NCBI RefSeq assembly: GCF_027023865.1
Contig: NZ_JALVUC010000014.1
Coordinates: 1-64,000, forward strand
DNA from: Thermococcus sp.
GTDB lineage: Archaea; Methanobacteriota_B; Thermococci; Thermococcales; Thermococcaceae
Length of the DNA stretch: 64,000 nucleotides
Reading direction: 5' to 3'
In this document: piece after piece, positions 1 through 64,000 of the stretch
How the letters are laid out: the number at the start of each line of letters is the position of its first letter
How positions within the stretch are numbered: the stretch's first letter is position 1
Made by a program: the position numbers and the translations under genes
The notes under the pieces: model-generated
Databases searched by the model: none
The model's input: only the letters and a program-made list of their open reading frames with translations
What the model was told of the DNA's origin: nothing

Positions 1-91
1 GTTCTTGAGTGGCCTCTCCGAGACCTTATTAAGTTGCAAAAACTTAAAAGGGTTTTCGGTGGTTTAAGGGTTGTTAGGTGGTTTACTTCAT

Positions 92-111
92 CCCCGCCCT
101 AAAGGGCGAGG
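92..111. repeat. GC-rich hairpin resembling the right end of an IS200/IS605 (TnpB) element
   Basis: The arms CGCCCT (95-100) and AGGGCG (103-108) pair around a two-base centre, and the stem extends outward with one mismatch (CCC 92-94 against AGG 109-111). Read on the minus strand the hairpin (GCCCTTTAGGGC, then GGGGATGAAG) resembles the conserved stem at the right ends of archaeal IS200/IS605 elements, where it forms part of the TnpB guide RNA. No tnpB lies on the side where it would be expected, so this would be a solo remnant. It could equally be a terminator for a gene left of the window. The rest of 1-172 holds no gene I can support. Confidence 0.4.
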
Positions 112-130
112 CTTTCGGGAAGAAAAAAGG

Positions 131-141
131 TAAACTTAAAT
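131..141 (+). promoter_or_regulatory. TATA-like element of the stress-protein/carrier operon
   Basis: An A/T-rich element (TAAACTTAAAT) lies about 35 bases before the ATG at 173, the expected distance for an archaeal TATA box with a short leader. No other candidate lies between the hairpin and the gene. Confidence 0.4.
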
Positions 142-172
142 CCTTTTCGCTCATTTAGGGGTGGGGTTCATC

Positions 173-718
173 ATGGTGCGATTTGCTAGCTTCATAAGCC
201 AGAAGTTCAAAAACATCGCTGGAAACAGGTACGAGGAGATACTGAAATCCTACGAGGATTTCTTCCTGACGGAGGGGGAGATGGTCATTCCTGACGTTGG
301 CTCCGTTCTTATTGCCCTTGACAGATACAGTGAGGAGGTTCCAAGTGAAGTTTATGAGGCTATATCTGCCTATCCCAATGCCGGATTTCTGGTTGTCTAT
401 GTGGTAGATGAAAATGTTCTACGCCTCATACGGAGCACTCTTGGGGATAAGGAAGCTCAAAAGTTCCAGGAGAAGGAGGAACAGTTGGCGGAGGAGAGGC
501 TGTCAAAGGTTGAGAAGAAACTCCGAGAACTTGGGATTTCACCGAGGAGGGGGCGGGTCTTTGGGGACAAGGGTGAATACCTTGAGGAACTCACTGGAAA
601 ATACGACCTTCTGGTGATCTCAAAACACTACGGTTCCGAAACCACGAAGACCCATCCCATAAGCCCCGTTGTTTTCAGGGTTGTCCAAGGCATTAAGAAG
701 CCTGTTGTAATCTACTGA
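173..718 (+). CDS. universal stress protein family protein, degenerate nucleotide loop
   Basis: A 181-residue protein with a UspA-like fold: an N-terminal extension of about 40 residues, then a beta strand (SVLIALDRY), a long charged helical insert, and a C-terminal half with KYDLLVISKHYGS and a final strand KPVVIY. The canonical UspA ATP-binding motif (G-x2-G-x9-G-S/T) is absent; the equivalent region reads SKHYGSETTKTHPIS. It may therefore not bind ATP in the usual way. A GTG at 161 is in frame, but the ATG at 173 is preceded by GGGGTGGGG and is preferred. It is the first gene of an operon with a membrane carrier and a second stress protein, suggesting it regulates or senses the state of the carrier. 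Function is inferred from family and context only. Confidence 0.7.
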   Translation: MVRFASFISQKFKNIAGNRYEEILKSYEDFFLTEGEMVIPDVGSVLIALDRYSEEVPSEVYEAISAYPNAGFLVVYVVDENVLRLIRSTLGDKEAQKFQEKEEQLAEERLSKVEKKLRELGISPRRGRVFGDKGEYLEELTGKYDLLVISKHYGSETTKTHPISPVVFRVVQGIKKPVVIY

Positions 719-730
719 GGAGGAAGGAGC

Positions 731-2014
731 ATGATGTCCACAATGGAGATAGCTGCACTGCTCGTATTCATCGGAGTCTACGTTCTGATAATGAGTGAGA
801 GGATTCACCGTACCATTGCAGCAATGGTGGGGGCCTCCGTCATACTCCTCCTCAATATAGTACCATGGGAAAAACTGCCGGAGTATCTTGACCTCGGTAC
901 GATACTCCTCCTTGCAGGGATGATGACCGTGGTAAACATCGCTAGGGATAGCGGCCTTTTCGAGTACATAGCCATCAAGACTGCAAAGCTTTCAAAGGGT
1001 AGCCCACTAAAAGTCCTTCTCCTGTTCTCGGTTGTTACTGCCTTTGTGAGTGCCTTCCTTGACAACGTGACGACCGTTCTCCTACTGACGCCAATGCTCC
1101 TCTACATCACTAGACAGATGGACGTCAACCCAATCCCGTTCCTCCTCTCGGAGGTGTTCGCTTCTAACATAGGCGGAACCGCGACGCTGATAGGGGATCC
1201 ACCGAACATAATGATAGGCTCCGCGGCCGGGTTGAGCTTCAATGATTTCCTTGTCAACATGGCTCCAATAGCCTTCATTGACCTCATCATCACCGTAGGA
1301 ATAATCTACGTCGCCTACAGGGGTGCTATGAAGTTCCACAGGGAGCGGACCAACTCGATACGGAGGGGCATAATGTCACTCAACGAGGAGGACGCTATAA
1401 AGGATAGAGCCCTCTTCAAGAAGTCGATTATCACAATCGCGGCCATCATTGTTGCGTTTTTCTTCCACGACAGAATAGGCGTCGAGCCTGCGGTTATAGC
1501 CCTCGCCGGTGCGTCGTTTCTCCTCCTGTGGAGCGGTGCTTCGCCGGAATACGCGCTGGAAAAGGTCGAGTGGGCAACGCTGTTCTTCTTTGGTAGCCTG
1601 TTCATAATCGTCGGCGCCCTCGTTGAGACAGGTGCAATAGACCAGCTCGCGGGATGGATGTTAAAGCATGTCCACGGAGAAGGAGGAGCCGTAGTGGCAG
1701 TAACCTGGTTCTCCGCCCTCTCCAGCGCAATAGTGGATAACATACCCTTTACTGCCACTATGATACCCTTGATAAAGGCCATGGGGAGTAGCCTGAACAC
1801 ATACCCCCTGTGGTGGGCGCTCTCACTTGGAGCCTGTCTTGGTGGCAACGGCACGGCCATAGGGGCAAGTGCAAACGTGGTTGTCGTGGGCATAGCCCAC
1901 AGGGAAGGCATAAGGATAACCTTCGGCGACTTCCTTAAGGTGGGGGCGATCATAATGATGACCACGGTTGGGGCTGGAAGTCTGTTCATATGGTTGAGGT
2001 ATGTTGGACTGTGA
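731..2014 (+). CDS. ArsB/NhaD-type ion transporter (IT superfamily)
   Basis: A 427-residue integral membrane protein with about eleven hydrophobic segments. It shows the two pseudo-symmetric halves of the ArsB/NhaD/SLC13-like superfamily: a DN motif near residue 111 followed by GGTATLIGDPPN at 148-159 in the first half, and IVDNIPFTATM with GGNGTAIGASAN in the second half. These re-entrant loops carry the ion and substrate in the family. The substrate (Na+/H+ exchange, an anion such as arsenite, or a dicarboxylate) cannot be read from the sequence. The start follows a strong GAGGAGGAAGG site; a second ATG follows immediately. The gene sits between two universal stress proteins in one operon, with 12- and 9-base gaps, a layout that suggests soluble regulatory partners. 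Confidence 0.85.
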   Translation: MMSTMEIAALLVFIGVYVLIMSERIHRTIAAMVGASVILLLNIVPWEKLPEYLDLGTILLLAGMMTVVNIARDSGLFEYIAIKTAKLSKGSPLKVLLLFSVVTAFVSAFLDNVTTVLLLTPMLLYITRQMDVNPIPFLLSEVFASNIGGTATLIGDPPNIMIGSAAGLSFNDFLVNMAPIAFIDLIITVGIIYVAYRGAMKFHRERTNSIRRGIMSLNEEDAIKDRALFKKSIITIAAIIVAFFFHDRIGVEPAVIALAGASFLLLWSGASPEYALEKVEWATLFFFGSLFIIVGALVETGAIDQLAGWMLKHVHGEGGAVVAVTWFSALSSAIVDNIPFTATMIPLIKAMGSSLNTYPLWWALSLGACLGGNGTAIGASANVVVVGIAHREGIRITFGDFLKVGAIIMMTTVGAGSLFIWLRYVGL

Positions 2015-2023
2015 GGTGGGAAC

Positions 2024-2473
2024 ATGAGGATACTCGTGCTTATAGATGGCTCAAAGTGGAGCCAGAAAGCGGCACTTCACGCGTTCTCCCTTGCAAAGAG
2101 GAGGGGGGCGAAGGTGACCTTATTCTCTGTCCTGGACAGGAAGGAAGCTAAGGCCATAGCCTTCCAGTTGAGCATGAAGAGCGAGAGTATTGAAGCCCTC
2201 CAGCGCTTCGAGGAGACCGTCTGGAAGGAGACTAAGGCTGCCGTGAAGGAGGTAATAACCAACCTCCTTGAACTTGGGATTAAGGAAGGCATAAACTGCT
2301 CCTTCCGGATAGTCGAGGGGACTGCAAGAACCAGAATCCTTGAGGAGGCCAACAGTGGGAAGTACGGCCTTGTGGTTATGGGTGCCTATGGAAAGAGCGG
2401 GAAGACCAGAATAGGCTCTCTTTTAGAGGACGTCATAGGGGAGATAAAGTCCCCGGTCATGGTCGTCCGCTGA
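2024..2473 (+). CDS. universal stress protein (UspA family), canonical nucleotide-binding motif
   Basis: A 149-residue single-domain UspA-like protein. It begins with the strand MRILVLIDGS followed by a helix, and ends with VVMGAYGKSGKTRIGSLLEDV, which fits the G-x2-G-x9-G-S nucleotide loop, then the last strand SPVMVVR. Unlike the first gene of this operon it has the residues needed to bind ATP or another adenine nucleotide. It starts nine bases after the stop of the carrier gene, behind GAGGTGGG. A cytoplasmic regulatory role on the carrier is an inference from the operon. Confidence 0.85.
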   Translation: MRILVLIDGSKWSQKAALHAFSLAKRRGAKVTLFSVLDRKEAKAIAFQLSMKSESIEALQRFEETVWKETKAAVKEVITNLLELGIKEGINCSFRIVEGTARTRILEEANSGKYGLVVMGAYGKSGKTRIGSLLEDVIGEIKSPVMVVR

Positions 2474-2512
2474 GTTTTTAACCCCTATCCTCCCCATTAT
2501 TCCGGTGGTTGC

Positions 2513-3376
2513 ATGGAGTTCCTGTATACATACGACACCTTCAAGCTGGAATTTCCCCTGGTGGAGCCGGAAGATGCCTCCTTCATTATCCTAGGCGTTC
2601 CCTTTGACGGAACGACAAGCTTCAAGGCAGGGGCGCGCTTCGGACCGACCCTTACGAGGCACGCAACCCTCAACCTCGAGAGCTACATCCTGGACTACGG
2701 CGTTGATATCGCCGAGTTTCCAATAGCGGATATAGGTGACGTCGCGGTCATCGCCGGAGACCCAAGAGGGACGGCTGACAGGGTACGCGAGACCGTTGAG
2801 GAGTTAAAACGGATAAACCCAAATGGAGTTCCAATACTCCTCGGTGGAGAGCACTCCCAAACCCTCGGAGCAGTTGAGGCTTTAAAGCCAAGGAGCTATG
2901 TTGTCTTCGACGCTCACCTCGACCTGCGCGACAGCTATGAAGACAACCCCTACAACCACGCCTGCGTCGCGAGGAGGATCGCCGAGCGTGGTGTCGAGGA
3001 GGCAATGTTCGGGATAAGGAGCGGAACAAGGGAGGAAGTGGAGTATGCTAAGGAAAAAAACATCCAGTGGGTTCACGCCAGGAACTACAGCTTTGATTCC
3101 TTCCTCGAGCTTGTAAGACCTCTCCCCGAGCCAGTCTATCTATCAATCGACATAGACGCCTTTGACCTTTCGATGGTTCCATCAACGGGAACGCCCGAGG
3201 CGGGCGGATTGTCCTTCTGGGATGTGGTTGAAGCTATTGAATGGCTCGCAGACAACAAGGTAATAGCTGGCTTCGACATAATGGAAGTGGCTGGGGAGAA
3301 CCTTGGCGATATCACCGCTTTAACCGCGGCAAAGTTGCTGTTCTACTTCATTGGAGCAATTGGGAAAATGAATTAA
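2513..3376 (+). CDS. speB: agmatinase / ureohydrolase family enzyme
   Basis: A 287-residue ureohydrolase with the family's dinuclear manganese motifs: GGEHS at 111-115, DAHLDLRD at 133-140 and SIDIDAFD near 212-219. The first motif is more often GGDHS. Family members hydrolyse agmatine, arginine or formiminoglutamate; in Thermococcales this enzyme serves polyamine synthesis and is known to act on N1-aminopropylagmatine as well as agmatine. The start follows GGTGGTTGC and lies 39 bases after the previous gene, with a TATA-less spacer, so it may be read from the upstream operon. Its 3' end is followed by a T-rich tract (CTCCTTTTTCTC, 3377-3388), a likely terminator. Confidence 0.88.
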   Translation: MEFLYTYDTFKLEFPLVEPEDASFIILGVPFDGTTSFKAGARFGPTLTRHATLNLESYILDYGVDIAEFPIADIGDVAVIAGDPRGTADRVRETVEELKRINPNGVPILLGGEHSQTLGAVEALKPRSYVVFDAHLDLRDSYEDNPYNHACVARRIAERGVEEAMFGIRSGTREEVEYAKEKNIQWVHARNYSFDSFLELVRPLPEPVYLSIDIDAFDLSMVPSTGTPEAGGLSFWDVVEAIEWLADNKVIAGFDIMEVAGENLGDITALTAAKLLFYFIGAIGKMN

Positions 3377-3535
3377 CTCCTTTTTCTCATTGTGAATTCA
3401 CTCACAGCGTTAACTTATACTTTTTGACATTGAGAGGAGCTTATGACCCAAAAGAGCCTTATAAAGGGGCGAAATCCCTGGAGAACGGTGGCTGGGCCGA
3501 TCCATCACCATAAAGACCCGCTCATAGGAGTAAAG

Positions 3536-3553
3536 TTAAAAAACAGAAAAAAC
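3536..3553 (-). terminator. T-rich terminator of the antiporter gene
   Basis: Read on the minus strand, two runs of six T separated by CTG begin within a few bases of the stop codon of the antiporter gene. Such T-runs are the usual archaeal terminator. The rest of 3389-3535 contains no convincing gene. Confidence 0.5.
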
Positions 3554-3557
3554 TGCA

Positions 3558-4886
3558 TCAGGAGGACTTCCCCTGAATCTTACTCTCTTGATACCTCCTC
3601 ATCCTGTCCTCGACGGTCTCGTGCTGGAGGAGCTTGCTCTTGAGGAACGGAACCCAGAGGGTCTCGGTGAGGACCGATGCAAGGACCGTTATGACGGTCA
3701 CCGCGAGGATCACCTCACCCCAGTAGGTTGTCAGGACGGCACTGTGATAGGTCATGGCCAAACTGAGTGGAAGTGCGGCAAGCGCTGAAGGAACAACACC
3801 CCTCGGTCCCTCGAATGAGATGAAGAGGTACTCCTTGACACCCCACCACTTCAGTATCGGCAACGCGGCTATGGGCCTTGCGACTAGCATTATAAAGTAG
3901 GCGATGAGTGTCCCACTAACGAGGTTCTCAGTCAATGGCTTGAGGTTAAGGCTTGCACCGAGCAGGACGAAGATGAATATTGTGGCTATGGCCGCTATGC
4001 TCTCGTTGAAGTGGACTTCCTTTTCCACGGCCTTCATGACCTTGGTGAGGACCTGTGGCTTCTCCCTCTTGCTGAAGACCTTGTAGTTTCCAAGGATTAT
4101 GCCCGTGACGGTGGCCACGAGGTAGCCGGATGCCTGAAGGGCCTCTCCGATCAGAAAGCCGCTGAATGCAAGGAAGATAGAGAATATCTCGATCTCAGGA
4201 AACTCGAAGATACCCGTCTTCTTGATGAACCAGTAGCCGAATATTCCAACGGCGATGCCCACCACTATGGAAACGATAACTTCATAGAGGAAGTACCCCA
4301 CCGCCGCACCGTAAACCCCGATGTGGGAGCTGAAGGCCGCGAAAAGCCCACCACTGGCCTGGGGAACTAGCATCGCAACCGCAACTGCCGTCAGAACTAT
4401 GCCCAGTGGGTCGTTGAATATGGATTCCGTGACTATCGTTGTCTCTATGTCCTGCTGGACGTGATACTGCCGGAAGAGGGGAATGAGGGTCGCAGGGTCC
4501 GTTGCGCTGATTATCGCACCGAACAGGAAGCCCACGAGAAACGGAGCGTGGAAGATCCACGAGAAGAACCACGCGGCCAAAATGGCTGTGACGACCAGGC
4601 CCAGAGTGTCAAGGATTGTTATTGTTGAGAAGTTCCGTTTCAACAGCTTCCAACTAAGGTTGTGCCCTTCAGTGAACAATATCATAACCAGACCAAAGAC
4701 ACGGACGTAATTGAAAAGCTCTTGGGCAATGTTCCTGGATATAAGGGTTGCTATTGGTCCAAGGATTATGCCCGCGATGATGAAAATCGGAACGTAGGAG
4801 ATGTTGTAGCGCCTACTTATCAGCATCGCGATTATTCCCGAGCCGAGAACCGCCACGAGAACCCCTGCTAGGATGTCCGTTATCAT
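3558..4886 (-). CDS. NhaP-type cation:proton antiporter (CPA1)
   Basis: A 442-residue membrane protein with about twelve to thirteen hydrophobic segments and no C-terminal regulatory domain. Family signatures are visible: ISATDPATLIPL in a mid-membrane helix and ESIFNDPLGIVL next to it. The TD and FND pairs mark the ion-binding site of CPA1-type Na+(K+)/H+ antiporters. A later stretch, FEGPRGVVPSALAALPL, is also typical of NhaP. It should exchange Na+ or K+ for H+ across the cytoplasmic membrane. The ATG follows GGGGGCGAT, and a TATA-like ATTTTAAAG lies about 45 bases upstream (4930-4938, minus strand). It is transcribed separately from, and in the same direction as, the chloride-channel gene. 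Confidence 0.88.
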   Translation of the reverse strand: MITDILAGVLVAVLGSGIIAMLISRRYNISYVPIFIIAGIILGPIATLISRNIAQELFNYVRVFGLVMILFTEGHNLSWKLLKRNFSTITILDTLGLVVTAILAAWFFSWIFHAPFLVGFLFGAIISATDPATLIPLFRQYHVQQDIETTIVTESIFNDPLGIVLTAVAVAMLVPQASGGLFAAFSSHIGVYGAAVGYFLYEVIVSIVVGIAVGIFGYWFIKKTGIFEFPEIEIFSIFLAFSGFLIGEALQASGYLVATVTGIILGNYKVFSKREKPQVLTKVMKAVEKEVHFNESIAAIATIFIFVLLGASLNLKPLTENLVSGTLIAYFIMLVARPIAALPILKWWGVKEYLFISFEGPRGVVPSALAALPLSLAMTYHSAVLTTYWGEVILAVTVITVLASVLTETLWVPFLKSKLLQHETVEDRMRRYQESKIQGKSS

Positions 4887-5031
4887 GATATCGCCCCCGT
4901 ATTCTCTGTTCTCCGTGTTATCGAGTAGATTTTAAAGTTTTCCATGGGCATCTCCGACAATTAGGGAATTCTAACGATAGAGTTTCGAGAATAAAGCTGG
5001 GACATAGGTATTTATTCACCCTTTAAACCAC

Positions 5032-6741
5032 TCACCAGAGGTATATGCCCTCAATAGCGTAGTAATACGCACGGTAGATGTCCTTTTTGGTTACCACGCC
5101 AATAAGCTTTCCACTATCATCAACGACGGGAAGGAGATTCTGGTCGTTCATCAAAATCTTATCTAGGGCATCCTGAGCCGTCTCCGCTGGGGTTATTACA
5201 GCAAAGTCCCTCTTCATTGTCCTTTCAACCGAAAGCTTCTTCATGGAAGTTGTCCTGCCCAGTATCTCTGTTACCCCCACGATGCCAACTACCCTCCCAT
5301 CATCGTCCACAACGGGAAGGAAATCGTGTCCGGTTGAGGATATTATCCTCTCGACTTCAAGGAGTGGGCGTTTCACATGGATTCTAACAACATTCGTGGT
5401 CATTATCTCGTGAACCGCTATCGTCTCAAGGATCAAGGGCCTGCCTGTTTTAACGTGAACCCCCTTGCGTTCGAGTTTGGTTGTGTAGACAGAGGACCCT
5501 CTAAAGAAGGCCCTTGCGGTTAAAAAGGCGACGACCGAGGTTAGGGCAACTGCCGGCGAGTAGGCGTAGCTACCGGACATTTCCGTTATCATGATTATCT
5601 GTGTCAACGGTGCCTGGGTTGATGCAGAGAAGAAGCCTGCCATCCCCGCAAGGGCGTAGGCTTCCACGTTTGCGTGAGGGACGAGCATCCCGAAGGCCGA
5701 ACCCAGCATCGTTCCAATGAAGAGGCTTGGGGCAAATATTCCACCGGAGAATCCCGAACTTATGGCTAGCAACGTGGCCGTCATCTTTGCGAGGGCGAGG
5801 ATTATCAGCAGCTCAAGGGTGAACTTCCCAAGCAGGGCATCTTTTATGCCCCCAAAGCCTATCCCAAAGATCCCCTGGGTGGGGAGGAGCATCCCTATCA
5901 GGCCTATCCCAAGCGCTCCGATAACTAAACGAAGCTCGAAGGGATACCTCTTCGAGAACGCGTCGAAGAAGTCGGTCGCCTTATATAAAGCCCGAGTGTA
6001 AGCGTAGCCTACCAAACCGAGTATCACCCCAAGGATGAAATAGAAAGGAATCCCCCCCAAGATGCTTATGTTGGGGTTTACAACGGGGAACCTGGCGGGC
6101 TGATGAAGGATGGTGAGGGTTATTGCGTTGCCTATTATAGCAGATATGAATATCGGGACGAGGTTTATGGTTATCGCCCCCATGTAAACGACCTCAAGGG
6201 CGAACATAGAACCTGCCAACGGGGTGTTGAAGGTTCCCGCTATTCCGGCGGCGAGGCCGCAGGTGGTTATGAGCTTCCTCACCTGGGGGTTGGGAAGCTT
6301 TTCAGCCAAGGTCGAATCGAGGGCCGCTCCAATGAATGCAGCTGGTCCCTCGCGGCCAAGAGGACCGCCCGCTCCAATAGAAACAGCCGTTGCCACGGTC
6401 TTTAAGAGGGCCAGCTTGGCACCAATTTTACCGCTCTTGAAGATTATGCCCTCGATGACCTCGGGAACACCGTTTCCCCTAAGCCCTGGGTAGATCTTCA
6501 CCATTGGGGCTATCAGCAGGGCACCGAAAACAGGGAGAAGAACGTATCCCAGGTTTAGGCCATAGACCCTGTAGGATACTGCCGGGAGAACGCGTGAAAA
6601 GAAGAGAGAAGTAAAACCGTCTATCAGAAGCCTGAAAACAAGAGCTCCCAGACCGCCAACTAACCCGGCCAGCGCTGCTATGCCGAGCAGCACGGTCCAC
6701 CTCTTAACATATCTCCGGAGATTCCATTCCTTAGCGTACAT
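5032..6741 (-). CDS. ClC-family chloride channel/antiporter with two CBS domains
   Basis: A 569-residue protein. The N-terminal ~430 residues are a ClC membrane domain with the anion-path motifs GNGVPEV, GGPLGREGPAAF and GFSGGIFAPSLFIG. The C-terminal ~130 residues form a pair of CBS domains (LEVERIISSTGHDFLPVVDDDGR and a second copy ending in FLPVV-like LLPVVDDSGK), which usually bind adenine nucleotides and gate transport. The glutamate in GREGP is the gating glutamate, so either Cl-/H+ exchange or channel activity is possible. An in-frame GTG at 6747 overlaps the stop of the upstream gene; the ATG at 6741 is chosen, but neither has a strong ribosome site, consistent with translational coupling to the hypothetical gene upstream. 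Confidence 0.9.
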   Translation of the reverse strand: MYAKEWNLRRYVKRWTVLLGIAALAGLVGGLGALVFRLLIDGFTSLFFSRVLPAVSYRVYGLNLGYVLLPVFGALLIAPMVKIYPGLRGNGVPEVIEGIIFKSGKIGAKLALLKTVATAVSIGAGGPLGREGPAAFIGAALDSTLAEKLPNPQVRKLITTCGLAAGIAGTFNTPLAGSMFALEVVYMGAITINLVPIFISAIIGNAITLTILHQPARFPVVNPNISILGGIPFYFILGVILGLVGYAYTRALYKATDFFDAFSKRYPFELRLVIGALGIGLIGMLLPTQGIFGIGFGGIKDALLGKFTLELLIILALAKMTATLLAISSGFSGGIFAPSLFIGTMLGSAFGMLVPHANVEAYALAGMAGFFSASTQAPLTQIIMITEMSGSYAYSPAVALTSVVAFLTARAFFRGSSVYTTKLERKGVHVKTGRPLILETIAVHEIMTTNVVRIHVKRPLLEVERIISSTGHDFLPVVDDDGRVVGIVGVTEILGRTTSMKKLSVERTMKRDFAVITPAETAQDALDKILMNDQNLLPVVDDSGKLIGVVTKKDIYRAYYYAIEGIYLW

Positions 6742-6747
6742 CGGCAC

Positions 6748-7218
6748 TCAACCGAAGAACGCTCCCATCATATTCATCTGCTCGTCGCTCATGGACTTTA
6801 TCCTGAACTCTGGTATCTCAAGAATTAAGCCCTCGTATTCCTCCTTTGTTATTTCCCTGGCTTTCCCGCCCTTAGTGAGGTAGAAGATCTCGTAGTCCGG
6901 GTCGCGGTAGGTAACTAGGAACCTGTCAGCCTCAATATCATTAAAGTTCACGAATATGATGTTCCCGCCCGTGTAGGGACGCTTGCACTTGAAGGGGAAG
7001 CTTGAGGAGTTTAGCATGGCATCGCCGAGGGCTTGGTTTGCTCTCTCTCCGTTTATCTCGGTCCAGAACTTTTTCCCCTCGAAGTCCCCCTCGACAACGA
7101 TGAGGAACCTCTGACCGTCAAGCTCGACTATAGGTGCACCTTTCTCAGCAAGTATCTTAAAAAGCTCGCCGATTGTTTCAGCGTTTCTCAGAGAGGCAAT
7201 GAATCCCTCAACCTTCAT
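6748..7218 (-). CDS. conserved hypothetical protein, coupled to the ClC gene
   Basis: A 156-residue soluble protein that I cannot assign to a family. It has alternating strands (PIVELDGQRFLIVVEGDF, NIIFVNFND, RFLVTYRDPDYEIFYLT) and a C-terminal tail rich in Met and Gln (SDEQMNMMGAFF). The ORF can be extended upstream to 7362, but the ATG at 7218 is preceded by AAGGTGGGAGAT, a strong site, and the extension overlaps the divergent endonuclease gene. It ends next to the start of the chloride-channel gene, so the two are probably one transcript and this protein may have a role linked to that channel. Confidence 0.6.
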   Translation of the reverse strand: MKVEGFIASLRNAETIGELFKILAEKGAPIVELDGQRFLIVVEGDFEGKKFWTEINGERANQALGDAMLNSSSFPFKCKRPYTGGNIIFVNFNDIEADRFLVTYRDPDYEIFYLTKGGKAREITKEEYEGLILEIPEFRIKSMSDEQMNMMGAFFG

Positions 7219-7307
7219 ATCTCCCACCTTTTTTGAGTTGAGAAGGCGGGTTATAAGCTTTGGGGCAACGTTTTTTATAGTTCCCAAAAACTTCCTCCGG
7301 TGGTTGA

Positions 7308-8570
7308 ATGTTAGTAGATGCCGACCTCCACATCCATTCCCACTACTCAAGGGCCGTTTCAAAGGCCATGACGATACCTAACTTAGCGAAAAATGCCCGC
7401 TTCAAGGGGCTCGGCCTCGTCGGAACCGGGGATATACTGAACCCAAAGTGGGAAGAAGAACTGCTCAAATACGCCGAAAAGGTCAACGAGGGAACCTACG
7501 AGAGGGACGGAATCAGGTTTCTCCTCACCACCGAGGCGGAAGACGACAGAAGGGTTCACCACGTTCTCATTTTCCCGAGCATAGAAACCGTCCACGAGAT
7601 GAGGGAGAGATTGAAGCCGTATTCAAAAAACATCGAAACGGAGGGTAGGCCCCACGTAAATCTCTCCGCGGCGGGGATAGCTGATTTAGCGAACGAGCTG
7701 GACGTCCTAATCGGGCCGGCCCACGCCTTTACACCCTGGACAAGTCTCTACAAAGAGTACAACAGCCTTAAAGAAGCCTACGGAGACGCAAAAATTCACT
7801 TCCTCGAGCTTGGTCTCTCCGCTGATTCAGAGATGGCTGATAGAATAAGGGCACACCACGGGATTACCTACCTCAGTAACAGCGACGCCCATTCCCCGAT
7901 GCCCCACCGCCTTGGGAGGGAGTTTAACCGCTTCGAAATTGAGGAAACCACCTTTGAGGAGATAAGAAGAGCCATCCTAAAGCGCGGCGGGAGGAGAATC
8001 GTCTTGAACGCAGGCCTCGACCCGCGCCTTGGTAAGTACCACCTGACGGCATGCTCGAGGTGTTACACTAAATACAGCCTTGAGGAGGCGAGGGCCTATC
8101 ACTGGAAGTGTCCGAAGTGCGGTGGAAGGATAAAGAAGGGTGTTCACGACAGGATTATGGAACTGGCCGACACGGAGAAAGGGCCAAAAGACAGGCCACC
8201 TTACATCCGCCTCGCACCGCTGGCCGAGATTATAGCGATGGTGATCGGCAAAGGCGTCGAAACGAAGTCAGTTAGAGTAATCTGGGAGCGTTTTTTGAGG
8301 GAGTTTGGGAGCGAGATAAGGGTCCTTGTAGATGTGCCGGTTGAGGCCTTGGCGGAGGTTCACGATGAGGTGGCCAAGGCAGTTTGGGCTTACAGGGAAG
8401 GCAAGCTGATAGTGATTCCCGGCGGTGGTGGTAAGTACGGCGAGATTAAACTGCCCGAGGAGATAAGAAAGGCGAGCATCGAGGAGCTGGAAAGCATTGA
8501 AGTTTCAGTCCCAGACGGAGAAAGGCCAAAACAGAGGAGTATAACTGATTTCTTGGGGGTGGAAACTTGA
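7308..8570 (+). CDS. endoQ: endonuclease Q (EndoQ), cleaves 5' of deaminated bases
   Basis: A 420-residue protein matching the Thermococcales EndoQ family. The N-terminal PHP domain shows DADLHIHSHYS at 4-14 and later metal ligands (SNSDAHSP). A four-cysteine zinc finger (CSRC ... CPKC) lies at about 248-274, followed by a helical DNA-binding region. The extreme C-terminus, QRSITDFL, fits a PCNA-interacting peptide (Q-x2-I-x2-F-L). The enzyme nicks DNA 5' to deoxyuridine, hypoxanthine, xanthine and abasic sites, which arise quickly at high temperature. The ATG at 7308 is divergent from the hypothetical gene 89 bases away. Its stop overlaps the TTG start of the next gene. Confidence 0.9.
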   Translation: MLVDADLHIHSHYSRAVSKAMTIPNLAKNARFKGLGLVGTGDILNPKWEEELLKYAEKVNEGTYERDGIRFLLTTEAEDDRRVHHVLIFPSIETVHEMRERLKPYSKNIETEGRPHVNLSAAGIADLANELDVLIGPAHAFTPWTSLYKEYNSLKEAYGDAKIHFLELGLSADSEMADRIRAHHGITYLSNSDAHSPMPHRLGREFNRFEIEETTFEEIRRAILKRGGRRIVLNAGLDPRLGKYHLTACSRCYTKYSLEEARAYHWKCPKCGGRIKKGVHDRIMELADTEKGPKDRPPYIRLAPLAEIIAMVIGKGVETKSVRVIWERFLREFGSEIRVLVDVPVEALAEVHDEVAKAVWAYREGKLIVIPGGGGKYGEIKLPEEIRKASIEELESIEVSVPDGERPKQRSITDFLGVET

Positions 8571-9508
8571 GAGAGTCCGAGATAATCAGCCTCTTTTTCA
8601 GACATCTTCAAAAGCAGGGTGATCTTCCTCTTGGAGACGACGCCGGGGCGATAAGGCTCGATGATGAATGGCTTGTGGCAACCAACGACATGCTGGTCAG
8701 AAAAACGGACGTTCCCGATATAATGACGCCAGAACAGGTCGGTTTTAAAGCGGTGACGATGAACGTGAGCGACGTTGCCGCTATGGGTGCAAGGCCGGTG
8801 GGATTCCTCTTCTCGCTTGGAATTCCCGACGATTTGGGCGCGGGTTATCTTGAAGGAGTAGCAAAGGGAATTGGAAAGGCCCTCGACTTCTATGGCGTTC
8901 CCGTTTTGAGTGCCGACACCAACGAGGCGGATGATTTAATCATCGATGGGATTGCCCTGGGAACGACGAAAAAGCCACTCACTAGGTCAGGGGCAAAGCC
9001 TGGGGAGATAATATGTGCTACTGGGGATCTTGGCAGGGCGCTGGCGGGACTTCTCGCCTGGAGGAAAGGCCTTGAAATTTCTCCTTCCCTGAGGAGGGCA
9101 CTCTACGAGAAGTTTCTGGAGCCTAAGGCGAGGGTCCGCGAGGGGATGGCCCTGAACGGCATTGCCAGCGCGGCAATAGACATCAGCGATGGACTCAGCA
9201 AGGAGCTACACATCCTCTCTAAGATGAGTAACGTTGGAATTGAGATTTATCCCAATAGGTTACCCATCAGAGAGGAGGTTTTTTACGTTGCCAAAGAACT
9301 TGGTGAGGATCCTGTAATGCTCGCCCTCGCCAGCGGGGAGGAGTTTGAGTTGGTCTTTACCCTACCCGAAGGATTCAGTGAAATCCCTGACTTTAACTGC
9401 ACTCCTATCGGAAGAACGCTTAAAGGGGGTGGTGTTTACATTACCACAGAGGAAAAACGGGAGGAGATGCCCCTTTTAGGATGGGAACACTTGGCTAGTC
9501 ATTTATAA
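8567..9508 (+). CDS. thiL: thiamine-monophosphate kinase
   Basis: A 313-residue PurM/AIR-synthase-fold kinase that phosphorylates thiamine monophosphate to the diphosphate cofactor. Family motifs are LGDDAGAI near residue 22, MNVSDVAAMGARP, SADTNEADDL, GDLGRALAG and AAIDISDGLSKEL, the acidic residues of which bind Mg-ATP. The start is a TTG at 8567 that overlaps the EndoQ stop TGA by two bases and lies behind GGGGGTGG, so the two genes are translationally coupled. A terminator is not obvious; the next TATA box is at 9546. Confidence 0.92.
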   Translation: MRESEIISLFFRHLQKQGDLPLGDDAGAIRLDDEWLVATNDMLVRKTDVPDIMTPEQVGFKAVTMNVSDVAAMGARPVGFLFSLGIPDDLGAGYLEGVAKGIGKALDFYGVPVLSADTNEADDLIIDGIALGTTKKPLTRSGAKPGEIICATGDLGRALAGLLAWRKGLEISPSLRRALYEKFLEPKARVREGMALNGIASAAIDISDGLSKELHILSKMSNVGIEIYPNRLPIREEVFYVAKELGEDPVMLALASGEEFELVFTLPEGFSEIPDFNCTPIGRTLKGGGVYITTEEKREEMPLLGWEHLASHL

Positions 9509-9542
9509 CCTCCGAAGCCTGTGTTGGGATAGGTGACCGGAA

Positions 9543-9590
9543 AAGGTTTATAATGCCTCTCAAACTTCAGTGAGTTTGAAGTGTGGCGGG
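9543..9590 (+). promoter_or_regulatory. promoter with overlapping inverted repeats before the flippase remnant
   Basis: AAGGTTTATAATG (about 9544-9555) is a good BRE/TATA. Just downstream, at the predicted transcription start, lie CAAACT (9561-9566) and AGTTTG (9573-9578) as inverted arms, with CTTCA and TGAAG arms overlapping them. The promoter may still drive the glycosyltransferase genes although the first gene is broken. Confidence 0.5.
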
Positions 9591-9917
9591 ATGGTCGTGA
9601 ACGTTGAAGCCCTCATCAACTCAGGCGAGCGTTATCTTGACCTTATGGGAAGCGTCCCGGTACACTACCTTGCCCTCGCCATTTTAAGCTGCTATCTCAG
9701 CGTTGTGTTATACGCTTTGAGATGGAAGGTTATTTTGAGGGGGACCGGAGACGACGTTGGGTTCATAAGGCTCCTCAAGAAGGTTCCTCTGCCCATTTCA
9801 ACGGCCAGTGTGATCTACGAGATAATCCATTTGGAGATTCAGGCGGTCTTTGTGGTTCCGGTTACACTCACAGAGAGGTTTGTGTCTACGTTCAGAGCAC
9901 CGTGGTCGGGATGGTAG
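9591..9917 (+). pseudogene. remnant of a flippase-like UPF0104/TIGR00374 membrane protein gene
   Basis: The reading frame encodes about 108 residues, whereas the family is about 330 long. The first part (YLALAILSCYLSVVLYALRWKV and a basic tail near FIRLLK) looks like the N-terminal helices of lysylphosphatidylglycerol-synthase-like flippase proteins (UPF0104). It then jumps to KVPLPISTASVIYE, which resembles a stretch that lies some tens of residues further on in intact members, so an internal piece appears lost. The C-terminal two thirds are absent. These proteins often neighbour glycosyltransferases of lipid-linked glycan pathways, as here. It could instead be a short two-helix membrane protein, but the junction favours decay. 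Confidence 0.6.
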
Positions 9918-9945
9918 TCATGTCCTCTTCCGGAGGGGCTGAAAT

Positions 9946-11097
9946 ATGGAGAGCCTTAAAATCGCGCTCGTGAGCGACTGGTACTATCCCAAGCTCGGCG
10001 GTGTTGCCGTCCACATACATGACCTCGCATTGAATCTCCGCCGTCTCGGCCATGAGGTTGATATAATAACGAACAACCTCCCCACTGGAAGAGAGAACGA
10101 ACTTTGGGAGGCAGAGGTGGGTCTTGTCAAAGTGCCCGGCCACGTTGTCAAAGACGTTGGGGTAAACGCCACAGTTCTCTCCCACAATGCCCGAATTTTA
10201 GAACCCTACCTCAGGGACTATGATGTGGTTCACGGCCAGCACGCCTTCACCCCCCTTGCCCTCAAGGCAGTATCCCTAGCGAGAAAGCTTGGACAGGCTT
10301 CGATCATTACAACCCACAGCATAGACCTCGAGAACACCCAATACCTTAGGGCGGCCGCGAGAGTTACATTTCCCTATTTCAAATATTACCTTATGAACCC
10401 CCACAGGATCATCGCCGTCAGTAAGGCATCCAAGCTCTTCATAAAGAAGTTCACTGATGTTCCGGTAGATGTTGTCTACAACGGCATAAACACGTCTATG
10501 TTTCACGACGGATGGAACAAGGACGAGCTCCGAGAGGAGCTTGGATTGGGGGATGGACCCCTGATCCTCTACGTTGGGAGGTTGGAACCTCGTAAGGGCG
10601 TCAACGTCCTTGTTTCAGCTATGAGGTGGATCGATGGGACCCTCTTGGTGGTTGGTAATGGAAACATGCTCCCCCTCCTCCGTAGTGAGGCTAAGATGCT
10701 TGGCGTCTCCGAGAGGGTTCGCTTCATGGGAACGGTTGAGTATGGACTCCTCCCTAGAATTTACGGGGCTAGCGATGTTTTCGTTCTCCCGAGCCTCAGT
10801 GAGGCCTTCGGCATAGTTCTCCTCGAGGCTATGTCCTCCGGTGTTCCGACCGTGGGGACAACCGTTGGTGGCATCCCGGAGATAATTGACAGATGCGGCC
10901 TTCTCGTTCCGCCCGGTGACGCTCGCAAACTCGCAGAGGCCGTGAACATGATACTGGACAACAAGAGCCTTGCTAAAAAGCTGGGTCGCTTGGGAAGGGA
11001 GAGGGTAGAGGAGATTTACAGCTGGAACGTCATAGTCAGAAGAACCGTCTCAATATACAAGGAAGTTCTTGGGGGAGGTGAAAGCAGTGGGCACTAA
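9946..11097 (+). CDS. GT4-family glycosyltransferase (GT-B fold)
   Basis: A 383-residue retaining glycosyltransferase. The N-terminal domain starts with IALVSDWYYPKLGGVAVHIHDLA, the usual GT4 acceptor-side glycine loop. The C-terminal domain has LILYVGRLEPRKGVNVL and the EX7E motif in SEAFGIVLLEAMSSGVP. It probably transfers a sugar from a nucleotide- or polyprenol-linked donor to a lipid or glycan at the cytoplasmic face of the membrane. The closest functional groups are phosphatidylinositol mannosyltransferase-like enzymes, but the acceptor cannot be read. The start follows CGGAGGGGCTG. Its last bases overlap the deacetylase gene, indicating one operon for glycan modification. Confidence 0.85.
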   Translation: MESLKIALVSDWYYPKLGGVAVHIHDLALNLRRLGHEVDIITNNLPTGRENELWEAEVGLVKVPGHVVKDVGVNATVLSHNARILEPYLRDYDVVHGQHAFTPLALKAVSLARKLGQASIITTHSIDLENTQYLRAAARVTFPYFKYYLMNPHRIIAVSKASKLFIKKFTDVPVDVVYNGINTSMFHDGWNKDELREELGLGDGPLILYVGRLEPRKGVNVLVSAMRWIDGTLLVVGNGNMLPLLRSEAKMLGVSERVRFMGTVEYGLLPRIYGASDVFVLPSLSEAFGIVLLEAMSSGVPTVGTTVGGIPEIIDRCGLLVPPGDARKLAEAVNMILDNKSLAKKLGRLGRERVEEIYSWNVIVRRTVSIYKEVLGGGESSGH

Positions 11098-11797
11098 GGT
11101 TATACTCTCCTTTGACGTGGAGCACGACTGTCCACCGTTTGCTGAGACTCGAAGGGGGATGGAATGGGGTCTGCCAAAGGTTATGTCCCTCCTTGAGCGG
11201 AAGGGAATCAGGGGGACCTTTCTCTTTACCGGTAGGATGGCTGAGGAGTTTCCGGAGCTTGCCGAGAGGGCCGCGAAGAGGCACGAACTTGGCTGTCACG
11301 GCCTTGAACACGAGCGCTTCGACAGACTGAACACTGAAGAGACGAGGAGACGGCTGATGGAAGCGATGCGCATCCTGTCTGATTTTGGAAAAGTCGTTTC
11401 CTTCCGCGCCCCAAACTTCCAGTTCCCGGATGAGTACTATCCAATCCTCCGTGAAGTTGGTTTTCTGGTTGATTCAACGAAGGCAAAGCACAAGGGGTGG
11501 AAGAAGGGGGTGACAAAGATAGGGGAAATCCTAGAGATTCCAGCCACCACGACGTCCATTGTCACGAGGCTACCCTGGGTAATTCAGGAGAGGTTCCATA
11601 AAAAATTTGAGAGCCCCATCGTCTACATCTTCCACCCCTGGGAGTTCGTGAGGATGCCTAAGCATTTGAGGCCAGACTGCTGGTTTGGAACGGGTGATGG
11701 GGCCTTTAAAAAGCTCGAGGCCCTTATAGACTATCACCTAAAGGGGGGTGCCGAGTTCATCACCCTCAGGGACATGGTTGGCGACCCCAACGTTTAA
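11087..11797 (+). CDS. polysaccharide deacetylase (NodB homology domain)
   Basis: A 236-residue carbohydrate esterase-4-like protein. Metal-binding and catalytic motifs are ILSFDVEHD near the start, GCHGLEHERF around residue 70, FRAPNFQFP around 105 and IFHPWEF near 183. It should remove N-acetyl groups from an amino-sugar glycan. There is no signal peptide, so it probably acts on a cytoplasmic precursor such as a lipid-linked sugar, fitting the upstream GT4 gene. The reading frame reaches back to a TTG at 11069, but the GTG at 11087 follows GGGGGAGGTGAAAGCA, is well spaced and overlaps the glycosyltransferase stop by 11 bases. Confidence 0.85.
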   Translation: MGTKVILSFDVEHDCPPFAETRRGMEWGLPKVMSLLERKGIRGTFLFTGRMAEEFPELAERAAKRHELGCHGLEHERFDRLNTEETRRRLMEAMRILSDFGKVVSFRAPNFQFPDEYYPILREVGFLVDSTKAKHKGWKKGVTKIGEILEIPATTTSIVTRLPWVIQERFHKKFESPIVYIFHPWEFVRMPKHLRPDCWFGTGDGAFKKLEALIDYHLKGGAEFITLRDMVGDPNV

Positions 11798-11831
11798 ACC
11801 CTCCGCGGATAAACTACATCTCGGTGAGAGT

Positions 11832-12878
11832 ATGCGCGAGGCGATGTACTGGGAGCCTTTGGAGAATGGCCGGGTGCGGTGCAAACTTTGCCCCCTTAAC
11901 TGCATCATAGACGAGGGGCAGAGGGGCTCCTGTAGGGTGAGGAAGAACATTGGTGGAAAACTCTACACTCTCAACTACGGCAAGGTCTCGGCCATAGCGG
12001 CTGATCCGGTGGAGAAGAAGCCGCTCTTTCACTTCTGGCCCGGTTCCTGCGCTCTCTCGGTAGCCACCATCGGCTGCAACATGCACTGCAAGCACTGTCA
12101 GAACTGGGAGATAAGCCAGTCGGATGAGAGCTTTCCTTACCTCCATGATATGAGTCCAGAGATGATTGTGGAGATGGCGAAGCGCTACGGATGTGAGAGC
12201 ATAGCCTATACCTACAACGAACCTGTCATCTGGTATGAGTTCGTTCTAGACACAGCAAAGCTCGCTCGGAAGGAGGGAATTCACAACCTCCTCATAACCA
12301 ATGGCTACATCAACGAGGAACCCTTCAGGGGGCTTGCACCCTACATCGACGCAATGAACATAGACGTCAAAGCCTTCAGCGACGACTTCTACATGAAGAT
12401 AGTGAGTGTTCCAAGCGGTGAGCCGAGCAGGAAAACCGCAGTAATAGCGAAGAAGGACTACGGAATTCACGTCGAGCTGACCTACCTTATAATCCCGACA
12501 CTCAACGATAAAGAAGAGGAAATCCGCACCTTCGCCCGTTGGGTTGTTGAAAACCTGGGCGACGATACTCCAGTCCACTTCTCGCGCTTCTTCCCGCACT
12601 ACATGCTCAACCATCTCCCGCCGACGTCGTTAGAGACTGTGGAGATGGCCTACCGCGTGGCTAAAGAAGAGGGCCTGACGTTCGTCTACGTCGGCAACGT
12701 TCCGGGTCATCCCGGGGAGAGCACTTTCTGCCCTAGGTGTGGCAAACCTTTAATAGTCCGCGATGGATTTGAGATAACCGAGTACAACATTGAGAACGGG
12801 AAGTGCAAATACTGTGGTGAGCCCGTTCCCATCGTTGGCACCTATCTCAAAAAGCGATATAACGGCATGTGGTGGTGA
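11832..12878 (+). CDS. amrS: AmmeMemoRadiSam-system radical SAM enzyme
   Basis: A 348-residue radical SAM enzyme. It has the [4Fe-4S] motif CNMHCKHC near residue 82, an extra N-terminal cysteine group (CKLCPLNC and a later C), and a C-terminal zinc-ribbon-like CPRCGKP with CKYCGEP. This architecture matches AmrS/pyruvate-formate-lyase-activating-enzyme-like proteins encoded near AMMECR1 and MEMO genes. Those partners are not in this window. The substrate is unknown; the family is proposed to act on a protein or nucleic-acid methylene group. An upstream extension to 11748 overlaps the deacetylase gene; the ATG at 11832 follows CGGTGAGAGT and is preferred. Confidence 0.82.
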   Translation: MREAMYWEPLENGRVRCKLCPLNCIIDEGQRGSCRVRKNIGGKLYTLNYGKVSAIAADPVEKKPLFHFWPGSCALSVATIGCNMHCKHCQNWEISQSDESFPYLHDMSPEMIVEMAKRYGCESIAYTYNEPVIWYEFVLDTAKLARKEGIHNLLITNGYINEEPFRGLAPYIDAMNIDVKAFSDDFYMKIVSVPSGEPSRKTAVIAKKDYGIHVELTYLIIPTLNDKEEEIRTFARWVVENLGDDTPVHFSRFFPHYMLNHLPPTSLETVEMAYRVAKEEGLTFVYVGNVPGHPGESTFCPRCGKPLIVRDGFEITEYNIENGKCKYCGEPVPIVGTYLKKRYNGMWW

Positions 12879-12880
12879 AA

Positions 12881-13711
12881 TTGGACGAAATTGAGGTTAT
12901 TTTCTATATCGAGGGCCTTGGCAATGACAAGAAAGTTTTAGAAAGCGCTCTAAGGGAGACCGCTGAGAGCCTGAGAAATGAAGATGGTGTCAGAGTAAAC
13001 TACGTGAACGTTGAAGACATACTTGAGGATCCTGAGAATGAACTCCTCCCATACTCGGGGGTTATAGAGGCAGGAATCACAGGAAGCCTTGAGTCGCTCA
13101 TCCGCCTGGCTATCCGCTATGCTCCAGCAGCCGTTGAAGTCACCCTTCCGCCCAAGGTAGAGGTTAAAAGTGAGGAGCTGTCCAAACTCCTTGGACTGGT
13201 CTCTTACATGATGGGAGAGCTTATGAATCAGTTTGGACCTCTCGCGGCTTACCCAGATTTTAGTGAACTTCCCGAACCGAAGATTGGCTACGAAAGGGAG
13301 GAAATCGAGGAGCTTGTAATCGGTGACAGGAACGTGTTATATCGCTTTGTCATTGAGATTTTTGGGGATGACGTTGAGAAGGCCCAGAAGGATTTCACAA
13401 AAGCCCTGAAGTATGAGGGTTGCCGCATAAACAAGCTGGTTTCCAAGGTGCAGGGAGAGAACGAGAGTGGCAGGAAATACATCCTCGTGGCCACAGAACT
13501 ACTCTCGGATGTTGAGACAATGTTTCAGCTGACTGCAAAGTACGCCCCAGTTGCAATATCCGTCATCGAGCCCGACTACGTTGACATAACCACCTCGGAA
13601 CTCCAGGGAATACTATCCGACATCGCAGGTTTTTCCCATGAACTCGTCATGCGGCCGGTGAAGAAGAGAATCATGGAAACGAAGAACACGGAGTTCAAGC
13701 TCAATCCCTAA
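12881..13711 (+). CDS. unassigned protein built from two repeated domains
   Basis: About 276 residues; I do not recognise the family. The two halves are clearly related: YAPAAVEVTLPPKVEVKSEEL with a following helix in the first half aligns with YAPVAISVIEPDYVDITTSEL in the second, and each half starts with a strand (IEVIFYIEG, YRFVIEIFG) and a helix. This looks like an internal duplication of a ~125-residue alpha/beta domain. It is soluble and acidic. The start is uncertain: GTG codons at 12869-12877 overlap the AmrS stop, while the TTG at 12881 has GGTGGTG just upstream and is chosen. The overlap with amrS suggests co-transcription. Confidence 0.65.
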   Translation: MDEIEVIFYIEGLGNDKKVLESALRETAESLRNEDGVRVNYVNVEDILEDPENELLPYSGVIEAGITGSLESLIRLAIRYAPAAVEVTLPPKVEVKSEELSKLLGLVSYMMGELMNQFGPLAAYPDFSELPEPKIGYEREEIEELVIGDRNVLYRFVIEIFGDDVEKAQKDFTKALKYEGCRINKLVSKVQGENESGRKYILVATELLSDVETMFQLTAKYAPVAISVIEPDYVDITTSELQGILSDIAGFSHELVMRPVKKRIMETKNTEFKLNP

Positions 13712-13818
13712 AGCTATTATCGTCAAAAGGCGAAATTCATATAGGCATTTAATTAAGCTTCCTTTTATTTTTACGGCAATGAGCGAGCTTTTTTTGGACA
13801 GAGAAAGGGTCTGAAAGC

Positions 13819-13831
13819 GAAAAGTATATAT
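13819..13831 (+). promoter_or_regulatory. strong BRE/TATA promoter of the S-layer gene
   Basis: CGAAAAG followed by TATATA forms a near-consensus archaeal BRE/TATA element. Transcription should start about 25 bases downstream, near 13852, leaving a leader of roughly 60 bases before the ATG at 13914. A T-run (GCTTTTTTT, 13788-13796) upstream probably ends transcripts of the preceding gene. The rest of 13712-13818 is A/T rich and holds no gene I can support. Confidence 0.75.
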
Positions 13832-13878
13832 ACCCCCACCGCTCAGCAACTACTGACAACACATGTTAGACCATACTA

Positions 13879-13905
13879 GGGCGTAAGCCCAAAGCTAAGG
13901 AGGTG
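13879..13905 (+). promoter_or_regulatory. S-layer mRNA leader: GNRA-loop hairpin followed by a consensus ribosome site
   Basis: GGGC (13879-13882) and GCCC (13887-13890) pair around GTAA, a GNRA tetraloop in RNA. Seven bases later comes AAGGAGGTG (13897-13905), a perfect match to the 16S 3' end, eight bases before the ATG. The hairpin may protect the 5' end or space the ribosome site of a very highly expressed mRNA. Confidence 0.55.
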
Positions 13906-13913
13906 TATGGGAA

Positions 13914-15716
13914 ATGAAAGTGAAGAAGATCGCGGCGCTCGTAGTTGGTGCCGCTATGGTTGGAGCCACCATCGGCTTTGCCAGCGCCCAGCCGACCGTT
14001 CCAAACATACCAAAGGGCTTCTTTGTTAAAAACGGACAGCCGAACGTTAAAATCGTAGTCGGCAGCCAGGGAGCTGCTATGGACGTTGCCAGTGCCGCTG
14101 ACATTGCAGTCGCCTTGGGAACCCTTCTCTACACCGAGAAGAATGTCAGCGTTACGAACACCAGTGTGGTTGTCAAACAGGACACCGCTTACAACCCGCC
14201 CAACATCCCGGTGTTTGACAACACCTACAAGGGCAACTACCAAGTCGGGGAGAACCTCGCCAACGTTCCCAACTGGTGGAACGGAGGATTCGACTCCAAC
14301 GGCAACCCCATCTTCAACGCCAACTTCTCCAGCTCGGCTTGGGCTGGTGGCGTTTTCACCAACGGATGGAACGTCCTCGTCCCAAGTGGCATTGAGTGGA
14401 AGAGTGGCAATTACTGGGTTGATCCGAACGGCAACGTTCACAACGCCAATGATGTTTACCTCCACTACAACATCCACATAGGGAAGGTTGAACTTAAGCA
14501 GATAGCTGAGGACAATGTGGACTTCACCAACATCGATGACTTCAACACGTTCACCCTCGTCGTTGACGACGTCGTTGCCAACGTCAGCTTTAGCCTCAAC
14601 GCCTATAATGCATCTGTGTACGACCCCGTCCTTGGTGAGGTTGGAACCACCTACACCCTAAGCGACCTCCAGCCTTCAGGCTACAGCCTATACCAGAGCG
14701 GTGTTATCTCGGGCGTTACTGTTGGGGACACCCTCAACCTCTTTGGAAAGACCGTCAAGATCCTTGACATCCAGAACAACAGCATCGAGTACGGCAACGA
14801 CTGGGGCGCCACCTACATCAACGCCGGTACTAGCAAGGCCTTTGGCAACTACACCGTCAAGGTTCTCGATATCGACGTTAACCAGATCAAGGCCCTCCTT
14901 GAGATATCCGGCCCCGCCGGGAGCTGGAAGATCACACTCAACAAGGGGCAAACTTGGACCTCACCTGACAACGGCATAAGGGTCACCCTCGACGACACCT
15001 TCATCGGTATCGGCGGTACCACCAGTGCGGAGGTTTCAGTCCAGACCAACATAAACTACATCCAGAACGGCCAGGAATTCATCCCAGGATGGATAGCCGA
15101 GTTCGGCGTCCAGAACGACAAGCTCATGTGGTTTGCCCTCAAGAACGAGAACCAGCTTACTGGAAACGAAATCAACCTCTTCAACACCTACATCATGAAG
15201 TACAGCGCCAACATTATGGAGAAGCAGAACCCGAGCAACGACAAGACCTATGCCGCCATGAGTGCCTACGTTACAATTAACCCGATAAAGCCGCAGTACA
15301 CCACCCAGACCCTTAATGTCGGTGACACCCTTGGTGGCTGGACCATTGACCAGATAACAGCCACGCCCAACCCGGCTCAGGCCGCCGTCGTCAGCAAGGT
15401 CACCACTCCGATAACCGTCCTTGACACCGAGGTTATGAAAGAGGGACTCAACAAGGTTGACAGCAACCTCATCCTTATCGGTGGTCCGGTCGTTAACAGC
15501 GTCACCGCTGCCCTCGCTGACAAGCTCGGAATCCCGGCCAACTACACCGGCTGGAAGAGCAAGTACGGCACCGGCGCCAGCAGTGGTGTTGTTCTCTACA
15601 AGGCCCAGTGCCCGACCATCGGCGGTTACGGAGTTGTCCTCGTCGCTGGTACCGACAGGCAGGGCACCAAGGCCGCTGCCGAGGCTCTTATGGAGTACCT
15701 CGCTGGCCTTCACTGA
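13914..15716 (+). CDS. S-layer protein
   Basis: A 600-residue secreted surface protein matching the Thermococcus S-layer protein in length and layout. A signal peptide (basic MKVKK, hydrophobic core, cleavage near FASA-Q at about residue 26) is followed by the N-terminal S-layer domain, which begins with KNGQPNVKIVVGS, and a beta-rich body with many N-glycosylation sequons (NVS, NTS, NFS). The C-terminal S-layer domain holds NLILIGGPVVNSV and ends in GTDRQGTKAAAEALMEYLAGLH-type sequence. It assembles into the paracrystalline cell envelope. Codon use is strongly biased to C-ending codons, as in highly expressed genes, and it has its own promoter, consensus ribosome site and hairpin terminator. 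Confidence 0.93.
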   Translation: MKVKKIAALVVGAAMVGATIGFASAQPTVPNIPKGFFVKNGQPNVKIVVGSQGAAMDVASAADIAVALGTLLYTEKNVSVTNTSVVVKQDTAYNPPNIPVFDNTYKGNYQVGENLANVPNWWNGGFDSNGNPIFNANFSSSAWAGGVFTNGWNVLVPSGIEWKSGNYWVDPNGNVHNANDVYLHYNIHIGKVELKQIAEDNVDFTNIDDFNTFTLVVDDVVANVSFSLNAYNASVYDPVLGEVGTTYTLSDLQPSGYSLYQSGVISGVTVGDTLNLFGKTVKILDIQNNSIEYGNDWGATYINAGTSKAFGNYTVKVLDIDVNQIKALLEISGPAGSWKITLNKGQTWTSPDNGIRVTLDDTFIGIGGTTSAEVSVQTNINYIQNGQEFIPGWIAEFGVQNDKLMWFALKNENQLTGNEINLFNTYIMKYSANIMEKQNPSNDKTYAAMSAYVTINPIKPQYTTQTLNVGDTLGGWTIDQITATPNPAQAAVVSKVTTPITVLDTEVMKEGLNKVDSNLILIGGPVVNSVTAALADKLGIPANYTGWKSKYGTGASSGVVLYKAQCPTIGGYGVVLVAGTDRQGTKAAAEALMEYLAGLH

Positions 15717-15727
15717 AGGCCTTTTTT
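15705..15727 (+). terminator. hairpin plus T-run terminator of the S-layer gene
   Basis: GGCCTTCA (15705-15712) and TGAAGGCC (15714-15721) are perfect inverted arms overlapping the stop codon, followed by six T (15722-15727). This resembles a bacterial-style intrinsic terminator and would limit read-through into the next gene. Confidence 0.75.
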
Positions 15728-15769
15728 CTTCCTCCTTTAGTTCTCACAGCGTTCTCGGGAGGTCTCAAG

Positions 15770-16543
15770 GTGTCGAGGAGGACACTTCTTGCCCTGCTGA
15801 TTGCAGTTCTCATCTTAGTCCCTGCCGGCTACATTTCATACGGCTACAGTCAGTACAGTAAAGTGGTTTCAGTTCCAGAAAACGCATCAACTGCCACGTA
15901 CGTTGTGATTAACCTCCCCAATGGAAGCTTTTTATCGATGACTCCCAGGGAATACGCCAACCTGACCCTTCATGGGTTCAAACCCCCCGCGGGTTCGAGG
16001 GGTTACCTAATCAACGTTACTGGAACGCTCACCGGAATCCCACCGGTTGATGTTAACCTCACCATGCTGGCCCCATACAAGCGCTTCACGATAGTTATTG
16101 GAAGTCCAAGTGTTAAGGTCTGCTCTTCAAATCCTGCGGAGTTTATTGGAAGCTGCTCCGAACGCACCGCGGCGGTCACGGAGATAAGCGCCCTCACCTC
16201 GACACTGTTCAAGAGGTACTACTACTGGCAGGCCATTAAACAGGGCATGAACAATGCCAGTGCCAAACAGTACGCCTATGAACAGACGATGAGAAGGTAC
16301 GACATCAGGTATCTCTCTTTCTTGACAAAGGTAGATATAGGCCTAGGAAGGCTTGGAAACAAGAACCATTTAGTTGTGGTTCTTCTCGGTCCAGCCGAGG
16401 GTGCAACCAAGAATGTTATTTTGATCCCGAGAAGGGGCACCATAATACTCGAGGGCCGCTCTGACAGCACGCTCCGTGCGGAGGTTGCACTCATAGAGCA
16501 CATACTTAACTTCAAATGGCCCCAGAACACGACAAAGAAGTGA
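15770..16543 (+). CDS. membrane-anchored extracellular protein next to the S-layer gene
   Basis: A 257-residue protein starting with a short basic segment (SRR) and one hydrophobic helix (TLLALLIAVLILVPAGYISYGY), then an extracellular domain with several N-glycosylation sequons (NAS, NGS, NLT, NVT, NTT). No catalytic family is recognised. Two cysteines (VCSSN and GSCSE) lie close together and could form a disulfide. The GTG at 15770 with GGGAGGTCT upstream is the start; the frame is open further upstream but overlaps the S-layer gene. Because it follows the S-layer gene by only 53 bases it may be made at a lower level by read-through, and could anchor or process the surface layer. That role is inference. 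Confidence 0.6.
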   Translation: MSRRTLLALLIAVLILVPAGYISYGYSQYSKVVSVPENASTATYVVINLPNGSFLSMTPREYANLTLHGFKPPAGSRGYLINVTGTLTGIPPVDVNLTMLAPYKRFTIVIGSPSVKVCSSNPAEFIGSCSERTAAVTEISALTSTLFKRYYYWQAIKQGMNNASAKQYAYEQTMRRYDIRYLSFLTKVDIGLGRLGNKNHLVVVLLGPAEGATKNVILIPRRGTIILEGRSDSTLRAEVALIEHILNFKWPQNTTKK

Positions 16544-18289
16544 TCACACTTCGATGACCCTTTCTAGTATCTCCCTTTTATCCTCCCCTACTATTCTGAA
16601 GAACTCGTCGATGGTTCGTAGGGGCCTGCTGGATATGATCCTCACAGAATTCCTTTTACCAACTCCGGGGAGGTACTGGAGAACCCGGACACTTTCCTGG
16701 TTCACGTTTATGGGGGCTGGTAGCCCGGTTATACTCCTGAATCCGTGCCCCACTATGAGAACGTTGTAGAACCTGTTAAGAGGAACTTGCTTTGGCATGC
16801 CAACGATGAGGGGGTAACTTCCTATCTGCCTTCCGTAGGTGAGACCATCCTCAAAGACCTCGGCACGGACATCCCTCAAAATCGTCCCAACGGGAACAAC
16901 GCGTTTGAGCATCGGCAAATCTATTTCGTGCCGTATTTTATGCTTGTAGTGCTGAACGAGCCTTTTGTGCTTCTCCGTTTTAACTTTATCCCGCATGTTC
17001 CAGAGGGGGGTTCCCGGAAAGACCACCACCTGACGGATGTTTATGCGCCTCACCATCAAGCCGTCGTTGAGGAGCCTCTTTAGGAACTGGAAAGTAAGTT
17101 CATAACTTTTCTTCGTCTCACCTGGAAGGCCGAAGATGATGTTTATACCCGGGAGAAGCCAAGGCATCCCGTTGTGACCCCTTTTACCACCTACATCGTT
17201 CAGTATTCTGGTGGCTTCGTACGCCTCTTCTGCCGTCGCGTTTAGGTTGTTGAGCTTTGCTACCTTTGGGTCCGCGCTTTCAAGACCGAAGGCAACGACG
17301 TTTCCCGGTGTTCCATATTTGATGAGTGCCTTGGCTATCCGGATGCTCTCCTTGGGATAGTTGGCTATTACAGCGGGGTTAGCGTTATCCACATGGAGGG
17401 TTTTAACCTCCGGTGCAACGGAGCGTATCCCAGCGAAGAGCCGCTCTATTGCCTCGGGATTTGGAATTGGGACCCTTCCGTTCGGCGTTGCCATGTAAGA
17501 GAATATGCAACTCTGTCTGCCGACGCGGAAGTTTCTCACACCGAGGTCGTAGAGGGCTTTGACCTCCGCAACGACGTCCTCAATGGGTCTGTCCTCAACA
17601 GTTCTGTAGCGAACGGGTTCGGTGCAGAAGGAGCAGCCGCCTATGCCCATGGCCTTTGGACAGCCGCGCTGGGTTTCTATCTCGACTATGACGAAGTCTG
17701 GAAAGTCGGGGAACTGCCTGACAACATTGGCTCCAATAATTGCATAATCCCTTAGTTCGTTGTAGTCCCTGAATCTAAAGGGATCAGCGTCCTTCGGGTT
17801 GTTCAGATAGTCGAATAGAAACGCTTCGAGGTCGCCGTAAACAATATGATCAAAAACCTCCTGTGCTAGGAAGAGCTCTTGGGAGGTTATCCTGACCCCA
17901 CCCTGATGGGCGGAACCCATGAAAGCCGGTCCCCCGAGGATTTTAACACCCTCAAACGGCTTTAAAAACTTGACAACTTCTACCACCTGGGAGGGAACTG
18001 CCGAGAGGTACTTACCCGGTGTATGGAGGCCGCCTATGTAAACGATAATGTCTGCCGTTTCGAGTACTTTTCTCGTCTTCGGGAAGTTGGGAGTCTTGTT
18101 CTTTGTGGCAACTCCCCTCTCACCTTCAAAAGTTGCCCTGAGGTCATCTATTGTAAGGTAGAAAACCCCCGCATTTTTTACTGCCTTTTTTACCGCACCA
18201 TAGGCGTATCTGGGATATATTCCGAGATAAGGGGGAACCCCAAGTCCCGCTGGTTCGTCGGTGTACCCGTCAACTATCACCACCCGCAT
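16544..18289 (-). CDS. radical SAM protein with C-terminal helix-hairpin-helix (COG1031 type)
   Basis: A 581-residue radical SAM enzyme. A B12-binding-like N-terminal region (IYPRYAYGAVKKA, ILGGPAFMGS) precedes the radical SAM core, where the cluster cysteines read C-x8-C-x2-C (GCPKAMGIGGCSFC) rather than the usual C-x3-C-x2-C. The core continues with VAFGLESADPKVAKLNNLNATAEEA-type motifs and INIIFGLPGET. The C-terminus has a helix-hairpin-helix (VLQYLPGVGKRNSVRI), which may bind nucleic acid. The substrate is unknown; tRNA or DNA modification is plausible. An upstream extension to 18466 overlaps the divergent gene; the ATG at 18289 follows GGAGGGCAC. Confidence 0.8.
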   Translation of the reverse strand: MRVVIVDGYTDEPAGLGVPPYLGIYPRYAYGAVKKAVKNAGVFYLTIDDLRATFEGERGVATKNKTPNFPKTRKVLETADIIVYIGGLHTPGKYLSAVPSQVVEVVKFLKPFEGVKILGGPAFMGSAHQGGVRITSQELFLAQEVFDHIVYGDLEAFLFDYLNNPKDADPFRFRDYNELRDYAIIGANVVRQFPDFPDFVIVEIETQRGCPKAMGIGGCSFCTEPVRYRTVEDRPIEDVVAEVKALYDLGVRNFRVGRQSCIFSYMATPNGRVPIPNPEAIERLFAGIRSVAPEVKTLHVDNANPAVIANYPKESIRIAKALIKYGTPGNVVAFGLESADPKVAKLNNLNATAEEAYEATRILNDVGGKRGHNGMPWLLPGINIIFGLPGETKKSYELTFQFLKRLLNDGLMVRRINIRQVVVFPGTPLWNMRDKVKTEKHKRLVQHYKHKIRHEIDLPMLKRVVPVGTILRDVRAEVFEDGLTYGRQIGSYPLIVGMPKQVPLNRFYNVLIVGHGFRSITGLPAPINVNQESVRVLQYLPGVGKRNSVRIISSRPLRTIDEFFRIVGEDKREILERVIEV

Positions 18290-18347
18290 GTGCCCTCCTC
18301 CGCAGATGGGTTTAAAAACATGCTCCGCAACACCCGTTGGTGGGAGC

Positions 18348-18866
18348 ATGCCTGAGTTCTCAGAGAATGAACGGAGCCGCCTCCAGGAGATGATACTGAG
18401 TTTGAGCAGACTCGACGGGAGGTCACTTCTGTCGTACTGGATAACCTCTGAGATTGAGGTGGCCAAAACCTACAACGATCTTGCAAAGAGGGTTATGGAA
18501 TACGGGTGGGACCCAAGAATTCCCAGGCTCTTCCAGGAGCTGGCCCGAGAGAGCCTGGAGCACGCGGAGATACTCCTCGAGGAGTACAGGCGCACCTATG
18601 ATAACGCTCCTCTCATAAAGCCAGGGATACCGAGCATCAGGATTGAGTTTTCCCTTGAGAAGCTGAAGAACTACCTGCGCAACGGGCGCCTTGTGGACCT
18701 CGTGGCCGTTCTAATGGAAAGCGAAGAGCTGGCTAGTGAAGTTTATAGATATCTAACTGAGAACTCTAATGGAAGTTCAACCGAGATGTTCAGGAGACTC
18801 GCGGATAATGAAAACGATCGCTACCTGAGGCTCAAGACCCTCATGGACTACCTCCAGGGGGGATAA
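18348..18866 (+). CDS. ferritin-like/rubrerythrin-domain protein
   Basis: A 172-residue all-helical protein resembling archaeal ferritin-like four-helix proteins. Paired E-x2-x2-H-like motifs are visible: ITSEIEVAKTYNDLA, ARESLEHAEILLEEY and LMESEELASEVYRYL. These could carry a di-iron site, so a role in iron or peroxide handling is likely, though the second half has fewer clear ligands (no late ExxH). The start ATG follows GGTGGGAGC and lies 58 bases from the divergent radical SAM gene; an earlier in-frame ATG at 18261 would overlap that gene. Its last 26 bases overlap the 3' end of rsmA on the other strand. Confidence 0.6.
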   Translation: MPEFSENERSRLQEMILSLSRLDGRSLLSYWITSEIEVAKTYNDLAKRVMEYGWDPRIPRLFQELARESLEHAEILLEEYRRTYDNAPLIKPGIPSIRIEFSLEKLKNYLRNGRLVDLVAVLMESEELASEVYRYLTENSNGSSTEMFRRLADNENDRYLRLKTLMDYLQGG

Positions 18867-19677
18867 TGCTCATACCGGAGAGAACTCCCTCTATCTCCTT
18901 TACCTCCTCCGGGCTGAGCTGAAAAACCCTCTTTTCTCCATGTGGCAGGGACCCCAGTTCTTTCCTCATCCGTTTGAATTCCTCTCGGTTAAGCCCGAGC
19001 ATGTGGTGGGATTTCTTTAAAGCTGAAAGTACTGTGCTCCCCCTGTGCTGGAAGAGCGCTCTCACAAGGTTCTTGTTCAACTCTATCCGCTCTCCCCTCG
19101 GCTTTGGTGTCAAGACGACCACCGCAGAGTCAACCTCCGGCTTCGGCCAGAATGCTCCCCTCCCGATGCGCTCCGCGATTTCAGCGTGGGCCCTCGCTTG
19201 AATCATTAGGGAAAGGCGTGAGTAGTTCTTATCACCTGGCTCTGCCACCATCCTCTTGGCGAACTCGAGCTGATAAACGAGGACGGCCCGTTCGAAATCG
19301 TGCTCCAAAAGGCGAAACGTTATCGGTGAGGATATCTGGTAGGGTAGGTTCGACACAACCTTGTTGAACTCAGGGAGTGGAACCCTGAGCACGTCACCCT
19401 CGATTATCTCAACGTTTGACCAGTTGTATTCGTTTCTCAAAATTTGAACAAGCCTTAAATCTCTCTCAATGGCATAAACCTTTCCGGCCCTTTTAGCTAA
19501 GACCTCTGTAAGAACACCCAGACCCGGACCGATTTCGAGGACGGTGTCTTTTTCACTCAGCTCTGCTCTCTCAATGTTCCTCTCGATTATGTCGGGCACC
19601 ATCAAAAAGTTCTGGCTGAGGTTGCGGTTGGGCTTGAAATTGTATTTGGAGATTAAATAGAAAAGGCGCTCCCTCAT
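18841..19677 (-). CDS. rsmA: 16S rRNA dimethyladenosine transferase
   Basis: A 278-residue KsgA/Dim1-family methyltransferase that dimethylates two adjacent adenines near the 3' end of 16S rRNA during small-subunit assembly. The SAM loop VLEIGPGLGVLTEVLA (about 46-61) and the catalytic NLPYQISSP (about 113-121) are intact, and the N-terminal SQNFL is typical. It starts four bases inside the end of the DUF655 gene (ATG/TGA overlap), so it is translated from the same operon as DUF655, Rpo4 and L21e, a usual archaeal grouping. Confidence 0.93.
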   Translation of the reverse strand: MRERLFYLISKYNFKPNRNLSQNFLMVPDIIERNIERAELSEKDTVLEIGPGLGVLTEVLAKRAGKVYAIERDLRLVQILRNEYNWSNVEIIEGDVLRVPLPEFNKVVSNLPYQISSPITFRLLEHDFERAVLVYQLEFAKRMVAEPGDKNYSRLSLMIQARAHAEIAERIGRGAFWPKPEVDSAVVVLTPKPRGERIELNKNLVRALFQHRGSTVLSALKKSHHMLGLNREEFKRMRKELGSLPHGEKRVFQLSPEEVKEIEGVLSGMSIIPPGGSP

Positions 19678-20294
19678 ACGCGGAATAACCTCCTTGAACC
19701 AACGAAGAGGCGGTAGCGGTCCTTACCAATTATCTCATCAACGATGCGCTTGGCTATCATCTTCACAGGATCTGGAAGTCCCTTTACCCTCTCACGAAGG
19801 TCATCGAAGCTCCTAAAAGGTTCCCTCTTGCGCTCGTCTATTATCTCCCACATGTGCTTCTTCCCTATCCCCGGAAGCAACTCGAGGCTGTGGAGCCGGT
19901 TGGTTATCGGTGGGGCCATGTTGAAGAACTGGACGAAGCGCTCCTCGTTGTTCTGGATTATTTCCTCGACGACATAAGGAAGCTCAGCTTTGGCCGTGGC
20001 TGTCAGGTCGTCGTATCCTATTTTCTTGTTTATCATCAGGATTTTATCCCTCTGCCCCTTACCAATGAAAATTCGCTCGTATAACATGAGGTCTTCTTTC
20101 GGAGCGACCTCAAGGAGGGTAAACGCTTTCTCACCGAGAACCTGTGCAACCGACTTTCCGGTTCGTCTCCCAGTTGGGATATCAGTGTAACCCTCAGGTA
20201 GGTAGTCAAGCACGTAAGCGTACTCCTCATACTCAACGTTCCGCCTCTTCTTGTCGAGGCTCTCCCTGTAAGAGTGTCTCCGGTACCTATCCAT
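19674..20294 (-). CDS. DUF655-family RNA-associated protein
   Basis: A 206-residue protein of the archaeal DUF655 (COG1491) family. An N-terminal basic segment (YRRHSYRESLDKKRRN) precedes an OB-like region (YEEYAYVLDYLPEG) and a C-terminal helix-hairpin-helix (LELLPGIGKKHMWEIID), pointing to RNA or DNA binding. Its place between L21e-Rpo4 and RsmA suggests a part in ribosome assembly or translation. The frame extends nine codons upstream, but the ATG at 20294 follows GGGGGAGAGACG. Confidence 0.82.
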   Translation of the reverse strand: MDRYRRHSYRESLDKKRRNVEYEEYAYVLDYLPEGYTDIPTGRRTGKSVAQVLGEKAFTLLEVAPKEDLMLYERIFIGKGQRDKILMINKKIGYDDLTATAKAELPYVVEEIIQNNEERFVQFFNMAPPITNRLHSLELLPGIGKKHMWEIIDERKREPFRSFDDLRERVKGLPDPVKMIAKRIVDEIIGKDRYRLFVGSRRLFRV

Positions 20295-20359
20295 CGTCTC
20301 TCCCCCAAAACCTATACCCACCCGGAGTTTTTATACTTTGTCTAAAGGAAAAGAAGAGG

Positions 20360-20734
20360 TCACTCCTCAGGACGGTATTCGTCGAGGAGCTTCAATATCT
20401 CTTCCGCCTCCTCCCTGCTGGGCTGGTGAGCCTCCTTGGCGAAGATGACGTGGACGTCAAAGTAGTCCTCAGGGAGAAGGTCAATGAGTTTGGTTGCCAT
20501 CTTCTCGTCGAGCCAGTCAAATAAGCCGACCAGCTTCTCCTTCAGTTCCACAGCCTGCTCAGGCTTGAGCTTTGCAAAGCGCTCGGCATGCTCGAGGCTA
20601 ACCCTTGCCTCGTAGAACATCGGCTCCTCCGGGTTCTCCTCCATTCCCTCCGCCTTGCGCTTTTCGAGGAGCACCTTTACCTCCGCTGTCGTTACGTAGT
20701 GCTCCTCGACCTTCTTCCTGCCTATCATGCTCAT
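20360..20734 (-). CDS. rpoF: DNA-directed RNA polymerase subunit Rpo4 (F)
   Basis: A 124-residue protein homologous to eukaryotic Rpb4. It forms the stalk of archaeal RNA polymerase with Rpo7, which is not in this window. The N-terminal strand ([18 protein letters not shown]) docks on Rpo7 and the C-terminal half is the HRDC-like helical domain ([15 protein letters not shown]). It starts with a four-base ATGA overlap with the L21e stop, so the two are translationally coupled, an arrangement common in Euryarchaeota. Confidence 0.9.
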
Positions 20735-21027
20735 CCCTTCTGCGCCCTGAGGTGGACCGGGTGTATGAAGAAGGTCTTGACCTTGCCGCCGTCCTTTATC
20801 TGAACGACATAGGCGTCGCCGCGCTTGCCAACGACTGTTCCTGTCCTTCCGTGGAACCTCGGGTCTGGCATTCCCCTGTGGTAGCTCGGCTCTATGACGA
20901 TGTGAACCCTCTGCCCTGCTTCAAACTCCTGGAGGAACCTTGTGAGCGGGGGCATACCTCTCCTCCTCGGACTCTTGCCCAGCTTGCCGCGTGTCTTTCT
21001 CCTGAAGCTGTGTGCCTTCTTAACCAT
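20731..21027 (-). CDS. rpl21e: 50S ribosomal protein L21e
   Basis: A 98-residue basic ribosomal protein, the normal length for the family. It shows the SH3-like core ([21 protein letters not shown] and [15 protein letters not shown]) and a basic N-terminus ([15 protein letters not shown]). The ATG at 21027 follows GGGGTGAT; the reading frame starts three codons earlier without support. First gene of the operon L21e-Rpo4-DUF655-RsmA. Confidence 0.93.
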
Positions 21028-21159
21028 TCCAATCACCCCTTAAACCTTTACGGCCTCTAGGCCAGCTCACGTTTACAACATGATACCCACTGTGGGGGCG
21101 CTTTTCGCACCTTTAGATTCAGGACTAACCCCCAGGGAATCACTAAATCCTCCTGGAGA

Positions 21160-21172
21160 GTGTTTATAAATC
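21160..21172 (-). promoter_or_regulatory. promoter of the L21e-Rpo4-DUF655-RsmA operon
   Basis: On the minus strand GAAAGATTTATAAAC is a good BRE/TATA. The predicted start near 21140 leaves a long leader of about 110 bases before L21e. No C/D-box motif or clear fold was found in that leader, but its length is unusual in this genome. Confidence 0.55.
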
Positions 21173-21178
21173 TTTCAC

Positions 21179-22702
21179 TTACCCATTTCTCCAGCGTAGG
21201 AGCAGTGGTAAGAACGCGATGGGGATTACCACCGCTGGACCGCAGATCGAACCTTCTGGTTTCTCTTTCAACGACTTTAACGGCTTGATCACTATAGGAA
21301 TGTCCCCTTTGGTGGCTTTAACCCCAACCCGCCCTTTGAAAGTCTTTACAGCAACTTTACTAGACTTCACGATGACCATGGGGGCCAAGTGAATATGAGC
21401 GGGTTCAACGGTTACCTTAAAGGGATACACCTTAAATGCTTTACCATTGATTACATCTCCAAAGCTCGAAACGATGGCCAAATCCCTGAACGTTCCAATG
21501 CTTCCGTTTAACGCAACGAGACGCCATACTGAGATGAAAGAATTCCCCATAACAGCCATTCCAGAGGGTGCTACAAACGCTTCGGACTCCATTCCTGTGC
21601 CGTTCCCAACGAGAACAAAGCTGCTCTTAACGTTTCCATGTGTGTCCGTTTTCACGACTTCGTAGGTTGTGTCGATCCCAACACAATCAAGGCGGAACGC
21701 TTCAATAATAGCTGGCTGAAAGAAGAGGTTGCCGTTCGATAGGATCAGAGACCGTGTAGGCTCAGTAGACGAGGTACTGACGCTCCTCAGGCTAATGTTT
21801 TGCCCCGTTTCGGTACACTCCTTTATGGGGATGAGACGATAGAGTTTTGACCAGAGGACTGCGTTGTTCTCTATTTCCCCAAGAACGGTTCCGTTTGATG
21901 AACCACCAAGGAAGTAGATGGCTTCCCCGGTACTTGCGGTTGATTTAACGAAGAAGCCCCTTAGGTTGGTTTTGAATTCCTTTACACTTATCACTTCTCC
22001 GTTGGAGCCGAGCCTGGCGTAGTAGTATCTTTTCCCTGAGTCGTGGAGTATCAGATAATAACCCTTTGCAAGTTCTCCAGCCCCCACACTGTAAAGCTCC
22101 CTTGGGCCATGAACGATCCAGTAATCCCTCGCCCACAGAACTTCCCCGCTTCGTCGGTCGAGGGCCAGAACGAGCGGTTTGGAAACGTCTATTCAGTTTA
22201 TGTCGTATTCAACGTGGGTTGTGATTAGGATCCTGTCCCCAGTCTGAACTGCATCGTCAACGAAAGGTATCCATCCTGGACTCACGTTGAGGAGATAATC
22301 TTTCGACCACACGAGCGTTCCATTTTCACTAAGCTCAACGACCCACAGGTCGGTGTGGTTCCCATTCCAGTCACGCCCGATGAGCAGTGTTGAACCGTTG
22401 GCGGTTGCATAGAGGATCCTTGGTGAGTGGAGAAAGTCCCCTTTAACAGCTTCAACCCAGTTAACGGAGCCGTTGCTCTTCAGGTACACAACCCAGGCTC
22501 CCGGAACCACAGGTTTCCCAGTGGAGGTCATGTTGAACGGAACTACGATTACGAATCCATTCTTTCCATCCGCTCCAACGCCGGCTATGGGGTTGGGATA
22601 AGTGATCGTTCCGTTACCCGGTGCCCATATAATGACAGAGCCTTTAACCAATCCTGCCACGAATAGTAACAGCAAGACAAGAAGAGTAACCCTCTTCAGC
22701 AT
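21179..22702 (-). pseudogene. CGP-CTERM surface protein gene split by one in-frame TGA
   Basis: Two open stretches in the same frame (22702-22196 and 22192-21179) are separated only by a TGA at 22193-22195; joined they encode about 507 residues. The first part has a signal peptide (MLKRVTLLVLLLLFVAGLVKG) and beta-propeller-like repeats (SNGSVNWVEAVKGDF, ENGTLVWSKDYLL). The second continues them (SGEVLWARDYWIV, NAVLWSKLYRL) and ends with ICGPAVVIPIAFLPLLLRWRNG, a CGP-CTERM sorting tail seen in Thermococcales surface proteins. The ATG follows GGGGAT. The gene looks otherwise intact, so the mutation is recent, a sequencing error, or read through. The truncated 169-residue product would be secreted but unanchored. 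Confidence 0.8.
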
Positions 22703-22759
22703 GGTATATCCCCAAATACGAATCAGCAGGAAAAATAAAAAGTTTTTCATGAAGGAATA

Positions 22760-23920
22760 CTAATGGTCAAGAATGTTCAGAACGTCGAGCCTCTCGCACC
22801 ACGCCGGTTTCCCAAGCAAGTCGCTCACGCTCGGTCTCGTCCTACCTTTGTCACCTGAAATCAGCTCCTTGATGTAGAGGCCGCCGTCGGTGACAAGGCG
22901 CAACTCAAAGTGCTTTTCGTCAATCCATTTCGCCTCCACCTTGTGAACCCTTTTGATCCTCACCTTATCTGCCCTCACCGTCCTCACGCGCCACGGCGTC
23001 CTCTGGTGGATTTCAATACCTTTCAACTTCCTCGCTACTTCCCCCGCTTCCTCCGGTGTTACACCGTCCTCGACGAGAACTAAAGCGAGATATTCTTTAC
23101 GGTGGTTCTTCGTTAGAACATTCTCGACCTCCTTCGGCGAGACGAAGCGAGGGTTGAGAGCACTGACCTTGCCGCTCGCGTTTATCTCCTCCACTATTGC
23201 GTTTAGATTGAGCTTTCTCTTCTTGGGCCTCTTGATCTCGACGATGAAGGGCCTGCCGTTGCCGAGCATGCGAACGTCAACGTCCTCCCTTCCGGAGCCT
23301 TTGAAGACGCACTTCCCGCCGCTCGCCTTTGAAAAAGCCCGACAGATTATGGAAGCAACACTGTCCTTAAAGCCAGGCATAGGAGTTTGGGGGATACCTC
23401 TGACGAGCTTCCTATAGCGGCCATAAATGTAAATCGGATTGATTTGAAGCTCAATTTCACCGGAATAAGGTTCCATGATAAAGACAACATCAGGCTTCTT
23501 GGAGGTGTCCTTTCCAGTGGCTAAACCGAATGCCTTCCCGAGCTCGCGGTTGAACTCGCGGTTAATCGGCTCTCCAGTATCGATTCCAAACTCCCTCCAG
23601 ATTGCCTCTTCTCTCTCGCAGACCTCTTCCAAAAAACGCGAACCGACGAGAAACGTCTCGAAATCTACTCCCTCGGAAACTTCTTTCATCATCTCAACTA
23701 GTTCGGGAATCCCCTCAAAGACGTTTTCGCAAATCTCACACTTCTCCGGCTCGTTAATGGGGGGTAACCCCTCCGCAGAGCGCTCCATGTTGAGGACGAA
23801 CCTTATTGCCTTTCCCCTCTCCTCGTTGGTGCCCTTTCCGAGCCTCGCGAAGAGTCTGCCGAGGCAGTGATTGCAGAGTTCGTGTCTTTCAAGAACCTCT
23901 CCAGCCTTCTCGACTATCAT
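22760..23920 (-). CDS. pus10: tRNA pseudouridine synthase Pus10
   Basis: A 386-residue archaeal Pus10, which makes pseudouridine 54 and 55 in the T-loop of tRNA. The N-terminal accessory domain carries a four-cysteine zinc site (CNHC and CEIC) and a THUMP-like fold. The catalytic domain has the aspartate in GREDVDVRMLGNGRPF (about 213-228) and the later KELISGDKGRTRPSVSDLLG. It starts 45 bases from the divergent HTH gene. The ATG follows AGGGTGGGAAC. Confidence 0.92.
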   Translation of the reverse strand: MIVEKAGEVLERHELCNHCLGRLFARLGKGTNEERGKAIRFVLNMERSAEGLPPINEPEKCEICENVFEGIPELVEMMKEVSEGVDFETFLVGSRFLEEVCEREEAIWREFGIDTGEPINREFNRELGKAFGLATGKDTSKKPDVVFIMEPYSGEIELQINPIYIYGRYRKLVRGIPQTPMPGFKDSVASIICRAFSKASGGKCVFKGSGREDVDVRMLGNGRPFIVEIKRPKKRKLNLNAIVEEINASGKVSALNPRFVSPKEVENVLTKNHRKEYLALVLVEDGVTPEEAGEVARKLKGIEIHQRTPWRVRTVRADKVRIKRVHKVEAKWIDEKHFELRLVTDGGLYIKELISGDKGRTRPSVSDLLGKPAWCERLDVLNILDH

Positions 23921-23931
23921 GTTCCCACCCT

Positions 23932-23943
23932 AATGTTTATATC
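23932..23943 (+). promoter_or_regulatory. TATA element of an apparently leaderless gene
   Basis: AATGTTTATATC is centred about 27 bases before the ATG at 23966, so the transcript should begin at or within a few bases of the start codon. No ribosome site precedes that ATG, in keeping with leaderless translation. Confidence 0.55.
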
Positions 23944-23965
23944 CGTCCCGTCCAACCGCCTCGCG

Positions 23966-24259
23966 ATGATGACTCGAAGACAGCGCATAATAAAGCTTTT
24001 GGAGGAGCGAGACTACTCGCCGAGCGAGCTTGCACTGGCTCTCGGTATACGGGGCAGGGACACCAAGAGGACCATACTAGAGGACTTAAAAGCGATTCAG
24101 AAAACCCTCAAACGAGAGGGTAAGATTCTCCTAATAAAGCCCGCCGAGTGTAGGAAGTGCGGCTTCGTTTTCCAGCCCGAGATAAAGATCCCCTCCAGGT
24201 GCCCGCATTGCAAGTCAGAGTGGATAGAGGAGCCGAGGTTCAAGATAGAGCCTAAGTGA
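23966..24259 (+). CDS. HTH plus zinc-ribbon DNA-binding protein
   Basis: A 97-residue predicted transcriptional regulator (COG3357 type). Residues 3-60 form a helix-turn-helix (RRQRIIKLLEERDYSPSELALALGI) and the C-terminus is a four-cysteine zinc ribbon (CRKCGF and CPHCKS). A second ATG follows directly, so the start may be one codon later. It may regulate the flanking tRNA genes pus10 or gatDE, though no operator can be named. Confidence 0.78.
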   Translation: MMTRRQRIIKLLEERDYSPSELALALGIRGRDTKRTILEDLKAIQKTLKREGKILLIKPAECRKCGFVFQPEIKIPSRCPHCKSEWIEEPRFKIEPK

Positions 24260-24287
24260 TGCTCTGATTTTGAAGCCTTCAAGGCCC

Positions 24288-24300
24288 GAAGGTTTATATT
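24288..24300 (+). promoter_or_regulatory. promoter of gatD-gatE
   Basis: GAAGGTTTATATT is a BRE/TATA element 34-46 bases before the gatD ATG; the leader then carries GGAGGGAGGCC. Confidence 0.65.
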
Positions 24301-24333
24301 ACGCGTCTTCCACTTTAGAACGGAGGGAGGCCA

Positions 24334-25653
24334 ATGCGAAAGGTTGAGCGGTTTATGAAGGAGAAGAGCCTTGAGGTGGGCGATTACGTCAGAGTTATCA
24401 GGAAAGAGGACGGACGTGAGAGCGTCTACGAGGGAATAATCATGAGCCCCTACGAGCTTTCCAGCGGTGAAACCCTCACGATAAAGCTGGACAACGGATA
24501 CAACATCGGGATACTCGTTGATGCAATTTCCAAAGTTGAGATAATCGAAAAGGCTCGGCCAAGGGGGGAGGTAAGCTTCGCCGAGATTTTTCCGAAGAAG
24601 CCCGAACTCCCGAACGTGGCGATACTGGGAACCGGTGGAACCATCGCGAGCAGGATAGACTACAAAACGGGAGCGGTTCACGCGGCCTTCACCGCGGAGG
24701 AGCTTGCAACGGCCGTTCCTGAGATATTCGAGATAGCAAACATAACACCCAAGCTTCTCTTTAACATAATGAGTGAGGATATGAAGCCCGAATACTGGAG
24801 GGAGATAGCCCACGAGGTTGCCAAGCTTCTCAACGACGGCGAGGATGGTGTTGTGGTAACCCACGGAACGGATACGCTTGCCTACACCGCATCGGCCCTC
24901 AGCTTCATGCTCCGCGACCTTGGAAAGCCCGTCATCCTCGTCGGCTCGCAGAGAAGCTCCGACAGGCCCAGCAGCGACGCGGCCATGAATCTAATCTGCT
25001 CAGTCAGGATGGCCACCTCCGACTTCGGTGAGGTGGCGGTAGTGATGCACGGCGAGACGGGCGACACTTACTGTTTGGCTCACCGCGGGACCAAGGTAAG
25101 GAAGATGCACACTTCAAGGAGAGATGCCTTCAGAAGTATAAACGATATCCCAATAGCTAAGATATGGCCTAGGGGCAAGATAGAGTTCCTGCGCAGTGAT
25201 TACAAGAAGAGGACTGATTCCGAGGTTCACGTCGACGACAGAATGGAGGAGAGGGTTGCCCTCGTTAAAGTATTCCCCGGAATCCAGCCGGAGGTTATTG
25301 ACTTCTTCGTTGACAGAGGCTACAGGGGGCTGGTCCTCGAGGGAACCGGCCTCGGTCACACCCCCAACGAGCTGATTCCTGTCATTGAGCGCGCTAGGGA
25401 GGAAGGAGTAACCATCTGCATGACAAGCCAGTGCCTTTACGGCAGGGTGAACCTCAACGTCTACTCCACTGGGAGGAGGCTCCTCAAGGCGGGCGTTATT
25501 CCGTGCGAGGACATGCTTCCGGAGACGGCCTACGTAAAACTCATGTGGGTCCTTGGCCATACCAACGACCCGGAGGAAGTCCGCGGAATGATGCTCACGA
25601 GCTATGCCGGTGAGATAACGCCCTACACGAGGTTTGACACATACCTGAGGTGA
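24334..25653 (+). CDS. gatD: Glu-tRNA(Gln) amidotransferase subunit D
   Basis: A 439-residue subunit of the archaeal GatDE complex that turns Glu-tRNA(Gln) into Gln-tRNA(Gln). GatD is the asparaginase-like part that frees ammonia from glutamine or asparagine. An N-terminal SH3-like domain (~1-80) precedes the amidase domain, which has [17 protein letters not shown] (about 90-106), [13 protein letters not shown] (about 176-188) and [15 protein letters not shown]. These threonines, aspartate and lysine form the active site. The gene overlaps gatE at the stop codon. Confidence 0.95.
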
Positions 25654-25658
25654 TGACG

Positions 25659-27548
25659 ATGACCGAAAAGTTAAATTACAAAGAACTCGGCCTCAGGGTC
25701 GGTCTTGAGATTCACAGGCAGTTGGACACGAGGAAGCTGTTCTCACCCGTCCCGAGCGAGTTCAGCGAGGAAGTTGACTTCACGTTTGAGAGGAAGCTTA
25801 GGCCGACGATAAGCGAGATGGGTGAGATTGATCCGGCCGCTTTAGAGGAGTTCAAGAAGGGAAAGAAATATATCTATCAAGGCAACTACAGGCTTACTGA
25901 CCTCGTTTACATGGACGAAGAGCCGCCGAGGGGGCCAGATACTGAGGCTCTCAAAGTTTCACTCCAGATAGGCTACCTTCTCAACGCTACCCCCGTTGAT
26001 GAGGTTCACTTCATGCGCAAGATCGTCATCGACGGCTCGAACGTTTCGGGCTTTCAGAGGACCGCGATAGTCGCAATGGATGGGAAGGTTGATACGCCGT
26101 GGGGAAGCGTTGGAATCCCAACCGTCTGCCTTGAGGAGGACGCGTGCAGAATTGTCGAGCGGAAGGAGAAGGAGGTAGTCTACCGCCTCGACCGCCTCGG
26201 TATTCCGCTGGTTGAGATAAGCACCACTCCGGACATACACCACCCGGAGCAGGCGAAGGTCGTTGCGAAGTATATAGGTGATGCCCTGAGGGCCACTAGA
26301 AAGGTCAAGCGCGGCCTTGGAACGATAAGGCAGGACCTCAACGTCTCGATTAAAGGCGGAGCAAGAGTTGAGATTAAAGGCGTCCAGGAGCTTGATATGA
26401 TACCCCTCATCATCGAGCGCGAAGTGGAAAGACAGTTGAACCTGCTCAAGATCAAGGACGAGCTTCTCGAGAGGGGAATTAGACCGGGGGACATTAAAGA
26501 AGAGTTCCACGACGTCACCGAAATCTTTGGTAACACGGGCTCAAAGATAATCGCGAGGGCAATAAAGAGCGGGGGTAAGGTGCTTGCCGTTAAGCTTCCG
26601 GGCTTCCGCGGGTTGATCGGCAGGGAGATACAGCCGGGCAGGCGCTTAGGTACCGAGATGGCAGACAGGGCAAAGAAGTATGTGAAGGGTATCTTCCACA
26701 TCGATGAACTGCCGAATTATGGAATTACAGAATTAGAGGTTAACGCGGTTATCGAAAAACTCGGACTTGGAGAGGACGACGCCTTCGTTCTGGTTGCGGC
26801 TGAGGAGGAAACCGCCAAGAAAGCCTTAGTAGAGGTCGTCAAGCGCGCTAAAGAGGTCATAGAAGGCGTTCCAGAGGAGACGAGGAGAGTCTTGCCCGAC
26901 GGCAATACGCAGTACATGCGTCCACTTCCTGGAAAAGCGAGGATGTATCCAGAGACGGATATACCGCCGATATTCATAACACCCGAGATGAGGGAGAGGA
27001 TAAAGGTGAACCTGCCGGAATTGCCCCAGGAGAGGGTTGAGCGCTTCGTCAAAGAATACAGAATTGATAGGAGTCTAGCTGAAACCCTTGTCAACGACGA
27101 GCGCGACGAACTCTTTGAGGAGCTTATTGGGAAGGGTCTCAAGCCTTCTCTGGTCGCTTCAATACTCGTCGTCGTCCTCAAGGGACTCAAAAAGGAGGCC
27201 CCGATAGAGAACCTCACCGAGGAGCACATTAGGGGGGCTTTTGAACTCTACCTTGAGGGCAGAATCGCCAAAGAGGCCTTTGAGGAGATATTCACGGAAC
27301 TCGCGAACAACCCTGGAAAGACAGCCCAAGAAGTGGCCGAGGAGAAGGGCCTAACCCTACTGGGTGAGGAAGAAGTAGAGAGGATAATCGATGAGGTCAT
27401 CCGGGGGAACATCGACGTCATAAAGGCAAAAGGCATGGGCGCGATAGGCATGATAATGGGAAGGGCAATGGCAAAGCTCCGCGGCAGGGCCGACGGAAAG
27501 CTCGTGAACATGCTGGTAAGGAAGAAGATCCAGGAGATAGCGGGCTGA
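25659..27548 (+). CDS. gatE: Glu-tRNA(Gln) amidotransferase subunit E
   Basis: A 629-residue GatE, the archaea-specific subunit that binds tRNA(Gln) and activates its glutamyl group. The N-terminal GatB-like cradle has [19 protein letters not shown] and [10 protein letters not shown]; an AspRS-like insert lies in the middle (about 280-400); the C-terminal YqeY-like tail domain ends near [16 protein letters not shown]. The ATG at 25659 follows GAGGTGATGACG; ATG codons at 25653 and GTG at 25650 are alternatives. It is co-translated with gatD. Confidence 0.95.
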
Positions 27549-27594
27549 AGTGCCCGTTCTCTCCAGCTCTTTTGGTCTCCCTTCTTGAATGGTG

Positions 27595-28308
27595 TTAGTA
27601 AAGCCTCCTGAGTGACCTTATTGAGAGTAGAGTGAAGAGGAGCGTCATAAAGATCATGGTGAGGGCAGACGCTAAAGGAGGGACGACGTCGTAGTAGTAG
27701 AGTATTCCGTAGCGCAGGCCGTCAACGGAGTAAGTCATGGGCGTTACGAGGCCTATGGGCAGGAACCAGCGCGGGAAGAGCGTCAGCGAGGCTATCGCAC
27801 CGCTCGTGAACATCATTGGAAGTCTTATGATGTTGAGCCAGGTCATGACGTTTATCGGGTTGAATATCGCGAGAGAGATGTAAACTCCCATCGCCGCGAA
27901 GGTGAGGTTCGACAGGAGCAGGTTGAGGGTGGTTACTGAAACGCTCCAGAGGGGGTAGGTCATAAAGTGCAGAACGAGGAGGAGTGTTACCGTGCTCACC
28001 ATGAGGCCGAATATCGTCCCGACAAGGATTTTGGCGACTATTATCTCCCCGTAACTAACCGGTGAAAGGAGGAGCCGCTCAAATGTCCTCAGCCGGCGTT
28101 CGAATATTATCGATGAAGACACGAAGGAGGTAGTTCCAAAGAGGGCCGAGATGCTAACGAGTCCCGGGACAAGGTGATCTATATCACCGAATCTCGCTAT
28201 AAAGGCCAGGCTGAAGACCAAGGGAAAGATAAGCCCCCAGCTTATTGCACCCGGCTTTAACATGTACTCCTTAAGCTCCTTGACGATTATGGCGTAGACC
28301 TTCATCAT
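27595..28308 (-). CDS. ABC-2 type transporter permease
   Basis: A ~237-residue membrane protein with six hydrophobic segments and the ABC-2 signature GFLTPMTYSVDGLRY-like stretch (IGLVTPMTYSVDGLRYG). It is the channel of an exporter with the ATPase encoded just upstream. The last codons of the ATPase gene overlap the first of this gene; of the ATGs at 28317, 28308 and 28305, the latter two are best spaced from GGGGGATG. The substrate is not known. A lipid, drug or glycan would be typical for the family. Confidence 0.85.
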   Translation of the reverse strand: MMKVYAIIVKELKEYMLKPGAISWGLIFPLVFSLAFIARFGDIDHLVPGLVSISALFGTTSFVSSSIIFERRLRTFERLLLSPVSYGEIIVAKILVGTIFGLMVSTVTLLLVLHFMTYPLWSVSVTTLNLLLSNLTFAAMGVYISLAIFNPINVMTWLNIIRLPMMFTSGAIASLTLFPRWFLPIGLVTPMTYSVDGLRYGILYYYDVVPPLASALTMIFMTLLFTLLSIRSLRRLY

Positions 28309-29246
28309 AGTGGGCATCCCCCGCAGGCACAGCCCTTCTCGCCGTTTTCCTCCTCAGTCAGCTCGAGGAAGACCTCTTCTATGCTCGGCAGTTCGGTTGA
28401 GATGTGTAAAACCCTGAAGCCCAGCCCCCTCTTCAGTTCCTCGAGTTCATCCATGAAGGTATCAACGTCCTCAACCTTTAGAAGGAGTGAGTCTTCATCG
28501 AAGATCGGTGAGTATTCCTCAAGTGCGTGGATGATGGCGCTCTTCAACGGCTCAACCTTGAGCCTGACCCTAACCTCGCTCCCCACGAGCCTCCTGACCT
28601 CGTTCCTTCCACCTAGAGCCACTATCCTCCCGTGGTTGATTATCGCTATCCTGTGGGGGAGCGTCTCTGCCTCCACCATGTTGTGAGTCGTCAGAAAGAC
28701 CGTCCTTCCTGATACGTTTAGCACCCTCACCATCTCGCGAACCATCTTCGCAGAGCGGACGTCCAGGGCTATCGTCGGCTCGTCCATGAATATCACTGGG
28801 GGGTCATGGATTAGAGCGGCCACTATGCTGGCTCTCTTCTTGAAGCCGGAGCTGAGCTTTCCAAACTTTTTCTTGGCCGGGAGGTTGAAGTCCTTTATGA
28901 GCTTCGACACGTTCTCCATTGGGGCTTCATAGAGCCTCGCCAGAAAGCGGAGGTTCTCTTCGACTGTCAGCTCATCGTAGAGGTTTGAAACGTCCTGAAC
29001 GACCCCTATGCTCTTCTTAACCTTCACCTTTTCCTTCCTCACGTCGTAGCCGTTCACATAGGCCTCTCCCTCGGTTATCGTCGTCAGACTAGAGAGCATC
29101 CTGACCGTCGTCGTTTTTCCTGCACCGTTTGGGCCTAAGAAGCCGAATATCTCGCCCTTCCTGACCTCAAAGCTTATCCCGTCCACGGCAGTGAAGTCTC
29201 CGTAGCGCTTCGTCAGGTTGACTGCCCTTACTATCGGCTCGCTCAT
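28305..29246 (-). CDS. ABC transporter ATP-binding protein (ABC-2 type) with a cysteine-rich tail
   Basis: A 313-residue ATPase. Walker A GPNGAGKTTTVRML (about 37-50), signature motif KLSSGFKKRAS (note GFKKR instead of GQQQR) and Walker B VIFMDEPTIALD are present. A C-terminal extension ends in GCACGGCPL, a C-x-C-x2-C pattern that could bind a metal. It energises the permease downstream and follows the beta-propeller gene with an ATGA overlap, so the three form one operon. Confidence 0.88.
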   Translation of the reverse strand: MSEPIVRAVNLTKRYGDFTAVDGISFEVRKGEIFGFLGPNGAGKTTTVRMLSSLTTITEGEAYVNGYDVRKEKVKVKKSIGVVQDVSNLYDELTVEENLRFLARLYEAPMENVSKLIKDFNLPAKKKFGKLSSGFKKRASIVAALIHDPPVIFMDEPTIALDVRSAKMVREMVRVLNVSGRTVFLTTHNMVEAETLPHRIAIINHGRIVALGGRNEVRRLVGSEVRVRLKVEPLKSAIIHALEEYSPIFDEDSLLLKVEDVDTFMDELEELKRGLGFRVLHISTELPSIEEVFLELTEEENGEKGCACGGCPL

Positions 29247-30388
29247 TCTCTAAACTCCCTCCACAAAAGGTATCCAACGAGGACAAGCCCGACTGATATC
29301 CCCACCACAAGGGGGAGACCTGAAAGCCTGTAGGACGGTGCCTCCGTGGTTTCCGTTGGTGTAACCGTCCCGCTGAGGCGGAGGACGTCTATCGTCTCCC
29401 GGCAGTTCTCAAGGGAGTGATAGCCGTAGCCAACTGCCAGAAAGCTTGCGTCCCTGGCAATTCCAACGTTCTTAACGCTCCAGTTGAAGCTTGTGTCCCA
29501 CAGAACGGTTCCGTTCGGGGCGACGAATATCGCCTGCTTTGCACCTCCAGCTAAGAGGTATCCCCTGGCCGTTGATACCTGGAGCGTCGAGACGAGGAAC
29601 GGAACTTTATAAACCACGCTCCCGTTCGATGAGAGGAGAACCAGGCTCCCGATGTCTCCCCCAACCGCGACGTTCTCTCCATCGGAGTCGATGTAGCGGA
29701 CGAGGTTGTTGAAGTGCCTCATCCAGAGTTTCTTTCCACTCCACGATACCTTTCCAACGTCGCTCCAGCTGCCGTCCTTGGCCGTTACCCTGAGAAAGAT
29801 CCCACTGTTACTCCCTATTGCCTGGCGGACGTAGCCACCGAACGAGTCTGAGAAGAGTACCTTTCCCGAGAGGTTGAGAGCCTTGAGGGAGTTGTCAACA
29901 CCGACCGCTATCCTGTTCCCGTAGAGGTCAACGCTCCAAGTGTAGTTTCCAACCTTTTTCTCCCAGGCGAGCTTTCCATTCCTGAAGAGGTAAACGTAGC
30001 CTGAGCTGTCCCCCGCAACCACGATCTTTCCGTCCTTGGAAACGTCCACCTTTGTGATGGCACCTTTGGCCTTATACTCCCAGAGGAGGGTGCCGTTTGA
30101 ATTGAAATACTGTATCCATTTTCCCTCAGTTCCTATAACAAGATCGTTGTTGCCACTCAGTGCCGCAGTGTAGGATATTCCCCTAGTTGGTTTCTTGAAG
30201 ATGAGATAGCCGTTGGGCGAGAGAAGCTCGGCATAGTAGCCGAAGGCGAGGCCTATGTAACCGTTATCGTTGAGAGCCATGTCAAAGACTATACACTGGT
30301 CTGTGTAGGTCCATGTCCAGTTCACCTGAGCACTCGCAAACGGAATCACCGAGAGAAGGAGGAGAATGGCAAGTAAAGCTCTCTTCAT
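29243..30388 (-). CDS. secreted beta-propeller protein with C-terminal membrane anchor
   Basis: A 381-residue protein. A signal peptide (MKRALLAILLLLSVIPFASA) leads into repeated PQQ/WD-like blades (NGTLLWEYKAKG, NGKLAWEKKVGN, SGKKLWMRHFNN, NGTVLWDTSFNW). After a Thr-rich linker (TVTPTETTEAP) a single helix (LPLVVGISVGLVLVGYLLW) and REFRE anchor it in the membrane. It shares an operon with an ABC-2 exporter and may be its extracellular partner or sensor. The repeat sequence resembles the broken CGP-CTERM gene at 21179-22702, suggesting a shared family. Confidence 0.75.
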   Translation of the reverse strand: MKRALLAILLLLSVIPFASAQVNWTWTYTDQCIVFDMALNDNGYIGLAFGYYAELLSPNGYLIFKKPTRGISYTAALSGNNDLVIGTEGKWIQYFNSNGTLLWEYKAKGAITKVDVSKDGKIVVAGDSSGYVYLFRNGKLAWEKKVGNYTWSVDLYGNRIAVGVDNSLKALNLSGKVLFSDSFGGYVRQAIGSNSGIFLRVTAKDGSWSDVGKVSWSGKKLWMRHFNNLVRYIDSDGENVAVGGDIGSLVLLSSNGSVVYKVPFLVSTLQVSTARGYLLAGGAKQAIFVAPNGTVLWDTSFNWSVKNVGIARDASFLAVGYGYHSLENCRETIDVLRLSGTVTPTETTEAPSYRLSGLPLVVGISVGLVLVGYLLWREFRE

Positions 30389-30481
30389 TTTCTATCCCCA
30401 CTGAAGTTTGGTCAGGAGCTTAAAGAGTTAGTGATCCAAAAGGTCAACTAACTTTGCTCTTGTGGGAAAATAAGAGACATC

Positions 30482-31708
30482 TCAACGGCCCAGCTCCTTG
30501 TGAGCCTTCGCGAGGTGTTTAGCGGCTATAGCGGCCAAAAGTGAGAGTTCCCCAGCTAAGACCGCGCCGGCAACTATCTCCCCAAACTTCTTGGCGTTGC
30601 TCCCTGGAGGATCTCCTCCGCCGGCGACACCCATAATCGAGAGCGCTTCCCTCTGGGTTGGAACACGGGTTCCGCCGCCGACGGTTCCTATCTCAAGGCT
30701 CGGCATGGTTATGCTCATATAGAGGTCGCCCTCTGGAGTCACCTCAGCGAGGGTTATGCCGTGTGAGCCCTCGGTTATCTGAGCTTCGTCCTGACCTGTC
30801 GCCAGGAATATCGCCCCGACGATGTTTCCAAAGTGCGCGTTGAAGCCGTAGGAAGCGGCCTGGGCAGAACCGACGAGGTTTTTCCTGTAGTTGACCTCGG
30901 CTATGAGTTCTGGCGTCGTCTTCAGCTTCTTCCCTACTGTTTCTCTCGGAATTACCGCCTCGGCTATTACCGTTTTTCCCCTGCCCTCGATGAAGTTAAG
31001 GGCGTTGGGCTTCTTGTCGACGCAGAGGTTGCCAGAGAGAGCCAGATACTTAACGTCCGGGAACCTCTCCTCAATGGCCTTCATTATTTCCTCGCTGGAT
31101 ATGGTAACCATGTTCATACCCATTGCATCTCCAGTCTCGAACTCGAATCGGAGGTAGAGGTTGTTGCCAACTATAAAGGGCTTAACACCACGGAGCTTTC
31201 CGTGTTTAGTGACCGCGGAAACGACCTCCTCCTGGAGGTAGTTGAGGTTGTCCTTAACCCAATCCGCTACCTCCCTCGCGCGCCTCGCGTCTGGACATTT
31301 AAGGAGCGGCGCGCGGGCCATTTTATCGGCTATAATGGTGGTTTTAACCCCCCCGGCCTCCGTCAGTGCGGAACAGCCACGGTTGACACTTGCCACCAGA
31401 GCGCCTTCCGTTGTTGCCAGTGGAATGTAGAACTCCCCCTTTGCATATTCGCCATTGATTTTGAGCGGTCCGGCGACACCCATCGGTATCTGAACCACTC
31501 CAATCATGTTCTCGATGTTCTTGCCTATGAGTCTGTTTGGATCAACCGAGTAATGCCCGATGTCCCCGAGGCTCACGCCGAGCTTCTTCTCGAGTGCCTT
31601 CCTCCTTATTTCAGTGGCGAGCCTCTTGTCACCATTCGTGTACTTCTCAACTTGGTGGAGCTTTACCTCTCCGCTTGCGACCTTCTCAACCAGCTCCTCA
31701 AACTCCAT
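30482..31708 (-). CDS. hmgA: hydroxymethylglutaryl-CoA reductase (class I)
   Basis: A 408-residue class I HMG-CoA reductase that makes mevalonate for archaeal isoprenoid lipids using NADPH. Family motifs include ENMIGVVQIPMGVAGPL, EGALVASVNRGC with the catalytic glutamate, DAMGMNMV, GNLCVDKKPNALN with the catalytic lysine, and GQDEAQ; the C-terminal histidine lies in AKHLAKAHKE. The frame extends 12 codons upstream, but the ATG at 31708 follows CGGAGGTGTGGTT. It lies 20 bases after the MinD-like gene and is probably co-transcribed with it. Confidence 0.95.
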   Translation of the reverse strand: MEFEELVEKVASGEVKLHQVEKYTNGDKRLATEIRRKALEKKLGVSLGDIGHYSVDPNRLIGKNIENMIGVVQIPMGVAGPLKINGEYAKGEFYIPLATTEGALVASVNRGCSALTEAGGVKTTIIADKMARAPLLKCPDARRAREVADWVKDNLNYLQEEVVSAVTKHGKLRGVKPFIVGNNLYLRFEFETGDAMGMNMVTISSEEIMKAIEERFPDVKYLALSGNLCVDKKPNALNFIEGRGKTVIAEAVIPRETVGKKLKTTPELIAEVNYRKNLVGSAQAASYGFNAHFGNIVGAIFLATGQDEAQITEGSHGITLAEVTPEGDLYMSITMPSLEIGTVGGGTRVPTQREALSIMGVAGGGDPPGSNAKKFGEIVAGAVLAGELSLLAAIAAKHLAKAHKELGR

Positions 31709-31728
31709 AACCACACCTCCGTGAAAAA

Positions 31729-32472
31729 TCAGCCGAACATCCATTCCTCAAGAACTTTGCCGGTCTCCATGAACGCTAGGGCTGCATCGCTACTGGGGGC
31801 GTATTTCAGAACCGGAATCCCTGCGTTTATCGACTCTGGAACAGCGTTGTCAAAGGGTATCCATCCAAGAACAGGAACGTCAAGGTCCTCCTCAACGGCG
31901 TCTATTATTTTATCCACTACGTCCTCCGACTCGCGCACCTTGTTCAGAACGACCCCAATGTTCAGGTTGTATCTGTCTCCGAGGGCCTTGAGCTTTTCTA
32001 TCTCGTTTTTAACCATAATCTCAAAGGAGTATATTGGAGAGCGCTCTATCTCGACGACGATTATCTGGTAGTTAGCCAGCTCAAACGTGGGGAGGGTGTC
32101 GAAGGGTATGCCCGTTGGGGAGTCGACAAAGACTATCCCGAACTTGTATTTTACCCTGTCGAGTATCTCTACGAGCCGCTTGGGGGATATACCGAGGACA
32201 TCCTGGAGCTGTGTACTTCCGGGCATGACATGAACGCCGGTCTCGGGGTGTTTGTAAATTGCCCACTCTGGGTCTACGTTGGGGTCCTTTAGAAGGGAGT
32301 GCACGGTGTACTTGACCGTATCGAGGGAGAAGTGGAACCCAAGGTTCGGGAGGTAAAGGTCGCCGTCGACGTCCAGCACGCGGTACTCCCGCATGGCAAG
32401 ATAGGTACTTAAGTTTGCGGTAGTCGTGGTTTTACCTGCACCCCCCCTCCCCGTCACTACCACCAGCGCCAT
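31729..32472 (-). CDS. MinD/ParA-family ATPase
   Basis: A 247-residue P-loop ATPase of the MinD/ParA (deviant Walker A) class. The loop reads TGRGGAGKTTTTANL at about 7-21; the signature lysine of the usual KGGxGKT is arginine here. VDGDLYLPNLG and VFVDSPTGIPFDT form switch I and Walker B. No membrane-targeting amphipathic helix is obvious at the C-terminus. Roles in the family range from cell-division placement to partition and metal-cluster handling; none is shown here. It is the first gene of an apparent two-gene operon with hmgA, behind a TATA-like CCTTATAATG (32507-32516, minus strand). Confidence 0.82.
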   Translation of the reverse strand: MALVVVTGRGGAGKTTTTANLSTYLAMREYRVLDVDGDLYLPNLGFHFSLDTVKYTVHSLLKDPNVDPEWAIYKHPETGVHVMPGSTQLQDVLGISPKRLVEILDRVKYKFGIVFVDSPTGIPFDTLPTFELANYQIIVVEIERSPIYSFEIMVKNEIEKLKALGDRYNLNIGVVLNKVRESEDVVDKIIDAVEEDLDVPVLGWIPFDNAVPESINAGIPVLKYAPSSDAALAFMETGKVLEEWMFG

Positions 32473-32565
32473 TCCTCAACCCCCTTGTCCAGAAGGAATT
32501 ATCAAAATTCATTATAAGGTTTCCGCTCTTTTCGGCAAACCGCCGACACTCTGGAGGATTTTCAC

Positions 32566-32579
32566 AAAAGGTTTATATC
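32566..32579 (+). promoter_or_regulatory. promoter of threonine dehydrogenase
   Basis: AAAAGGTTTATATC is a strong BRE/TATA. The start of transcription is predicted near 32598, 26 bases before the ATG at 32624. Confidence 0.7.
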
Positions 32580-32623
32580 GATTCCGTTCAGATAGGGATT
32601 GTAAAGTTTAGGAGATGATCGCC

Positions 32624-33676
32624 ATGGCCGAAAAGATGCCAGCCATAATGAAAACCAAGCCCGCCTACGGTGCCGAACTGGTTGAGGTTGACGTCCCCAA
32701 GCCCGGTCCGGGAGAGGTTCTCATAAAGGTTCTCGCGACGACTATCTGCGGAACCGACCTGCACATCTACGAGTGGAACGAGTGGGCGCAGAGCAGGATC
32801 AAGCCGCCCCAGATCATGGGACACGAGGTGGCTGGAGAGGTCATAGAGGTCGGTCCCAACGTTGAAGACCTCCAGGTTGGTGACTATATAAGCGCGGAGA
32901 CACACATCGTCTGCGGTAAATGCTACACCTGCCGGCACAACCGTTACCACGTCTGCCAGAACACCAAGATATTCGGCGTTGACATGGATGGCGTTTTCGC
33001 CGAGTACGCTATCGTTCCAGTCAGGAACGCCTGGAAGAACCCGAAGGGTATGAAGCCGGAGCATGCCGCCCTTCAAGAACCCCTAGGAAACGCTGTTGAT
33101 ACCGTCTTGGCTGGCCCAATAGCGGGAAGGAGCACCCTCATCACAGGAGCAGGTCCGCTTGGACTCCTCGGGATAACCGTCGCGAAGGCGAGTGGTGCCT
33201 ATCCCGTAATTGTGAGCGAACCGAGTGAGTACAGAAGAACGCTCGCCAAGAAGGTCGGTGCCGACTACGTCATCAACCCGTTTGAGGAAGACCCAGTTAA
33301 AGCAGTAATGGACATAACTGATGGCGCCGGCGTTGAGGTCTTCCTTGAGTTCAGTGGGGCACCGAAGGCCCTCGAGCAGGGCTTAGCGGCGACTACCCCG
33401 GGAGGGAGGGTTTCCCTGCTCGGCCTTTACCCGAGGGATGTCACGCTCGACTTCAACAACCTTATAATCTTTAAGGCCCTTGAAATTCACGGCATAACCG
33501 GCAGGCACCTCTGGGAGACATGGTACACCGTCTCGAGCCTTATCCAGAGCGGAAAGCTTAAGCTCGACGAGGTCATAACCCACAGATACAACGGCTTTGA
33601 TAAATTTGAGGAAGCTTTTGAACTGATGCGCGCCGGCAAGACCGGAAAGGTCGTCTTCTTCCCGCACAAAAAGTGA
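32624..33676 (+). CDS. tdh: L-threonine 3-dehydrogenase
   Basis: A 350-residue zinc-dependent medium-chain dehydrogenase that oxidises L-threonine to 2-amino-3-ketobutyrate with NAD+. Length matches the studied Thermococcus and Pyrococcus enzymes. Catalytic zinc ligands appear in [12 protein letters not shown] and MGHEVAGEV; the structural zinc loop is [15 protein letters not shown]; the NAD-binding fold has [10 protein letters not shown]. The reading frame begins at 32615, but the ATG at 32624 after GGAGATGAT gives the usual N-terminus ([10 protein letters not shown]). A T-rich tract (TTTCTTTTTCTTTT, 33681-33694) follows as terminator. Confidence 0.95.
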
Positions 33677-33739
33677 GGGATTTCTTTTTCTTTTCCAGTT
33701 CTGGCGAAGGCATTAAATATCAAAAACCCAACTCTTAAA

Positions 33740-33942
33740 ATGGGTGTGAAAATGGAAGGGGTTGAGTACATATACGATGAACATGGGCGAATTAAGGGGG
33801 TCATAGTACCCCCTGAGCTGTGGGAGCGTTTGAAAGGCTGGCTTTTGAACCTTCCAAGTACAGGGGTATATACCGAAACAAAAAGGGCCTCAAAGAGAGC
33901 CTGCGGGAGCTGAAGGAGGGATGGGAGGGGGATTTCTGGTAG
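33740..33942 (+). pseudogene. vapB: frameshifted VapB-type antitoxin gene
   Basis: From the ATG at 33740 (or 33752) the frame reads VEYIYDEHGRIKGVIVPPELWERL, a common Thermococcales antitoxin start. Near 33838-33846 the sense shifts to another frame, which reads FEPSKYRGIYRNKKGLKESL and ends with EGWEGDFW at the TAG in 33940-33942. One base has been lost, or two gained. Repaired it would be about 67 residues and overlap the toxin start by 22 bases, the normal layout. The antitoxin is probably non-functional, like its partner. Confidence 0.8.
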
Positions 33943-34337
33943 ACACAAACATCCTCATCTACTACCTCGCCGATGCTCTACCCCGTGAGGAGTTACTGAG
34001 GAGTTACCGAAAATTGAGGAAATTCTTCGCGAGAGCTTCAACATCTCGATAATAACGAAAATAGAGTTCTTGGGCTGGAAAGGGCACACTCCGGAGGGAT
34101 TCGAAAAGTCCAAGGAATTCATTAGCTTCGCCCATGTAATACCTCTAACCGATGAAATAGCAGACCTTGTCATCGAATTAAGGAGAAGGAAGAAGATGAA
34201 ACTTCCAGATGCAGTTATAGCCGCAACAGCCCTAAGATATGGTCTCACACTCATAACGAGGAACGTTGAGGACTTTTGAGGACTTCAAAAGTATCGATGG
34301 ACTTGAGATTTACAACCCGTTCGGGAGGGTTGACTAG
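33921..34337 (+). pseudogene. vapC: VapC-type PIN-domain toxin gene broken by two tandem duplications
   Basis: The start MGGGFLVDTNILIYYLAD is that of a PIN RNase. An 11-base unit (TGAGGAGTTAC) is repeated at 33986-33996 and 33997-34007, shifting the frame; the correct frame then reads LPKIEEILRESFNISIITKIEFLGW through LPDAVIAATALRYG and LITRNVEDF. A second, 10-base unit (TTGAGGACTT) is repeated at 34266-34275 and 34276-34285 and shifts it again, after which KSIDGLEIYNPFGRVD ends at 34337. Removing both duplicates restores exactly 131 residues with all four acidic PIN residues (D8, E, D, D). The gene is inactive as it stands. Confidence 0.88.
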
Positions 34338-34424
34338 AAAAGGTAGCTCGCTCTTGTTCTTAGTCTTAAAACTTACCGCAATTCTCTTAAGTTCTCCCTC
34401 TCATTCACACCGGGAGGTGGCATC

Positions 34425-35927
34425 ATGGAGCTAAGCTACCAGGAGAAGCTCACGCTCATAAAGCTCGGCGAGGATAAAAAGCTCAAATTTGAAGAACTCG
34501 TTCGAAAGACCGGCCTCGACCAGGTCGCCGTCATGCGCTCTGTTCTTGGACTTCAGGCGAAGGGACTTGCAAAGCTCCACGAAAAGAGCGAGAAGGTTGC
34601 TGTTCTAACGGAAACCGGAAAAAATTACTCGGAGGTAGGTCTTCCTGAGTGGAGAGCTCTTGAGGTTCTTAAGGTGAAAGGAAAGGTTACACTCAACGAC
34701 CTCTCCGGAGTTCTCAGCGAGGACGAGCTTAAGCCGATAGTCGGTCTCCTCAGAAAGGAGGGCTGGGTGAACGTCAGAAAGGAAAACGGTAAGCTTATCC
34801 TTGAGATAACTGAAAAGGGCCTCAAAGCAGAGGAGAGGCCGATAGACAGGGCTTTGAAACTCCTTGCAGAGAGGAAAACCGTCCCGGTTGATGAGATTCA
34901 GAAGCTCGTTCCGGTTAGAGAACTTAAGAGGAGGAAGATAGCCGAGGAGGACACCGTAACCGAGAGGACGGTTGAGATAACCCCCGCCGGTGAGAAGATC
35001 GTCGCTAAGGGCATTGAGCTGAAGGAGCAGGTATCCGTTCTAACCCCAGGACTCATAAAATCCGGTAAGTGGAAGGAAGTCGAGTTCAGGCGCTTCGATA
35101 TTAAAGCCCCCGTGAAGAGGCTTTACCCCGGCAAAAAGCAGCCGTACAGGGCTTTCCTTGACAAGATAAGGAGAAGACTAATCGAGATGGGCTTCATCGA
35201 GATGACATCGGAGAGCATGATTGAGACCCAGTTCTGGAACTTCGATGCACTATTCCAGCCCCAGAACCATCCCGCCCGCGAGTGGACTGACACCTACCAG
35301 CTCAAGTACCCGAAGAGCGGCTACCTACCTGAGGGGGGGCTCGTTGAGAGAGTTAAAGAAACACACGAGCGGGGCCTTGCCGGCTCGCGCGGCTGGGGCT
35401 ACGTTTGGAGCCCTGAGAGAGCAATGCTCTTAATGCCCCGCGCCCATGGAACGGCCCTCGACGCGAGGCAGCTTTCCAGCGAGGTTGAAATTCCCGGGAA
35501 GTACTTCACGATTCAGCGCGTTTTCAGGCCCGACGTTTTAGACAGAACACACCTCATAGAGTTCAACCAGATAGACGGCTTCATCGTTGGGGAGGATTTA
35601 ACCTTCAGACACCTCTTAGGAATCCTCAAGCGCTTTGCGGTGGAGATAGCTGGGGCGAAAAAAGTCAAGTTCCTGCCCGATTACTATCCGTTCACAGAGC
35701 CGAGCGTTCAGATGAGCGCCTACCACCCGGAGCTTGGCTGGGTTGAGTTCGGTGGGGCTGGAATATTCCGCGAGGAGATGACCAAAGCTCTCGGAATCGA
35801 TGCGCCGGTAATAGCGTGGGGAATAGGAATCGACAGACTAGCGATGTTCAAGCTCGGAATAGATGACATCCGCTACCTCTTCAGCTACGATTTGAGGTGG
35901 CTGAGGGAAGCGAGGCTGGTCTGGTGA
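34425..35927 (+). CDS. pheS: phenylalanyl-tRNA synthetase alpha subunit
   Basis: A 500-residue archaeal PheS. The N-terminal ~200 residues are winged-helix-like tRNA-binding domains ([22 protein letters not shown]); the class II catalytic core includes [22 protein letters not shown] (motif 2 region), [21 protein letters not shown] and [15 protein letters not shown]. It charges tRNA(Phe) as an alpha2beta2 enzyme with PheT. The ATG follows GGGAGGTGGCATC. pheT starts ten bases downstream, so the subunits are made from one mRNA. Confidence 0.95.
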
Positions 35928-35936
35928 GGTGATACC

Positions 35937-37655
35937 ATGCCAAAGTTCGACGTTTCAAAGTCCGACCTTGAGAGGCTCATCGGGAAGAGCTTCACCGTCG
36001 AGGAGTGGGAGGACCTCTTCTTATACGCCAAGTGCGAAATGGACGACTCCTGGGAGGAGAACGGTGAAATCTACTTCAAGGCAGACTCCAAGGATACCAA
36101 CAGGCCCGACCTCTGGAGTGCCGAGGGGATAGCGAGGCAGATCAAGTGGGCACTCGGCATGGAGAGGGGCCTGCCGAAGTATGAAGTGGAGAAGAGTGAT
36201 GTGATAGTTTACGTCGATGAAAAGCTGAAGAACATCCGTCCCTACGGTGTCTACGCAATCGTTGAAGGTCTCCACCTCGACGAGGAGGCCCTCAAGCAGA
36301 TGATAAACCTCCAGGAGAAGGTTGCCCTAACCTTCGGTAGAAGGAGAAGGGAGGTGGCGATAGGCATCTTCGACTTCGACAAGGTGAAGTCCCCGATCTA
36401 CTACCGTGCCGCCGAGAAAACCGAGAAGTTCATTCCGCTAGGCTTTAATGAGGAGCTAACGCTTAGGGAGATACTTGAGAAGCACGAGAAAGGGAAAGAA
36501 TACGGGCATCTGATTAAGGACAAACCATACTACCCGCTCCTCATTGATTCCGAAGGAAAAGTTCTCTCGATGCCGCCTATCATCAACTCCGAGATAACCG
36601 GGAGGGTGACGACCGGGACGAGGAACGTCTTCGTGGATGTCACCGGCTGGGATCTGAGGAAGATTATGCTCGCCCTCAACGTCGTCGTTACCGCCCTGGC
36701 GGAGCGCGGCGGCAGGATAAAGAGCGTTAAAGTCGTTTATCCTGACTTCGAGGTTGAAGCGCCAGACCTGACACCAAAGAGCTTCGAGGTCGAGCTGGAC
36801 TACATAAGAAAGCTGGCCGGCCTTGAGCTGAGCAACGAAGAGATCAAAGACCTCCTCGAGGAGATGATGTACGAAGTTAATCTTGGGGACGGTAAGGCAA
36901 AGCTCCTCTATCCGGCATTCCGCGACGACATAATGCACGCCCGCGACGTCCTTGAGGATGTTCTCATAGCTTACGGTTACAACGAGATTGAGCCGGAGGA
37001 GCCGGAGTTGGCGGTCCAGGGCAGGGGTGACAAGTTCGTCGAGTTCGAGGACGCGGTCAGGGAGCTGATGGTCGGCTACGGCCTCCAGGAGGTCATGACC
37101 TTCAACCTCACCAACAGGGAGGCGCAGTACTCAAAGATGAACCTTCCCTGCGGAGAGGGGGAGTGCAGCGACTACTTCAACCACCCACCGGGGGAGCTGG
37201 TTGAGATAGAGAACCCGATAAGTCCCAAGTGGTCCGCCCTTAGGGCCTGGCTCATACCGAGCCTGCTTGACTTCCTGAGCCAGAACACCCACGAGGAGTA
37301 CCCCCAGAGGCTCTTCGAGGTCGGAAAGGCGACGCTGATCGACGAGAGCAGGGAGACGAAGACGGTAAGCGAGAGCAAGCTGGCGGTAGCCCTGGCCCAC
37401 CCGCGCGTGACATTCACCGAGGCAAAGGAGATACTAGATTCAGTCATACACCACCTGGGCTTCTCCTACAGGCTGGAAGAGGTCGAGCACCCGAGTTTCA
37501 CCCCGGGAAGGGCCGGGAAAATAGTGGTTGATGGGAAGGCAATAGGTCTCATAGGGGAAATCCACCCGGCCGTGCTTGAGAACTGGGGCCTTGAGATGCC
37601 CGTTGCTGTCTTTGAGCTTTTCCTGGCTCCCTTCTACAGCGAGCCGTATCTCTGA
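35937..37655 (+). CDS. pheT: phenylalanyl-tRNA synthetase beta subunit
   Basis: A 572-residue archaeal-type PheT, shorter than the bacterial form because it lacks the N-terminal EMAP and C-terminal anticodon-like domains. It has the B3/4 editing domain (about 80-270) with DKPYYPLLIDSEG and MPPIINSEITGRVTTGTRNVF, a B5 domain, and a catalytic-like core (YGYNEIEPEEPELAVQGRG). The start ATG follows GAGGTGATACC. Its last 22 bases overlap a possible small gene on the other strand. Confidence 0.95.
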   Translation: MPKFDVSKSDLERLIGKSFTVEEWEDLFLYAKCEMDDSWEENGEIYFKADSKDTNRPDLWSAEGIARQIKWALGMERGLPKYEVEKSDVIVYVDEKLKNIRPYGVYAIVEGLHLDEEALKQMINLQEKVALTFGRRRREVAIGIFDFDKVKSPIYYRAAEKTEKFIPLGFNEELTLREILEKHEKGKEYGHLIKDKPYYPLLIDSEGKVLSMPPIINSEITGRVTTGTRNVFVDVTGWDLRKIMLALNVVVTALAERGGRIKSVKVVYPDFEVEAPDLTPKSFEVELDYIRKLAGLELSNEEIKDLLEEMMYEVNLGDGKAKLLYPAFRDDIMHARDVLEDVLIAYGYNEIEPEEPELAVQGRGDKFVEFEDAVRELMVGYGLQEVMTFNLTNREAQYSKMNLPCGEGECSDYFNHPPGELVEIENPISPKWSALRAWLIPSLLDFLSQNTHEEYPQRLFEVGKATLIDESRETKTVSESKLAVALAHPRVTFTEAKEILDSVIHHLGFSYRLEEVEHPSFTPGRAGKIVVDGKAIGLIGEIHPAVLENWGLEMPVAVFELFLAPFYSEPYL

Positions 37656-37747
37656 GTCGCTCCCTTTTCTCTCTTCTCCATCAGGACGAGCATTATCTCA
37701 AAGTTCGTCACGTTTGAGATCACCTCTTCATCAAACACTCCCTCCAT
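37634..37747 (-). CDS. possible 37-residue protein or truncated gene start
   Basis: An ATG with an excellent ribosome site (GGGGGTGATAAC) opens a frame of 37 codons, MEGVFDEEVISNVTNFEIMLV and a basic tail, ending inside the 3' end of pheT. A TATA-like GATAAAC, itself inside the inverted repeat AGCTG/CAGCT (37776-37790), lies about 36 bases upstream. No family is recognised. It could be a true small protein, or the start of a longer gene that was lost when the pheT end came to lie here. Low certainty. Confidence 0.35.
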   Translation of the reverse strand: MEGVFDEEVISNVTNFEIMLVLMEKREKGATQRYGSL

Positions 37748-37897
37748 GTTATCACCCCCAACGAAAGCTCTCTTCAGCTGTTTATCAGCTTTGCCCCTTC
37801 CTTTTGGGATTTTGTCCAAAGATAAACTTGCTCTTTGTAAAAAAATTCGTCCATCCGTCGGGGAAAAGCACTTATACCCCGTCGAGAACCATCGGCC

Positions 37898-38701
37898 ATG
37901 AAGCTCGCTCTAAGAGTAGCCTACGATGGAACCGCATTCTACGGCTTCCAGAGACAGCCTGACGTAAGGACTGTTGAGGGTGAACTGCTGGAGGTTCTCA
38001 CCAAGCTGGGTATCATCGAAGACGCGGAAAGTTCGGGCTTTAAAGGTGCCTCACGGACAGACAAAGGCGTTTCGGCCCTCTTCAACGTCGTCTCTTTCAT
38101 CCCCAGAGAGAGGCCCGGCCTTGCCCGCCCCGAAGTTCTCAACCATCACCTGCGTGACATATGGGTTCTCGGGGTTGCAAAGGTTCCGGATGATTTTCAC
38201 CCGCGCTTCTGGGCAAAGTCGAAGATCTACCGGTACTACCTCGTGGACGAGGGCTTTGACAGCGGGAGGATGGAGGAATGCGCACGGCTCTTCGTGGGGG
38301 AGCACAACTTCTCGGCCTTTGCGAGGCTCGAACCAGAGAAGAACCCCGTCAGAAGGGTAAAGCGGTTTGAGATTGAGGAAAGACGGGGTTATTACATTAT
38401 CGAAATCGAGGGGAAGGGCTTCCTCTGGGAGATGGCGCGCAGAATGGTGAACGCGATGAGGTTCTGCGGGCTCGGCCTTATGGAATCCACTGAAATCGAG
38501 GGAATGCTCAAGGGGCAATACACTAAAAAAGTCCCGCCAGCTCCACCGGAGGGCCTTGTACTGTGGCGCATTGATTATCCAGAGGTGTCCTTCAAAACCG
38601 ACGAGAGAGGCCTTCAGAAAGCCAAACGTGATATCTTTGGGAGCTACTCAAGAGCGCTTACGAGGGCGGCCCTTTTTGGGGACGTTCTCCTCGAGCTTTA
38701 A
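37898..38701 (+). CDS. truA: tRNA pseudouridine synthase A
   Basis: A 267-residue TruA-family enzyme that isomerises uridines 38-40 in the anticodon arm of tRNA. The catalytic aspartate lies in GASRTDKGVSALFNVV (about 49-64); the N-terminal LRVAYDGTAFYGFQRQP and the later GKGFLWEMARRMVNAM are typical. A TATA-like CTTATACC lies about 27 bases before the ATG, and no ribosome site is present, suggesting a leaderless mRNA. The last 54 bases are shared, on opposite strands, with the helicase gene. Confidence 0.92.
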   Translation: MKLALRVAYDGTAFYGFQRQPDVRTVEGELLEVLTKLGIIEDAESSGFKGASRTDKGVSALFNVVSFIPRERPGLARPEVLNHHLRDIWVLGVAKVPDDFHPRFWAKSKIYRYYLVDEGFDSGRMEECARLFVGEHNFSAFARLEPEKNPVRRVKRFEIEERRGYYIIEIEGKGFLWEMARRMVNAMRFCGLGLMESTEIEGMLKGQYTKKVPPAPPEGLVLWRIDYPEVSFKTDERGLQKAKRDIFGSYSRALTRAALFGDVLLEL

Positions 38702-40048
38702 TTGCATTTCCCTGTCATAGTATTTTCCGTAGTACTGCTTGAGCGCCTTCTGTCGCTCGATGAAGTGGGTGAAGAGAAGGGGATCGTCGTCCTGGACGTC
38801 AACTATAACCGCCTTCATACCCCTTTTTGGTCTCAAAGCACGGCCTATGGTCTGTATCGTCATTATATCGCTCTTGCCGCCGCCCGCGAGGATTATCGCC
38901 GAAATCTCGGGTATGTCAACACCTTCCTTAAGGAGTGTAGAGATTAGAACCGGTATCTCACCGTTTTTGAAGGCCTCCAGTATCTCCCATCTGTCTAAAC
39001 TCTGGGAGCTGAGAAACTCGGCCTTTATCCCCTTTTCTTCGAGCATCTTCTTCAGAATTTTGCCGTGCTCTATGCGTTTGACATCGATTAGGACGCGGTG
39101 GCCCTTTCCCGCGAGTTCAACTGCTTTCTCAACCACGACCTTGTTTCTCTCCTCGTTGTTCATCACGAGATCCTCGTAAAGCTCTTTGTATCGCTCGCTG
39201 AAGGAGAGCATCATGGACTCGTATGTTATAACCTCGAAGCGCGGCTTCGCGAGGAATTTCTCCCTAATCAGATCCTCAGCTTTAACCTCAAATATCGTCG
39301 GGCCAACGACTGCCTCAATCTTTATCTCCTCTCCACGAACCCTTCTCCACGGTGTGGCGGAGAGACCAAAGCGATAGACCTGTGGGAGGGAAAGACCGAG
39401 CTGATAAAACTTATCTGCGGCAGAAGTCCTGTGGCACTCGTCAAACATCAGAACCGCGTAATCGTTCTGGAGCTTGTCAGCACCCCTTGAGAGAAGCGTC
39501 TGTATCATTGCCACCGTTACTTCTCCTTCATCCCAGCGGTTGTCTCCTACTATACCAGGCTCAACACCGAGGACATCGCGAACCTTGTCCGCCCATTGGT
39601 AGAGGAGTTCCTTGGTGTGGACGACGATGAGCGTCGAGAGGCCTATCTCGTGGATTATCCTCAGTCCAACAACCGTCTTGCCACTGCCAACGGGGAGCGC
39701 AAGGACACCCATCTTTTCTTTCAATGCCTTCTTAACCGCGCGCTCCTGGTACCTGCGCATAACGTAACCTTCGTTCCACTTGGAGTTAAGTCCTACCCCT
39801 CTAACCTGGCGTTTGTCCTTCACGCGGACGCGGTAGCCCTTACCCTTGAGGAACTTCTTAACCCTCGGGAGAAGCCCGACCGGGAAGGTCTTCTCGTAGG
39901 GGTCGTAAAGGCTCTCGGGTTTGTCCCACTTCCCGAAGTCCCGGCGGTAGCTCAGCAGTTCGTATATCTTGAAATAAAGCTGGGGATCGGCTTTCTCAAT
40001 CCTCACCAGTGCCGAACCGTCTGGAATCCTAAGGACAACCATGGGCAT
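38648..40048 (-). CDS. superfamily 2 DNA helicase, XPB-like
   Basis: A ~466-residue DEAD/DEAH-box helicase (COG1061). N-terminal ~90 residues form a damage-recognition-like domain, then come GVLALPVGSGKTVVGLR (motif I), VLMFDECHRTSA (motif II, DECH), FGLSATPWR (motif III), and the second RecA domain with LISTLLKEGVDIPEISA and QTIGRALRPKRGMKA (motifs V, VI). This matches archaeal XPB-like helicases of repair and transcription. Bax1, the usual nuclease partner in crenarchaea, is not next to it. The start is one of the ATGs at 40048 or 40042; transcription probably begins within a few bases. Confidence 0.85.
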   Translation of the reverse strand: MPMVVLRIPDGSALVRIEKADPQLYFKIYELLSYRRDFGKWDKPESLYDPYEKTFPVGLLPRVKKFLKGKGYRVRVKDKRQVRGVGLNSKWNEGYVMRRYQERAVKKALKEKMGVLALPVGSGKTVVGLRIIHEIGLSTLIVVHTKELLYQWADKVRDVLGVEPGIVGDNRWDEGEVTVAMIQTLLSRGADKLQNDYAVLMFDECHRTSAADKFYQLGLSLPQVYRFGLSATPWRRVRGEEIKIEAVVGPTIFEVKAEDLIREKFLAKPRFEVITYESMMLSFSERYKELYEDLVMNNEERNKVVVEKAVELAGKGHRVLIDVKRIEHGKILKKMLEEKGIKAEFLSSQSLDRWEILEAFKNGEIPVLISTLLKEGVDIPEISAIILAGGGKSDIMTIQTIGRALRPKRGMKAVIVDVQDDDPLLFTHFIERQKALKQYYGKYYDREMQLKLEENVPKKGRPRKRS

Positions 40049-40069
40049 GGCCAATCGCTGGGGGTTTGG

Positions 40070-40091
40070 AAAAAGGCTTTATAGGCCTTTT
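40070..40091. promoter_or_regulatory. palindromic bidirectional promoter of helicase and ubiD-like genes
   Basis: Arms AAAAGGC (40071-40077) and GCCTTTT (40085-40091) flank a TTTATAG centre. On the plus strand this gives a TATA centred about 31 bases before the ATG at 40113; on the minus strand CCTATAAAG lies about 33 bases before the helicase ATG. One element appears to serve both divergent genes. Confidence 0.6.
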
Positions 40092-40112
40092 GGAACATCA
40101 ACTTAAGGTGAT

Positions 40113-41381
40113 ATGATGCTGAGGGAGATACTGGAGCGCTTTGACGACACCGTTGTGATTGAAAAGCCGGTGAGTAAGGAGCTTGAGGTCACCCGTTACC
40201 TCCTCAGATACCATGACAGGCCCGTCCTATTCGAGGACGTGGATGGCTGGAGCGTTGCCGGCAACATCTGGAGCACCCGTGAGAGAATAGCGGGCTACCT
40301 CAACCTCTCCGTTATGGAGTTGATGCCCTTCATAGCCGACACTATGGGGAACCCCTCTCCATGCAAAACGGTTGGTGATGCCCCGTTCCTCCAGAACTCG
40401 ACGGAGGATTTCTCCCTTTTGGAGCTTCCGGTTCCCAAGTACTATCCTAGGGACGGCGGCCAGTACTTCACCTCGGCGATGGTCGTAGCGAAGGACGAGA
40501 ACGGCTTCGTTAACGCCTCCTTCCATAGGATAATGGTGCGTGACGAGAAGGCTGCCTCAATAAGGCTCGTCCCGAGGCACCTCTACTCAATGTGGAAGGA
40601 CAAAGCCGAGCACGGGGAAGAGCTTGACGTTAGGATCATCGTCGGAAACCCCGTTCATCTACTCTTAGCTGGAGCGACGAGCACCGTCTACGGGATCAGC
40701 GAGCTTGAAATAGCCAGCAGGATGAGTGAGAGGGCCTTTGGAAGGCCCCTTGAGGTGGTAGACCTCCATGGTATCCCTGTCCCGGTTCAGACAGAGTTCG
40801 TCTTCGAGGCTGGGCTAATGCCGGAGCTAGTTGACGAGGGGCCGTTCGTGGATATAACCGGCACCTACGACTACGTGAGAAAGCAGCCGCTGGTCGTCTT
40901 TGAGAGGATGTACCACGTCGATGAACCGGTTTTCCATGCCCTTCTTCCCGGCGGCTACGAGCACTTCATGCTAATGGGCCTTCCGAAAGAGCCGCAGATA
41001 TACGCGAGCGTGAAGCGTGTCGTGCCAAAGGTCCACGGCGTTCGCTTAACGGAAGGCGGGGCGATGTGGCTTCACGCCGTAGTTTCAATAACCAAACAGC
41101 ACGAGGGAGATGGTAAAAACGCGATTTTGGCGGCCTTCGCCGGCCATCCAAGCCTCAAGCACGTCGTTGTTGTTGACGAGGACATCAACATCTACGACGA
41201 CCGTGATGTGGAGTGGGCAATAGCCACGCGCTTTCAGGCTGATAAGGACTTAGTGGTGGTTCCGAACGCGAGGGGAAGCTCCCTCGACCCCTCTGCAACC
41301 AAGAGCTTAACCGCCAAGTGGGGCATCGACGCGACCAAACCGCTCGACAGAAGGGAGGAGTTTGAGAGGGCCGAGGTTTAG
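40113..41381 (+). CDS. UbiD-family decarboxylase, candidate anhydromevalonate phosphate decarboxylase
   Basis: A 422-residue UbiD-like enzyme expected to use prenylated FMN. Features include the N-terminal [29 protein letters not shown] and the [21 protein letters not shown] region with later [12 protein letters not shown]. Archaeal homologues of this length act as trans-anhydromevalonate 5-phosphate decarboxylase in the archaeal mevalonate pathway. The presence of hmgA in the same window agrees with that, but the two are not in one operon. The prenyl-FMN maker UbiX is not in the window. Two ATGs start the frame (40113, 40116). Confidence 0.78.
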
Positions 41382-42304
41382 CCCTCCTCCTTCACTAAGC
41401 TCAAGAAGACCTCCTCAAGGCTAGGTACGCGAACCATGAGCTGGAGTATCTTAGCCCCCTGCCTCCAAACGAGGTCGTTCACGTCTTCCCTTATGTCGCT
41501 GGGCGCTTTTATCCCGTACTTCGTCGGCGAAACCCGTTCGACCTCCCAGTCAACGCCCTCAAAGCTCACCGGCTTCGTCGTCTCAAGGAGTATGAGATAG
41601 CCGGCTTTCCTCAGGAAGTTCTCTCTGATGTCGTTTATGTTCCCTTCGACGCGGAGTTTGCCCCTAACGATGACGCCGACCGTGTCACAGACTTCTTCGA
41701 CATGGGCCAAGATATGACTTGAGAAGAAGACCGTCTTTCCGGCCTTTCTCTGCTCTTTTATGATCTCCTTGAATTCAGCGATGCCCTTGGGATCCAAACC
41801 ACTCATCGGCTCGTCCAGAATGAGGAGTTCTGGGTCATTTATCAAAGCTTGAGCGAGCAGGAGCCTCTGCCTCATGCCCTTCGAAAACTTGCCTGCCTTC
41901 TTGTCCTTCACCTCCCAGAGGTTCACGGTCTCTAGGAGTTCCCTTATCCTCTCCTTCCTCTCCGTCCGTGGAATATCAAAGGAGTCCGCCAAGATCTCGA
42001 GGGTCTGGTACGGCGTCAGGAAGTCCCAGAGGGTTGCGTGCTCCGGCATGTAGCCAATTCTGGATTTCGCCTCTAGGAGCGCCCCCTTGTTGAACTTGCC
42101 GTTATGGAAGACCTCCCTTCCGAGGAGACTTATCCTCCCGGAGTTGGGATATACCAATCCAAGGGTGCTCAATAGGGTCGTGCTTTTCCCAGCCCCGTTT
42201 GGTCCGAGGAAGCCGTAGATCTGCCCCTCCTTCACCTCGAGGCTCAACCCGTCGAGGGCGCGGACGTCACCGTAGACCTTGACCAAATCTTCTACCACGA
42301 GCAT
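41378..42304 (-). CDS. ABC transporter ATP-binding protein (ABC-2 type)
   Basis: A 308-residue ATPase with [14 protein letters not shown] (Walker A, about 34-47), [15 protein letters not shown] (signature) and [15 protein letters not shown] (Walker B). The C-terminal domain ends with [18 protein letters not shown], usual for Nat/Ccm-type exporters. It works with the permease encoded immediately upstream, whose stop overlaps GTG and ATG codons here; the ATG at 42304 after GAGGTGATGGCG is best spaced. Convergent with the UbiD-like gene with a four-base overlap. Confidence 0.9.
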
Positions 42305-42309
42305 CGCCA

Positions 42310-43215
42310 TCACCTCAAATCCATCCTGACAAAGCGGACGACTGCCACTGCAAGGTACGCTAGCGACATGATGATGAGGAGCAGGAAGTTAATCCAACGC
42401 TCCTTTATCGCGTAGCCAACTCCCCGGTATATAGGGAGGTTTGTTGCATAGGTCTTCGTGCCTTGCGGCGTATTCACGGTCTTCTGAACAACCTTGTAGT
42501 CCGAGACGTAGGAGGTTATGACCTCGGCCTGGGCAGTCGGGGAGTAGAACAGGTATTTGGTGTAGTAGTCCGCCTTCATGTCGCGTAGCCCCTGGTCTGA
42601 GATGCCCCCCGGAGCGTGGGTGTACACCTCATACTGGACGAAGATGGGGAGGACGAGATAGATGATGAAGAACACAACAAGGGCAACGCCAAGGGCCGAA
42701 CCCGAGGACTTTAGGAACGTCGAGAGGACGTAGCCGAGGGCAAGGAACTCGACCATCACCATGAAGAGCACGATGTTCAGAAGGAAGACGTCACCAAACA
42801 CCTTTCCCGTCAGGCTAACACCCACGTATGCCAGTCCGGCCAGGGCAACGAGGACCGCCAGTAGGACCGCGGCAAAGAACACGACACCTTGGCCCGAAAA
42901 CTTTCCGAGGATGTAGCTCAGCCTGCTTATCTTCTTGCTCAGGACGACGCGTATGGTTCCCTCTTCTATCCCCTTGTTGACCGCGGTGGCACCCATAACG
43001 ATGGCCACTATCCCAAGGAAGAACATGGACATTCCCGTGATGAACTGTATCATTAACGACATTGCCGCTTCGCCGCTCATTTCGCCGCCGCCCTTCATTC
43101 CCTGCTTGAGAACGTAAACGACCGGCATGTAGAACAGGAGCATGATGAGGAGCACTGCCCAGAGCTTTTTGGTGTGCATCCCCTTCTTAAGCTCGAGTTT
43201 AAACCCCCACCACAC
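42310..43215 (-). CDS. ABC-2 type transporter permease
   Basis: A ~301-residue membrane protein with six hydrophobic helices and a large extracytoplasmic loop between the first two (and another rich in Tyr and Gly near IYRGVGYAIKERW). The first helix pair carries NKGIEEGTIRVVLSKKISR, the coupling helix signature of ABC-2 permeases. It forms an exporter with the ATPase downstream. The GTG at 43215 after GGAGGTGTTAAAT is chosen over the GTG at 43224. The substrate is unknown. Confidence 0.85.
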   Translation of the reverse strand: MWWGFKLELKKGMHTKKLWAVLLIMLLFYMPVVYVLKQGMKGGGEMSGEAAMSLMIQFITGMSMFFLGIVAIVMGATAVNKGIEEGTIRVVLSKKISRLSYILGKFSGQGVVFFAAVLLAVLVALAGLAYVGVSLTGKVFGDVFLLNIVLFMVMVEFLALGYVLSTFLKSSGSALGVALVVFFIIYLVLPIFVQYEVYTHAPGGISDQGLRDMKADYYTKYLFYSPTAQAEVITSYVSDYKVVQKTVNTPQGTKTYATNLPIYRGVGYAIKERWINFLLLIIMSLAYLAVAVVRFVRMDLR

Positions 43216-43308
43216 ATTTAACACCTCCGTATTGGTCTGGCCGAAACTCTGAAGAAGAGTATAAAATGTTTTTCTTTATGATGGTTAAAAACCAAAGGTT
43301 GTGAAACC

Positions 43309-44100
43309 TCAGAGGGCCGCCAGTTTAAGAACTAGGGGCGCTTTATCGCATCTTTTGCGCAGGCGCCGTATGATCTCCCCCTTTCCGCCGAGGACGGGCC
43401 AGAGAATTGAATCTATATGAAGCGGCGGGATTCCGGTTTCAACGGCGATTCTGCTCCAGAAGCTCACGGGAGGTTCATTCGTGAAGCGCTTTGTGTAGGC
43501 GTTTATCCTCACGTCGTCCGGGATTTCGATAGACATTGGGTAGGGCACGAATTCGCCGAAGGCGAGCCTGCCTGCGTAGCCGAACATCTTGACGGCAAAG
43601 ACTATGGTCTTGGCGTTCCTCTTTGAACCGAGAACCCTGGAAAGTTCATTTCTCAGTCCCTCCATCCCGTTGAAGTAGTAGCCCTTCAGCGCCCTTAGGT
43701 CAAGCTCGCTGAGGAACGGCTGAAGCCTCTCAAGCCGTTTGAGCTTTCCTGGAACGAGGCGCCTGTTAGTTTGTGAAGCGGGGAGAAAACTGGCATATGC
43801 CTCAATGATGCTTCCTTCGGGGGGATTGACCGAAAAATAGCGCGAGAACTCCCACCACCAGTCTTCTCCTTTCCCGCTCAGCTGATAGCTCACTATAGAG
43901 TTGGCCAGCACGAGCTTGATGAAGAGTTCGTCGTCGTTGAGGTTGCTGTGGAGGTTTCTGAGGGCGTCGAACTGGAGATCAACGCGCTCCTCTATAGTCC
44001 GGGCACAGTATATGCCCAGTTCTCGCAGGTGGCCTACGAGCACTTCAACCTTCTCCGCGTTCTCCTTGTATTTGACCTTGATGAAACGGTCGAGGGTCAT
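43309..44100 (-). CDS. archaeal 8-oxoguanine DNA glycosylase/lyase (AGOG)
   Basis: A 263-residue helix-hairpin-helix DNA repair enzyme of the AGOG family, which excises 8-oxoguanine and cuts the abasic strand. SYQLSGKGEDWWWEFSRYF holds the base-recognition and tryptophan-rich pocket; AKTIVFAVKMFGY carries the catalytic lysine and PPLHIDSILWP the catalytic aspartate. Family length matches. It starts with an ATGA overlap with the pterin gene downstream in the operon order, so the two are on one mRNA; the pairing looks incidental in function. Confidence 0.9.
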   Translation of the reverse strand: MTLDRFIKVKYKENAEKVEVLVGHLRELGIYCARTIEERVDLQFDALRNLHSNLNDDELFIKLVLANSIVSYQLSGKGEDWWWEFSRYFSVNPPEGSIIEAYASFLPASQTNRRLVPGKLKRLERLQPFLSELDLRALKGYYFNGMEGLRNELSRVLGSKRNAKTIVFAVKMFGYAGRLAFGEFVPYPMSIEIPDDVRINAYTKRFTNEPPVSFWSRIAVETGIPPLHIDSILWPVLGGKGEIIRRLRKRCDKAPLVLKLAAL

Positions 44101-45074
44101 TCTCTTCCCCCGGCCACATTTCTTATCAGTCGGTTTAAAAAGGTGTTCTGCCCTATCACCTCGGCCCCGGCGTTCCTCGGAAGCCCAAGCTCAACCTTGG
44201 CCCTAAATCCTTGTTCTTTCAGGAAGTCGTGTGCCTCCTCGGAAAGCCGCTGGAACTCTCCCTTTCGTATGAGGCCATAGACCGTCGGACCCCAGCTGCT
44301 CTGCCCTGCTCCGTAGGTTTTCTCGATCAGGAAATCAAGGATGAGCTTCACATCCTCCCGGAACTCGCCGCCCTGGTAGTCCTCGAAGTGCTTCCCCACG
44401 AGGCGTTGGATCGCCGTGAGGTGCTCCCCGAAGGCTTTGATGTCCCCATCTTTGAGCGCCGGGAGCAGGCCGAGCAGGATTCTGTGGCTTATCTCCATCG
44501 CGGCCTCTGGTTTTCCTGGAACCCCTGCCATCACCGGATTTTCCTCCTCCTCGTCAAGGCCGGGCTTAAGCTCCGGGAGTATCAGTAGGAAAGCCCACTC
44601 CCCAGGAAAGTCCTCGTGGAATATCAGCGGTGGAAAGTCACCCTTTACTCCGCCGTCTATGACGAAGCCGCCGTAAGCGAAGGAATAAACGCCGGCCCCG
44701 CCGTTTCTGCCCCTGCCAAGGGTTTTTGCAAGCTCTTCCACAGAAAGGTTGAGGTTTCTGAGCCTCACCACCCCGAGACCCACCGCGAGACTTAGCTGGG
44801 TTGTCGAGCCGAGACCTATATGCCTCGGAATGGCCCTTTTAACCTCCACACGGTAGTTCATCCCAGTTCCGTAGGCGGAGTTCATCCTCCTGAGAGCGGC
44901 CTCTATCGTCTTCCTGTCTTCACCCTCGGCCGCTATCTCCTTCGAGTCTGACTCAAGAACCTCAACCTCGTAGCCGTTTTCAAGGGCCACGCCGAGGCTC
45001 CCGAAGCGCCTTCCAAGAACCGCTGAAGGGTCGATGAGACCAAGGTGAAGCCTCCTTGGAGTGAGGATTATCAT
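44097..45074 (-). CDS. beta-ribofuranosylaminobenzene 5'-phosphate synthase family protein
   Basis: A 325-residue GHMP-kinase-fold protein of the beta-RFAP synthase family. It joins 4-aminobenzoate (or the hydroxybenzoate) with PRPP to make the arylamine half of methanopterin-type carriers. Visible motifs are RRLHLGLIDPSAVLGRRFGSLGV at the N-terminus, RHIGLGSTTQLSLAVG (GHMP glycine loop) and SSWGPTVYGL near the C-terminus. The ATG at 45074 follows GGTGGTGCTC; the longer frame lacks support. It is divergent from the dihydropteroate synthase gene, which uses its product. Confidence 0.88.
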   Translation of the reverse strand: MIILTPRRLHLGLIDPSAVLGRRFGSLGVALENGYEVEVLESDSKEIAAEGEDRKTIEAALRRMNSAYGTGMNYRVEVKRAIPRHIGLGSTTQLSLAVGLGVVRLRNLNLSVEELAKTLGRGRNGGAGVYSFAYGGFVIDGGVKGDFPPLIFHEDFPGEWAFLLILPELKPGLDEEEENPVMAGVPGKPEAAMEISHRILLGLLPALKDGDIKAFGEHLTAIQRLVGKHFEDYQGGEFREDVKLILDFLIEKTYGAGQSSWGPTVYGLIRKGEFQRLSEEAHDFLKEQGFRAKVELGLPRNAGAEVIGQNTFLNRLIRNVAGGRE

Positions 45075-45100
45075 GAGCACCACCGTTCCTCTTTCCCGAA

Positions 45101-45115
45101 AGACCTTTTTATACC
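45101..45115. promoter_or_regulatory. shared TATA between the two pterin genes
   Basis: The single A/T element CTTTTTATAC lies in the 67-base gap. On the minus strand it reads GGGTATAAAAAGG, a strong TATA about 32 bases before the RFAP synthase ATG; on the plus strand it is about 31 bases before the DHPS ATG. One box therefore appears to fire in both directions. Confidence 0.5.
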
Positions 45116-45141
45116 CAGCGCCAACATCGCCCGGTGATAAC

Positions 45142-45960
45142 ATGAAGTTCGCCGGAGTTGACTTGAGTGAACCGAGGATAATGGGCGTCATCAACGTCTC
45201 GCCCGAGAGCTTCTACAAGGGGAGCGTCAGGAACGATGAGGAAAAGCTTGTGAAGACGGCAGTTAGGATGGTTGAGGAGGGAGCGGCCTTCATCGACATC
45301 GGGGCAAAGTCAACGGCTCCCTACTTAGAGACTCAGATTTCTGTCGAGGAGGAGATAAGAAGAGCGATCTGGGCCGTGAAGGCCGTACGAGAGGAGGTAG
45401 ACGTTCCAATAAGTATAGACACGACGAGCGCAAGGGTTGCGGAGGAGGCCCTCAAAGCAGGTGCGGACATCATCAACGATGTGACCGGCCTGAAGGGGGA
45501 TTCAGACATGGCCAAAGTGGCCTCCGAGCACGGAGTACCGGTGGTAGCCTGCGCCCACGGTGAAGTTGGGGACTTCAGTGACCCGGTTCACACGGTTATC
45601 GATTTTCTCGAGGATAGTCTGACCATTGCAAGGGAGAATGGGATTGAAGAAGTTGCCGTTGACCCGGCCATCGGTTTTCTCCGCCCGGATTGGCCGCCCT
45701 GGTACGAGTGGGACGCCAAGATATTAGCGAACCTCAACGCCCTCAAAATCCTCGGGAGACCGATACTCATAGGAGTCTCGCGGAAGTCCTTTATCGGAGC
45801 GATAACGGGTAGAAAAGACCCTGCCGAACGGTTGGCGGGGAGCCTCTCTGCTACGGGCATAGCGGTATTCAACGGGGCGCACATCATCAGAACCCACGAC
45901 GTTAGGGAAACGGCCGATGCCGTGAAGATGGCCACATTCATGAGGAGGTTCTGGCCTTAA
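45142..45960 (+). CDS. dihydropteroate synthase family protein
   Basis: A 272-residue TIM-barrel pterin-binding enzyme. It shows IMGVINVSPESFYKGS (pyrophosphate loop), EGAAFIDIGAKSTAP, ISIDTTSARVAEEALKAGADIINDVTG and GVSRKSFIGAITGR. In Thermococcales it should join dihydropterin pyrophosphate to beta-RFAP rather than to free aminobenzoate, giving the modified folate known from this order. The ATG at 45142 follows GGTGATAAC. Its 3' end overlaps the convergent permease gene by 23 bases. Confidence 0.9.
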   Translation: MKFAGVDLSEPRIMGVINVSPESFYKGSVRNDEEKLVKTAVRMVEEGAAFIDIGAKSTAPYLETQISVEEEIRRAIWAVKAVREEVDVPISIDTTSARVAEEALKAGADIINDVTGLKGDSDMAKVASEHGVPVVACAHGEVGDFSDPVHTVIDFLEDSLTIARENGIEEVAVDPAIGFLRPDWPPWYEWDAKILANLNALKILGRPILIGVSRKSFIGAITGRKDPAERLAGSLSATGIAVFNGAHIIRTHDVRETADAVKMATFMRRFWP

Positions 45961-46942
45961 GCTCCTTCGTTTTCTTCCATTCTTCTAGAAGGGTTCCGAG
46001 GAGGGAGAGCGCGACAGGACCGAGGATTATCCCGACTATGCCGAAGGCAAGGTAACCGCCGAAGATCCCCACGAGGCTTATGAAGGAGTTGATACCGGTT
46101 TCTCTTTCACCCATCTTTGAACGGAGCAGGTAGTCCGGAACCGGCGATACGAAAACTGCACTGTAGGCGGAGAAGGCCAAAGCCACCAAGGCATGGCCGG
46201 AGGTGAACAGATAAACCGCTCCGGCGAGCCATATCATCCAGCCGCCGATAACGGGCAGGAGTTCAAAGATGACCGTAAAGATGCCCACCGCTATGGCCCC
46301 CCCAGCAGAGGATACGGAGAACGCGTAGAAGCCGACGGCAATGGCCGTTCCCTTGAGGATGCTGAAGGCGAGCCAGCCGCGTAGGATACTATGAAGTGTT
46401 TTCTCCGTGCTCCCCATGAGCTTTAGGGCCAGCTCGCGGTTCCCCTGCGGAATGAGCGAGTGAACTTCCTCGCTGAGCCCCCTTGCATTAACAAGGGCGC
46501 CGTAGAAGGCGAAGAGCATGACGACGGCTTGGAAGGAGAGCTTGGGAAGTGAGTAGGTGTAGCCAAGGACGTACCCCTCAAACCTCTTTGGGATGTCCTT
46601 CGCGAGGCGCTGGATCAGGTCATAGATTGCCATGGGGAGGTGAAACCCGAGGAGCCACTGGAAGAAGGCGTTGATGTAGTAAGCTAGGGACTGCTTGACG
46701 TCGTTTATCCAGAGGGCGTAGCCTATTATGAAAAGGAACGTGATGATGGTTAAAACACCGGTGAGGGTAAAGGCTGAGATTCTGTTTCCAATCATTGAGG
46801 AGAGCCTTTCGTGGAGAGGGTAGAGGATATAGGCGAGGGTTAAAGCTATGATTATGGGGGAGATTATTGGACTTATCGTCTCCCAGACAAGGTAGAGTAT
46901 GATGAGGGAAATGGAAAGCCAGATAGCCGCTTCAAGCTCCAT
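45938..46942 (-). CDS. AI-2E family transporter (UPF0118)
   Basis: A ~334-residue membrane protein with seven to eight helices of the AI-2E/PerM family. The conserved features are two N-terminal helices (ISPIISPIIIALTLAYILYPLHERL), the long amphipathic middle region and the C-terminal PVIGGWMIWLAGAVYL plus ILGPVALSLLGTLLEEWKK. Members include Na+/H+ antiporters and small-molecule exporters; the cargo here is unknown. The ATG at 46942 overlaps the end of the upstream gene. Confidence 0.85.
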   Translation of the reverse strand: MELEAAIWLSISLIILYLVWETISPIISPIIIALTLAYILYPLHERLSSMIGNRISAFTLTGVLTIITFLFIIGYALWINDVKQSLAYYINAFFQWLLGFHLPMAIYDLIQRLAKDIPKRFEGYVLGYTYSLPKLSFQAVVMLFAFYGALVNARGLSEEVHSLIPQGNRELALKLMGSTEKTLHSILRGWLAFSILKGTAIAVGFYAFSVSSAGGAIAVGIFTVIFELLPVIGGWMIWLAGAVYLFTSGHALVALAFSAYSAVFVSPVPDYLLRSKMGERETGINSFISLVGIFGGYLAFGIVGIILGPVALSLLGTLLEEWKKTKELKARTSS

Positions 46943-47420
46943 CAAGCATCCCCAGGTACTTTAGTATAAGCCCCCTCGCCGAAGGTTTGTTGAAGATGAG
47001 GAGGTAGCCTTTCTCAAGGAGGATGAAATTCTTCCCGAGGGCCAATAAATCTTTCCGGAGTTTGTGAATCTCGACTTTGTTTAGGTCTATGGCCTCTTTG
47101 ATCTCCTCTGGAGCGTCTATCCCTTCAAGGGCATTTTCAAGCCGGTTCAAAACGCTCCTGTTGGTGAACTTTACTGAGCTCGGCCTGAAATCCTCCGCCT
47201 CAATCTCCCCCGCTTCCATCGGGATTCCCCATAAGTCCTTGGCGCACTCGAAGGGGTAAACGTAGTCCTCTCCGTAGTCCGGAAGGTAAAGCTCCCTTAT
47301 GATTGCAAGGAGAAGCCTTCTGGCATCCCTGCCGTAGAACTCAATCCTGAGGTTGAACTTTCCGTCCTCAAAGCCGTTCTCAAATACCTTCAGCTTCTCC
47401 TCGCAGAGCAAAACCCTCAC
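46932..47420 (-). CDS. conserved hypothetical protein between SppA and AI-2E genes
   Basis: A 162-residue soluble protein that I do not recognise. It is predicted mixed alpha/beta, with RIEFYGRDARRLLLAIIREL near residue 30, two helices around 90-125 and a final KNFILLEKGYLLIFNKPSARGLILKYLG. The start GTG overlaps the sppA stop, and its end overlaps the AI-2E gene, so all three are one operon, translated as a coupled unit. That context hints at membrane-protein quality control, but nothing in the sequence proves it. Confidence 0.6.
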   Translation of the reverse strand: MRVLLCEEKLKVFENGFEDGKFNLRIEFYGRDARRLLLAIIRELYLPDYGEDYVYPFECAKDLWGIPMEAGEIEAEDFRPSSVKFTNRSVLNRLENALEGIDAPEEIKEAIDLNKVEIHKLRKDLLALGKNFILLEKGYLLIFNKPSARGLILKYLGMLDGA

Positions 47421-48427
47421 CCCCTTATGTATGCGTTTACATAGCGCGGGTCGAGGAGGAGTGCGGTGCTCCCAAATATCCCGAAGTTAGAGGGTGGGCC
47501 ACCGTTGTAGACCACAACGCGTGGGTTCGTGACGTTGAGCATCTTGGAGAGCAAATCAACGGCATCATCGATGCTTCCGGTCTCGTCAACGAGGCTTCCT
47601 GTGACGTTGATGGCGAACCATGTCCTTCCGGTGGCGTATTCCTTCGTCTCATTTAGGGGCATGTTCCTTCCGATGCTGACCGCCCTGAGGAAGGCCTGGA
47701 AGTATGTGTTTACTTGGTTCGCTATTATCTTCCTCTCCTGCGCGGTTAGGCCGCGCCACTCCGCTCCCATGTCCTTGTAGGGGCCCGTCTTGAAGACGTC
47801 GACCTTTATGCCGTTCATCTCGTAGTTCTTCTGGAGGTCGTAGTGGACATATATAACCCCTATGCTTCCGACCTGCGCCAATGGGTCGGCAACTATCTTA
47901 TCCGCCGCAACCGCTATGTAATACCCTCCCGAAGCGGCCATACCACCGGTGTAAGCAACGACCGGCTTTATCATATCAAGCTTTCTCACGGTTGAGTATA
48001 TCTCCCTGACCGCACCCACGTAGCCGCCGGGACTCTCTATCCAGAGGACGACGCCGCCTATGGAATCATTCTCCGCAATGCTCCTAAGGAGGGGGATAAC
48101 GTGGAGTGCCGTGGAATCGTCTATGAGTCCAAAAATCGGAACTATCGCTATAGTCGTGTTGCCCTTTGGGGCGTTCTTTGTCCTTAACTGTGCTTGGAGG
48201 AAGCGTATTTGGCTTTGGAGTTCCTCTATCTGGAGCCTGTAAGCCGTGTCGTTGCAGGTTGAGTTGAGGGATGTCTCAACAACGACGGGGGATATGTTGG
48301 TTGAGTTCGTGGGGGAGTAGGATTTGAGCTCGGAGTTCTGCTCATAGAGCAAAACCACGGCCGCACTAGATACCGCCAACAGGAGTATCAGAACCGCGGA
48401 TACGTACTTCCATATGTCCGCTTTCAT
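47417..48427 (-). CDS. sppA: signal peptide peptidase SppA-type membrane protease
   Basis: A 336-residue membrane-anchored serine protease. An N-terminal helix (YVSAVLILLLAVSSAAVVLL) is followed by a ~290-residue extracytoplasmic ClpP-like domain. The catalytic serine is in GGMAASGGYYIAVAADKI and the likely general-base lysine is in GLTAQERKIIANQ or nearby. It degrades leftover signal peptides in the membrane. The length agrees with the studied Thermococcus enzyme. It is the first gene of an operon with a hypothetical gene and an AI-2E permease. Confidence 0.88.
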   Translation of the reverse strand: MKADIWKYVSAVLILLLAVSSAAVVLLYEQNSELKSYSPTNSTNISPVVVETSLNSTCNDTAYRLQIEELQSQIRFLQAQLRTKNAPKGNTTIAIVPIFGLIDDSTALHVIPLLRSIAENDSIGGVVLWIESPGGYVGAVREIYSTVRKLDMIKPVVAYTGGMAASGGYYIAVAADKIVADPLAQVGSIGVIYVHYDLQKNYEMNGIKVDVFKTGPYKDMGAEWRGLTAQERKIIANQVNTYFQAFLRAVSIGRNMPLNETKEYATGRTWFAINVTGSLVDETGSIDDAVDLLSKMLNVTNPRVVVYNGGPPSNFGIFGSTALLLDPRYVNAYIRG

Positions 48428-48521
48428 TCACTCACCCGGAGGGATTTACGCTCCCGGCTTTTAAGGGTTCCCTTGCTAAGCTTTTTATATTCGGCCGCCA
48501 ATTCCCTCCAAGGTGATGGTA

Positions 48522-49328
48522 ATGGAGATAGGGGTTACGGTTTACCCACACTTCATCGCTAAGGACAAAACGCTGGCCTCTGTACTGGCGGACATAAAGA
48601 TAAAGAACTACGACTTCGTCTCTATATTCCCCCACACCCTCGGCCTGATAAAGAACGGCATCGTTGTTGAGAAGAAGCTGAGGAACGTTGAGACAACCCT
48701 CAAGGGAGTTGGAATCGACTACATCGTTAGGATGCCTACCTCCGTCAACCTGCGCGATAACATCTACTACACGAGGCACTTCCGCGTTGCGAAGGCAGTT
48801 GCGGACGTTGCCATAAAGCTCGGTGCCAGAGTGATAGTCATGCAGAGCGGTAGAACCGGCAGGCTGGACCTTGAGATAGAGGCCATCCAGCAGCTCGCCG
48901 ACATGGTTGGCCCATTCGGAATGAAGATAGCCCTTGAGAACACCTTCAGCGTCAAGGATACGCTTTACGTCGTCGACAACGTTGACAGGGGCAACGTTGG
49001 CTTCGCCCTTGATGTGGCCCATGCCTTTCTCAGCGCCCAGGGCAACGACGAAAAGCTTCTTGAAGATGTGAAGCTCGGAACCGACAAGACGATAATACTG
49101 ATGATACACGACAACTTCGGAAAGCTCTTCCCGCAGGTTGAGCCTGAGGATGCCCTAGCCTACGGCGTTGGCGACCTCCACCTCCTTCCGGGGGAGGGTA
49201 GGATACCCTTTGGAAAGGTCCTCAGACTCTTCGGGGACGTGCCGATACTGCTCAAGGTCAAGAATCCCGAGAAGTTCGCCAAGATACCGACAAAGACCGG
49301 CCTGATAGAACTGCTGACGAGCCTATAG
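48522..49328 (+). CDS. sugar phosphate isomerase/epimerase-like TIM barrel
   Basis: A 268-residue xylose-isomerase-like TIM barrel of the AP-endonuclease-2 superfamily. Metal-binding motifs are [12 protein letters not shown] with its glutamate, [24 protein letters not shown] and [14 protein letters not shown]. It most likely isomerises or epimerises a sugar or sugar phosphate; an endonuclease IV role is less likely because key DNA-binding loops are not seen. The ATG at 48522 follows AAGGTGATGGT. Divergent from sppA across an 94-base gap that holds a TATA-like TTTTTATATT (48482-48491). Confidence 0.78.
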
Positions 49329-49718
49329 CTCCAGTCTCTCTTTTATCACACGGTAGACTTCCGTGAAGGCCTTTCCAACGGCCTCTTTTTTCCTTGAGAA
49401 GTGAGTGACATCCTCCGTGAAGTTATTCCTTAGGATTTCAGCGGCTTCCTCAACGGTTATCCTTCCCTCAAGCCACGAGTATGCGAAGAGGGCCTCCGCT
49501 ACGTCCCCCTTTCCATGCTTGTCCGTCCTTGGAGGGATAATGGATCTGAGTCCCGCCAGCTCAAGGGCGATGGCTAGGGACGCGTTGGGAACCCTCTCTC
49601 CGGTTGGTTTTCCCAGATACTCACTTAAAGCGAGGGAAAATGTGAAGTTGACGAGGGAATCGCCGAGCTTGGCAAGCCCCCTGTCGGTGAAGTCCCTGCT
49701 GTACTGCAAGGTCACCAC
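49323..49718 (-). CDS. small RNase III-like (Mini-III-type) protein
   Basis: A 131-residue single RNase III-fold domain with no double-stranded-RNA-binding domain. The signature reads [12 protein letters not shown] (D20), and the second acidic pair is in [12 protein letters not shown] (D72, E75). The glutamate normally four residues before LGD's aspartate in RNase III is replaced by Ala, as in bacterial Mini-III proteins. It may therefore cut structured rRNA. It lies just after rpoL in the operon Csl4-DUF2067-Rpo11. The start is a GTG at 49718 or 49715. It overlaps the isomerase 3' end by six bases. Confidence 0.65.
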
Positions 49719-49746
49719 ATCCCCGAGAATCCGAAAATAGGAAAAA

Positions 49747-50034
49747 TCACTCGCTCAGCGCAGCCTTCCACGCTTCGAGAACGGCCCTGGACCTGTCGAA
49801 TACCTTCTGGGCCGCCTCCTCCAGAGCCTTCTCCGGTGTTATCTTGCCATCGGTGACGACGCGGAACTTCGGCTTTCTGGCCATAAGAACCGGGTGTTCA
49901 ATGGTGTAGCCCGCAAAGGTAATGTGCTCGTTCTCGTGGAGCACCTCGTTGAGCAGGTTGGCGAAGGTGTGGTCCTCACCCTCAAGGTAGAACTCAAGGA
50001 CGTTTTCCTCACGCTTGATGACCTCGATCTTCAT
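49747..50034 (-). CDS. rpoL: DNA-directed RNA polymerase subunit Rpo11 (L)
   Basis: A 95-residue Rpo11, homologue of eukaryotic Rpb11 and the C-terminal half of the assembly platform with Rpo3. It shows [32 protein letters not shown] and a C-terminal helix. It overlaps the end of the DUF2067 gene and the GTG at 50043 is a less likely start than the ATG at 50034 behind GGGTGAGGAAA. Confidence 0.93.
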
Positions 50035-50656
50035 TTTCCTCACCCTTTAAGTGATTAAGCAGGATTTCCATGGCCTGCTCCTTGTTCTTCACCAGTTCGT
50101 ATTTAAACTTATCCTCTTTCCATTCGGCCGCGCCAAGGTCAATGAGAATATTTGTTACCTCCTCCGGGTCGAGATTGAAAGCAACAGCAACCGGGAGAAC
50201 GACCTCCCTTATCTGCCTCGTGGTGTTGAGCGAGATTTTGGAGAGTGCTTCCCCAAGTTTTCCTGCTACTTCTACAAGCTCTTCCCATGGAAGGGACGTT
50301 ACAAGCTCTCCCTCGCTGGTTTCCACTGTTTCCCCTAGCAGTTTGAGGGTTTTGACCAGTATCGGCGTCGAAACGCTCGCGCTAGCCTCTCTCAGGAGGT
50401 CGTCCACCGTGTAGCGATAGAGCCCCCGCCTGTCCGGATAGAGCTTTGCACTCACCTTGTTGTGTATCTCCCTTACTCTTCGTATCGTCTCGCGTATCTC
50501 GTCCTTCGTTCCCTGGACGTTTATCTTGAGGTCGTTGAGCTTGCCGTGAACGTAGATGAAGGCGGATAAATTCAGCCTTTGGAGTTCCCGCATGAACTCC
50601 TCCTTCTCCCTGTCGTCACGGACGTGGATCGTTATGACCCTCTTAGCCCTCGCCAT
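50009..50656 (-). CDS. DUF2067-family protein
   Basis: A 215-residue protein in the usual archaeal place between csl4 and rpoL, matching the DUF2067 family. It has an RNA-binding-like beta-alpha-beta start ([21 protein letters not shown]) and helical middle parts ([21 protein letters not shown]). It may bind RNA in exosome or transcription complexes; no activity is known. Its stop overlaps rpoL and its start abuts the csl4 stop (shared base at 50656). Confidence 0.78.
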
Positions 50657-51243
50657 TAGGGATTCACCCTCCGGTACATGGATGAGAGCTTCCTCGTCTC
50701 AACGTGGCCGCAGCGCGGACAGACAAGTTTGTCACCGCGCCTCACCAATGGGGTTCTGCATCTAGTACAGAGAGCATAGATGACGCCAAGGTCAGGGCCC
50801 TTTGTGGAGAGCTGTATCGGACTTTTCTCCGCGGCGATGACGCGCGCCCTCACCATGTCACCTATCCTGAACTCGTTGAGCATGCCCTCAACGTAGCTCT
50901 CATCGACCTGTGATATGTGGATACCTGCCAGTTTGGAGGTCGCTACTTCCCTGTCGTTTTCCCTGCCCTCTATACGGATTATCTGGACTATCGCCGTCTG
51001 CGGCTTTACCTCTATAACCTGCCCTATAACGACGTCTCCAACCTTTGGAAGGGGTGGTGTGTCCGTGAGGGGTTCGACGCTTATCTCCATCCTCTCCCCG
51101 TCGATTACAACCGTACCTGCTCTGATTGCATACAACTCTCCGTTCTCCTCTTTGACACCATCACCTGGGAAGTACTCCTCGATTACACCTAGATAATCAC
51201 CGGGAAGAACTATGTCCCCTGGCTTTACCTTCCTCTCATTCAT
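50656..51243 (-). CDS. csl4: exosome complex RNA-binding protein Csl4
   Basis: A 195-residue cap subunit of the archaeal RNA exosome. The N-terminal domain (KPGDIVLPGDYLGVIEEY) is followed by an S1 RNA-binding domain (VGDVVIGQVIEVKPQTAIVQII) and a four-cysteine zinc ribbon (CTRC and CPRC). It recruits RNA and the DnaG adaptor to the core. First gene of the operon Csl4-DUF2067-Rpo11-RNase III-like. The ATG follows GGAGGTGGGAGG. Confidence 0.93.
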   Translation of the reverse strand: MNERKVKPGDIVLPGDYLGVIEEYFPGDGVKEENGELYAIRAGTVVIDGERMEISVEPLTDTPPLPKVGDVVIGQVIEVKPQTAIVQIIRIEGRENDREVATSKLAGIHISQVDESYVEGMLNEFRIGDMVRARVIAAEKSPIQLSTKGPDLGVIYALCTRCRTPLVRRGDKLVCPRCGHVETRKLSSMYRRVNP

Positions 51244-51299
51244 CCTCCCACCTCCGCTAAAGTTCCGGTTCGGATTTTTTAAGCCTTTGGCCTCGGGAG

Positions 51300-51309
51300 G
51301 ATTTATAAG
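51300..51309 (+). promoter_or_regulatory. TATA element of thrS
   Basis: GATTTATAAG lies about 56 bases before the thrS ATG, giving a leader of roughly 30 bases with the site GGTGGTGATTGAG. A separate TATA-like GCTTAAAAAATC (minus strand, near 51275-51286) serves csl4. Confidence 0.55.
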
Positions 51310-51360
51310 GGAAGGGAAAAAGTTTTAGTAATTCGTGCACAGCCCAAGGTGGTGATTGAG

Positions 51361-53241
51361 ATGAGAATGCTTCTGATACACTCCGACTACCTCGAGTATG
51401 AGGTCAAAGACAAGGCCCTGAAAAACCCGGAGCCGATAAGCGACGAGCAGAAGAAAGGCAGGCTTGACGAGGTTCTTGTTGTTTTTATGAGCGTTGAGAA
51501 GGTCGATGAGTCAAACCCTGATGAGGTTATCTGGAAAGCCGTCGCGGAAATCAAGGGTGTCGCTTCACAAGTCAAGGTAGAGAGGGTCTTCGTCTACCCC
51601 TTCGCCCATTTGAGCAGCGAGCTGGCGAAGCCGGACGTTGCACTCAAAGTTCTCCAGAGGGTTGAGGAGAAGCTTAAGGCGGAGGGCTTTGAGGTAAAAC
51701 GCGCCCCCTTTGGTTACTACAAGGCGTTCAAGCTGAGTTGCAAAGGCCACCCGCTAGCTGAACTCAGCAGGACGGTAGTCCCGAGCGGAGAGGCGGTGAG
51801 CGAGGAGGAACGCAACATAGCCCTTGAAAAAGAGGAGGAACTAAAGAGCTACTGGTACGTTCTCACCCCGGAGGGCGAGCTTATAGAGGTTGATAAGTTC
51901 GACTTCACCGGGCACGAGAACCTCAGGAAGTTTGCTAACTACGAAATAAGTAAGAACAGGGTCGCTGACAGGGAGCCGCCTCACGTTAAGCTCATGCTTG
52001 AACACGAGCTTGTGGACTACGAACCTGGAAGCGACGGTGGAAACCTCAGATATTATCCCAAGGGCAGATTGATAAAGGGCCTCCTCGAGCAGTACGTCAC
52101 CGAGAAGGTCATTGAGTACGGTGCCATGGAGGTTGAGACCCCCATTATGTATGACTTTGAGCACCCTGCGCTCGAGAAGTACCTGAACAGGTTCCCTGCC
52201 AGACAGTACGTCGTCAAGAGCGGCGACAAGAAGTTCTTCCTTAGGTTCGCGGCCTGCTTCGGCCAGTTCTTAATAAAGAAGGACGCGACCATAAGTTACC
52301 GCAACCTTCCTTTAAGGATGTACGAGCTTACTAGGTATTCCTTCAGGCGCGAGAAGAGTGGTGAGCTGAGCGGCCTTAGGAGGCTCAGGGCCTTTACGAT
52401 GCCCGATATGCACACCGTCGCTCGCGACCTCAAGCAGGCCATGGACGAGTTCAAGAAGCAGTACAAGCTCAGCATGGAGGTTCTCAGGGGCGTTGAACTT
52501 ACACCTGAGGATTATGAAGTGGCAATAAGGTTCACCCGCGACTTCTGGGAAGAGAACAGGGACTTCATCGTTGAGCTGGTGAATATAATCGGCAAGCCAG
52601 TCCTCATCGAGATGTGGGACCAGAGATTCTTCTACTTTATCCTCAAGTTCGAGTTCAACTTCGTCGACAACCTCGACAAGGCGGCGGCTCTAAGCACCGT
52701 TCAGATCGACGTCGAGAATGCGGAGCGCTTTGACATAACCTACTATGATGAGGAAGGCAAGGAGCAGTACCCGCTCATACTCCACTGCTCGCCGAGCGGT
52801 GCCATCGAGCGCGTCATGTACGCCATCCTTGAGAAGCAGGCCAAGCTCCAGGCCAAGGGGGTAAAACCGGCCTTCCCGCTCTGGCTCAGCCCGATACAGG
52901 TCAGGGTTATCCCGGTCAGCGAAGAAGTTATGGATTACGCGCTCTACGTGGCAGGGAAGCTCGAGGGGGCCAAAATACGAGCAGACGTCGATGATACCGG
53001 TGACAGGCTCAACAAGAAGATAAGGAAGGCAGAGAAGGAGTGGGTACCGTACATCGTCGTCGTCGGAAGGAACGAGAAGGAGCAGAACACCATCACGATA
53101 AGGAGAAGGAGCGACGGAAAGCAGGTCGAGATGCAGCTCGGGGATCTAATCAAGGAGGTAAAAGGCCATACCGAGGGCTTCCCCTACAGGCCGAGGCCCC
53201 TACCGCTCCTCCTCAGCAGGAGGCCTAAGTTCAGGGGTTAA
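51361..53241 (+). CDS. thrS: threonyl-tRNA synthetase
   Basis: A 626-residue archaeal ThrRS. Residues 1-145 form the archaea-specific editing domain related to D-aminoacyl-tRNA deacylase ([15 protein letters not shown]). The class II core follows, with [49 protein letters not shown] (motif 2) and the zinc-site cysteine in [10 protein letters not shown]; the C-terminal anticodon domain begins near [16 protein letters not shown]. An upstream frame to 51349 is open. Its 3' end overlaps the DUF257-like gene by 42 bases. Confidence 0.95.
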
Positions 53242-53973
53242 TCCGACCCTTTCGAGCGTTACCCTCTTTCTTCCCCTTTCCACCGTCATAGAATAGACCG
53301 CTGGTTCGAAGTCTGCATGGGGAGCCTTTAGCAGATAGAGAAACTCCTTTATGTGGTCTTCGTGAATCCACGACTTCGCGAGCAGAACGTAGTCACTGAG
53401 GTTTGAGACCCACGCCACAAAGCGTCGCGACACCATGTCGGCGTTGACAGGTAGTATGAGGTTAGAATTCTGGGATCTAACGCTCTTTGTCGCAACCGTC
53501 TGGTTGAGAAGTCTCAAGGTGTTATCCTCCCCGAGCATTACGGCCGCTCCATCGAGTGTGTGTATCATGCGGAGGGATTTTTCTGAGCGAAGTTTCTCTT
53601 CAAGGATCTCGTAGTATATTTTATCCACCCTGGGGTTTATGGTCTCAGGTTCTACCCTATCGAGGTAGAACACACCGGGCAGATTATATCCAAGCTTTGC
53701 GTAGCGGGAGCCGAAGACGTCTATGATAGATATCTTTTCTTCTCTTAAGGCTTTTTCAAGGTCGAGGCCAACGCTTCTACCCCTTCTCATGAAACTCATC
53801 AGTGGAACGCTGTAGTTCGAGACCACAGTGAAGTAGTCGTTTTCAACAGCTTTCCTGAGGAATAAGAAGAGGATCTGCCAAGCGGAGGAGTAAGCGTCGT
53901 AGATAGCCGCTATGTTGGTGCCTTGAGCAGGCTCTCCTCCCTTGAATATCTCAAAGAGATCCATCTTTGCCAT
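53200..53973 (-). CDS. DUF257-like protein, RecA-fold relative of unknown function
   Basis: A ~257-residue soluble protein most like the Thermococcales DUF257 family, which resembles RecA/KaiC-type proteins but lacks a P-loop. It has [20 protein letters not shown] near residue 14, where a Walker A would be expected, and [16 protein letters not shown]. The strand [13 protein letters not shown] and [17 protein letters not shown] follow. The ATG at 53973 follows GGTGGGTGAT and lies one base from the stop of the TIP26 gene, so the two are tightly coupled. A role in transcription control is only inferred. Confidence 0.6.
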
Positions 53974-53974
53974 A

Positions 53975-54649
53975 TCACCCACCGGACCCGGAGGTTATCT
54001 CCTCCAGGAAGTCCTTGGCCTCTTCGCTCAGTTCCTCTCTCTTAACCTCTTTTCCATATTTGTCGTGGAGCTTTCCGTCGTGGAAGTTTATCTCGAAAAC
54101 TTCGTAGCGCTCCTCGCTCTTCTCGTGGTGCTTGATCCCATGCCCCCTGAGGTGTCTCTCGAGGCTCTCGACATCGACATATTTTCCGCAGATTTCACAC
54201 CTGTAGAACTGCCAGAAGGCGTAGTCTTGGCCGGCGAGCATGTTGCTCTTGATGTGGTCGATGAGCGCCCCTCCGAGGTACTCATAGAAGTCTTCTTGGA
54301 TGAGCCTTCCATCCTCTTCTATTACCCTGAAACCGCTCCAGACTATGTGATCGTTTATGTCGGCGAGGGTGGCCTTTATGTAGCGGTATGTAAGTATAAA
54401 GGCTCCATTGTGGATAAAGAAGACGCTCTTATCGGGGATGGCGATTATCCTTATCCCATCGGCTTTTTCTTTCTCCGCAAGCTCTTGGGCGTGCTCTTTA
54501 TCATTGGCAACGTCTATGATGACCTTCACGTTGCTCTTCTTGTGTGTTCCGGTTATCCTGTCATCCCGTATCTCCCAGTGGTAATCATCGAGATACCTGA
54601 CCTGCGCGTAGACTCTCTTAATCTTTGGACTCAGCTCGCCGTATCCCAT
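53975..54649 (-). CDS. TBP-interacting protein TIP26
   Basis: A 224-residue protein matching the Thermococcus kodakarensis TBP-interacting protein TIP26 in sequence and length. It begins [20 protein letters not shown]; the C-terminal part has a C2H2 zinc-finger-like [25 protein letters not shown]-type motif. TIP26 binds TATA-binding protein and can hinder its contact with DNA, so it is a general transcription modulator. The reading frame begins at 54679, but the ATG at 54649 matches the known start. Confidence 0.88.
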
Positions 54650-54749
54650 TTTCAACCACCGCTGAGAAGTCGGACTCAACGTTAATAAGCTTTAGCGGAA
54701 AACTTTAAAAAGGGTCGTTCTGGCAGGCCAAGGTCCCAATCCAGAAAAG

Positions 54750-55544
54750 CTACCTCCCAAAGCGCCTTTGCCTCTTCTGGTATTCGCGGATGATTCGGAG
54801 AAAGTCAATCTTCCTGAACTCCGGGAAATAGACGTCGACGAAGAAAAGCTCGCTGTAGGCTATCTGGTAGAGGAGGAAGTTGCTTATCCTCTCCTCACCC
54901 CCGGTTCTAATGACGATATCCGGGTCGGGCATTTCAGGATAGTAGAGGTAGCGTTTTACCAGCTCCTCGTCGATATCCTCAGCGCGTATCTTACCAGCTT
55001 CGATGTCCCTCACTATGTCCTTCACCGCATCGACTATTTCGCTCCTCCCGCCATAGGCTATGGCAATGTTAAGTATGTAGTTCATATATTTTCTAGTTGC
55101 CCTCTCAACCTCTTCAGCGGCCTTCCTAACGTTCTCAGGTAAGAGCTCCTTCCTCCCGAGGATGTTCACTCTCATACCATATTTATGAACCCTCTCATCC
55201 ACCATCAGCTCTTTGAATTTCTGTTCGAAGAGGTTCATGAGGGCGTTTATCTCCTCAGGTGTTCTCCTGAAGTTCTCTGTGGAGAAGGCGTAAACCGTGA
55301 GCGTCTTTATCCCGAGTTCACGGCACCACTCGAGGATCTCCTCCAGTTTCTGGGAACCGAAGAAATGCCCGTACCAGGGCGGCTTCTCAAGCTTCCTCGC
55401 CCACCGCCTGTTCCCGTCCATTATTATGGCCACGTGGTTCGGTAATTTACCCGATTTTACCTTCTCAAAAAGGTAGTTCTCGTAGAGGTCATAGACTGGT
55501 TTAAAAAGTATATGGGGAACGTGCGAGAGCAGACGGTGAAGCAT
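54750..55544 (-). CDS. uppS: cis-prenyltransferase (polyprenyl diphosphate synthase)
   Basis: A 264-residue undecaprenyl-diphosphate-synthase-family enzyme that makes the polyprenyl carrier for N-glycan and cell-surface sugar assembly. Motifs are HVAIIMDGNRRWARK (about 38-52), LTVYAFSTENFRR (about 85-97) and the C-terminal PDIVIRTGGEERISNFLLYQ and YSELFFVDVYFPEF. It is translated just after the carbonic-anhydrase-like gene (six bases apart). Its product would serve the glycosyltransferase cluster near 9.9-11.8 kb. Confidence 0.93.
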   Translation of the reverse strand: MLHRLLSHVPHILFKPVYDLYENYLFEKVKSGKLPNHVAIIMDGNRRWARKLEKPPWYGHFFGSQKLEEILEWCRELGIKTLTVYAFSTENFRRTPEEINALMNLFEQKFKELMVDERVHKYGMRVNILGRKELLPENVRKAAEEVERATRKYMNYILNIAIAYGGRSEIVDAVKDIVRDIEAGKIRAEDIDEELVKRYLYYPEMPDPDIVIRTGGEERISNFLLYQIAYSELFFVDVYFPEFRKIDFLRIIREYQKRQRRFGR

Positions 55545-55550
55545 TGATCA

Positions 55551-56075
55551 TCACTCGATCTTCTTCCTTGATTTAAGGTGCTTCTCGGCAAGTTCCATGT
55601 AGATCTCAGCGTTCTTCTTCGTCCACTTGATTTCTTCCTCGCTGAGCTGTCTGACGACCTTTCCTGGAACGCCGACAACGAGGCTGTAATCGGGTATCTC
55701 CTTGCCCGGCGGAACCAAGGCTCCCGCTCCTATGATGACGTGTTTCCCCACCTTTGCCCCATCGAGGATTATCGCGCCCATGCCAATGATGGTGTAATCG
55801 TCGATAGTTGCGCCGTGTACGACGGCGTTGTGGCCGATGGTAACGTACTTCCCGACTTTGGTGGGAAGGCCGTGGGATGTGTGTATGCTGACGTTGTCCT
55901 GGACGTTAGAGCAGCAGTCGATGTAAATCTGCTCTATATCACCGCGGAGAACCGCTGAAGGCCAGACACTGGTTTTCTCCTCCAAAACGACATCCCCTAT
56001 AATGGAAGCAGTCTCATCAATGAAGGCCATCTCGTGGATCTTTGGCTTTTTTTCTCCGAGTTCATAAACCGCCAT
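55551..56075 (-). CDS. gamma-carbonic anhydrase-family hexapeptide protein
   Basis: A 174-residue left-handed beta-helix protein with hexapeptide repeats (IIGDVVLEEKTSVWPSAVLRGD, VTIGHNAVVHGATI, IIGAGALVPPGKEI). Histidines suited to bind zinc or iron are in SIHTSHGLP and TIGHNAVVHG. The family hydrates CO2 in some members; others have unknown substrates. The ATG at 56075 follows GGTGGTGCTC; a longer frame has no support. It is divergent from hjc by 71 bases. Confidence 0.85.
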   Translation of the reverse strand: MAVYELGEKKPKIHEMAFIDETASIIGDVVLEEKTSVWPSAVLRGDIEQIYIDCCSNVQDNVSIHTSHGLPTKVGKYVTIGHNAVVHGATIDDYTIIGMGAIILDGAKVGKHVIIGAGALVPPGKEIPDYSLVVGVPGKVVRQLSEEEIKWTKKNAEIYMELAEKHLKSRKKIE

Positions 56076-56146
56076 GAGCACCACCAAAGTGGCCTCTCCG
56101 ACAGGACTTATAAACCTAACCGGACAATTGATGAGGAGGGTGAGCA

Positions 56147-56548
56147 ATGAGGTACAGAACCGGTGCAAGCGCGGAAAGAGAACTGATAAAGATGCTTGAG
56201 AATACCGGCTTTGCCGTCGTCCGCTCGGCTGGGAGCAAGAAGGTTGACATAATCGCAGGAAACGGGAAGGTCTTCCTCTGTATAGAGGTTAAGAGCACCC
56301 ACGATGAGAGGCTGTACTTCAGCGAGGAGGACTACGAGAAGCTTGTCTCCTTCTCCAAACGCTTTGGAGGGAAGGCTGTAATAGCGGTCAAGTTCATAAA
56401 CCGAGGCTGGCGCTTCTTCTACCCTGAGAGCCTCCAGAAGAGGGGCAAAAACTATAAGCTCGATGTTCAAACAAAGGATTATCTGACCTTTGATGAAATC
56501 ACGGAAAAGCAGAGTTCCCTCATAGGGGTGATAAAGCGTGAAACGTAG
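56147..56548 (+). CDS. hjc: Holliday junction resolvase Hjc
   Basis: A 133-residue archaeal Hjc nuclease that resolves four-way DNA junctions. The N-terminal [19 protein letters not shown] holds the conserved glutamate, and [12 protein letters not shown] with CIEVKST gives the D, E and K of the PD-(D/E)XK active site. The C-terminal ~20 residues ([18 protein letters not shown]) extend beyond the usual end. The ATG follows GGGTGAGCA. Its last 11 bases overlap the next gene. Confidence 0.93.
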
Positions 56549-58100
56549 GGTTTATCTAATACTCCTTATTACAGCGATATCCTTGCTTGCTTCAGCCGTC
56601 AGCGCTTCGGAGAATGCAGTCTTCTCCATAGAGCCCCTAAACAACAACTTCACGGCCCTCCCAGGGGATACCATAGTTGTTCCATTCAGGCTGGTTAACC
56701 TTGGGAATGAAACCCTTGAGAACATTACTGTTTACCTAACAGGTCCCGCTGGGGCTTTCCTCTATCAGAGCACCCTCGTTTCAGACCCGATTCCTCCAGG
56801 GGGTGACTACAACGGCACCCTAACCCTCAAGGTTCTGAACACTGCCCTCGGTGAGTATAAGCTCCTCCTCGTGGCCCGCCACAACAGCACTTACAGCCAG
56901 GCCCCCGTTTTTGTGAAGGTGAAGATGATAACGGACTATTCCTTATCCATAGACTGCGAGGAGCGTTACCTGATTGGGAAGCCCATCACGGTGAAGCTCG
57001 GGATAGCTTCCGAGTCGAATGGAATTCTAAGTGGTAGTGTTGGCTACTACGTTCTCGGGCCGTCTGGGACAGTTTTCAACAGAACCACGGTAACCTTTGT
57101 AAAGCCCAACCAAATCTGGACACAGCGGATCCTCTTGCGCAATCTCCCTGTTGGAGATTATGAGGTGTACCTCTGGGCCAACTTCAGCGGGGCCTATAAA
57201 GAAGCCTGGAAGACGTTTGAGGTCTACAGGCGGCACCTTGGATACAGGGTGGGCTTCAAGGACGGTGAGATAAGCGTCTTCGTATATAACAAAACCGGCT
57301 CGGGGGTGGGTGGCATCCCCGTCACCATCGGCAACACCACGCTGACAACGGGCGACGATGGGAGGCTGAACGTTCCCGTTTCGGAGCCCGGGACATACGT
57401 AGTAACCCTTGACCTCGATGGGAAGATAGTCCGCATTCCTGTTGAAGTGAGGGGGCTGAGGCTTTCCTACGAGCAGAACGGGAGCAGACTCATCATTGAA
57501 GTTCTTGATTCAGCCGGTTTTCCTGTTCCTAACGTCACAGTAGAGGCGGTTGGGGCACTCGGCAGGGACTACTCAGTTACTAACTCCTCCGGAATGGCGT
57601 TGATAAACTTGAAGAAAACCGGCTACGGTATAGTCATCCTAAACGCAGAGAACAGCAATTACCTCGGTGTATCCGCTACTGCCAAGACGATCCAACCGCC
57701 AAGCCTCTCACCGACCGAAACGAGCACTACCCCCCCAACAACCCCGTCCCCAACAATAACCCCACCCATCAACACCACGACCGTTCCGGAGGAGCCGCCA
57801 GGGGGCCATGGGACACTTGCCGTTATACTCCTCATCTCGGGGATCCTCTTCGCGGGTACATCCTACCTCGCGTTCTTCAGGCCGCTGGTTCAGGAGGAGA
57901 CCATAGATCGCCACTACTTCGTCAAGGTTAAGGCACCGAGGCTTAAGGGCCTCGAGAACTTCCGCTTTGAGAGGCAGATGAGCGCCCTTGAGGTGAGGGC
58001 GACTAAAGGAGAGGCGAAGGTTGAAGACGGTGCGGTGATCTGGGAGGTGGAGCACCTCGAACCCGGTGAGGAGGCTTACCTTCAGGTTCTCCTTGGGTGA
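56538..58100 (+). CDS. secreted surface protein with Ig-like domains and C-terminal anchor
   Basis: A 520-residue protein. A signal peptide (basic start, hydrophobic [17 protein letters not shown]) is followed by at least three Ig/CARDB-like beta domains ([50 protein letters not shown]), then a Ser/Thr/Pro linker ([17 protein letters not shown]) and a membrane helix ([21 protein letters not shown]). Unusually, about 70 residues follow the helix and should lie in the cytoplasm ([19 protein letters not shown]). The GTG start follows GGGGTGATAAAGC and lies within hjc. No enzyme motif is visible; an adhesion or receptor-like role is possible. Confidence 0.7.
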
Positions 58101-58189
58101 TCCCCGAGCTTCCGTTTCGTTTCCATTTTCGCAAACCTTATTAAGTCAGCCAAATACATTCAGATGGAAATCTAAAGGAGGCGAAAGCC

Positions 58190-59230
58190 ATGGTTGACAT
58201 GGAGCTTTTGAGGAAGGTTGTCGAAGCGCCGGGAGTTTCCGGCTACGAGTTCTTGGGAATAAGGGACGTCGTTAAGGAGGAGCTTGAGAAGGTTGTCGAT
58301 GAGGTCTACGTCGACAGGCTCGGCAACGTCATAGCCCACAAGAAGGGTTCTGGACCGAAGATCATGATAGCGGCCCACATGGACAAGATAGGCGTCATGG
58401 TGAACCACATAGACAAGGAGGGCTACCTCCATCTCGTTCCCATCGGCGGCGTTGACCCCAGAACCCTGGTTGCGCAGAAAATCCGCTTCTTCACCGAGAA
58501 GGGCGAGCGCTTTGGAGTTGTCGGCCACATACCGCCGCACCTCCAGAAGCCCGAGGACAGGAGCAAGGCCGCGAACTGGGACACCATCGTCGTTGACGTT
58601 GGTGCCGACAGCAGGGAAGAAGCTGAGGAGCTCGGCTTCCGCGTTGGAACGGTCGGCGAGTTCGCCCCTGCCTTCGTCCAGCTCAACGAGAACAGGATTG
58701 CCACCCCGTACCTCGACGACAGGGTCTGCCTCTACGCCATGATTGAGGCTGCCAAGAGGCTAGAGAACCAAGAGGCCGACATCTACTTTGTTGGTTCAGC
58801 CCAGGAGGAGGTTGGACTCCGCGGTGCTCACGTTGCCTCCTACGCAATCAACCCGGAGATAGGCATAGCGATGGACGTCACCTTCGCCAAGCAGGTCGGC
58901 GACAAGGGCAAAATCGTTCCGAGGCTCGGTGGCGGGCCGGTCATGGACGCAGTCGGGCCGAACATCAATCCGAAGGTTCGCGCCTTCGCCGATGAGGTTG
59001 CCAAGAAGTACGGCATAGAGCTTCAGGTCGAGGCCAGCCCGAGGCCGACCGGAACCGACGCAAACATCATACAGATGGCGAGGGAAGGTGTTGCAACCGC
59101 CGTTCTCAGCATACCGATACGCTACATGCACAGTCAGGTCGAGACCGCAGACCTCAGGGACATCGATAAGACAATCGAGTTCGCCAAGCACTTCCTCGAG
59201 GAGCTTGGGCCGATGAACCTTACCCCGTGA
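58190..59230 (+). CDS. M42-family aminopeptidase (TET type)
   Basis: A 346-residue dinuclear zinc aminopeptidase of family M42, which forms tetrahedral dodecamers that degrade peptides from the proteasome. Metal ligands and catalytic residues are in [11 protein letters not shown] (about 64-74), [12 protein letters not shown] (about 178), [12 protein letters not shown] (about 207-218), AMDVTF and the final YMHSQVE. It resembles the lysyl-preferring PhTET3-type enzymes of Pyrococcus, but specificity cannot be set by eye. The ATG follows AGGAGGCGAAAGCC; a TATA-like CCTTATTAAG lies at about 58136-58145. Confidence 0.92.
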
Positions 59231-59368
59231 GGCCTTCTCTTTTCTCCCACCTTTTCGTTCTGCTCCATTAACTTGGAAATCCCCCAAGATCCCTCAAGGA
59301 AAAGTTTATTTTACCCCAAAAACTATTATCCCCAGTTAATACCAGCGCATTAAGACGAGGGATCAACC

Positions 59369-59905
59369 ATGATAGAGGTGGAACTCAAAGGCTACGCTGA
59401 CGAGGATGTCTTCGAAAGGGTCAGGGAGAGATTTGAACTTATAAGGCGGGAGTATCAGGAGGACAAGTACTTTGCCCATCCCTGTAGAGATTTCTCCGAG
59501 ACGGATGAGGCACTGAGGATACGAAGGAGGAAGTTCGATGGCCATTTTGAGGTTTTTTTGACCTACAAAGGCCCCAAGATTGACCCTACTTCCAAGACAC
59601 GCCAGGAGGTAGAAGTTCAGATTGAGAACCCCAAGGGCCACGAATGCATACTAACTTCCCTAGGTTTCAGGCCGGTTTTCACGGTCTCAAAGGTCCGCGA
59701 GAAGTACTACTACGACAGGGGGATTATCATAGCCCTCGATGAGGTGGAGAACCTCGGCAAGTTCGTTGAGATGGAAAAGTTAGTGGAGGACGGAGAGGAG
59801 GTTGAATCCACTGTTGAGGAACTTAGGGAGGTCCTAAAGTCTCTTGGAGTAGAGCGGTTTGAGAGACGCTCTTACCTAGAGCTTCTGCTCGGAGGGAAGG
59901 ACTGA
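59369..59905 (+). CDS. CYTH-domain protein (CyaB class IV adenylyl cyclase-like)
   Basis: A 178-residue CYTH (triphosphate tunnel) protein. The hallmark ExExK-like start (MIEVELKGY), RIRRRKFDGHFEVFLTYKGPK, REKYYYDRGIIIALDEVENLGKFVEME with its EXEXE-like metal sites are present. Members are class IV adenylyl cyclases or thiamine-/inorganic triphosphatases; archaeal ones are mostly of unknown activity. Two bases separate it from the next gene. A TATA-like AAGTTTATTTTA lies at about 59302-59313. Confidence 0.85.
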   Translation: MIEVELKGYADEDVFERVRERFELIRREYQEDKYFAHPCRDFSETDEALRIRRRKFDGHFEVFLTYKGPKIDPTSKTRQEVEVQIENPKGHECILTSLGFRPVFTVSKVREKYYYDRGIIIALDEVENLGKFVEMEKLVEDGEEVESTVEELREVLKSLGVERFERRSYLELLLGGKD

Positions 59906-59906
59906 G

Positions 59907-60725
59907 ATGGGCAAACTCGATGAGTTCTTCAAGCTCAAGGGCGGAGAGGAGAAAAGTAAGTCCGACCTCGAGATACTGGACGAGATAGAAGCGGCCCTGC
60001 GTGAGGGCAACCTTGAATACTCTATACTCCAACTTAAGAGCATCAAGAAGGAGCACAACCTCTTCCTTGCCCTTAGAATGATAATACGCGAGCTTACCGC
60101 CGGGGTCGAAGATCCCGAGCAGTCCAAGCTCTCTCCGTCGGAGGTCATGCTTGAGGTGAAGGAGATAACGGTCGTGGTGAACACCCTTGTGAACCCGGCC
60201 TACCGTTCTATCCTCCTTGCGGATCTGGCGGTTCTCTTTTACCTTCTTGGCGATGATATGAGTGGTGATATGACGCTGAAAGTCGCGGTTAACTTATCAC
60301 TCAACAACTTCAGTGCGCTGAAGGAGATAGTACGTAACCTCCTGAGCAGGGAGCTTCTGGAGAAGGCCGGCTACGCCCTCAAGCTCATTAAGAACCCCGA
60401 GAAGCTCGACATGGTCTTCGGTCAGCTCGCCGTGGTGTTCTACCGGGAGGGTGATGTAGGCAGGGCCATGAGCGTCCTCGAGTACATAAAAAACCCCTTC
60501 CACAAGGTAATGGCCCTCTGTGATATAGCCTCCTTCGAGGCCGAGAGGGACAGGGAGGAGGCGGGGAGAATCCTCAATGTGGCCTTCAACCTGGCCGAGA
60601 AGATTGATGATCCCAACGCTCGTTTCGAGATCAATATGAAACTCTACGACCTGAAGCATTCAATCAAGGGAGACTCCCTAAGTCTGAGTGATGTTCTTTC
60701 AAAGGGGGAAACTCCTCGGGAGTGA
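59907..60725 (+). CDS. helical-repeat protein coupled to the CYTH gene
   Basis: A 272-residue, almost wholly helical acidic protein resembling a TPR- or HEAT-like solenoid: pairs of amphipathic helices recur (LEYSILQLKSIKKEHNLFLAL, FSALKEIVRNLLSRELLEKAG, GDVGRAMSVLEYIKNPFHKVM). No enzyme motif or membrane segment is seen and I do not recognise the family. It follows the CYTH gene at two bases, so the two are probably co-made and may act together. Its last 62 bases overlap the end of the ECF-type ATPase gene on the other strand. Confidence 0.65.
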   Translation: MGKLDEFFKLKGGEEKSKSDLEILDEIEAALREGNLEYSILQLKSIKKEHNLFLALRMIIRELTAGVEDPEQSKLSPSEVMLEVKEITVVVNTLVNPAYRSILLADLAVLFYLLGDDMSGDMTLKVAVNLSLNNFSALKEIVRNLLSRELLEKAGYALKLIKNPEKLDMVFGQLAVVFYREGDVGRAMSVLEYIKNPFHKVMALCDIASFEAERDREEAGRILNVAFNLAEKIDDPNARFEINMKLYDLKHSIKGDSLSLSDVLSKGETPRE

Positions 60726-61539
60726 GGGAGAGCCCTTTGACCAGGCCGCGTTTTCTAAGCTCGTGCGATACTTCTATGGACGGCGGAATCTTAACCCCGA
60801 TTCTTCTCAGGGTCTCGACCTCTTCCGCGATTTCCTCAGGCTTCCCCTCGAGGGCAATCGTTCCATCTGCAACGACAAGTATCCTGTCCGCGTTCCGGAA
60901 GAGGTATCCAGTGTGGTGCTCCACGAGGATGACGGTTATCCCGTGCTCCCTGTTGAGGAGTGAAATCAATCCCAAGACTTCCCTTTTGCCCCTAGGATCG
61001 AGCTGGCTCGTGGGTTCATCCAGGACCAGTATCGACGGCCTCATCGCGAGAACTGCCGCGATTGCGAGCCTCTGCTGCTGACCCCCGCTCAGGTTCGGTG
61101 GAAACTCCTTTTCAAGCCCTCTCAACCCCGTCACCTTAAGTGCCCAGCGGACGCGCCTCAGCACCTCATTCCGCTCAATGCCAAGGCTCTCAGGTCCAAA
61201 TGCAACCTCTTCCTCAACCGTCATGTTGAAGAGTTGGCTCTCGGGGTTCTGGAGGACGAGGCCGACGATGGTTGAAAGCTTTGAGACGGGCGTTTCAAGT
61301 GTGTTGAATTCCTCTCCCGTCCAAGGGTCCCTTATGAGAATCGTTCCGTTGAAGTCTCCCTTTATTGAGTTGGGGATTATACCGTTTAAAGTGAGGCAGA
61401 GGGTTGATTTTCCCCCTCCGCTTGGGCCTATCACGCCGATCATCTCCCCCTTTCTCACGGAGAAGCTAACGTCGTGGAGGGAGGGCTTCTCCGCCCGGCG
61501 GTATGTGAAGCCCAGATTTTCCACCTCGACTACGTTCAT
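60664..61539 (-). CDS. ECF-type/cobalt-type ABC transporter ATPase
   Basis: A 291-residue ATPase of the EcfA/CbiO group: Walker A GPSGGGKSTLCLTL (about 36-49), Q-loop VLQNPESQLFN with the ECF-typical QNP motif, signature LSGGQQQRLAIAAVLA and Walker B ILVLDEPTSQLDP. Such subunits drive vitamin or metal importers with EcfT and an S protein, none of which is next to it here. It starts with a four-base ATGA overlap with trkH, so it is co-translated with a potassium transporter subunit. The longer frame to 61623 lies inside trkH and is not used. Confidence 0.85.
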   Translation of the reverse strand: MNVVEVENLGFTYRRAEKPSLHDVSFSVRKGEMIGVIGPSGGGKSTLCLTLNGIIPNSIKGDFNGTILIRDPWTGEEFNTLETPVSKLSTIVGLVLQNPESQLFNMTVEEEVAFGPESLGIERNEVLRRVRWALKVTGLRGLEKEFPPNLSGGQQQRLAIAAVLAMRPSILVLDEPTSQLDPRGKREVLGLISLLNREHGITVILVEHHTGYLFRNADRILVVADGTIALEGKPEEIAEEVETLRRIGVKIPPSIEVSHELRKRGLVKGLSLTPEEFPPLKEHHSDLGSLP

Positions 61540-63017
61540 TTCCTCTTCACCGCCTTGGGTATAAGGAAGAAGGTGCTTATGATGAAGACCAGCGTTGAGA
61601 ATATCTCGAGCCTTCCAATCCACATTAGGAGAATGAAAAGTATCTTGAGGTCTGGGGCCATGTGGGCGGAGGTTATACCCACGCTCAGCCCCACGTTGCC
61701 CTGTGCGGAAGCAACCTCAAAGAACGAATCCACGAGGCTTCTTCCAGTGCGGAGCATCACGTAAACGGTTCCAAAGAGTAGCAACGCCAGATAGGTCATC
61801 GTGAAGCTCATGACCTCTTGAATGTCCCCCTCGCTGAAGATGTAGTCTCCGACCTTACGTTTTATCACCGCACCCCTAGGCAGTATCGCCTGTTGTATCG
61901 TCCACTTGAGACTCTCGTACATCAACGTGACGCGGATAAGTTTTATGCCCCCTGCGGTGCTTCCGGCGCCGCCGCCTATGACCATGAGAATCCCGAGGAT
62001 AAACTTTCCAAGCGCTGGATATTTGTTCAGGTTCGTTATGTCGAAGCCGGTACAGGTTATGGCAGAAACCGAGTGGAAAATAGCCTGCTTGAGGGCATCG
62101 CCGAGTCCGTCCCCCGCCTGGTAGAGGCTGTATGCAACGAGGGAAACCGCAGGAACGAGAAAGAAGAACATGTACCTAACCTGAATGTCATCGAAGAAAG
62201 GCTTGAGGTGCTTGCTTACGAAGACCCGGTAGTGGACGGTGAAATTAATCGCACCGAGTGTCATTAAGAGTATGGTCACTGCATCGATGGCCGTGCTGTG
62301 GTAGTAGCCGATGCTCGCGTCGTGGTCGCTCATACCGCCGGTTCCGAGGCCTGTCATGGCGTTTACAACCGCGTCAAAAAGGGGCATCCCGTTTATGTAG
62401 TATAGGTATATCCCAACAAGGGTTAGAACGAAGTATATCTCAAATATCACCTTGGAGGTGTTCACAAGGTTAGGGAGGATCCTCTCGCTCCTCGCCTCAG
62501 CCCGGTAGAGCCTAGCCGCGGCGACACCGGGCCTTATAAGGACGGTTAAAGCCACGAGGACTATACCGATTCCACCCAGCCACTGCATCCACGCACGCCA
62601 GAACAGGAGCATGTGGGGGTAGCTCGATAGGTGGGTCATGACGGTAAGCCCGGTTCCGGTCCAGGCGCTCATGCTCTCGAAATAGGAGTTGAGAAAGCTC
62701 ATGTGTGCTATTCCCATGAATGGGACCACGCTCACGAAGGATGCCATCAGCCAGATGAAGGCCGCGGATATCATTGCCTGTCTCAGGTTGACGTCCTCAA
62801 GCTTTTCCTGATGCCTCCCGAGCCATGCCCCAAGGAGTATGCTGATGGCTCCTGGGACTGCAAAGTAGGTCACGTATTTTATCTCCTCTGGGTAAACCCA
62901 TGCAAGTAGAACGGGGATGAAGTAGGCGAGTCCAACTCCTTGGAGGATTGGGCCTATTAGGTTCTTAACGACGAACAGGTCGTCCGAGACGTTTATGTGC
63001 TTTCCCAGTTCAAACAT
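61536..63017 (-). CDS. trkH: TrkH-type potassium transporter
   Basis: A 493-residue K+ transporter subunit with about ten to twelve membrane segments in four pore units. The four filter loops are SAWTGTGLTVM, NAMTGLGTGGMSD, SAITCTGFDITN and ASAQGNVGLSV, with the conserved glycines. The N-terminal PILQGVGLAYFIPVLLAWVYPEE is typical. It takes up K+, needed at high intracellular levels in hyperthermophiles, normally with a cytoplasmic TrkA partner that is absent here. The ATG at 63017 lies 94 bases from the divergent methionine aminopeptidase. Confidence 0.92.
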   Translation of the reverse strand: MFELGKHINVSDDLFVVKNLIGPILQGVGLAYFIPVLLAWVYPEEIKYVTYFAVPGAISILLGAWLGRHQEKLEDVNLRQAMISAAFIWLMASFVSVVPFMGIAHMSFLNSYFESMSAWTGTGLTVMTHLSSYPHMLLFWRAWMQWLGGIGIVLVALTVLIRPGVAAARLYRAEARSERILPNLVNTSKVIFEIYFVLTLVGIYLYYINGMPLFDAVVNAMTGLGTGGMSDHDASIGYYHSTAIDAVTILLMTLGAINFTVHYRVFVSKHLKPFFDDIQVRYMFFFLVPAVSLVAYSLYQAGDGLGDALKQAIFHSVSAITCTGFDITNLNKYPALGKFILGILMVIGGGAGSTAGGIKLIRVTLMYESLKWTIQQAILPRGAVIKRKVGDYIFSEGDIQEVMSFTMTYLALLLFGTVYVMLRTGRSLVDSFFEVASAQGNVGLSVGITSAHMAPDLKILFILLMWIGRLEIFSTLVFIISTFFLIPKAVKRK

Positions 63018-63111
63018 GGACCCACCGTAGGCTTAGGGACTGCCGGAAATAAAAGGTTTTCCCGTGGAAAGGTTTAAGGGTTCCCGAAACTTTCACAGAG
63101 CGGTGGTATAA

Positions 63112-63999
<888 letters not shown>

Positions 64000-64000
64000 G

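Follow-up and report, generated by a model that had tools for sequence, protein, structure and literature searches.

We found that a gene for a secreted surface protein in Thermococcus sp. is interrupted by a single in-frame TGA codon, probably because this dispensable and horizontally exchanged gene recently acquired a nonsense mutation. Since relatives carry either an intact copy or none, the simplest view is that a dispensable, exchanged surface gene is here at an early stage of breakdown, and not that the stop codon has a special use. It lies between the genes of a Pus10-like pseudouridine synthase (pus10) and ribosomal protein L21e (rpl21e) in the window, the 64,000-nucleotide stretch that we analyzed, which is part of a 96.8-kb contig (C14) of a 26-contig draft genome.

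The interrupted reading frame

On the minus strand, the frame starts with an ATG at 22702, runs for 169 codons (22196..22702), and reaches the TGA at 22193-22195 as codon 170. It then continues for 337 codons to a TAA at 21179-21181, and this 3' part (21179..22192) is open and conserved. The reading frame thus agrees with the single TGA and the 169 and 337 flanking codons described in an earlier note on this DNA. The start at 22702 was favored over 22750 by the N-termini of the orthologues, and a putative promoter, an AT-rich stretch recognized by eye, precedes the gene at 22730..22748.

A search of 60 other Thermococcus genomes returned nine orthologues, which were 46–51% identical to the interrupted copy at full coverage and contained no internal stop. 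Because these uninterrupted proteins of 498–507 amino acids align with it end to end, the 506-codon frame with its one stop is not a product of chance. The frame is broken relative to intact orthologues, which is the disruption that defines a pseudogene. Two further genomes contained a distant homologue with ~26% identity. A search of genome contigs with the single protein as query gave no match, and a search with the alignment as query recovered two loci, both in genomes already counted. A coding-potential scan for stops over the 96.8-kb contig yielded mainly shadow frames of opposite-strand genes; besides these and ordinary gene boundaries, position 22193 was the only in-frame interruption.

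The encoded protein

The gene encodes a protein with a signal-peptide-like start, a predicted beta-propeller, and a CGP-CTERM-like anchor. The signal-peptide-like N-terminus of ~22 residues (MLKRVTLLVLLLLFVAGLVKGS, 22637..22702), read directly from the sequence, coincides with a helix at residues 2-18 of the structural model, and together with the first blades it makes up the part of the gene 5' of the stop. The AlphaFold2 model was all-beta, with a mean pLDDT of 69.9 and a pTM of 0.75, and its confidence was low at the C-terminus and in some of the first ~100 residues. When the predicted model was compared with the PDB, the matches were propellers, with VIA Z scores of 20-26 over residues ~22-418. 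The top match was CylK (Z of 26), YncE had a Z of 23, and the best Foldseek E value was 7.9e-10. The slot protein resembles CylK and YncE in its predicted propeller fold, but the sequence identities are only ~14% and ~12%, respectively, and no common function is implied. A Pfam search of the protein found only a sub-threshold match to PQQ_2. The predicted fold and its structural matches agree with the beta-propeller repeats that had been proposed from the sequence.

In the C-terminal tail (21182..21247), ICGPA precedes a hydrophobic stretch, and the basic end is RWRNG. The tail noted previously is present, and by eye it resembles the tails of the orthologues. Members of the slot family share with the CGP-CTERM proteins of Thermococcales (TIGR04288) their secretion and, at the C-terminus, a Cys-Gly-Pro that leads into a hydrophobic segment with basic residues after it. 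The CGP-CTERM model TIGR04288 matched six of the ten aligned proteins. Unlike proteins of that family, the interrupted copy has a tail that falls below the model, and its protein is cut before the tail. CGP-CTERM domains have so far been found only in Thermococcales, and their function is speculative, perhaps involving lipid modification (PMC4870337).

The codon at the stop

The codons aligned with the TGA in the nine orthologues were AAC, AAC, GGA, GAT, GGA, GAA, GAA, AGA, and GGA, so that the residue at this column is Asn, Gly, Asp, Glu, or Arg and is unconserved. In the AlphaFold2 model, residue 170 lies in a hairpin turn between predicted strands 157-168 and 171-182, which would account for the variability of the codon. 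The two relatives that grouped with the interrupted copy in the tree of slot genes (G008 and G038, support 0.984) both have GGA (Gly) at this position. The earlier note had proposed a TGG or CGA precursor and a comparison of the codon in close relatives. The comparison revealed neither a conserved Trp nor a conserved Cys at the column, and given the variable codons and the Gly in G008 and G038, such a precursor is not indicated.

Recoding, in which the TGA would be read as selenocysteine or another residue or would be passed by programmed readthrough, might be suggested by the long and conserved frame that follows it. We regard this as so unlikely as to be negligible, because TGA is the commonest stop on the contig, no tRNA that reads UGA was found, and the selenocysteine machinery scored below cut-off. 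TGA ends 54 of the 83 genes on the contig and five of the nine orthologues. In the genome, which is 98.7% complete, all matches to SelB, SelD, and tRNA-Sec were below the cut-off, and the best SelB match was an EF-1alpha-like protein. None of the 44 tRNAs that were read had a UCA anticodon. ARAGORN reported no tRNA-Trp, presumably because that gene bears an intron, and left one partial match uncalled; an intron-bearing suppressor tRNA could in principle escape this run as well. Rfam gave no match within 21000-22800, and Cys, Sec, or Trp occurred at the TGA column in none of the nine orthologues. A published survey likewise listed Thermococcales as having neither SelB nor a SelB-like factor (PMC3037878). 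A selenoprotein was accordingly rejected, as the orthologues have only N, G, D, E, or R at this column and the Sec genes are below cut-off. These results agree with the previous statement that Thermococcales are not known to use selenocysteine, and a tRNA able to read TGA, named there as a counterexample, was not seen among the 44 tRNAs. With nine intact orthologues, a variable site, and TGA as an ordinary stop, the simple nonsense mutation put forward earlier was supported.

The slot between pus10 and rpl21e

All orthologues and the two distant homologues lie on the same strand, flanked by pus10 and rpl21e. In this window, the flanking genes, both named from their translations, are also on the minus strand, with pus10 upstream at 22760..23920 and rpl21e downstream at 20731..21036. 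A Pus10 gene was present in 59 of the 61 genomes, and rpl21e was conserved in the readable ones. The promoter box of rpl21e (TTTATAAA, 21163..21170, minus strand) stands directly 3' of the stop of the slot gene, and it was also seen in the empty slots that are shown.

Among the 58 genomes in which both flanks were readable, 12 had an occupied slot, and the other 46 held 123-327 bp instead. The slot was empty in near relatives as judged by the flanking genes (G047, G049, G015, and G020). On the flank-gene tree, at least seven changes of occupancy were needed, compared to a mean of 11 and a minimum of 8 after shuffling, which indicates that occupancy is patchy but non-random.

The phylogenies of the slot and its flanks disagree. 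The genome studied here (G000) has G037 as its sister by flanks, yet the two are 85% identical in the flanks and only 26% identical in the slot, where G037 carries a distant allele. G037 and G055 were 80% identical in the slot and 75% in the flanks, and G040 and G006 were 91% and 87% identical, respectively. The slot allele of G038 grouped with that of G008, whereas its flanks were 91% identical to those of G013, G032, G050, and G010, which carry another allele type. We therefore regard the slot gene as one allele of an accessory cassette that Thermococcus gains, loses, and exchanges between pus10 and the rpl21e promoter, most simply via recombination in the conserved flanks.

The type of the rpl21e leader (21037..21162, minus strand) tracked the slot. 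This genome shares its leader type with G013, G038, and others and differs from its nearest relatives G047, G049, G015, and G020, which suggests that the leader was imported together with the slot gene. Across Thermococcus, the leader sequences (window 21037-21162, L137-L194) fall into no fewer than three types, and conserved blocks are present in each. The type found in G055, G030, G008, G012, and others has a predicted outer stem and inner hairpin. Rfam gave no match for the leader, which could be a candidate regulatory leader of a ribosomal protein gene.

Exchange between species has also diversified the VARTIG modules, which like the slot family comprise secreted proteins of Thermococcales. 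Those modules are multi-gene loci in which variable genes follow a large Ig-domain protein (arCOG07710; PMC8416519), whereas the slot holds a single beta-propeller gene at a fixed position. We therefore rejected VARTIG membership for this single gene with a propeller fold between pus10 and rpl21e. The main text of the VARTIG paper mentions no propeller, CGP, or L21 (PMC8416519).

Recent mutation or base-call error

The columns invariant among the nine orthologues were altered in the interrupted copy at 3 of 56 positions upstream and 7 of 76 positions downstream of the stop (Fisher p 0.52), and downstream conservation was comparable to that of intact orthologues. The gene contained no second stop or frameshift, which under simple assumptions bounds the neutral change since the lesion at ~2-6%. 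The 61 genomes of the genus included no second genome of this species, the best Pus10 identity being 85%. Given the conservation downstream of the stop, the lesion is either recent or a base-call error. An old, decaying pseudogene was rejected, as neither relaxed constraint nor a further lesion followed the first.

The main rival to a nonsense mutation is thus a sequencing or assembly error, with a wrong base in the draft and a gene that is intact in the organism. A lone substitution-type difference, without a further lesion or relaxed constraint downstream, would be expected from such an error, and other genes of the draft are frameshifted, among them one at a C6 run and another whose family occurs in 59 of the 61 genomes. 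We consider an error unlikely, although it deserves more weight than any other alternative, in view of where the lesions in this genome fall. TIGR04288 matched eleven other genes in the genome, of which three were broken (L041, L044, and L047). L044 has a frameshift with nothing missing at the junction, in the widespread family just mentioned, whose open frames are mostly ~670-780 amino acids long. In L047, whose paralogue L048 is intact, the frameshift lies in the C6 run. L041 differs from homologues of ~650 amino acids by several frameshifts and an internal deletion and is therefore a case of real decay, not an isolated error. On C14, the affected genes were the slot gene, a toxin-antitoxin remnant, and a frameshifted secreted gene outside the window (L096, 82975-83919, plus strand). 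Homologues of the last are ~330 amino acids long and open in G046, G045, and G010, and the G038 copy has three stops. Nearly all other gene junctions on the contig were normal, with a start and a Shine-Dalgarno-like motif at 38 of 43 same-strand junctions.

The lesions are therefore concentrated in genes for secreted and other accessory proteins, in a small sample in which surface genes were examined harder than others; the background counts come from one 96.8-kb contig and chosen loci, and the Viterbi frameshift scan was sensitive only to stretches of at least ~90 bases. This concentration favors real gene loss over random sequencing error, to the extent that the small sample allows, and fits a recurrent loss of surface genes in this genome. 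We infer that the lesion at codon 170 is in the organism rather than in the assembly.

Several other loci were noted during the analysis. L044 (G000:C19, ~392.6-394.1 kb) is a CGP-CTERM protein that appears metallophosphoesterase-like by eye, and a frameshift is odd for so widespread a gene. The toxin-antitoxin remnant, a VapB/VapC-like pair by eye at ~33740-34280 of the window (plus strand), was apparently broken by frameshifts and stops. Outside the window, at ~89876-90482 of C14 (minus strand), a small membrane-protein-like frame is adjoined by a second one that has no clear start, which may reflect a frameshift. A partial tRNA-like match (L095, G000:C16, 31086-31135) resembled the 3' part of tRNA-Gly(GCC) and is perhaps the attachment-site remnant of an integrated element.

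Consequences of the stop

The nonsense mutation would inactivate a secreted protein with a signal peptide, a beta-propeller, and a CGP-CTERM-like anchor. Translation would end at residue 169 with the propeller incomplete, and any product would amount to one third of the protein, lack the anchor, and probably be degraded. The loss of membrane anchoring predicted in the earlier note holds in that the anchor is lost, but the effect goes beyond the anchor, with two thirds of the protein gone, including most of the propeller. The case resembles other single-nonsense pseudogenes of prokaryotic accessory surface proteins, which also have one early stop in an otherwise intact frame of a dispensable gene, with intact copies in relatives. 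The only distinction, and not an essential one, is the location of the gene here, in an exchanged slot with a conserved informational gene on either side.

The note had also raised phase variation, a reversible switch-off as part of surface-antigen variation. This one genome has several broken surface genes, two of the frameshifts are within or close to short G/C runs (GGGG and CCCCCC), and the slot is highly variable across species, all of which would be compatible with such switching. At the site itself, however, the stop is of the substitution type, no tract, tandem repeat, or invertible element is visible around it, and none of the other slot copies carries a stop. Phase variation thus finds no support in the local sequence, and we consider it highly improbable. 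A broader proposal has two parts, first that the stretch from pus10 to rpl21e serves as a previously unreported slot in which species exchange surface beta-propeller alleles by flank recombination, and second that this strain is shutting down several surface proteins simultaneously, possibly in response to viruses or other surface-recognizing agents. As a whole this remains speculative, and we think it rather doubtful.

Implications

The stop itself matters little and simply adds another broken accessory gene. At the slot, two conserved informational genes clearly enclose a surface-protein position that may be occupied, vacant, or exchanged, depending on the species. The slot lends itself to studies of surface-gene exchange in Thermococcus and of the reasons why a single genome contains several broken surface genes.

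Follow-up and report, generated by a model that had tools for sequence, protein, structure and literature searches.

A probable recent pseudogene of a VapBC-type toxin-antitoxin module in the tdh-pheS gap of a Thermococcus genome

The window analyzed here, a 64,000-nucleotide stretch of a Thermococcus genome, harbors the genes tdh (32615-33676) and pheS (34425-35927), between which lie the remains of an antitoxin gene, vapB (33752-33942, + strand), and of a PIN-domain toxin gene similar to vapC (33921-34337, + strand), both delimited by alignment with homologues and, for vapC, by its reading frames. The tail of vapB, which ends at 33942, overlaps the start of vapC at 33921, a layout shared by intact homologues. 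An earlier note, made from the sequence alone, had described a VapBC pair inactivated by two short tandem duplications in the toxin gene and by a separate frameshift in the antitoxin gene, a description that the homologue alignment supports.

By comparison with homologues (MEGVEY...), the start of vapB is probably at 33752 and not at 33740. Its 5' part (33752-33913) remains in frame to approximately 33836-33846 and beyond that runs in a shifted frame into a stop at 33913. The 3' part (FEPSKYRGIY...GDFW, 33847-33942), recognized from an open reading frame at 33820-33942 and from the alignment, is out of frame with the vapB start. At the junction (33836-33846), the window is one base short of those homologues whose vapB extends over the site, which bears out the independent antitoxin frameshift proposed near 33840. 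On the most natural reading, a T run has probably been shortened here by one base, although the exact base cannot be fixed. As predicted from these frames, the broken vapB would keep its N-terminal half and lose its C-terminal part, the region by which VapB proteins usually bind the toxin. Upstream of vapB, a conserved promoter-like stretch (GGCGAAGGCATTAAATA, 33703-33719, + strand), whose function is suggested by alignment, matches GCGAAGG.GTTAAATA upstream of homologous vapBC loci at other genomic sites. Because this TTAAATA element aligns with those of the homologues, it seems to have moved together with the module as its own promoter.

The toxin gene is broken twice, in both cases at a tandem repeat, as the earlier note had recognized. 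The 5' part of vapC (33921-34052) is read in its native frame up to a perfect, frame-breaking tandem duplication of an 11-bp unit (TGAGGAGTTAC, two copies, 33986-34007, + strand), after which the frame is shifted and ends at a stop at 34052. The middle part (34008-34279) lies in the shifted frame and includes a match to the PIN family at 34103-34264 (PF01850, 36.4 bits for a cut-off of 23.6). It ends inside the second duplication, a perfect repeat of a 10-bp unit (TTGAGGACTT, two copies, 34266-34285, + strand) that creates a stop at 34277-34279 and cuts off the 3' end of the gene (34286-34337), identified by alignment with intact homologues. The positions and unit lengths claimed for both repeats are exact. 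The second duplication also forms a 7-bp palindrome spanning the repeat (CTTTTGA-GGACT-TCAAAAG, 34273-34291).

When the window sequence is read in the columns of the intact homologues, a complete VapC-like protein is obtained, of a length that fits the 131 residues predicted earlier for the PIN protein behind the lesions. The four acidic residues of the PIN domain are kept, namely the Asp in FLVDTN, the Glu in KIEFLG, the Asp in LPDA and the Asp in NVEDF. They are spread over more than one reading frame: the first fragment retains one acidic residue, the middle open reading frame as listed (34070-34279) is without the Glu and without the last strand of the domain, and the C-terminal piece is in a different frame from the middle one. 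Because no remaining frame carries all four residues, no translation product of the broken vapC should have a complete active site, and no nuclease should be made. Programmed frameshifting was considered as a means of rescue and rejected, given three breaks at unrelated sites.

Assignment to the VapBC family comes from the intact relatives as well as from the fragment. Intact homologous toxins match PF01850 with 47.9 and 51.4 bits (E 2.5e-12) and the solved VapC structure 7by2 with an E value of 1.7e-12, and they score below the curated NCBIfam cut-offs for VapC. For the antitoxin, only sub-threshold matches to the RelB-like model PF18506 and to phd-type models were obtained, and no family threshold was reached, even by intact relatives. 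Like type II VapBC modules, the locus comprises a small antitoxin gene that overlaps a PIN toxin gene of 131-134 codons (PF01850), but unlike them it has both genes frameshifted. Neither frame is intact, and with its three frame breaks the locus is a pseudogene of the VapBC family, not a working member. Solitary toxins and antitoxins have been reported to be common, and pseudogenes to be hard to detect (PMC2701414). A search of a literature library found no paper on VapBC pseudogenes in Thermococcus.

Homologous loci were used to determine in which lineage the lesions arose. When 94 Thermococcaceae genomes were searched at the DNA level, related vapBC loci came up in 24 other genomes, and the window was aligned with 19 of these loci, 16 of which have complete vapB and vapC frames (L003-L016, L019 and L022). 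As the second copy of both units is absent from all 19 aligned loci, and as the homologues that cover the vapB deficit site have the additional base, all three lesions are derived in the lineage of the window. Homologues that carried the same duplications and yet were intact would have spoken against the original observation; there are none among these 19. A search of genome contigs returned six loci, none of them from the same species.

Decay is not limited to the window, since related remnants are found in other genomes of the family, as is known for decayed or solitary chromosomal toxin-antitoxin systems. Locus L017 has a nonsense codon, L018 and L020 have indels, and L021 and L023-L027 carry deletions or are remnants. 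Related copies are broken independently in other species. What sets the present copy apart from the other broken copies scanned is the presence of two perfect short tandem duplications. In L018 (genome G071), a 4-bp expansion of an AT run (L018:1501-1560) disrupts the vapB start (most of the frame could be regained from a GTG start), and vapC has lost one base near its end. The genome of the window itself contains a second frameshifted gene of the PIN/VapC type (L039:1496-1943; contig C19, about 88171-88618), which near L039:1659 lacks two bases relative to three homologues, one of which, L176, also has deletions.

A sequencing or assembly artefact, in which the pair would be intact in the organism and both the repeats and the missing base would be errors, deserves consideration since the genome is a draft of 26 contigs, sequences of homopolymer runs often come out one base short through error, three lesions within 600 bp are unusual, and the remaining coding sequence looks alive. 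Nevertheless, perfect tandem duplications of 10-11 bp are not typical of sequencing error, and of 109 open reading frames matched from two related species, 107 run their full length in the window, indicating that frameshift errors are infrequent in this assembly. A survey of tandem repeats that covered 1.08 Mb of the 1.92-Mb genome also argues against this explanation, as the two vapC duplications are the sole perfect repeats found there with a period of 9-66 not divisible by three. An artefact is therefore very improbable. The same 1.08 Mb contains frame-keeping repeats, namely 28 nine-mers and five twelve-mers, and 872 kb sampled from two other genomes yielded six perfect non-triplet repeats of period 9-66, several of them outside open reading frames or at their ends. 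The occurrence of both duplications in one 0.4-kb gene that exhibits few other signs of decay is mildly surprising, representing more clustering than simple neutral decay suggests. Elsewhere in the window (21179-22750), two open reading frames of 302 and 185 aa, of which the second has a signal-like start, are found between that of an L21e-like ribosomal protein and a downstream one of 386 aa, and in genome G027 an open reading frame spans this junction without them; the two might be one split gene.

The coding sequence retains the marks of selection. The branch of the window on the vapC tree (IQ-TREE) is long (0.31), and its differences from L003 are distributed over first, second and third codon positions in the ratio 16:12:54, close to the 12:10:55 of the live pair L007-L003. 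Pairwise dN/dS values for the window vapC range from 0.05 to 0.13. Eleven of its residues are absent from ten relatives, and the same count for those relatives is 0-9; the excess of residues unique to the window is thus small at most. Because the codon-position pattern is still that of a live gene and all four acidic residues are kept, vapC was maintained by selection through most of its past, and its inactivation is recent.

How the module reached its present site is suggested by synteny. Among 29 relatives examined, 24 have tdh directly upstream of pheS, and in 21 of these the gap is 72-151 bp long and empty; G067 and G027, the two nearest by pheS, are among them. The remaining three carry other inserts there: G058 and G020 an antitoxin/RelE-like pair, and G068 an unrelated gene. 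The tdh-pheS gap (33677-34424 in the window, compared with loci L051, L053 and L073) is an insertion site whose small inserts vary from one related species to another. Since the gap is short and empty in most syntenic relatives and differently occupied in the others, acquisition of vapBC at this site would be the simplest account. Neither tdh nor pheS was found within the fetched flanks of homologous vapBC loci in other genomes. A plasmid search for a vapC donor returned only bacterial VapC proteins of less than 60% identity, and no donor plasmid. In G020, the RelE gene in the gap appears by eye to be one base shorter near its end.

By what process the duplications arose is less straightforward than had been assumed. 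Slippage, put forward in the earlier note, next to templated duplication, as the evident mechanism, is doubtful: neither unit shares a single terminal base with its flank, and slippage between flanking direct repeats was rejected on this ground. Terminal homology of zero for both units, together with their similar lengths and an ungapped alignment that matches eight bases, including TGAGGA (found in about 0.2% of random pairs, a chance of about 0.002 judged after the fact), might point instead to footprints of staggered cutting and fill-in, or of visits by mobile elements that left target duplications. However, no element was found at the duplications, nor any inverted repeat of at least 9 bp; no other such footprints occur in the 1.08 Mb surveyed, and the units differ in length (10 and 11 bp), which makes footprints of this kind most unlikely. 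The eight-base likeness is a lead only. That a homology-free process, such as fill-in after staggered cuts at TGAGGA[G/C]TT-like sites, generates 10-11-bp duplications in this organism and struck vapC twice would be a long shot.

Ordinary spontaneous mutation remains the preferred origin. In Sulfolobus acidocaldarius, tandem duplications longer than 5 bp accounted for 13 of 163 spontaneous pyrE mutations (8%), and tract frameshifts for 66% (PMC7785828). Since this spectrum includes both classes of lesion, duplications combined with a one-base tract loss are an ordinary outcome in a thermophilic archaeon. The pyrE duplications resemble those of vapC as a regular class of loss-of-function mutation (PMC7785828), but they come from another organism under laboratory selection, whereas the present allele is a natural one in which a single gene was hit twice. 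Most likely, the duplications persisted because frameshifts in a dispensable module met no counterselection.

In which order the genes were lost can be approached through relatives in which only one is broken. The toxin is affected in each of them, by a nonsense codon in L017 and by internal deletion or truncation in L021 and L024, and the antitoxin frame is complete in all three. No intact toxin with a clearly broken antitoxin was found among relatives with a single broken gene. The earlier guess that the toxin died first and the antitoxin after is plausible: it fits both the standard logic of toxin-antitoxin systems and these toxin-only lesions. As there are only three cases, and as vapC is twice as long a target as vapB, the relatives lend it weak backing.

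It had also been proposed that the locus might be switchable. A phase-variable locus that reverts through loss of repeat copies is conceivable in that a tandem repeat of two copies could in principle lose one of them and that the hidden reading frames are well preserved. However, each repeat has only two copies here and a single one in every homologue, and reversal would require three separate events, as both duplications and the antitoxin base must revert independently; a toxin restored by itself would have no antitoxin to counter it, to the detriment of the cell. A switch is thus not a reasonable reading, and phase variation is hardly credible.

Altogether, the locus is very probably an ordinary and recent pseudogene, if a little unusual in how it was damaged, derived from an acquired type II VapBC-like module that was inactivated by the two duplications in its toxin gene and by the one-base contraction in its antitoxin gene. 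A module with its own promoter would have entered the tdh-pheS gap and, as its codon pattern shows, evolved for long as a working gene pair. The two short duplications and the contraction then inactivated it, most likely with the toxin dying first and the antitoxin next, and the duplications would most likely be ordinary spontaneous mutations that survived in a dispensable module. The locus is a clean, dated example of the death of a chromosomal toxin-antitoxin system in Thermococcales, acquired into a variable gap, functional for a while and then frameshifted. Its unusual side is mutational, as the only two frame-breaking perfect repeats of 9-66 bp in more than half of the genome sit in one small gene, without homology at their ends, and they may provide a small hint on duplication mutagenesis in hyperthermophiles.
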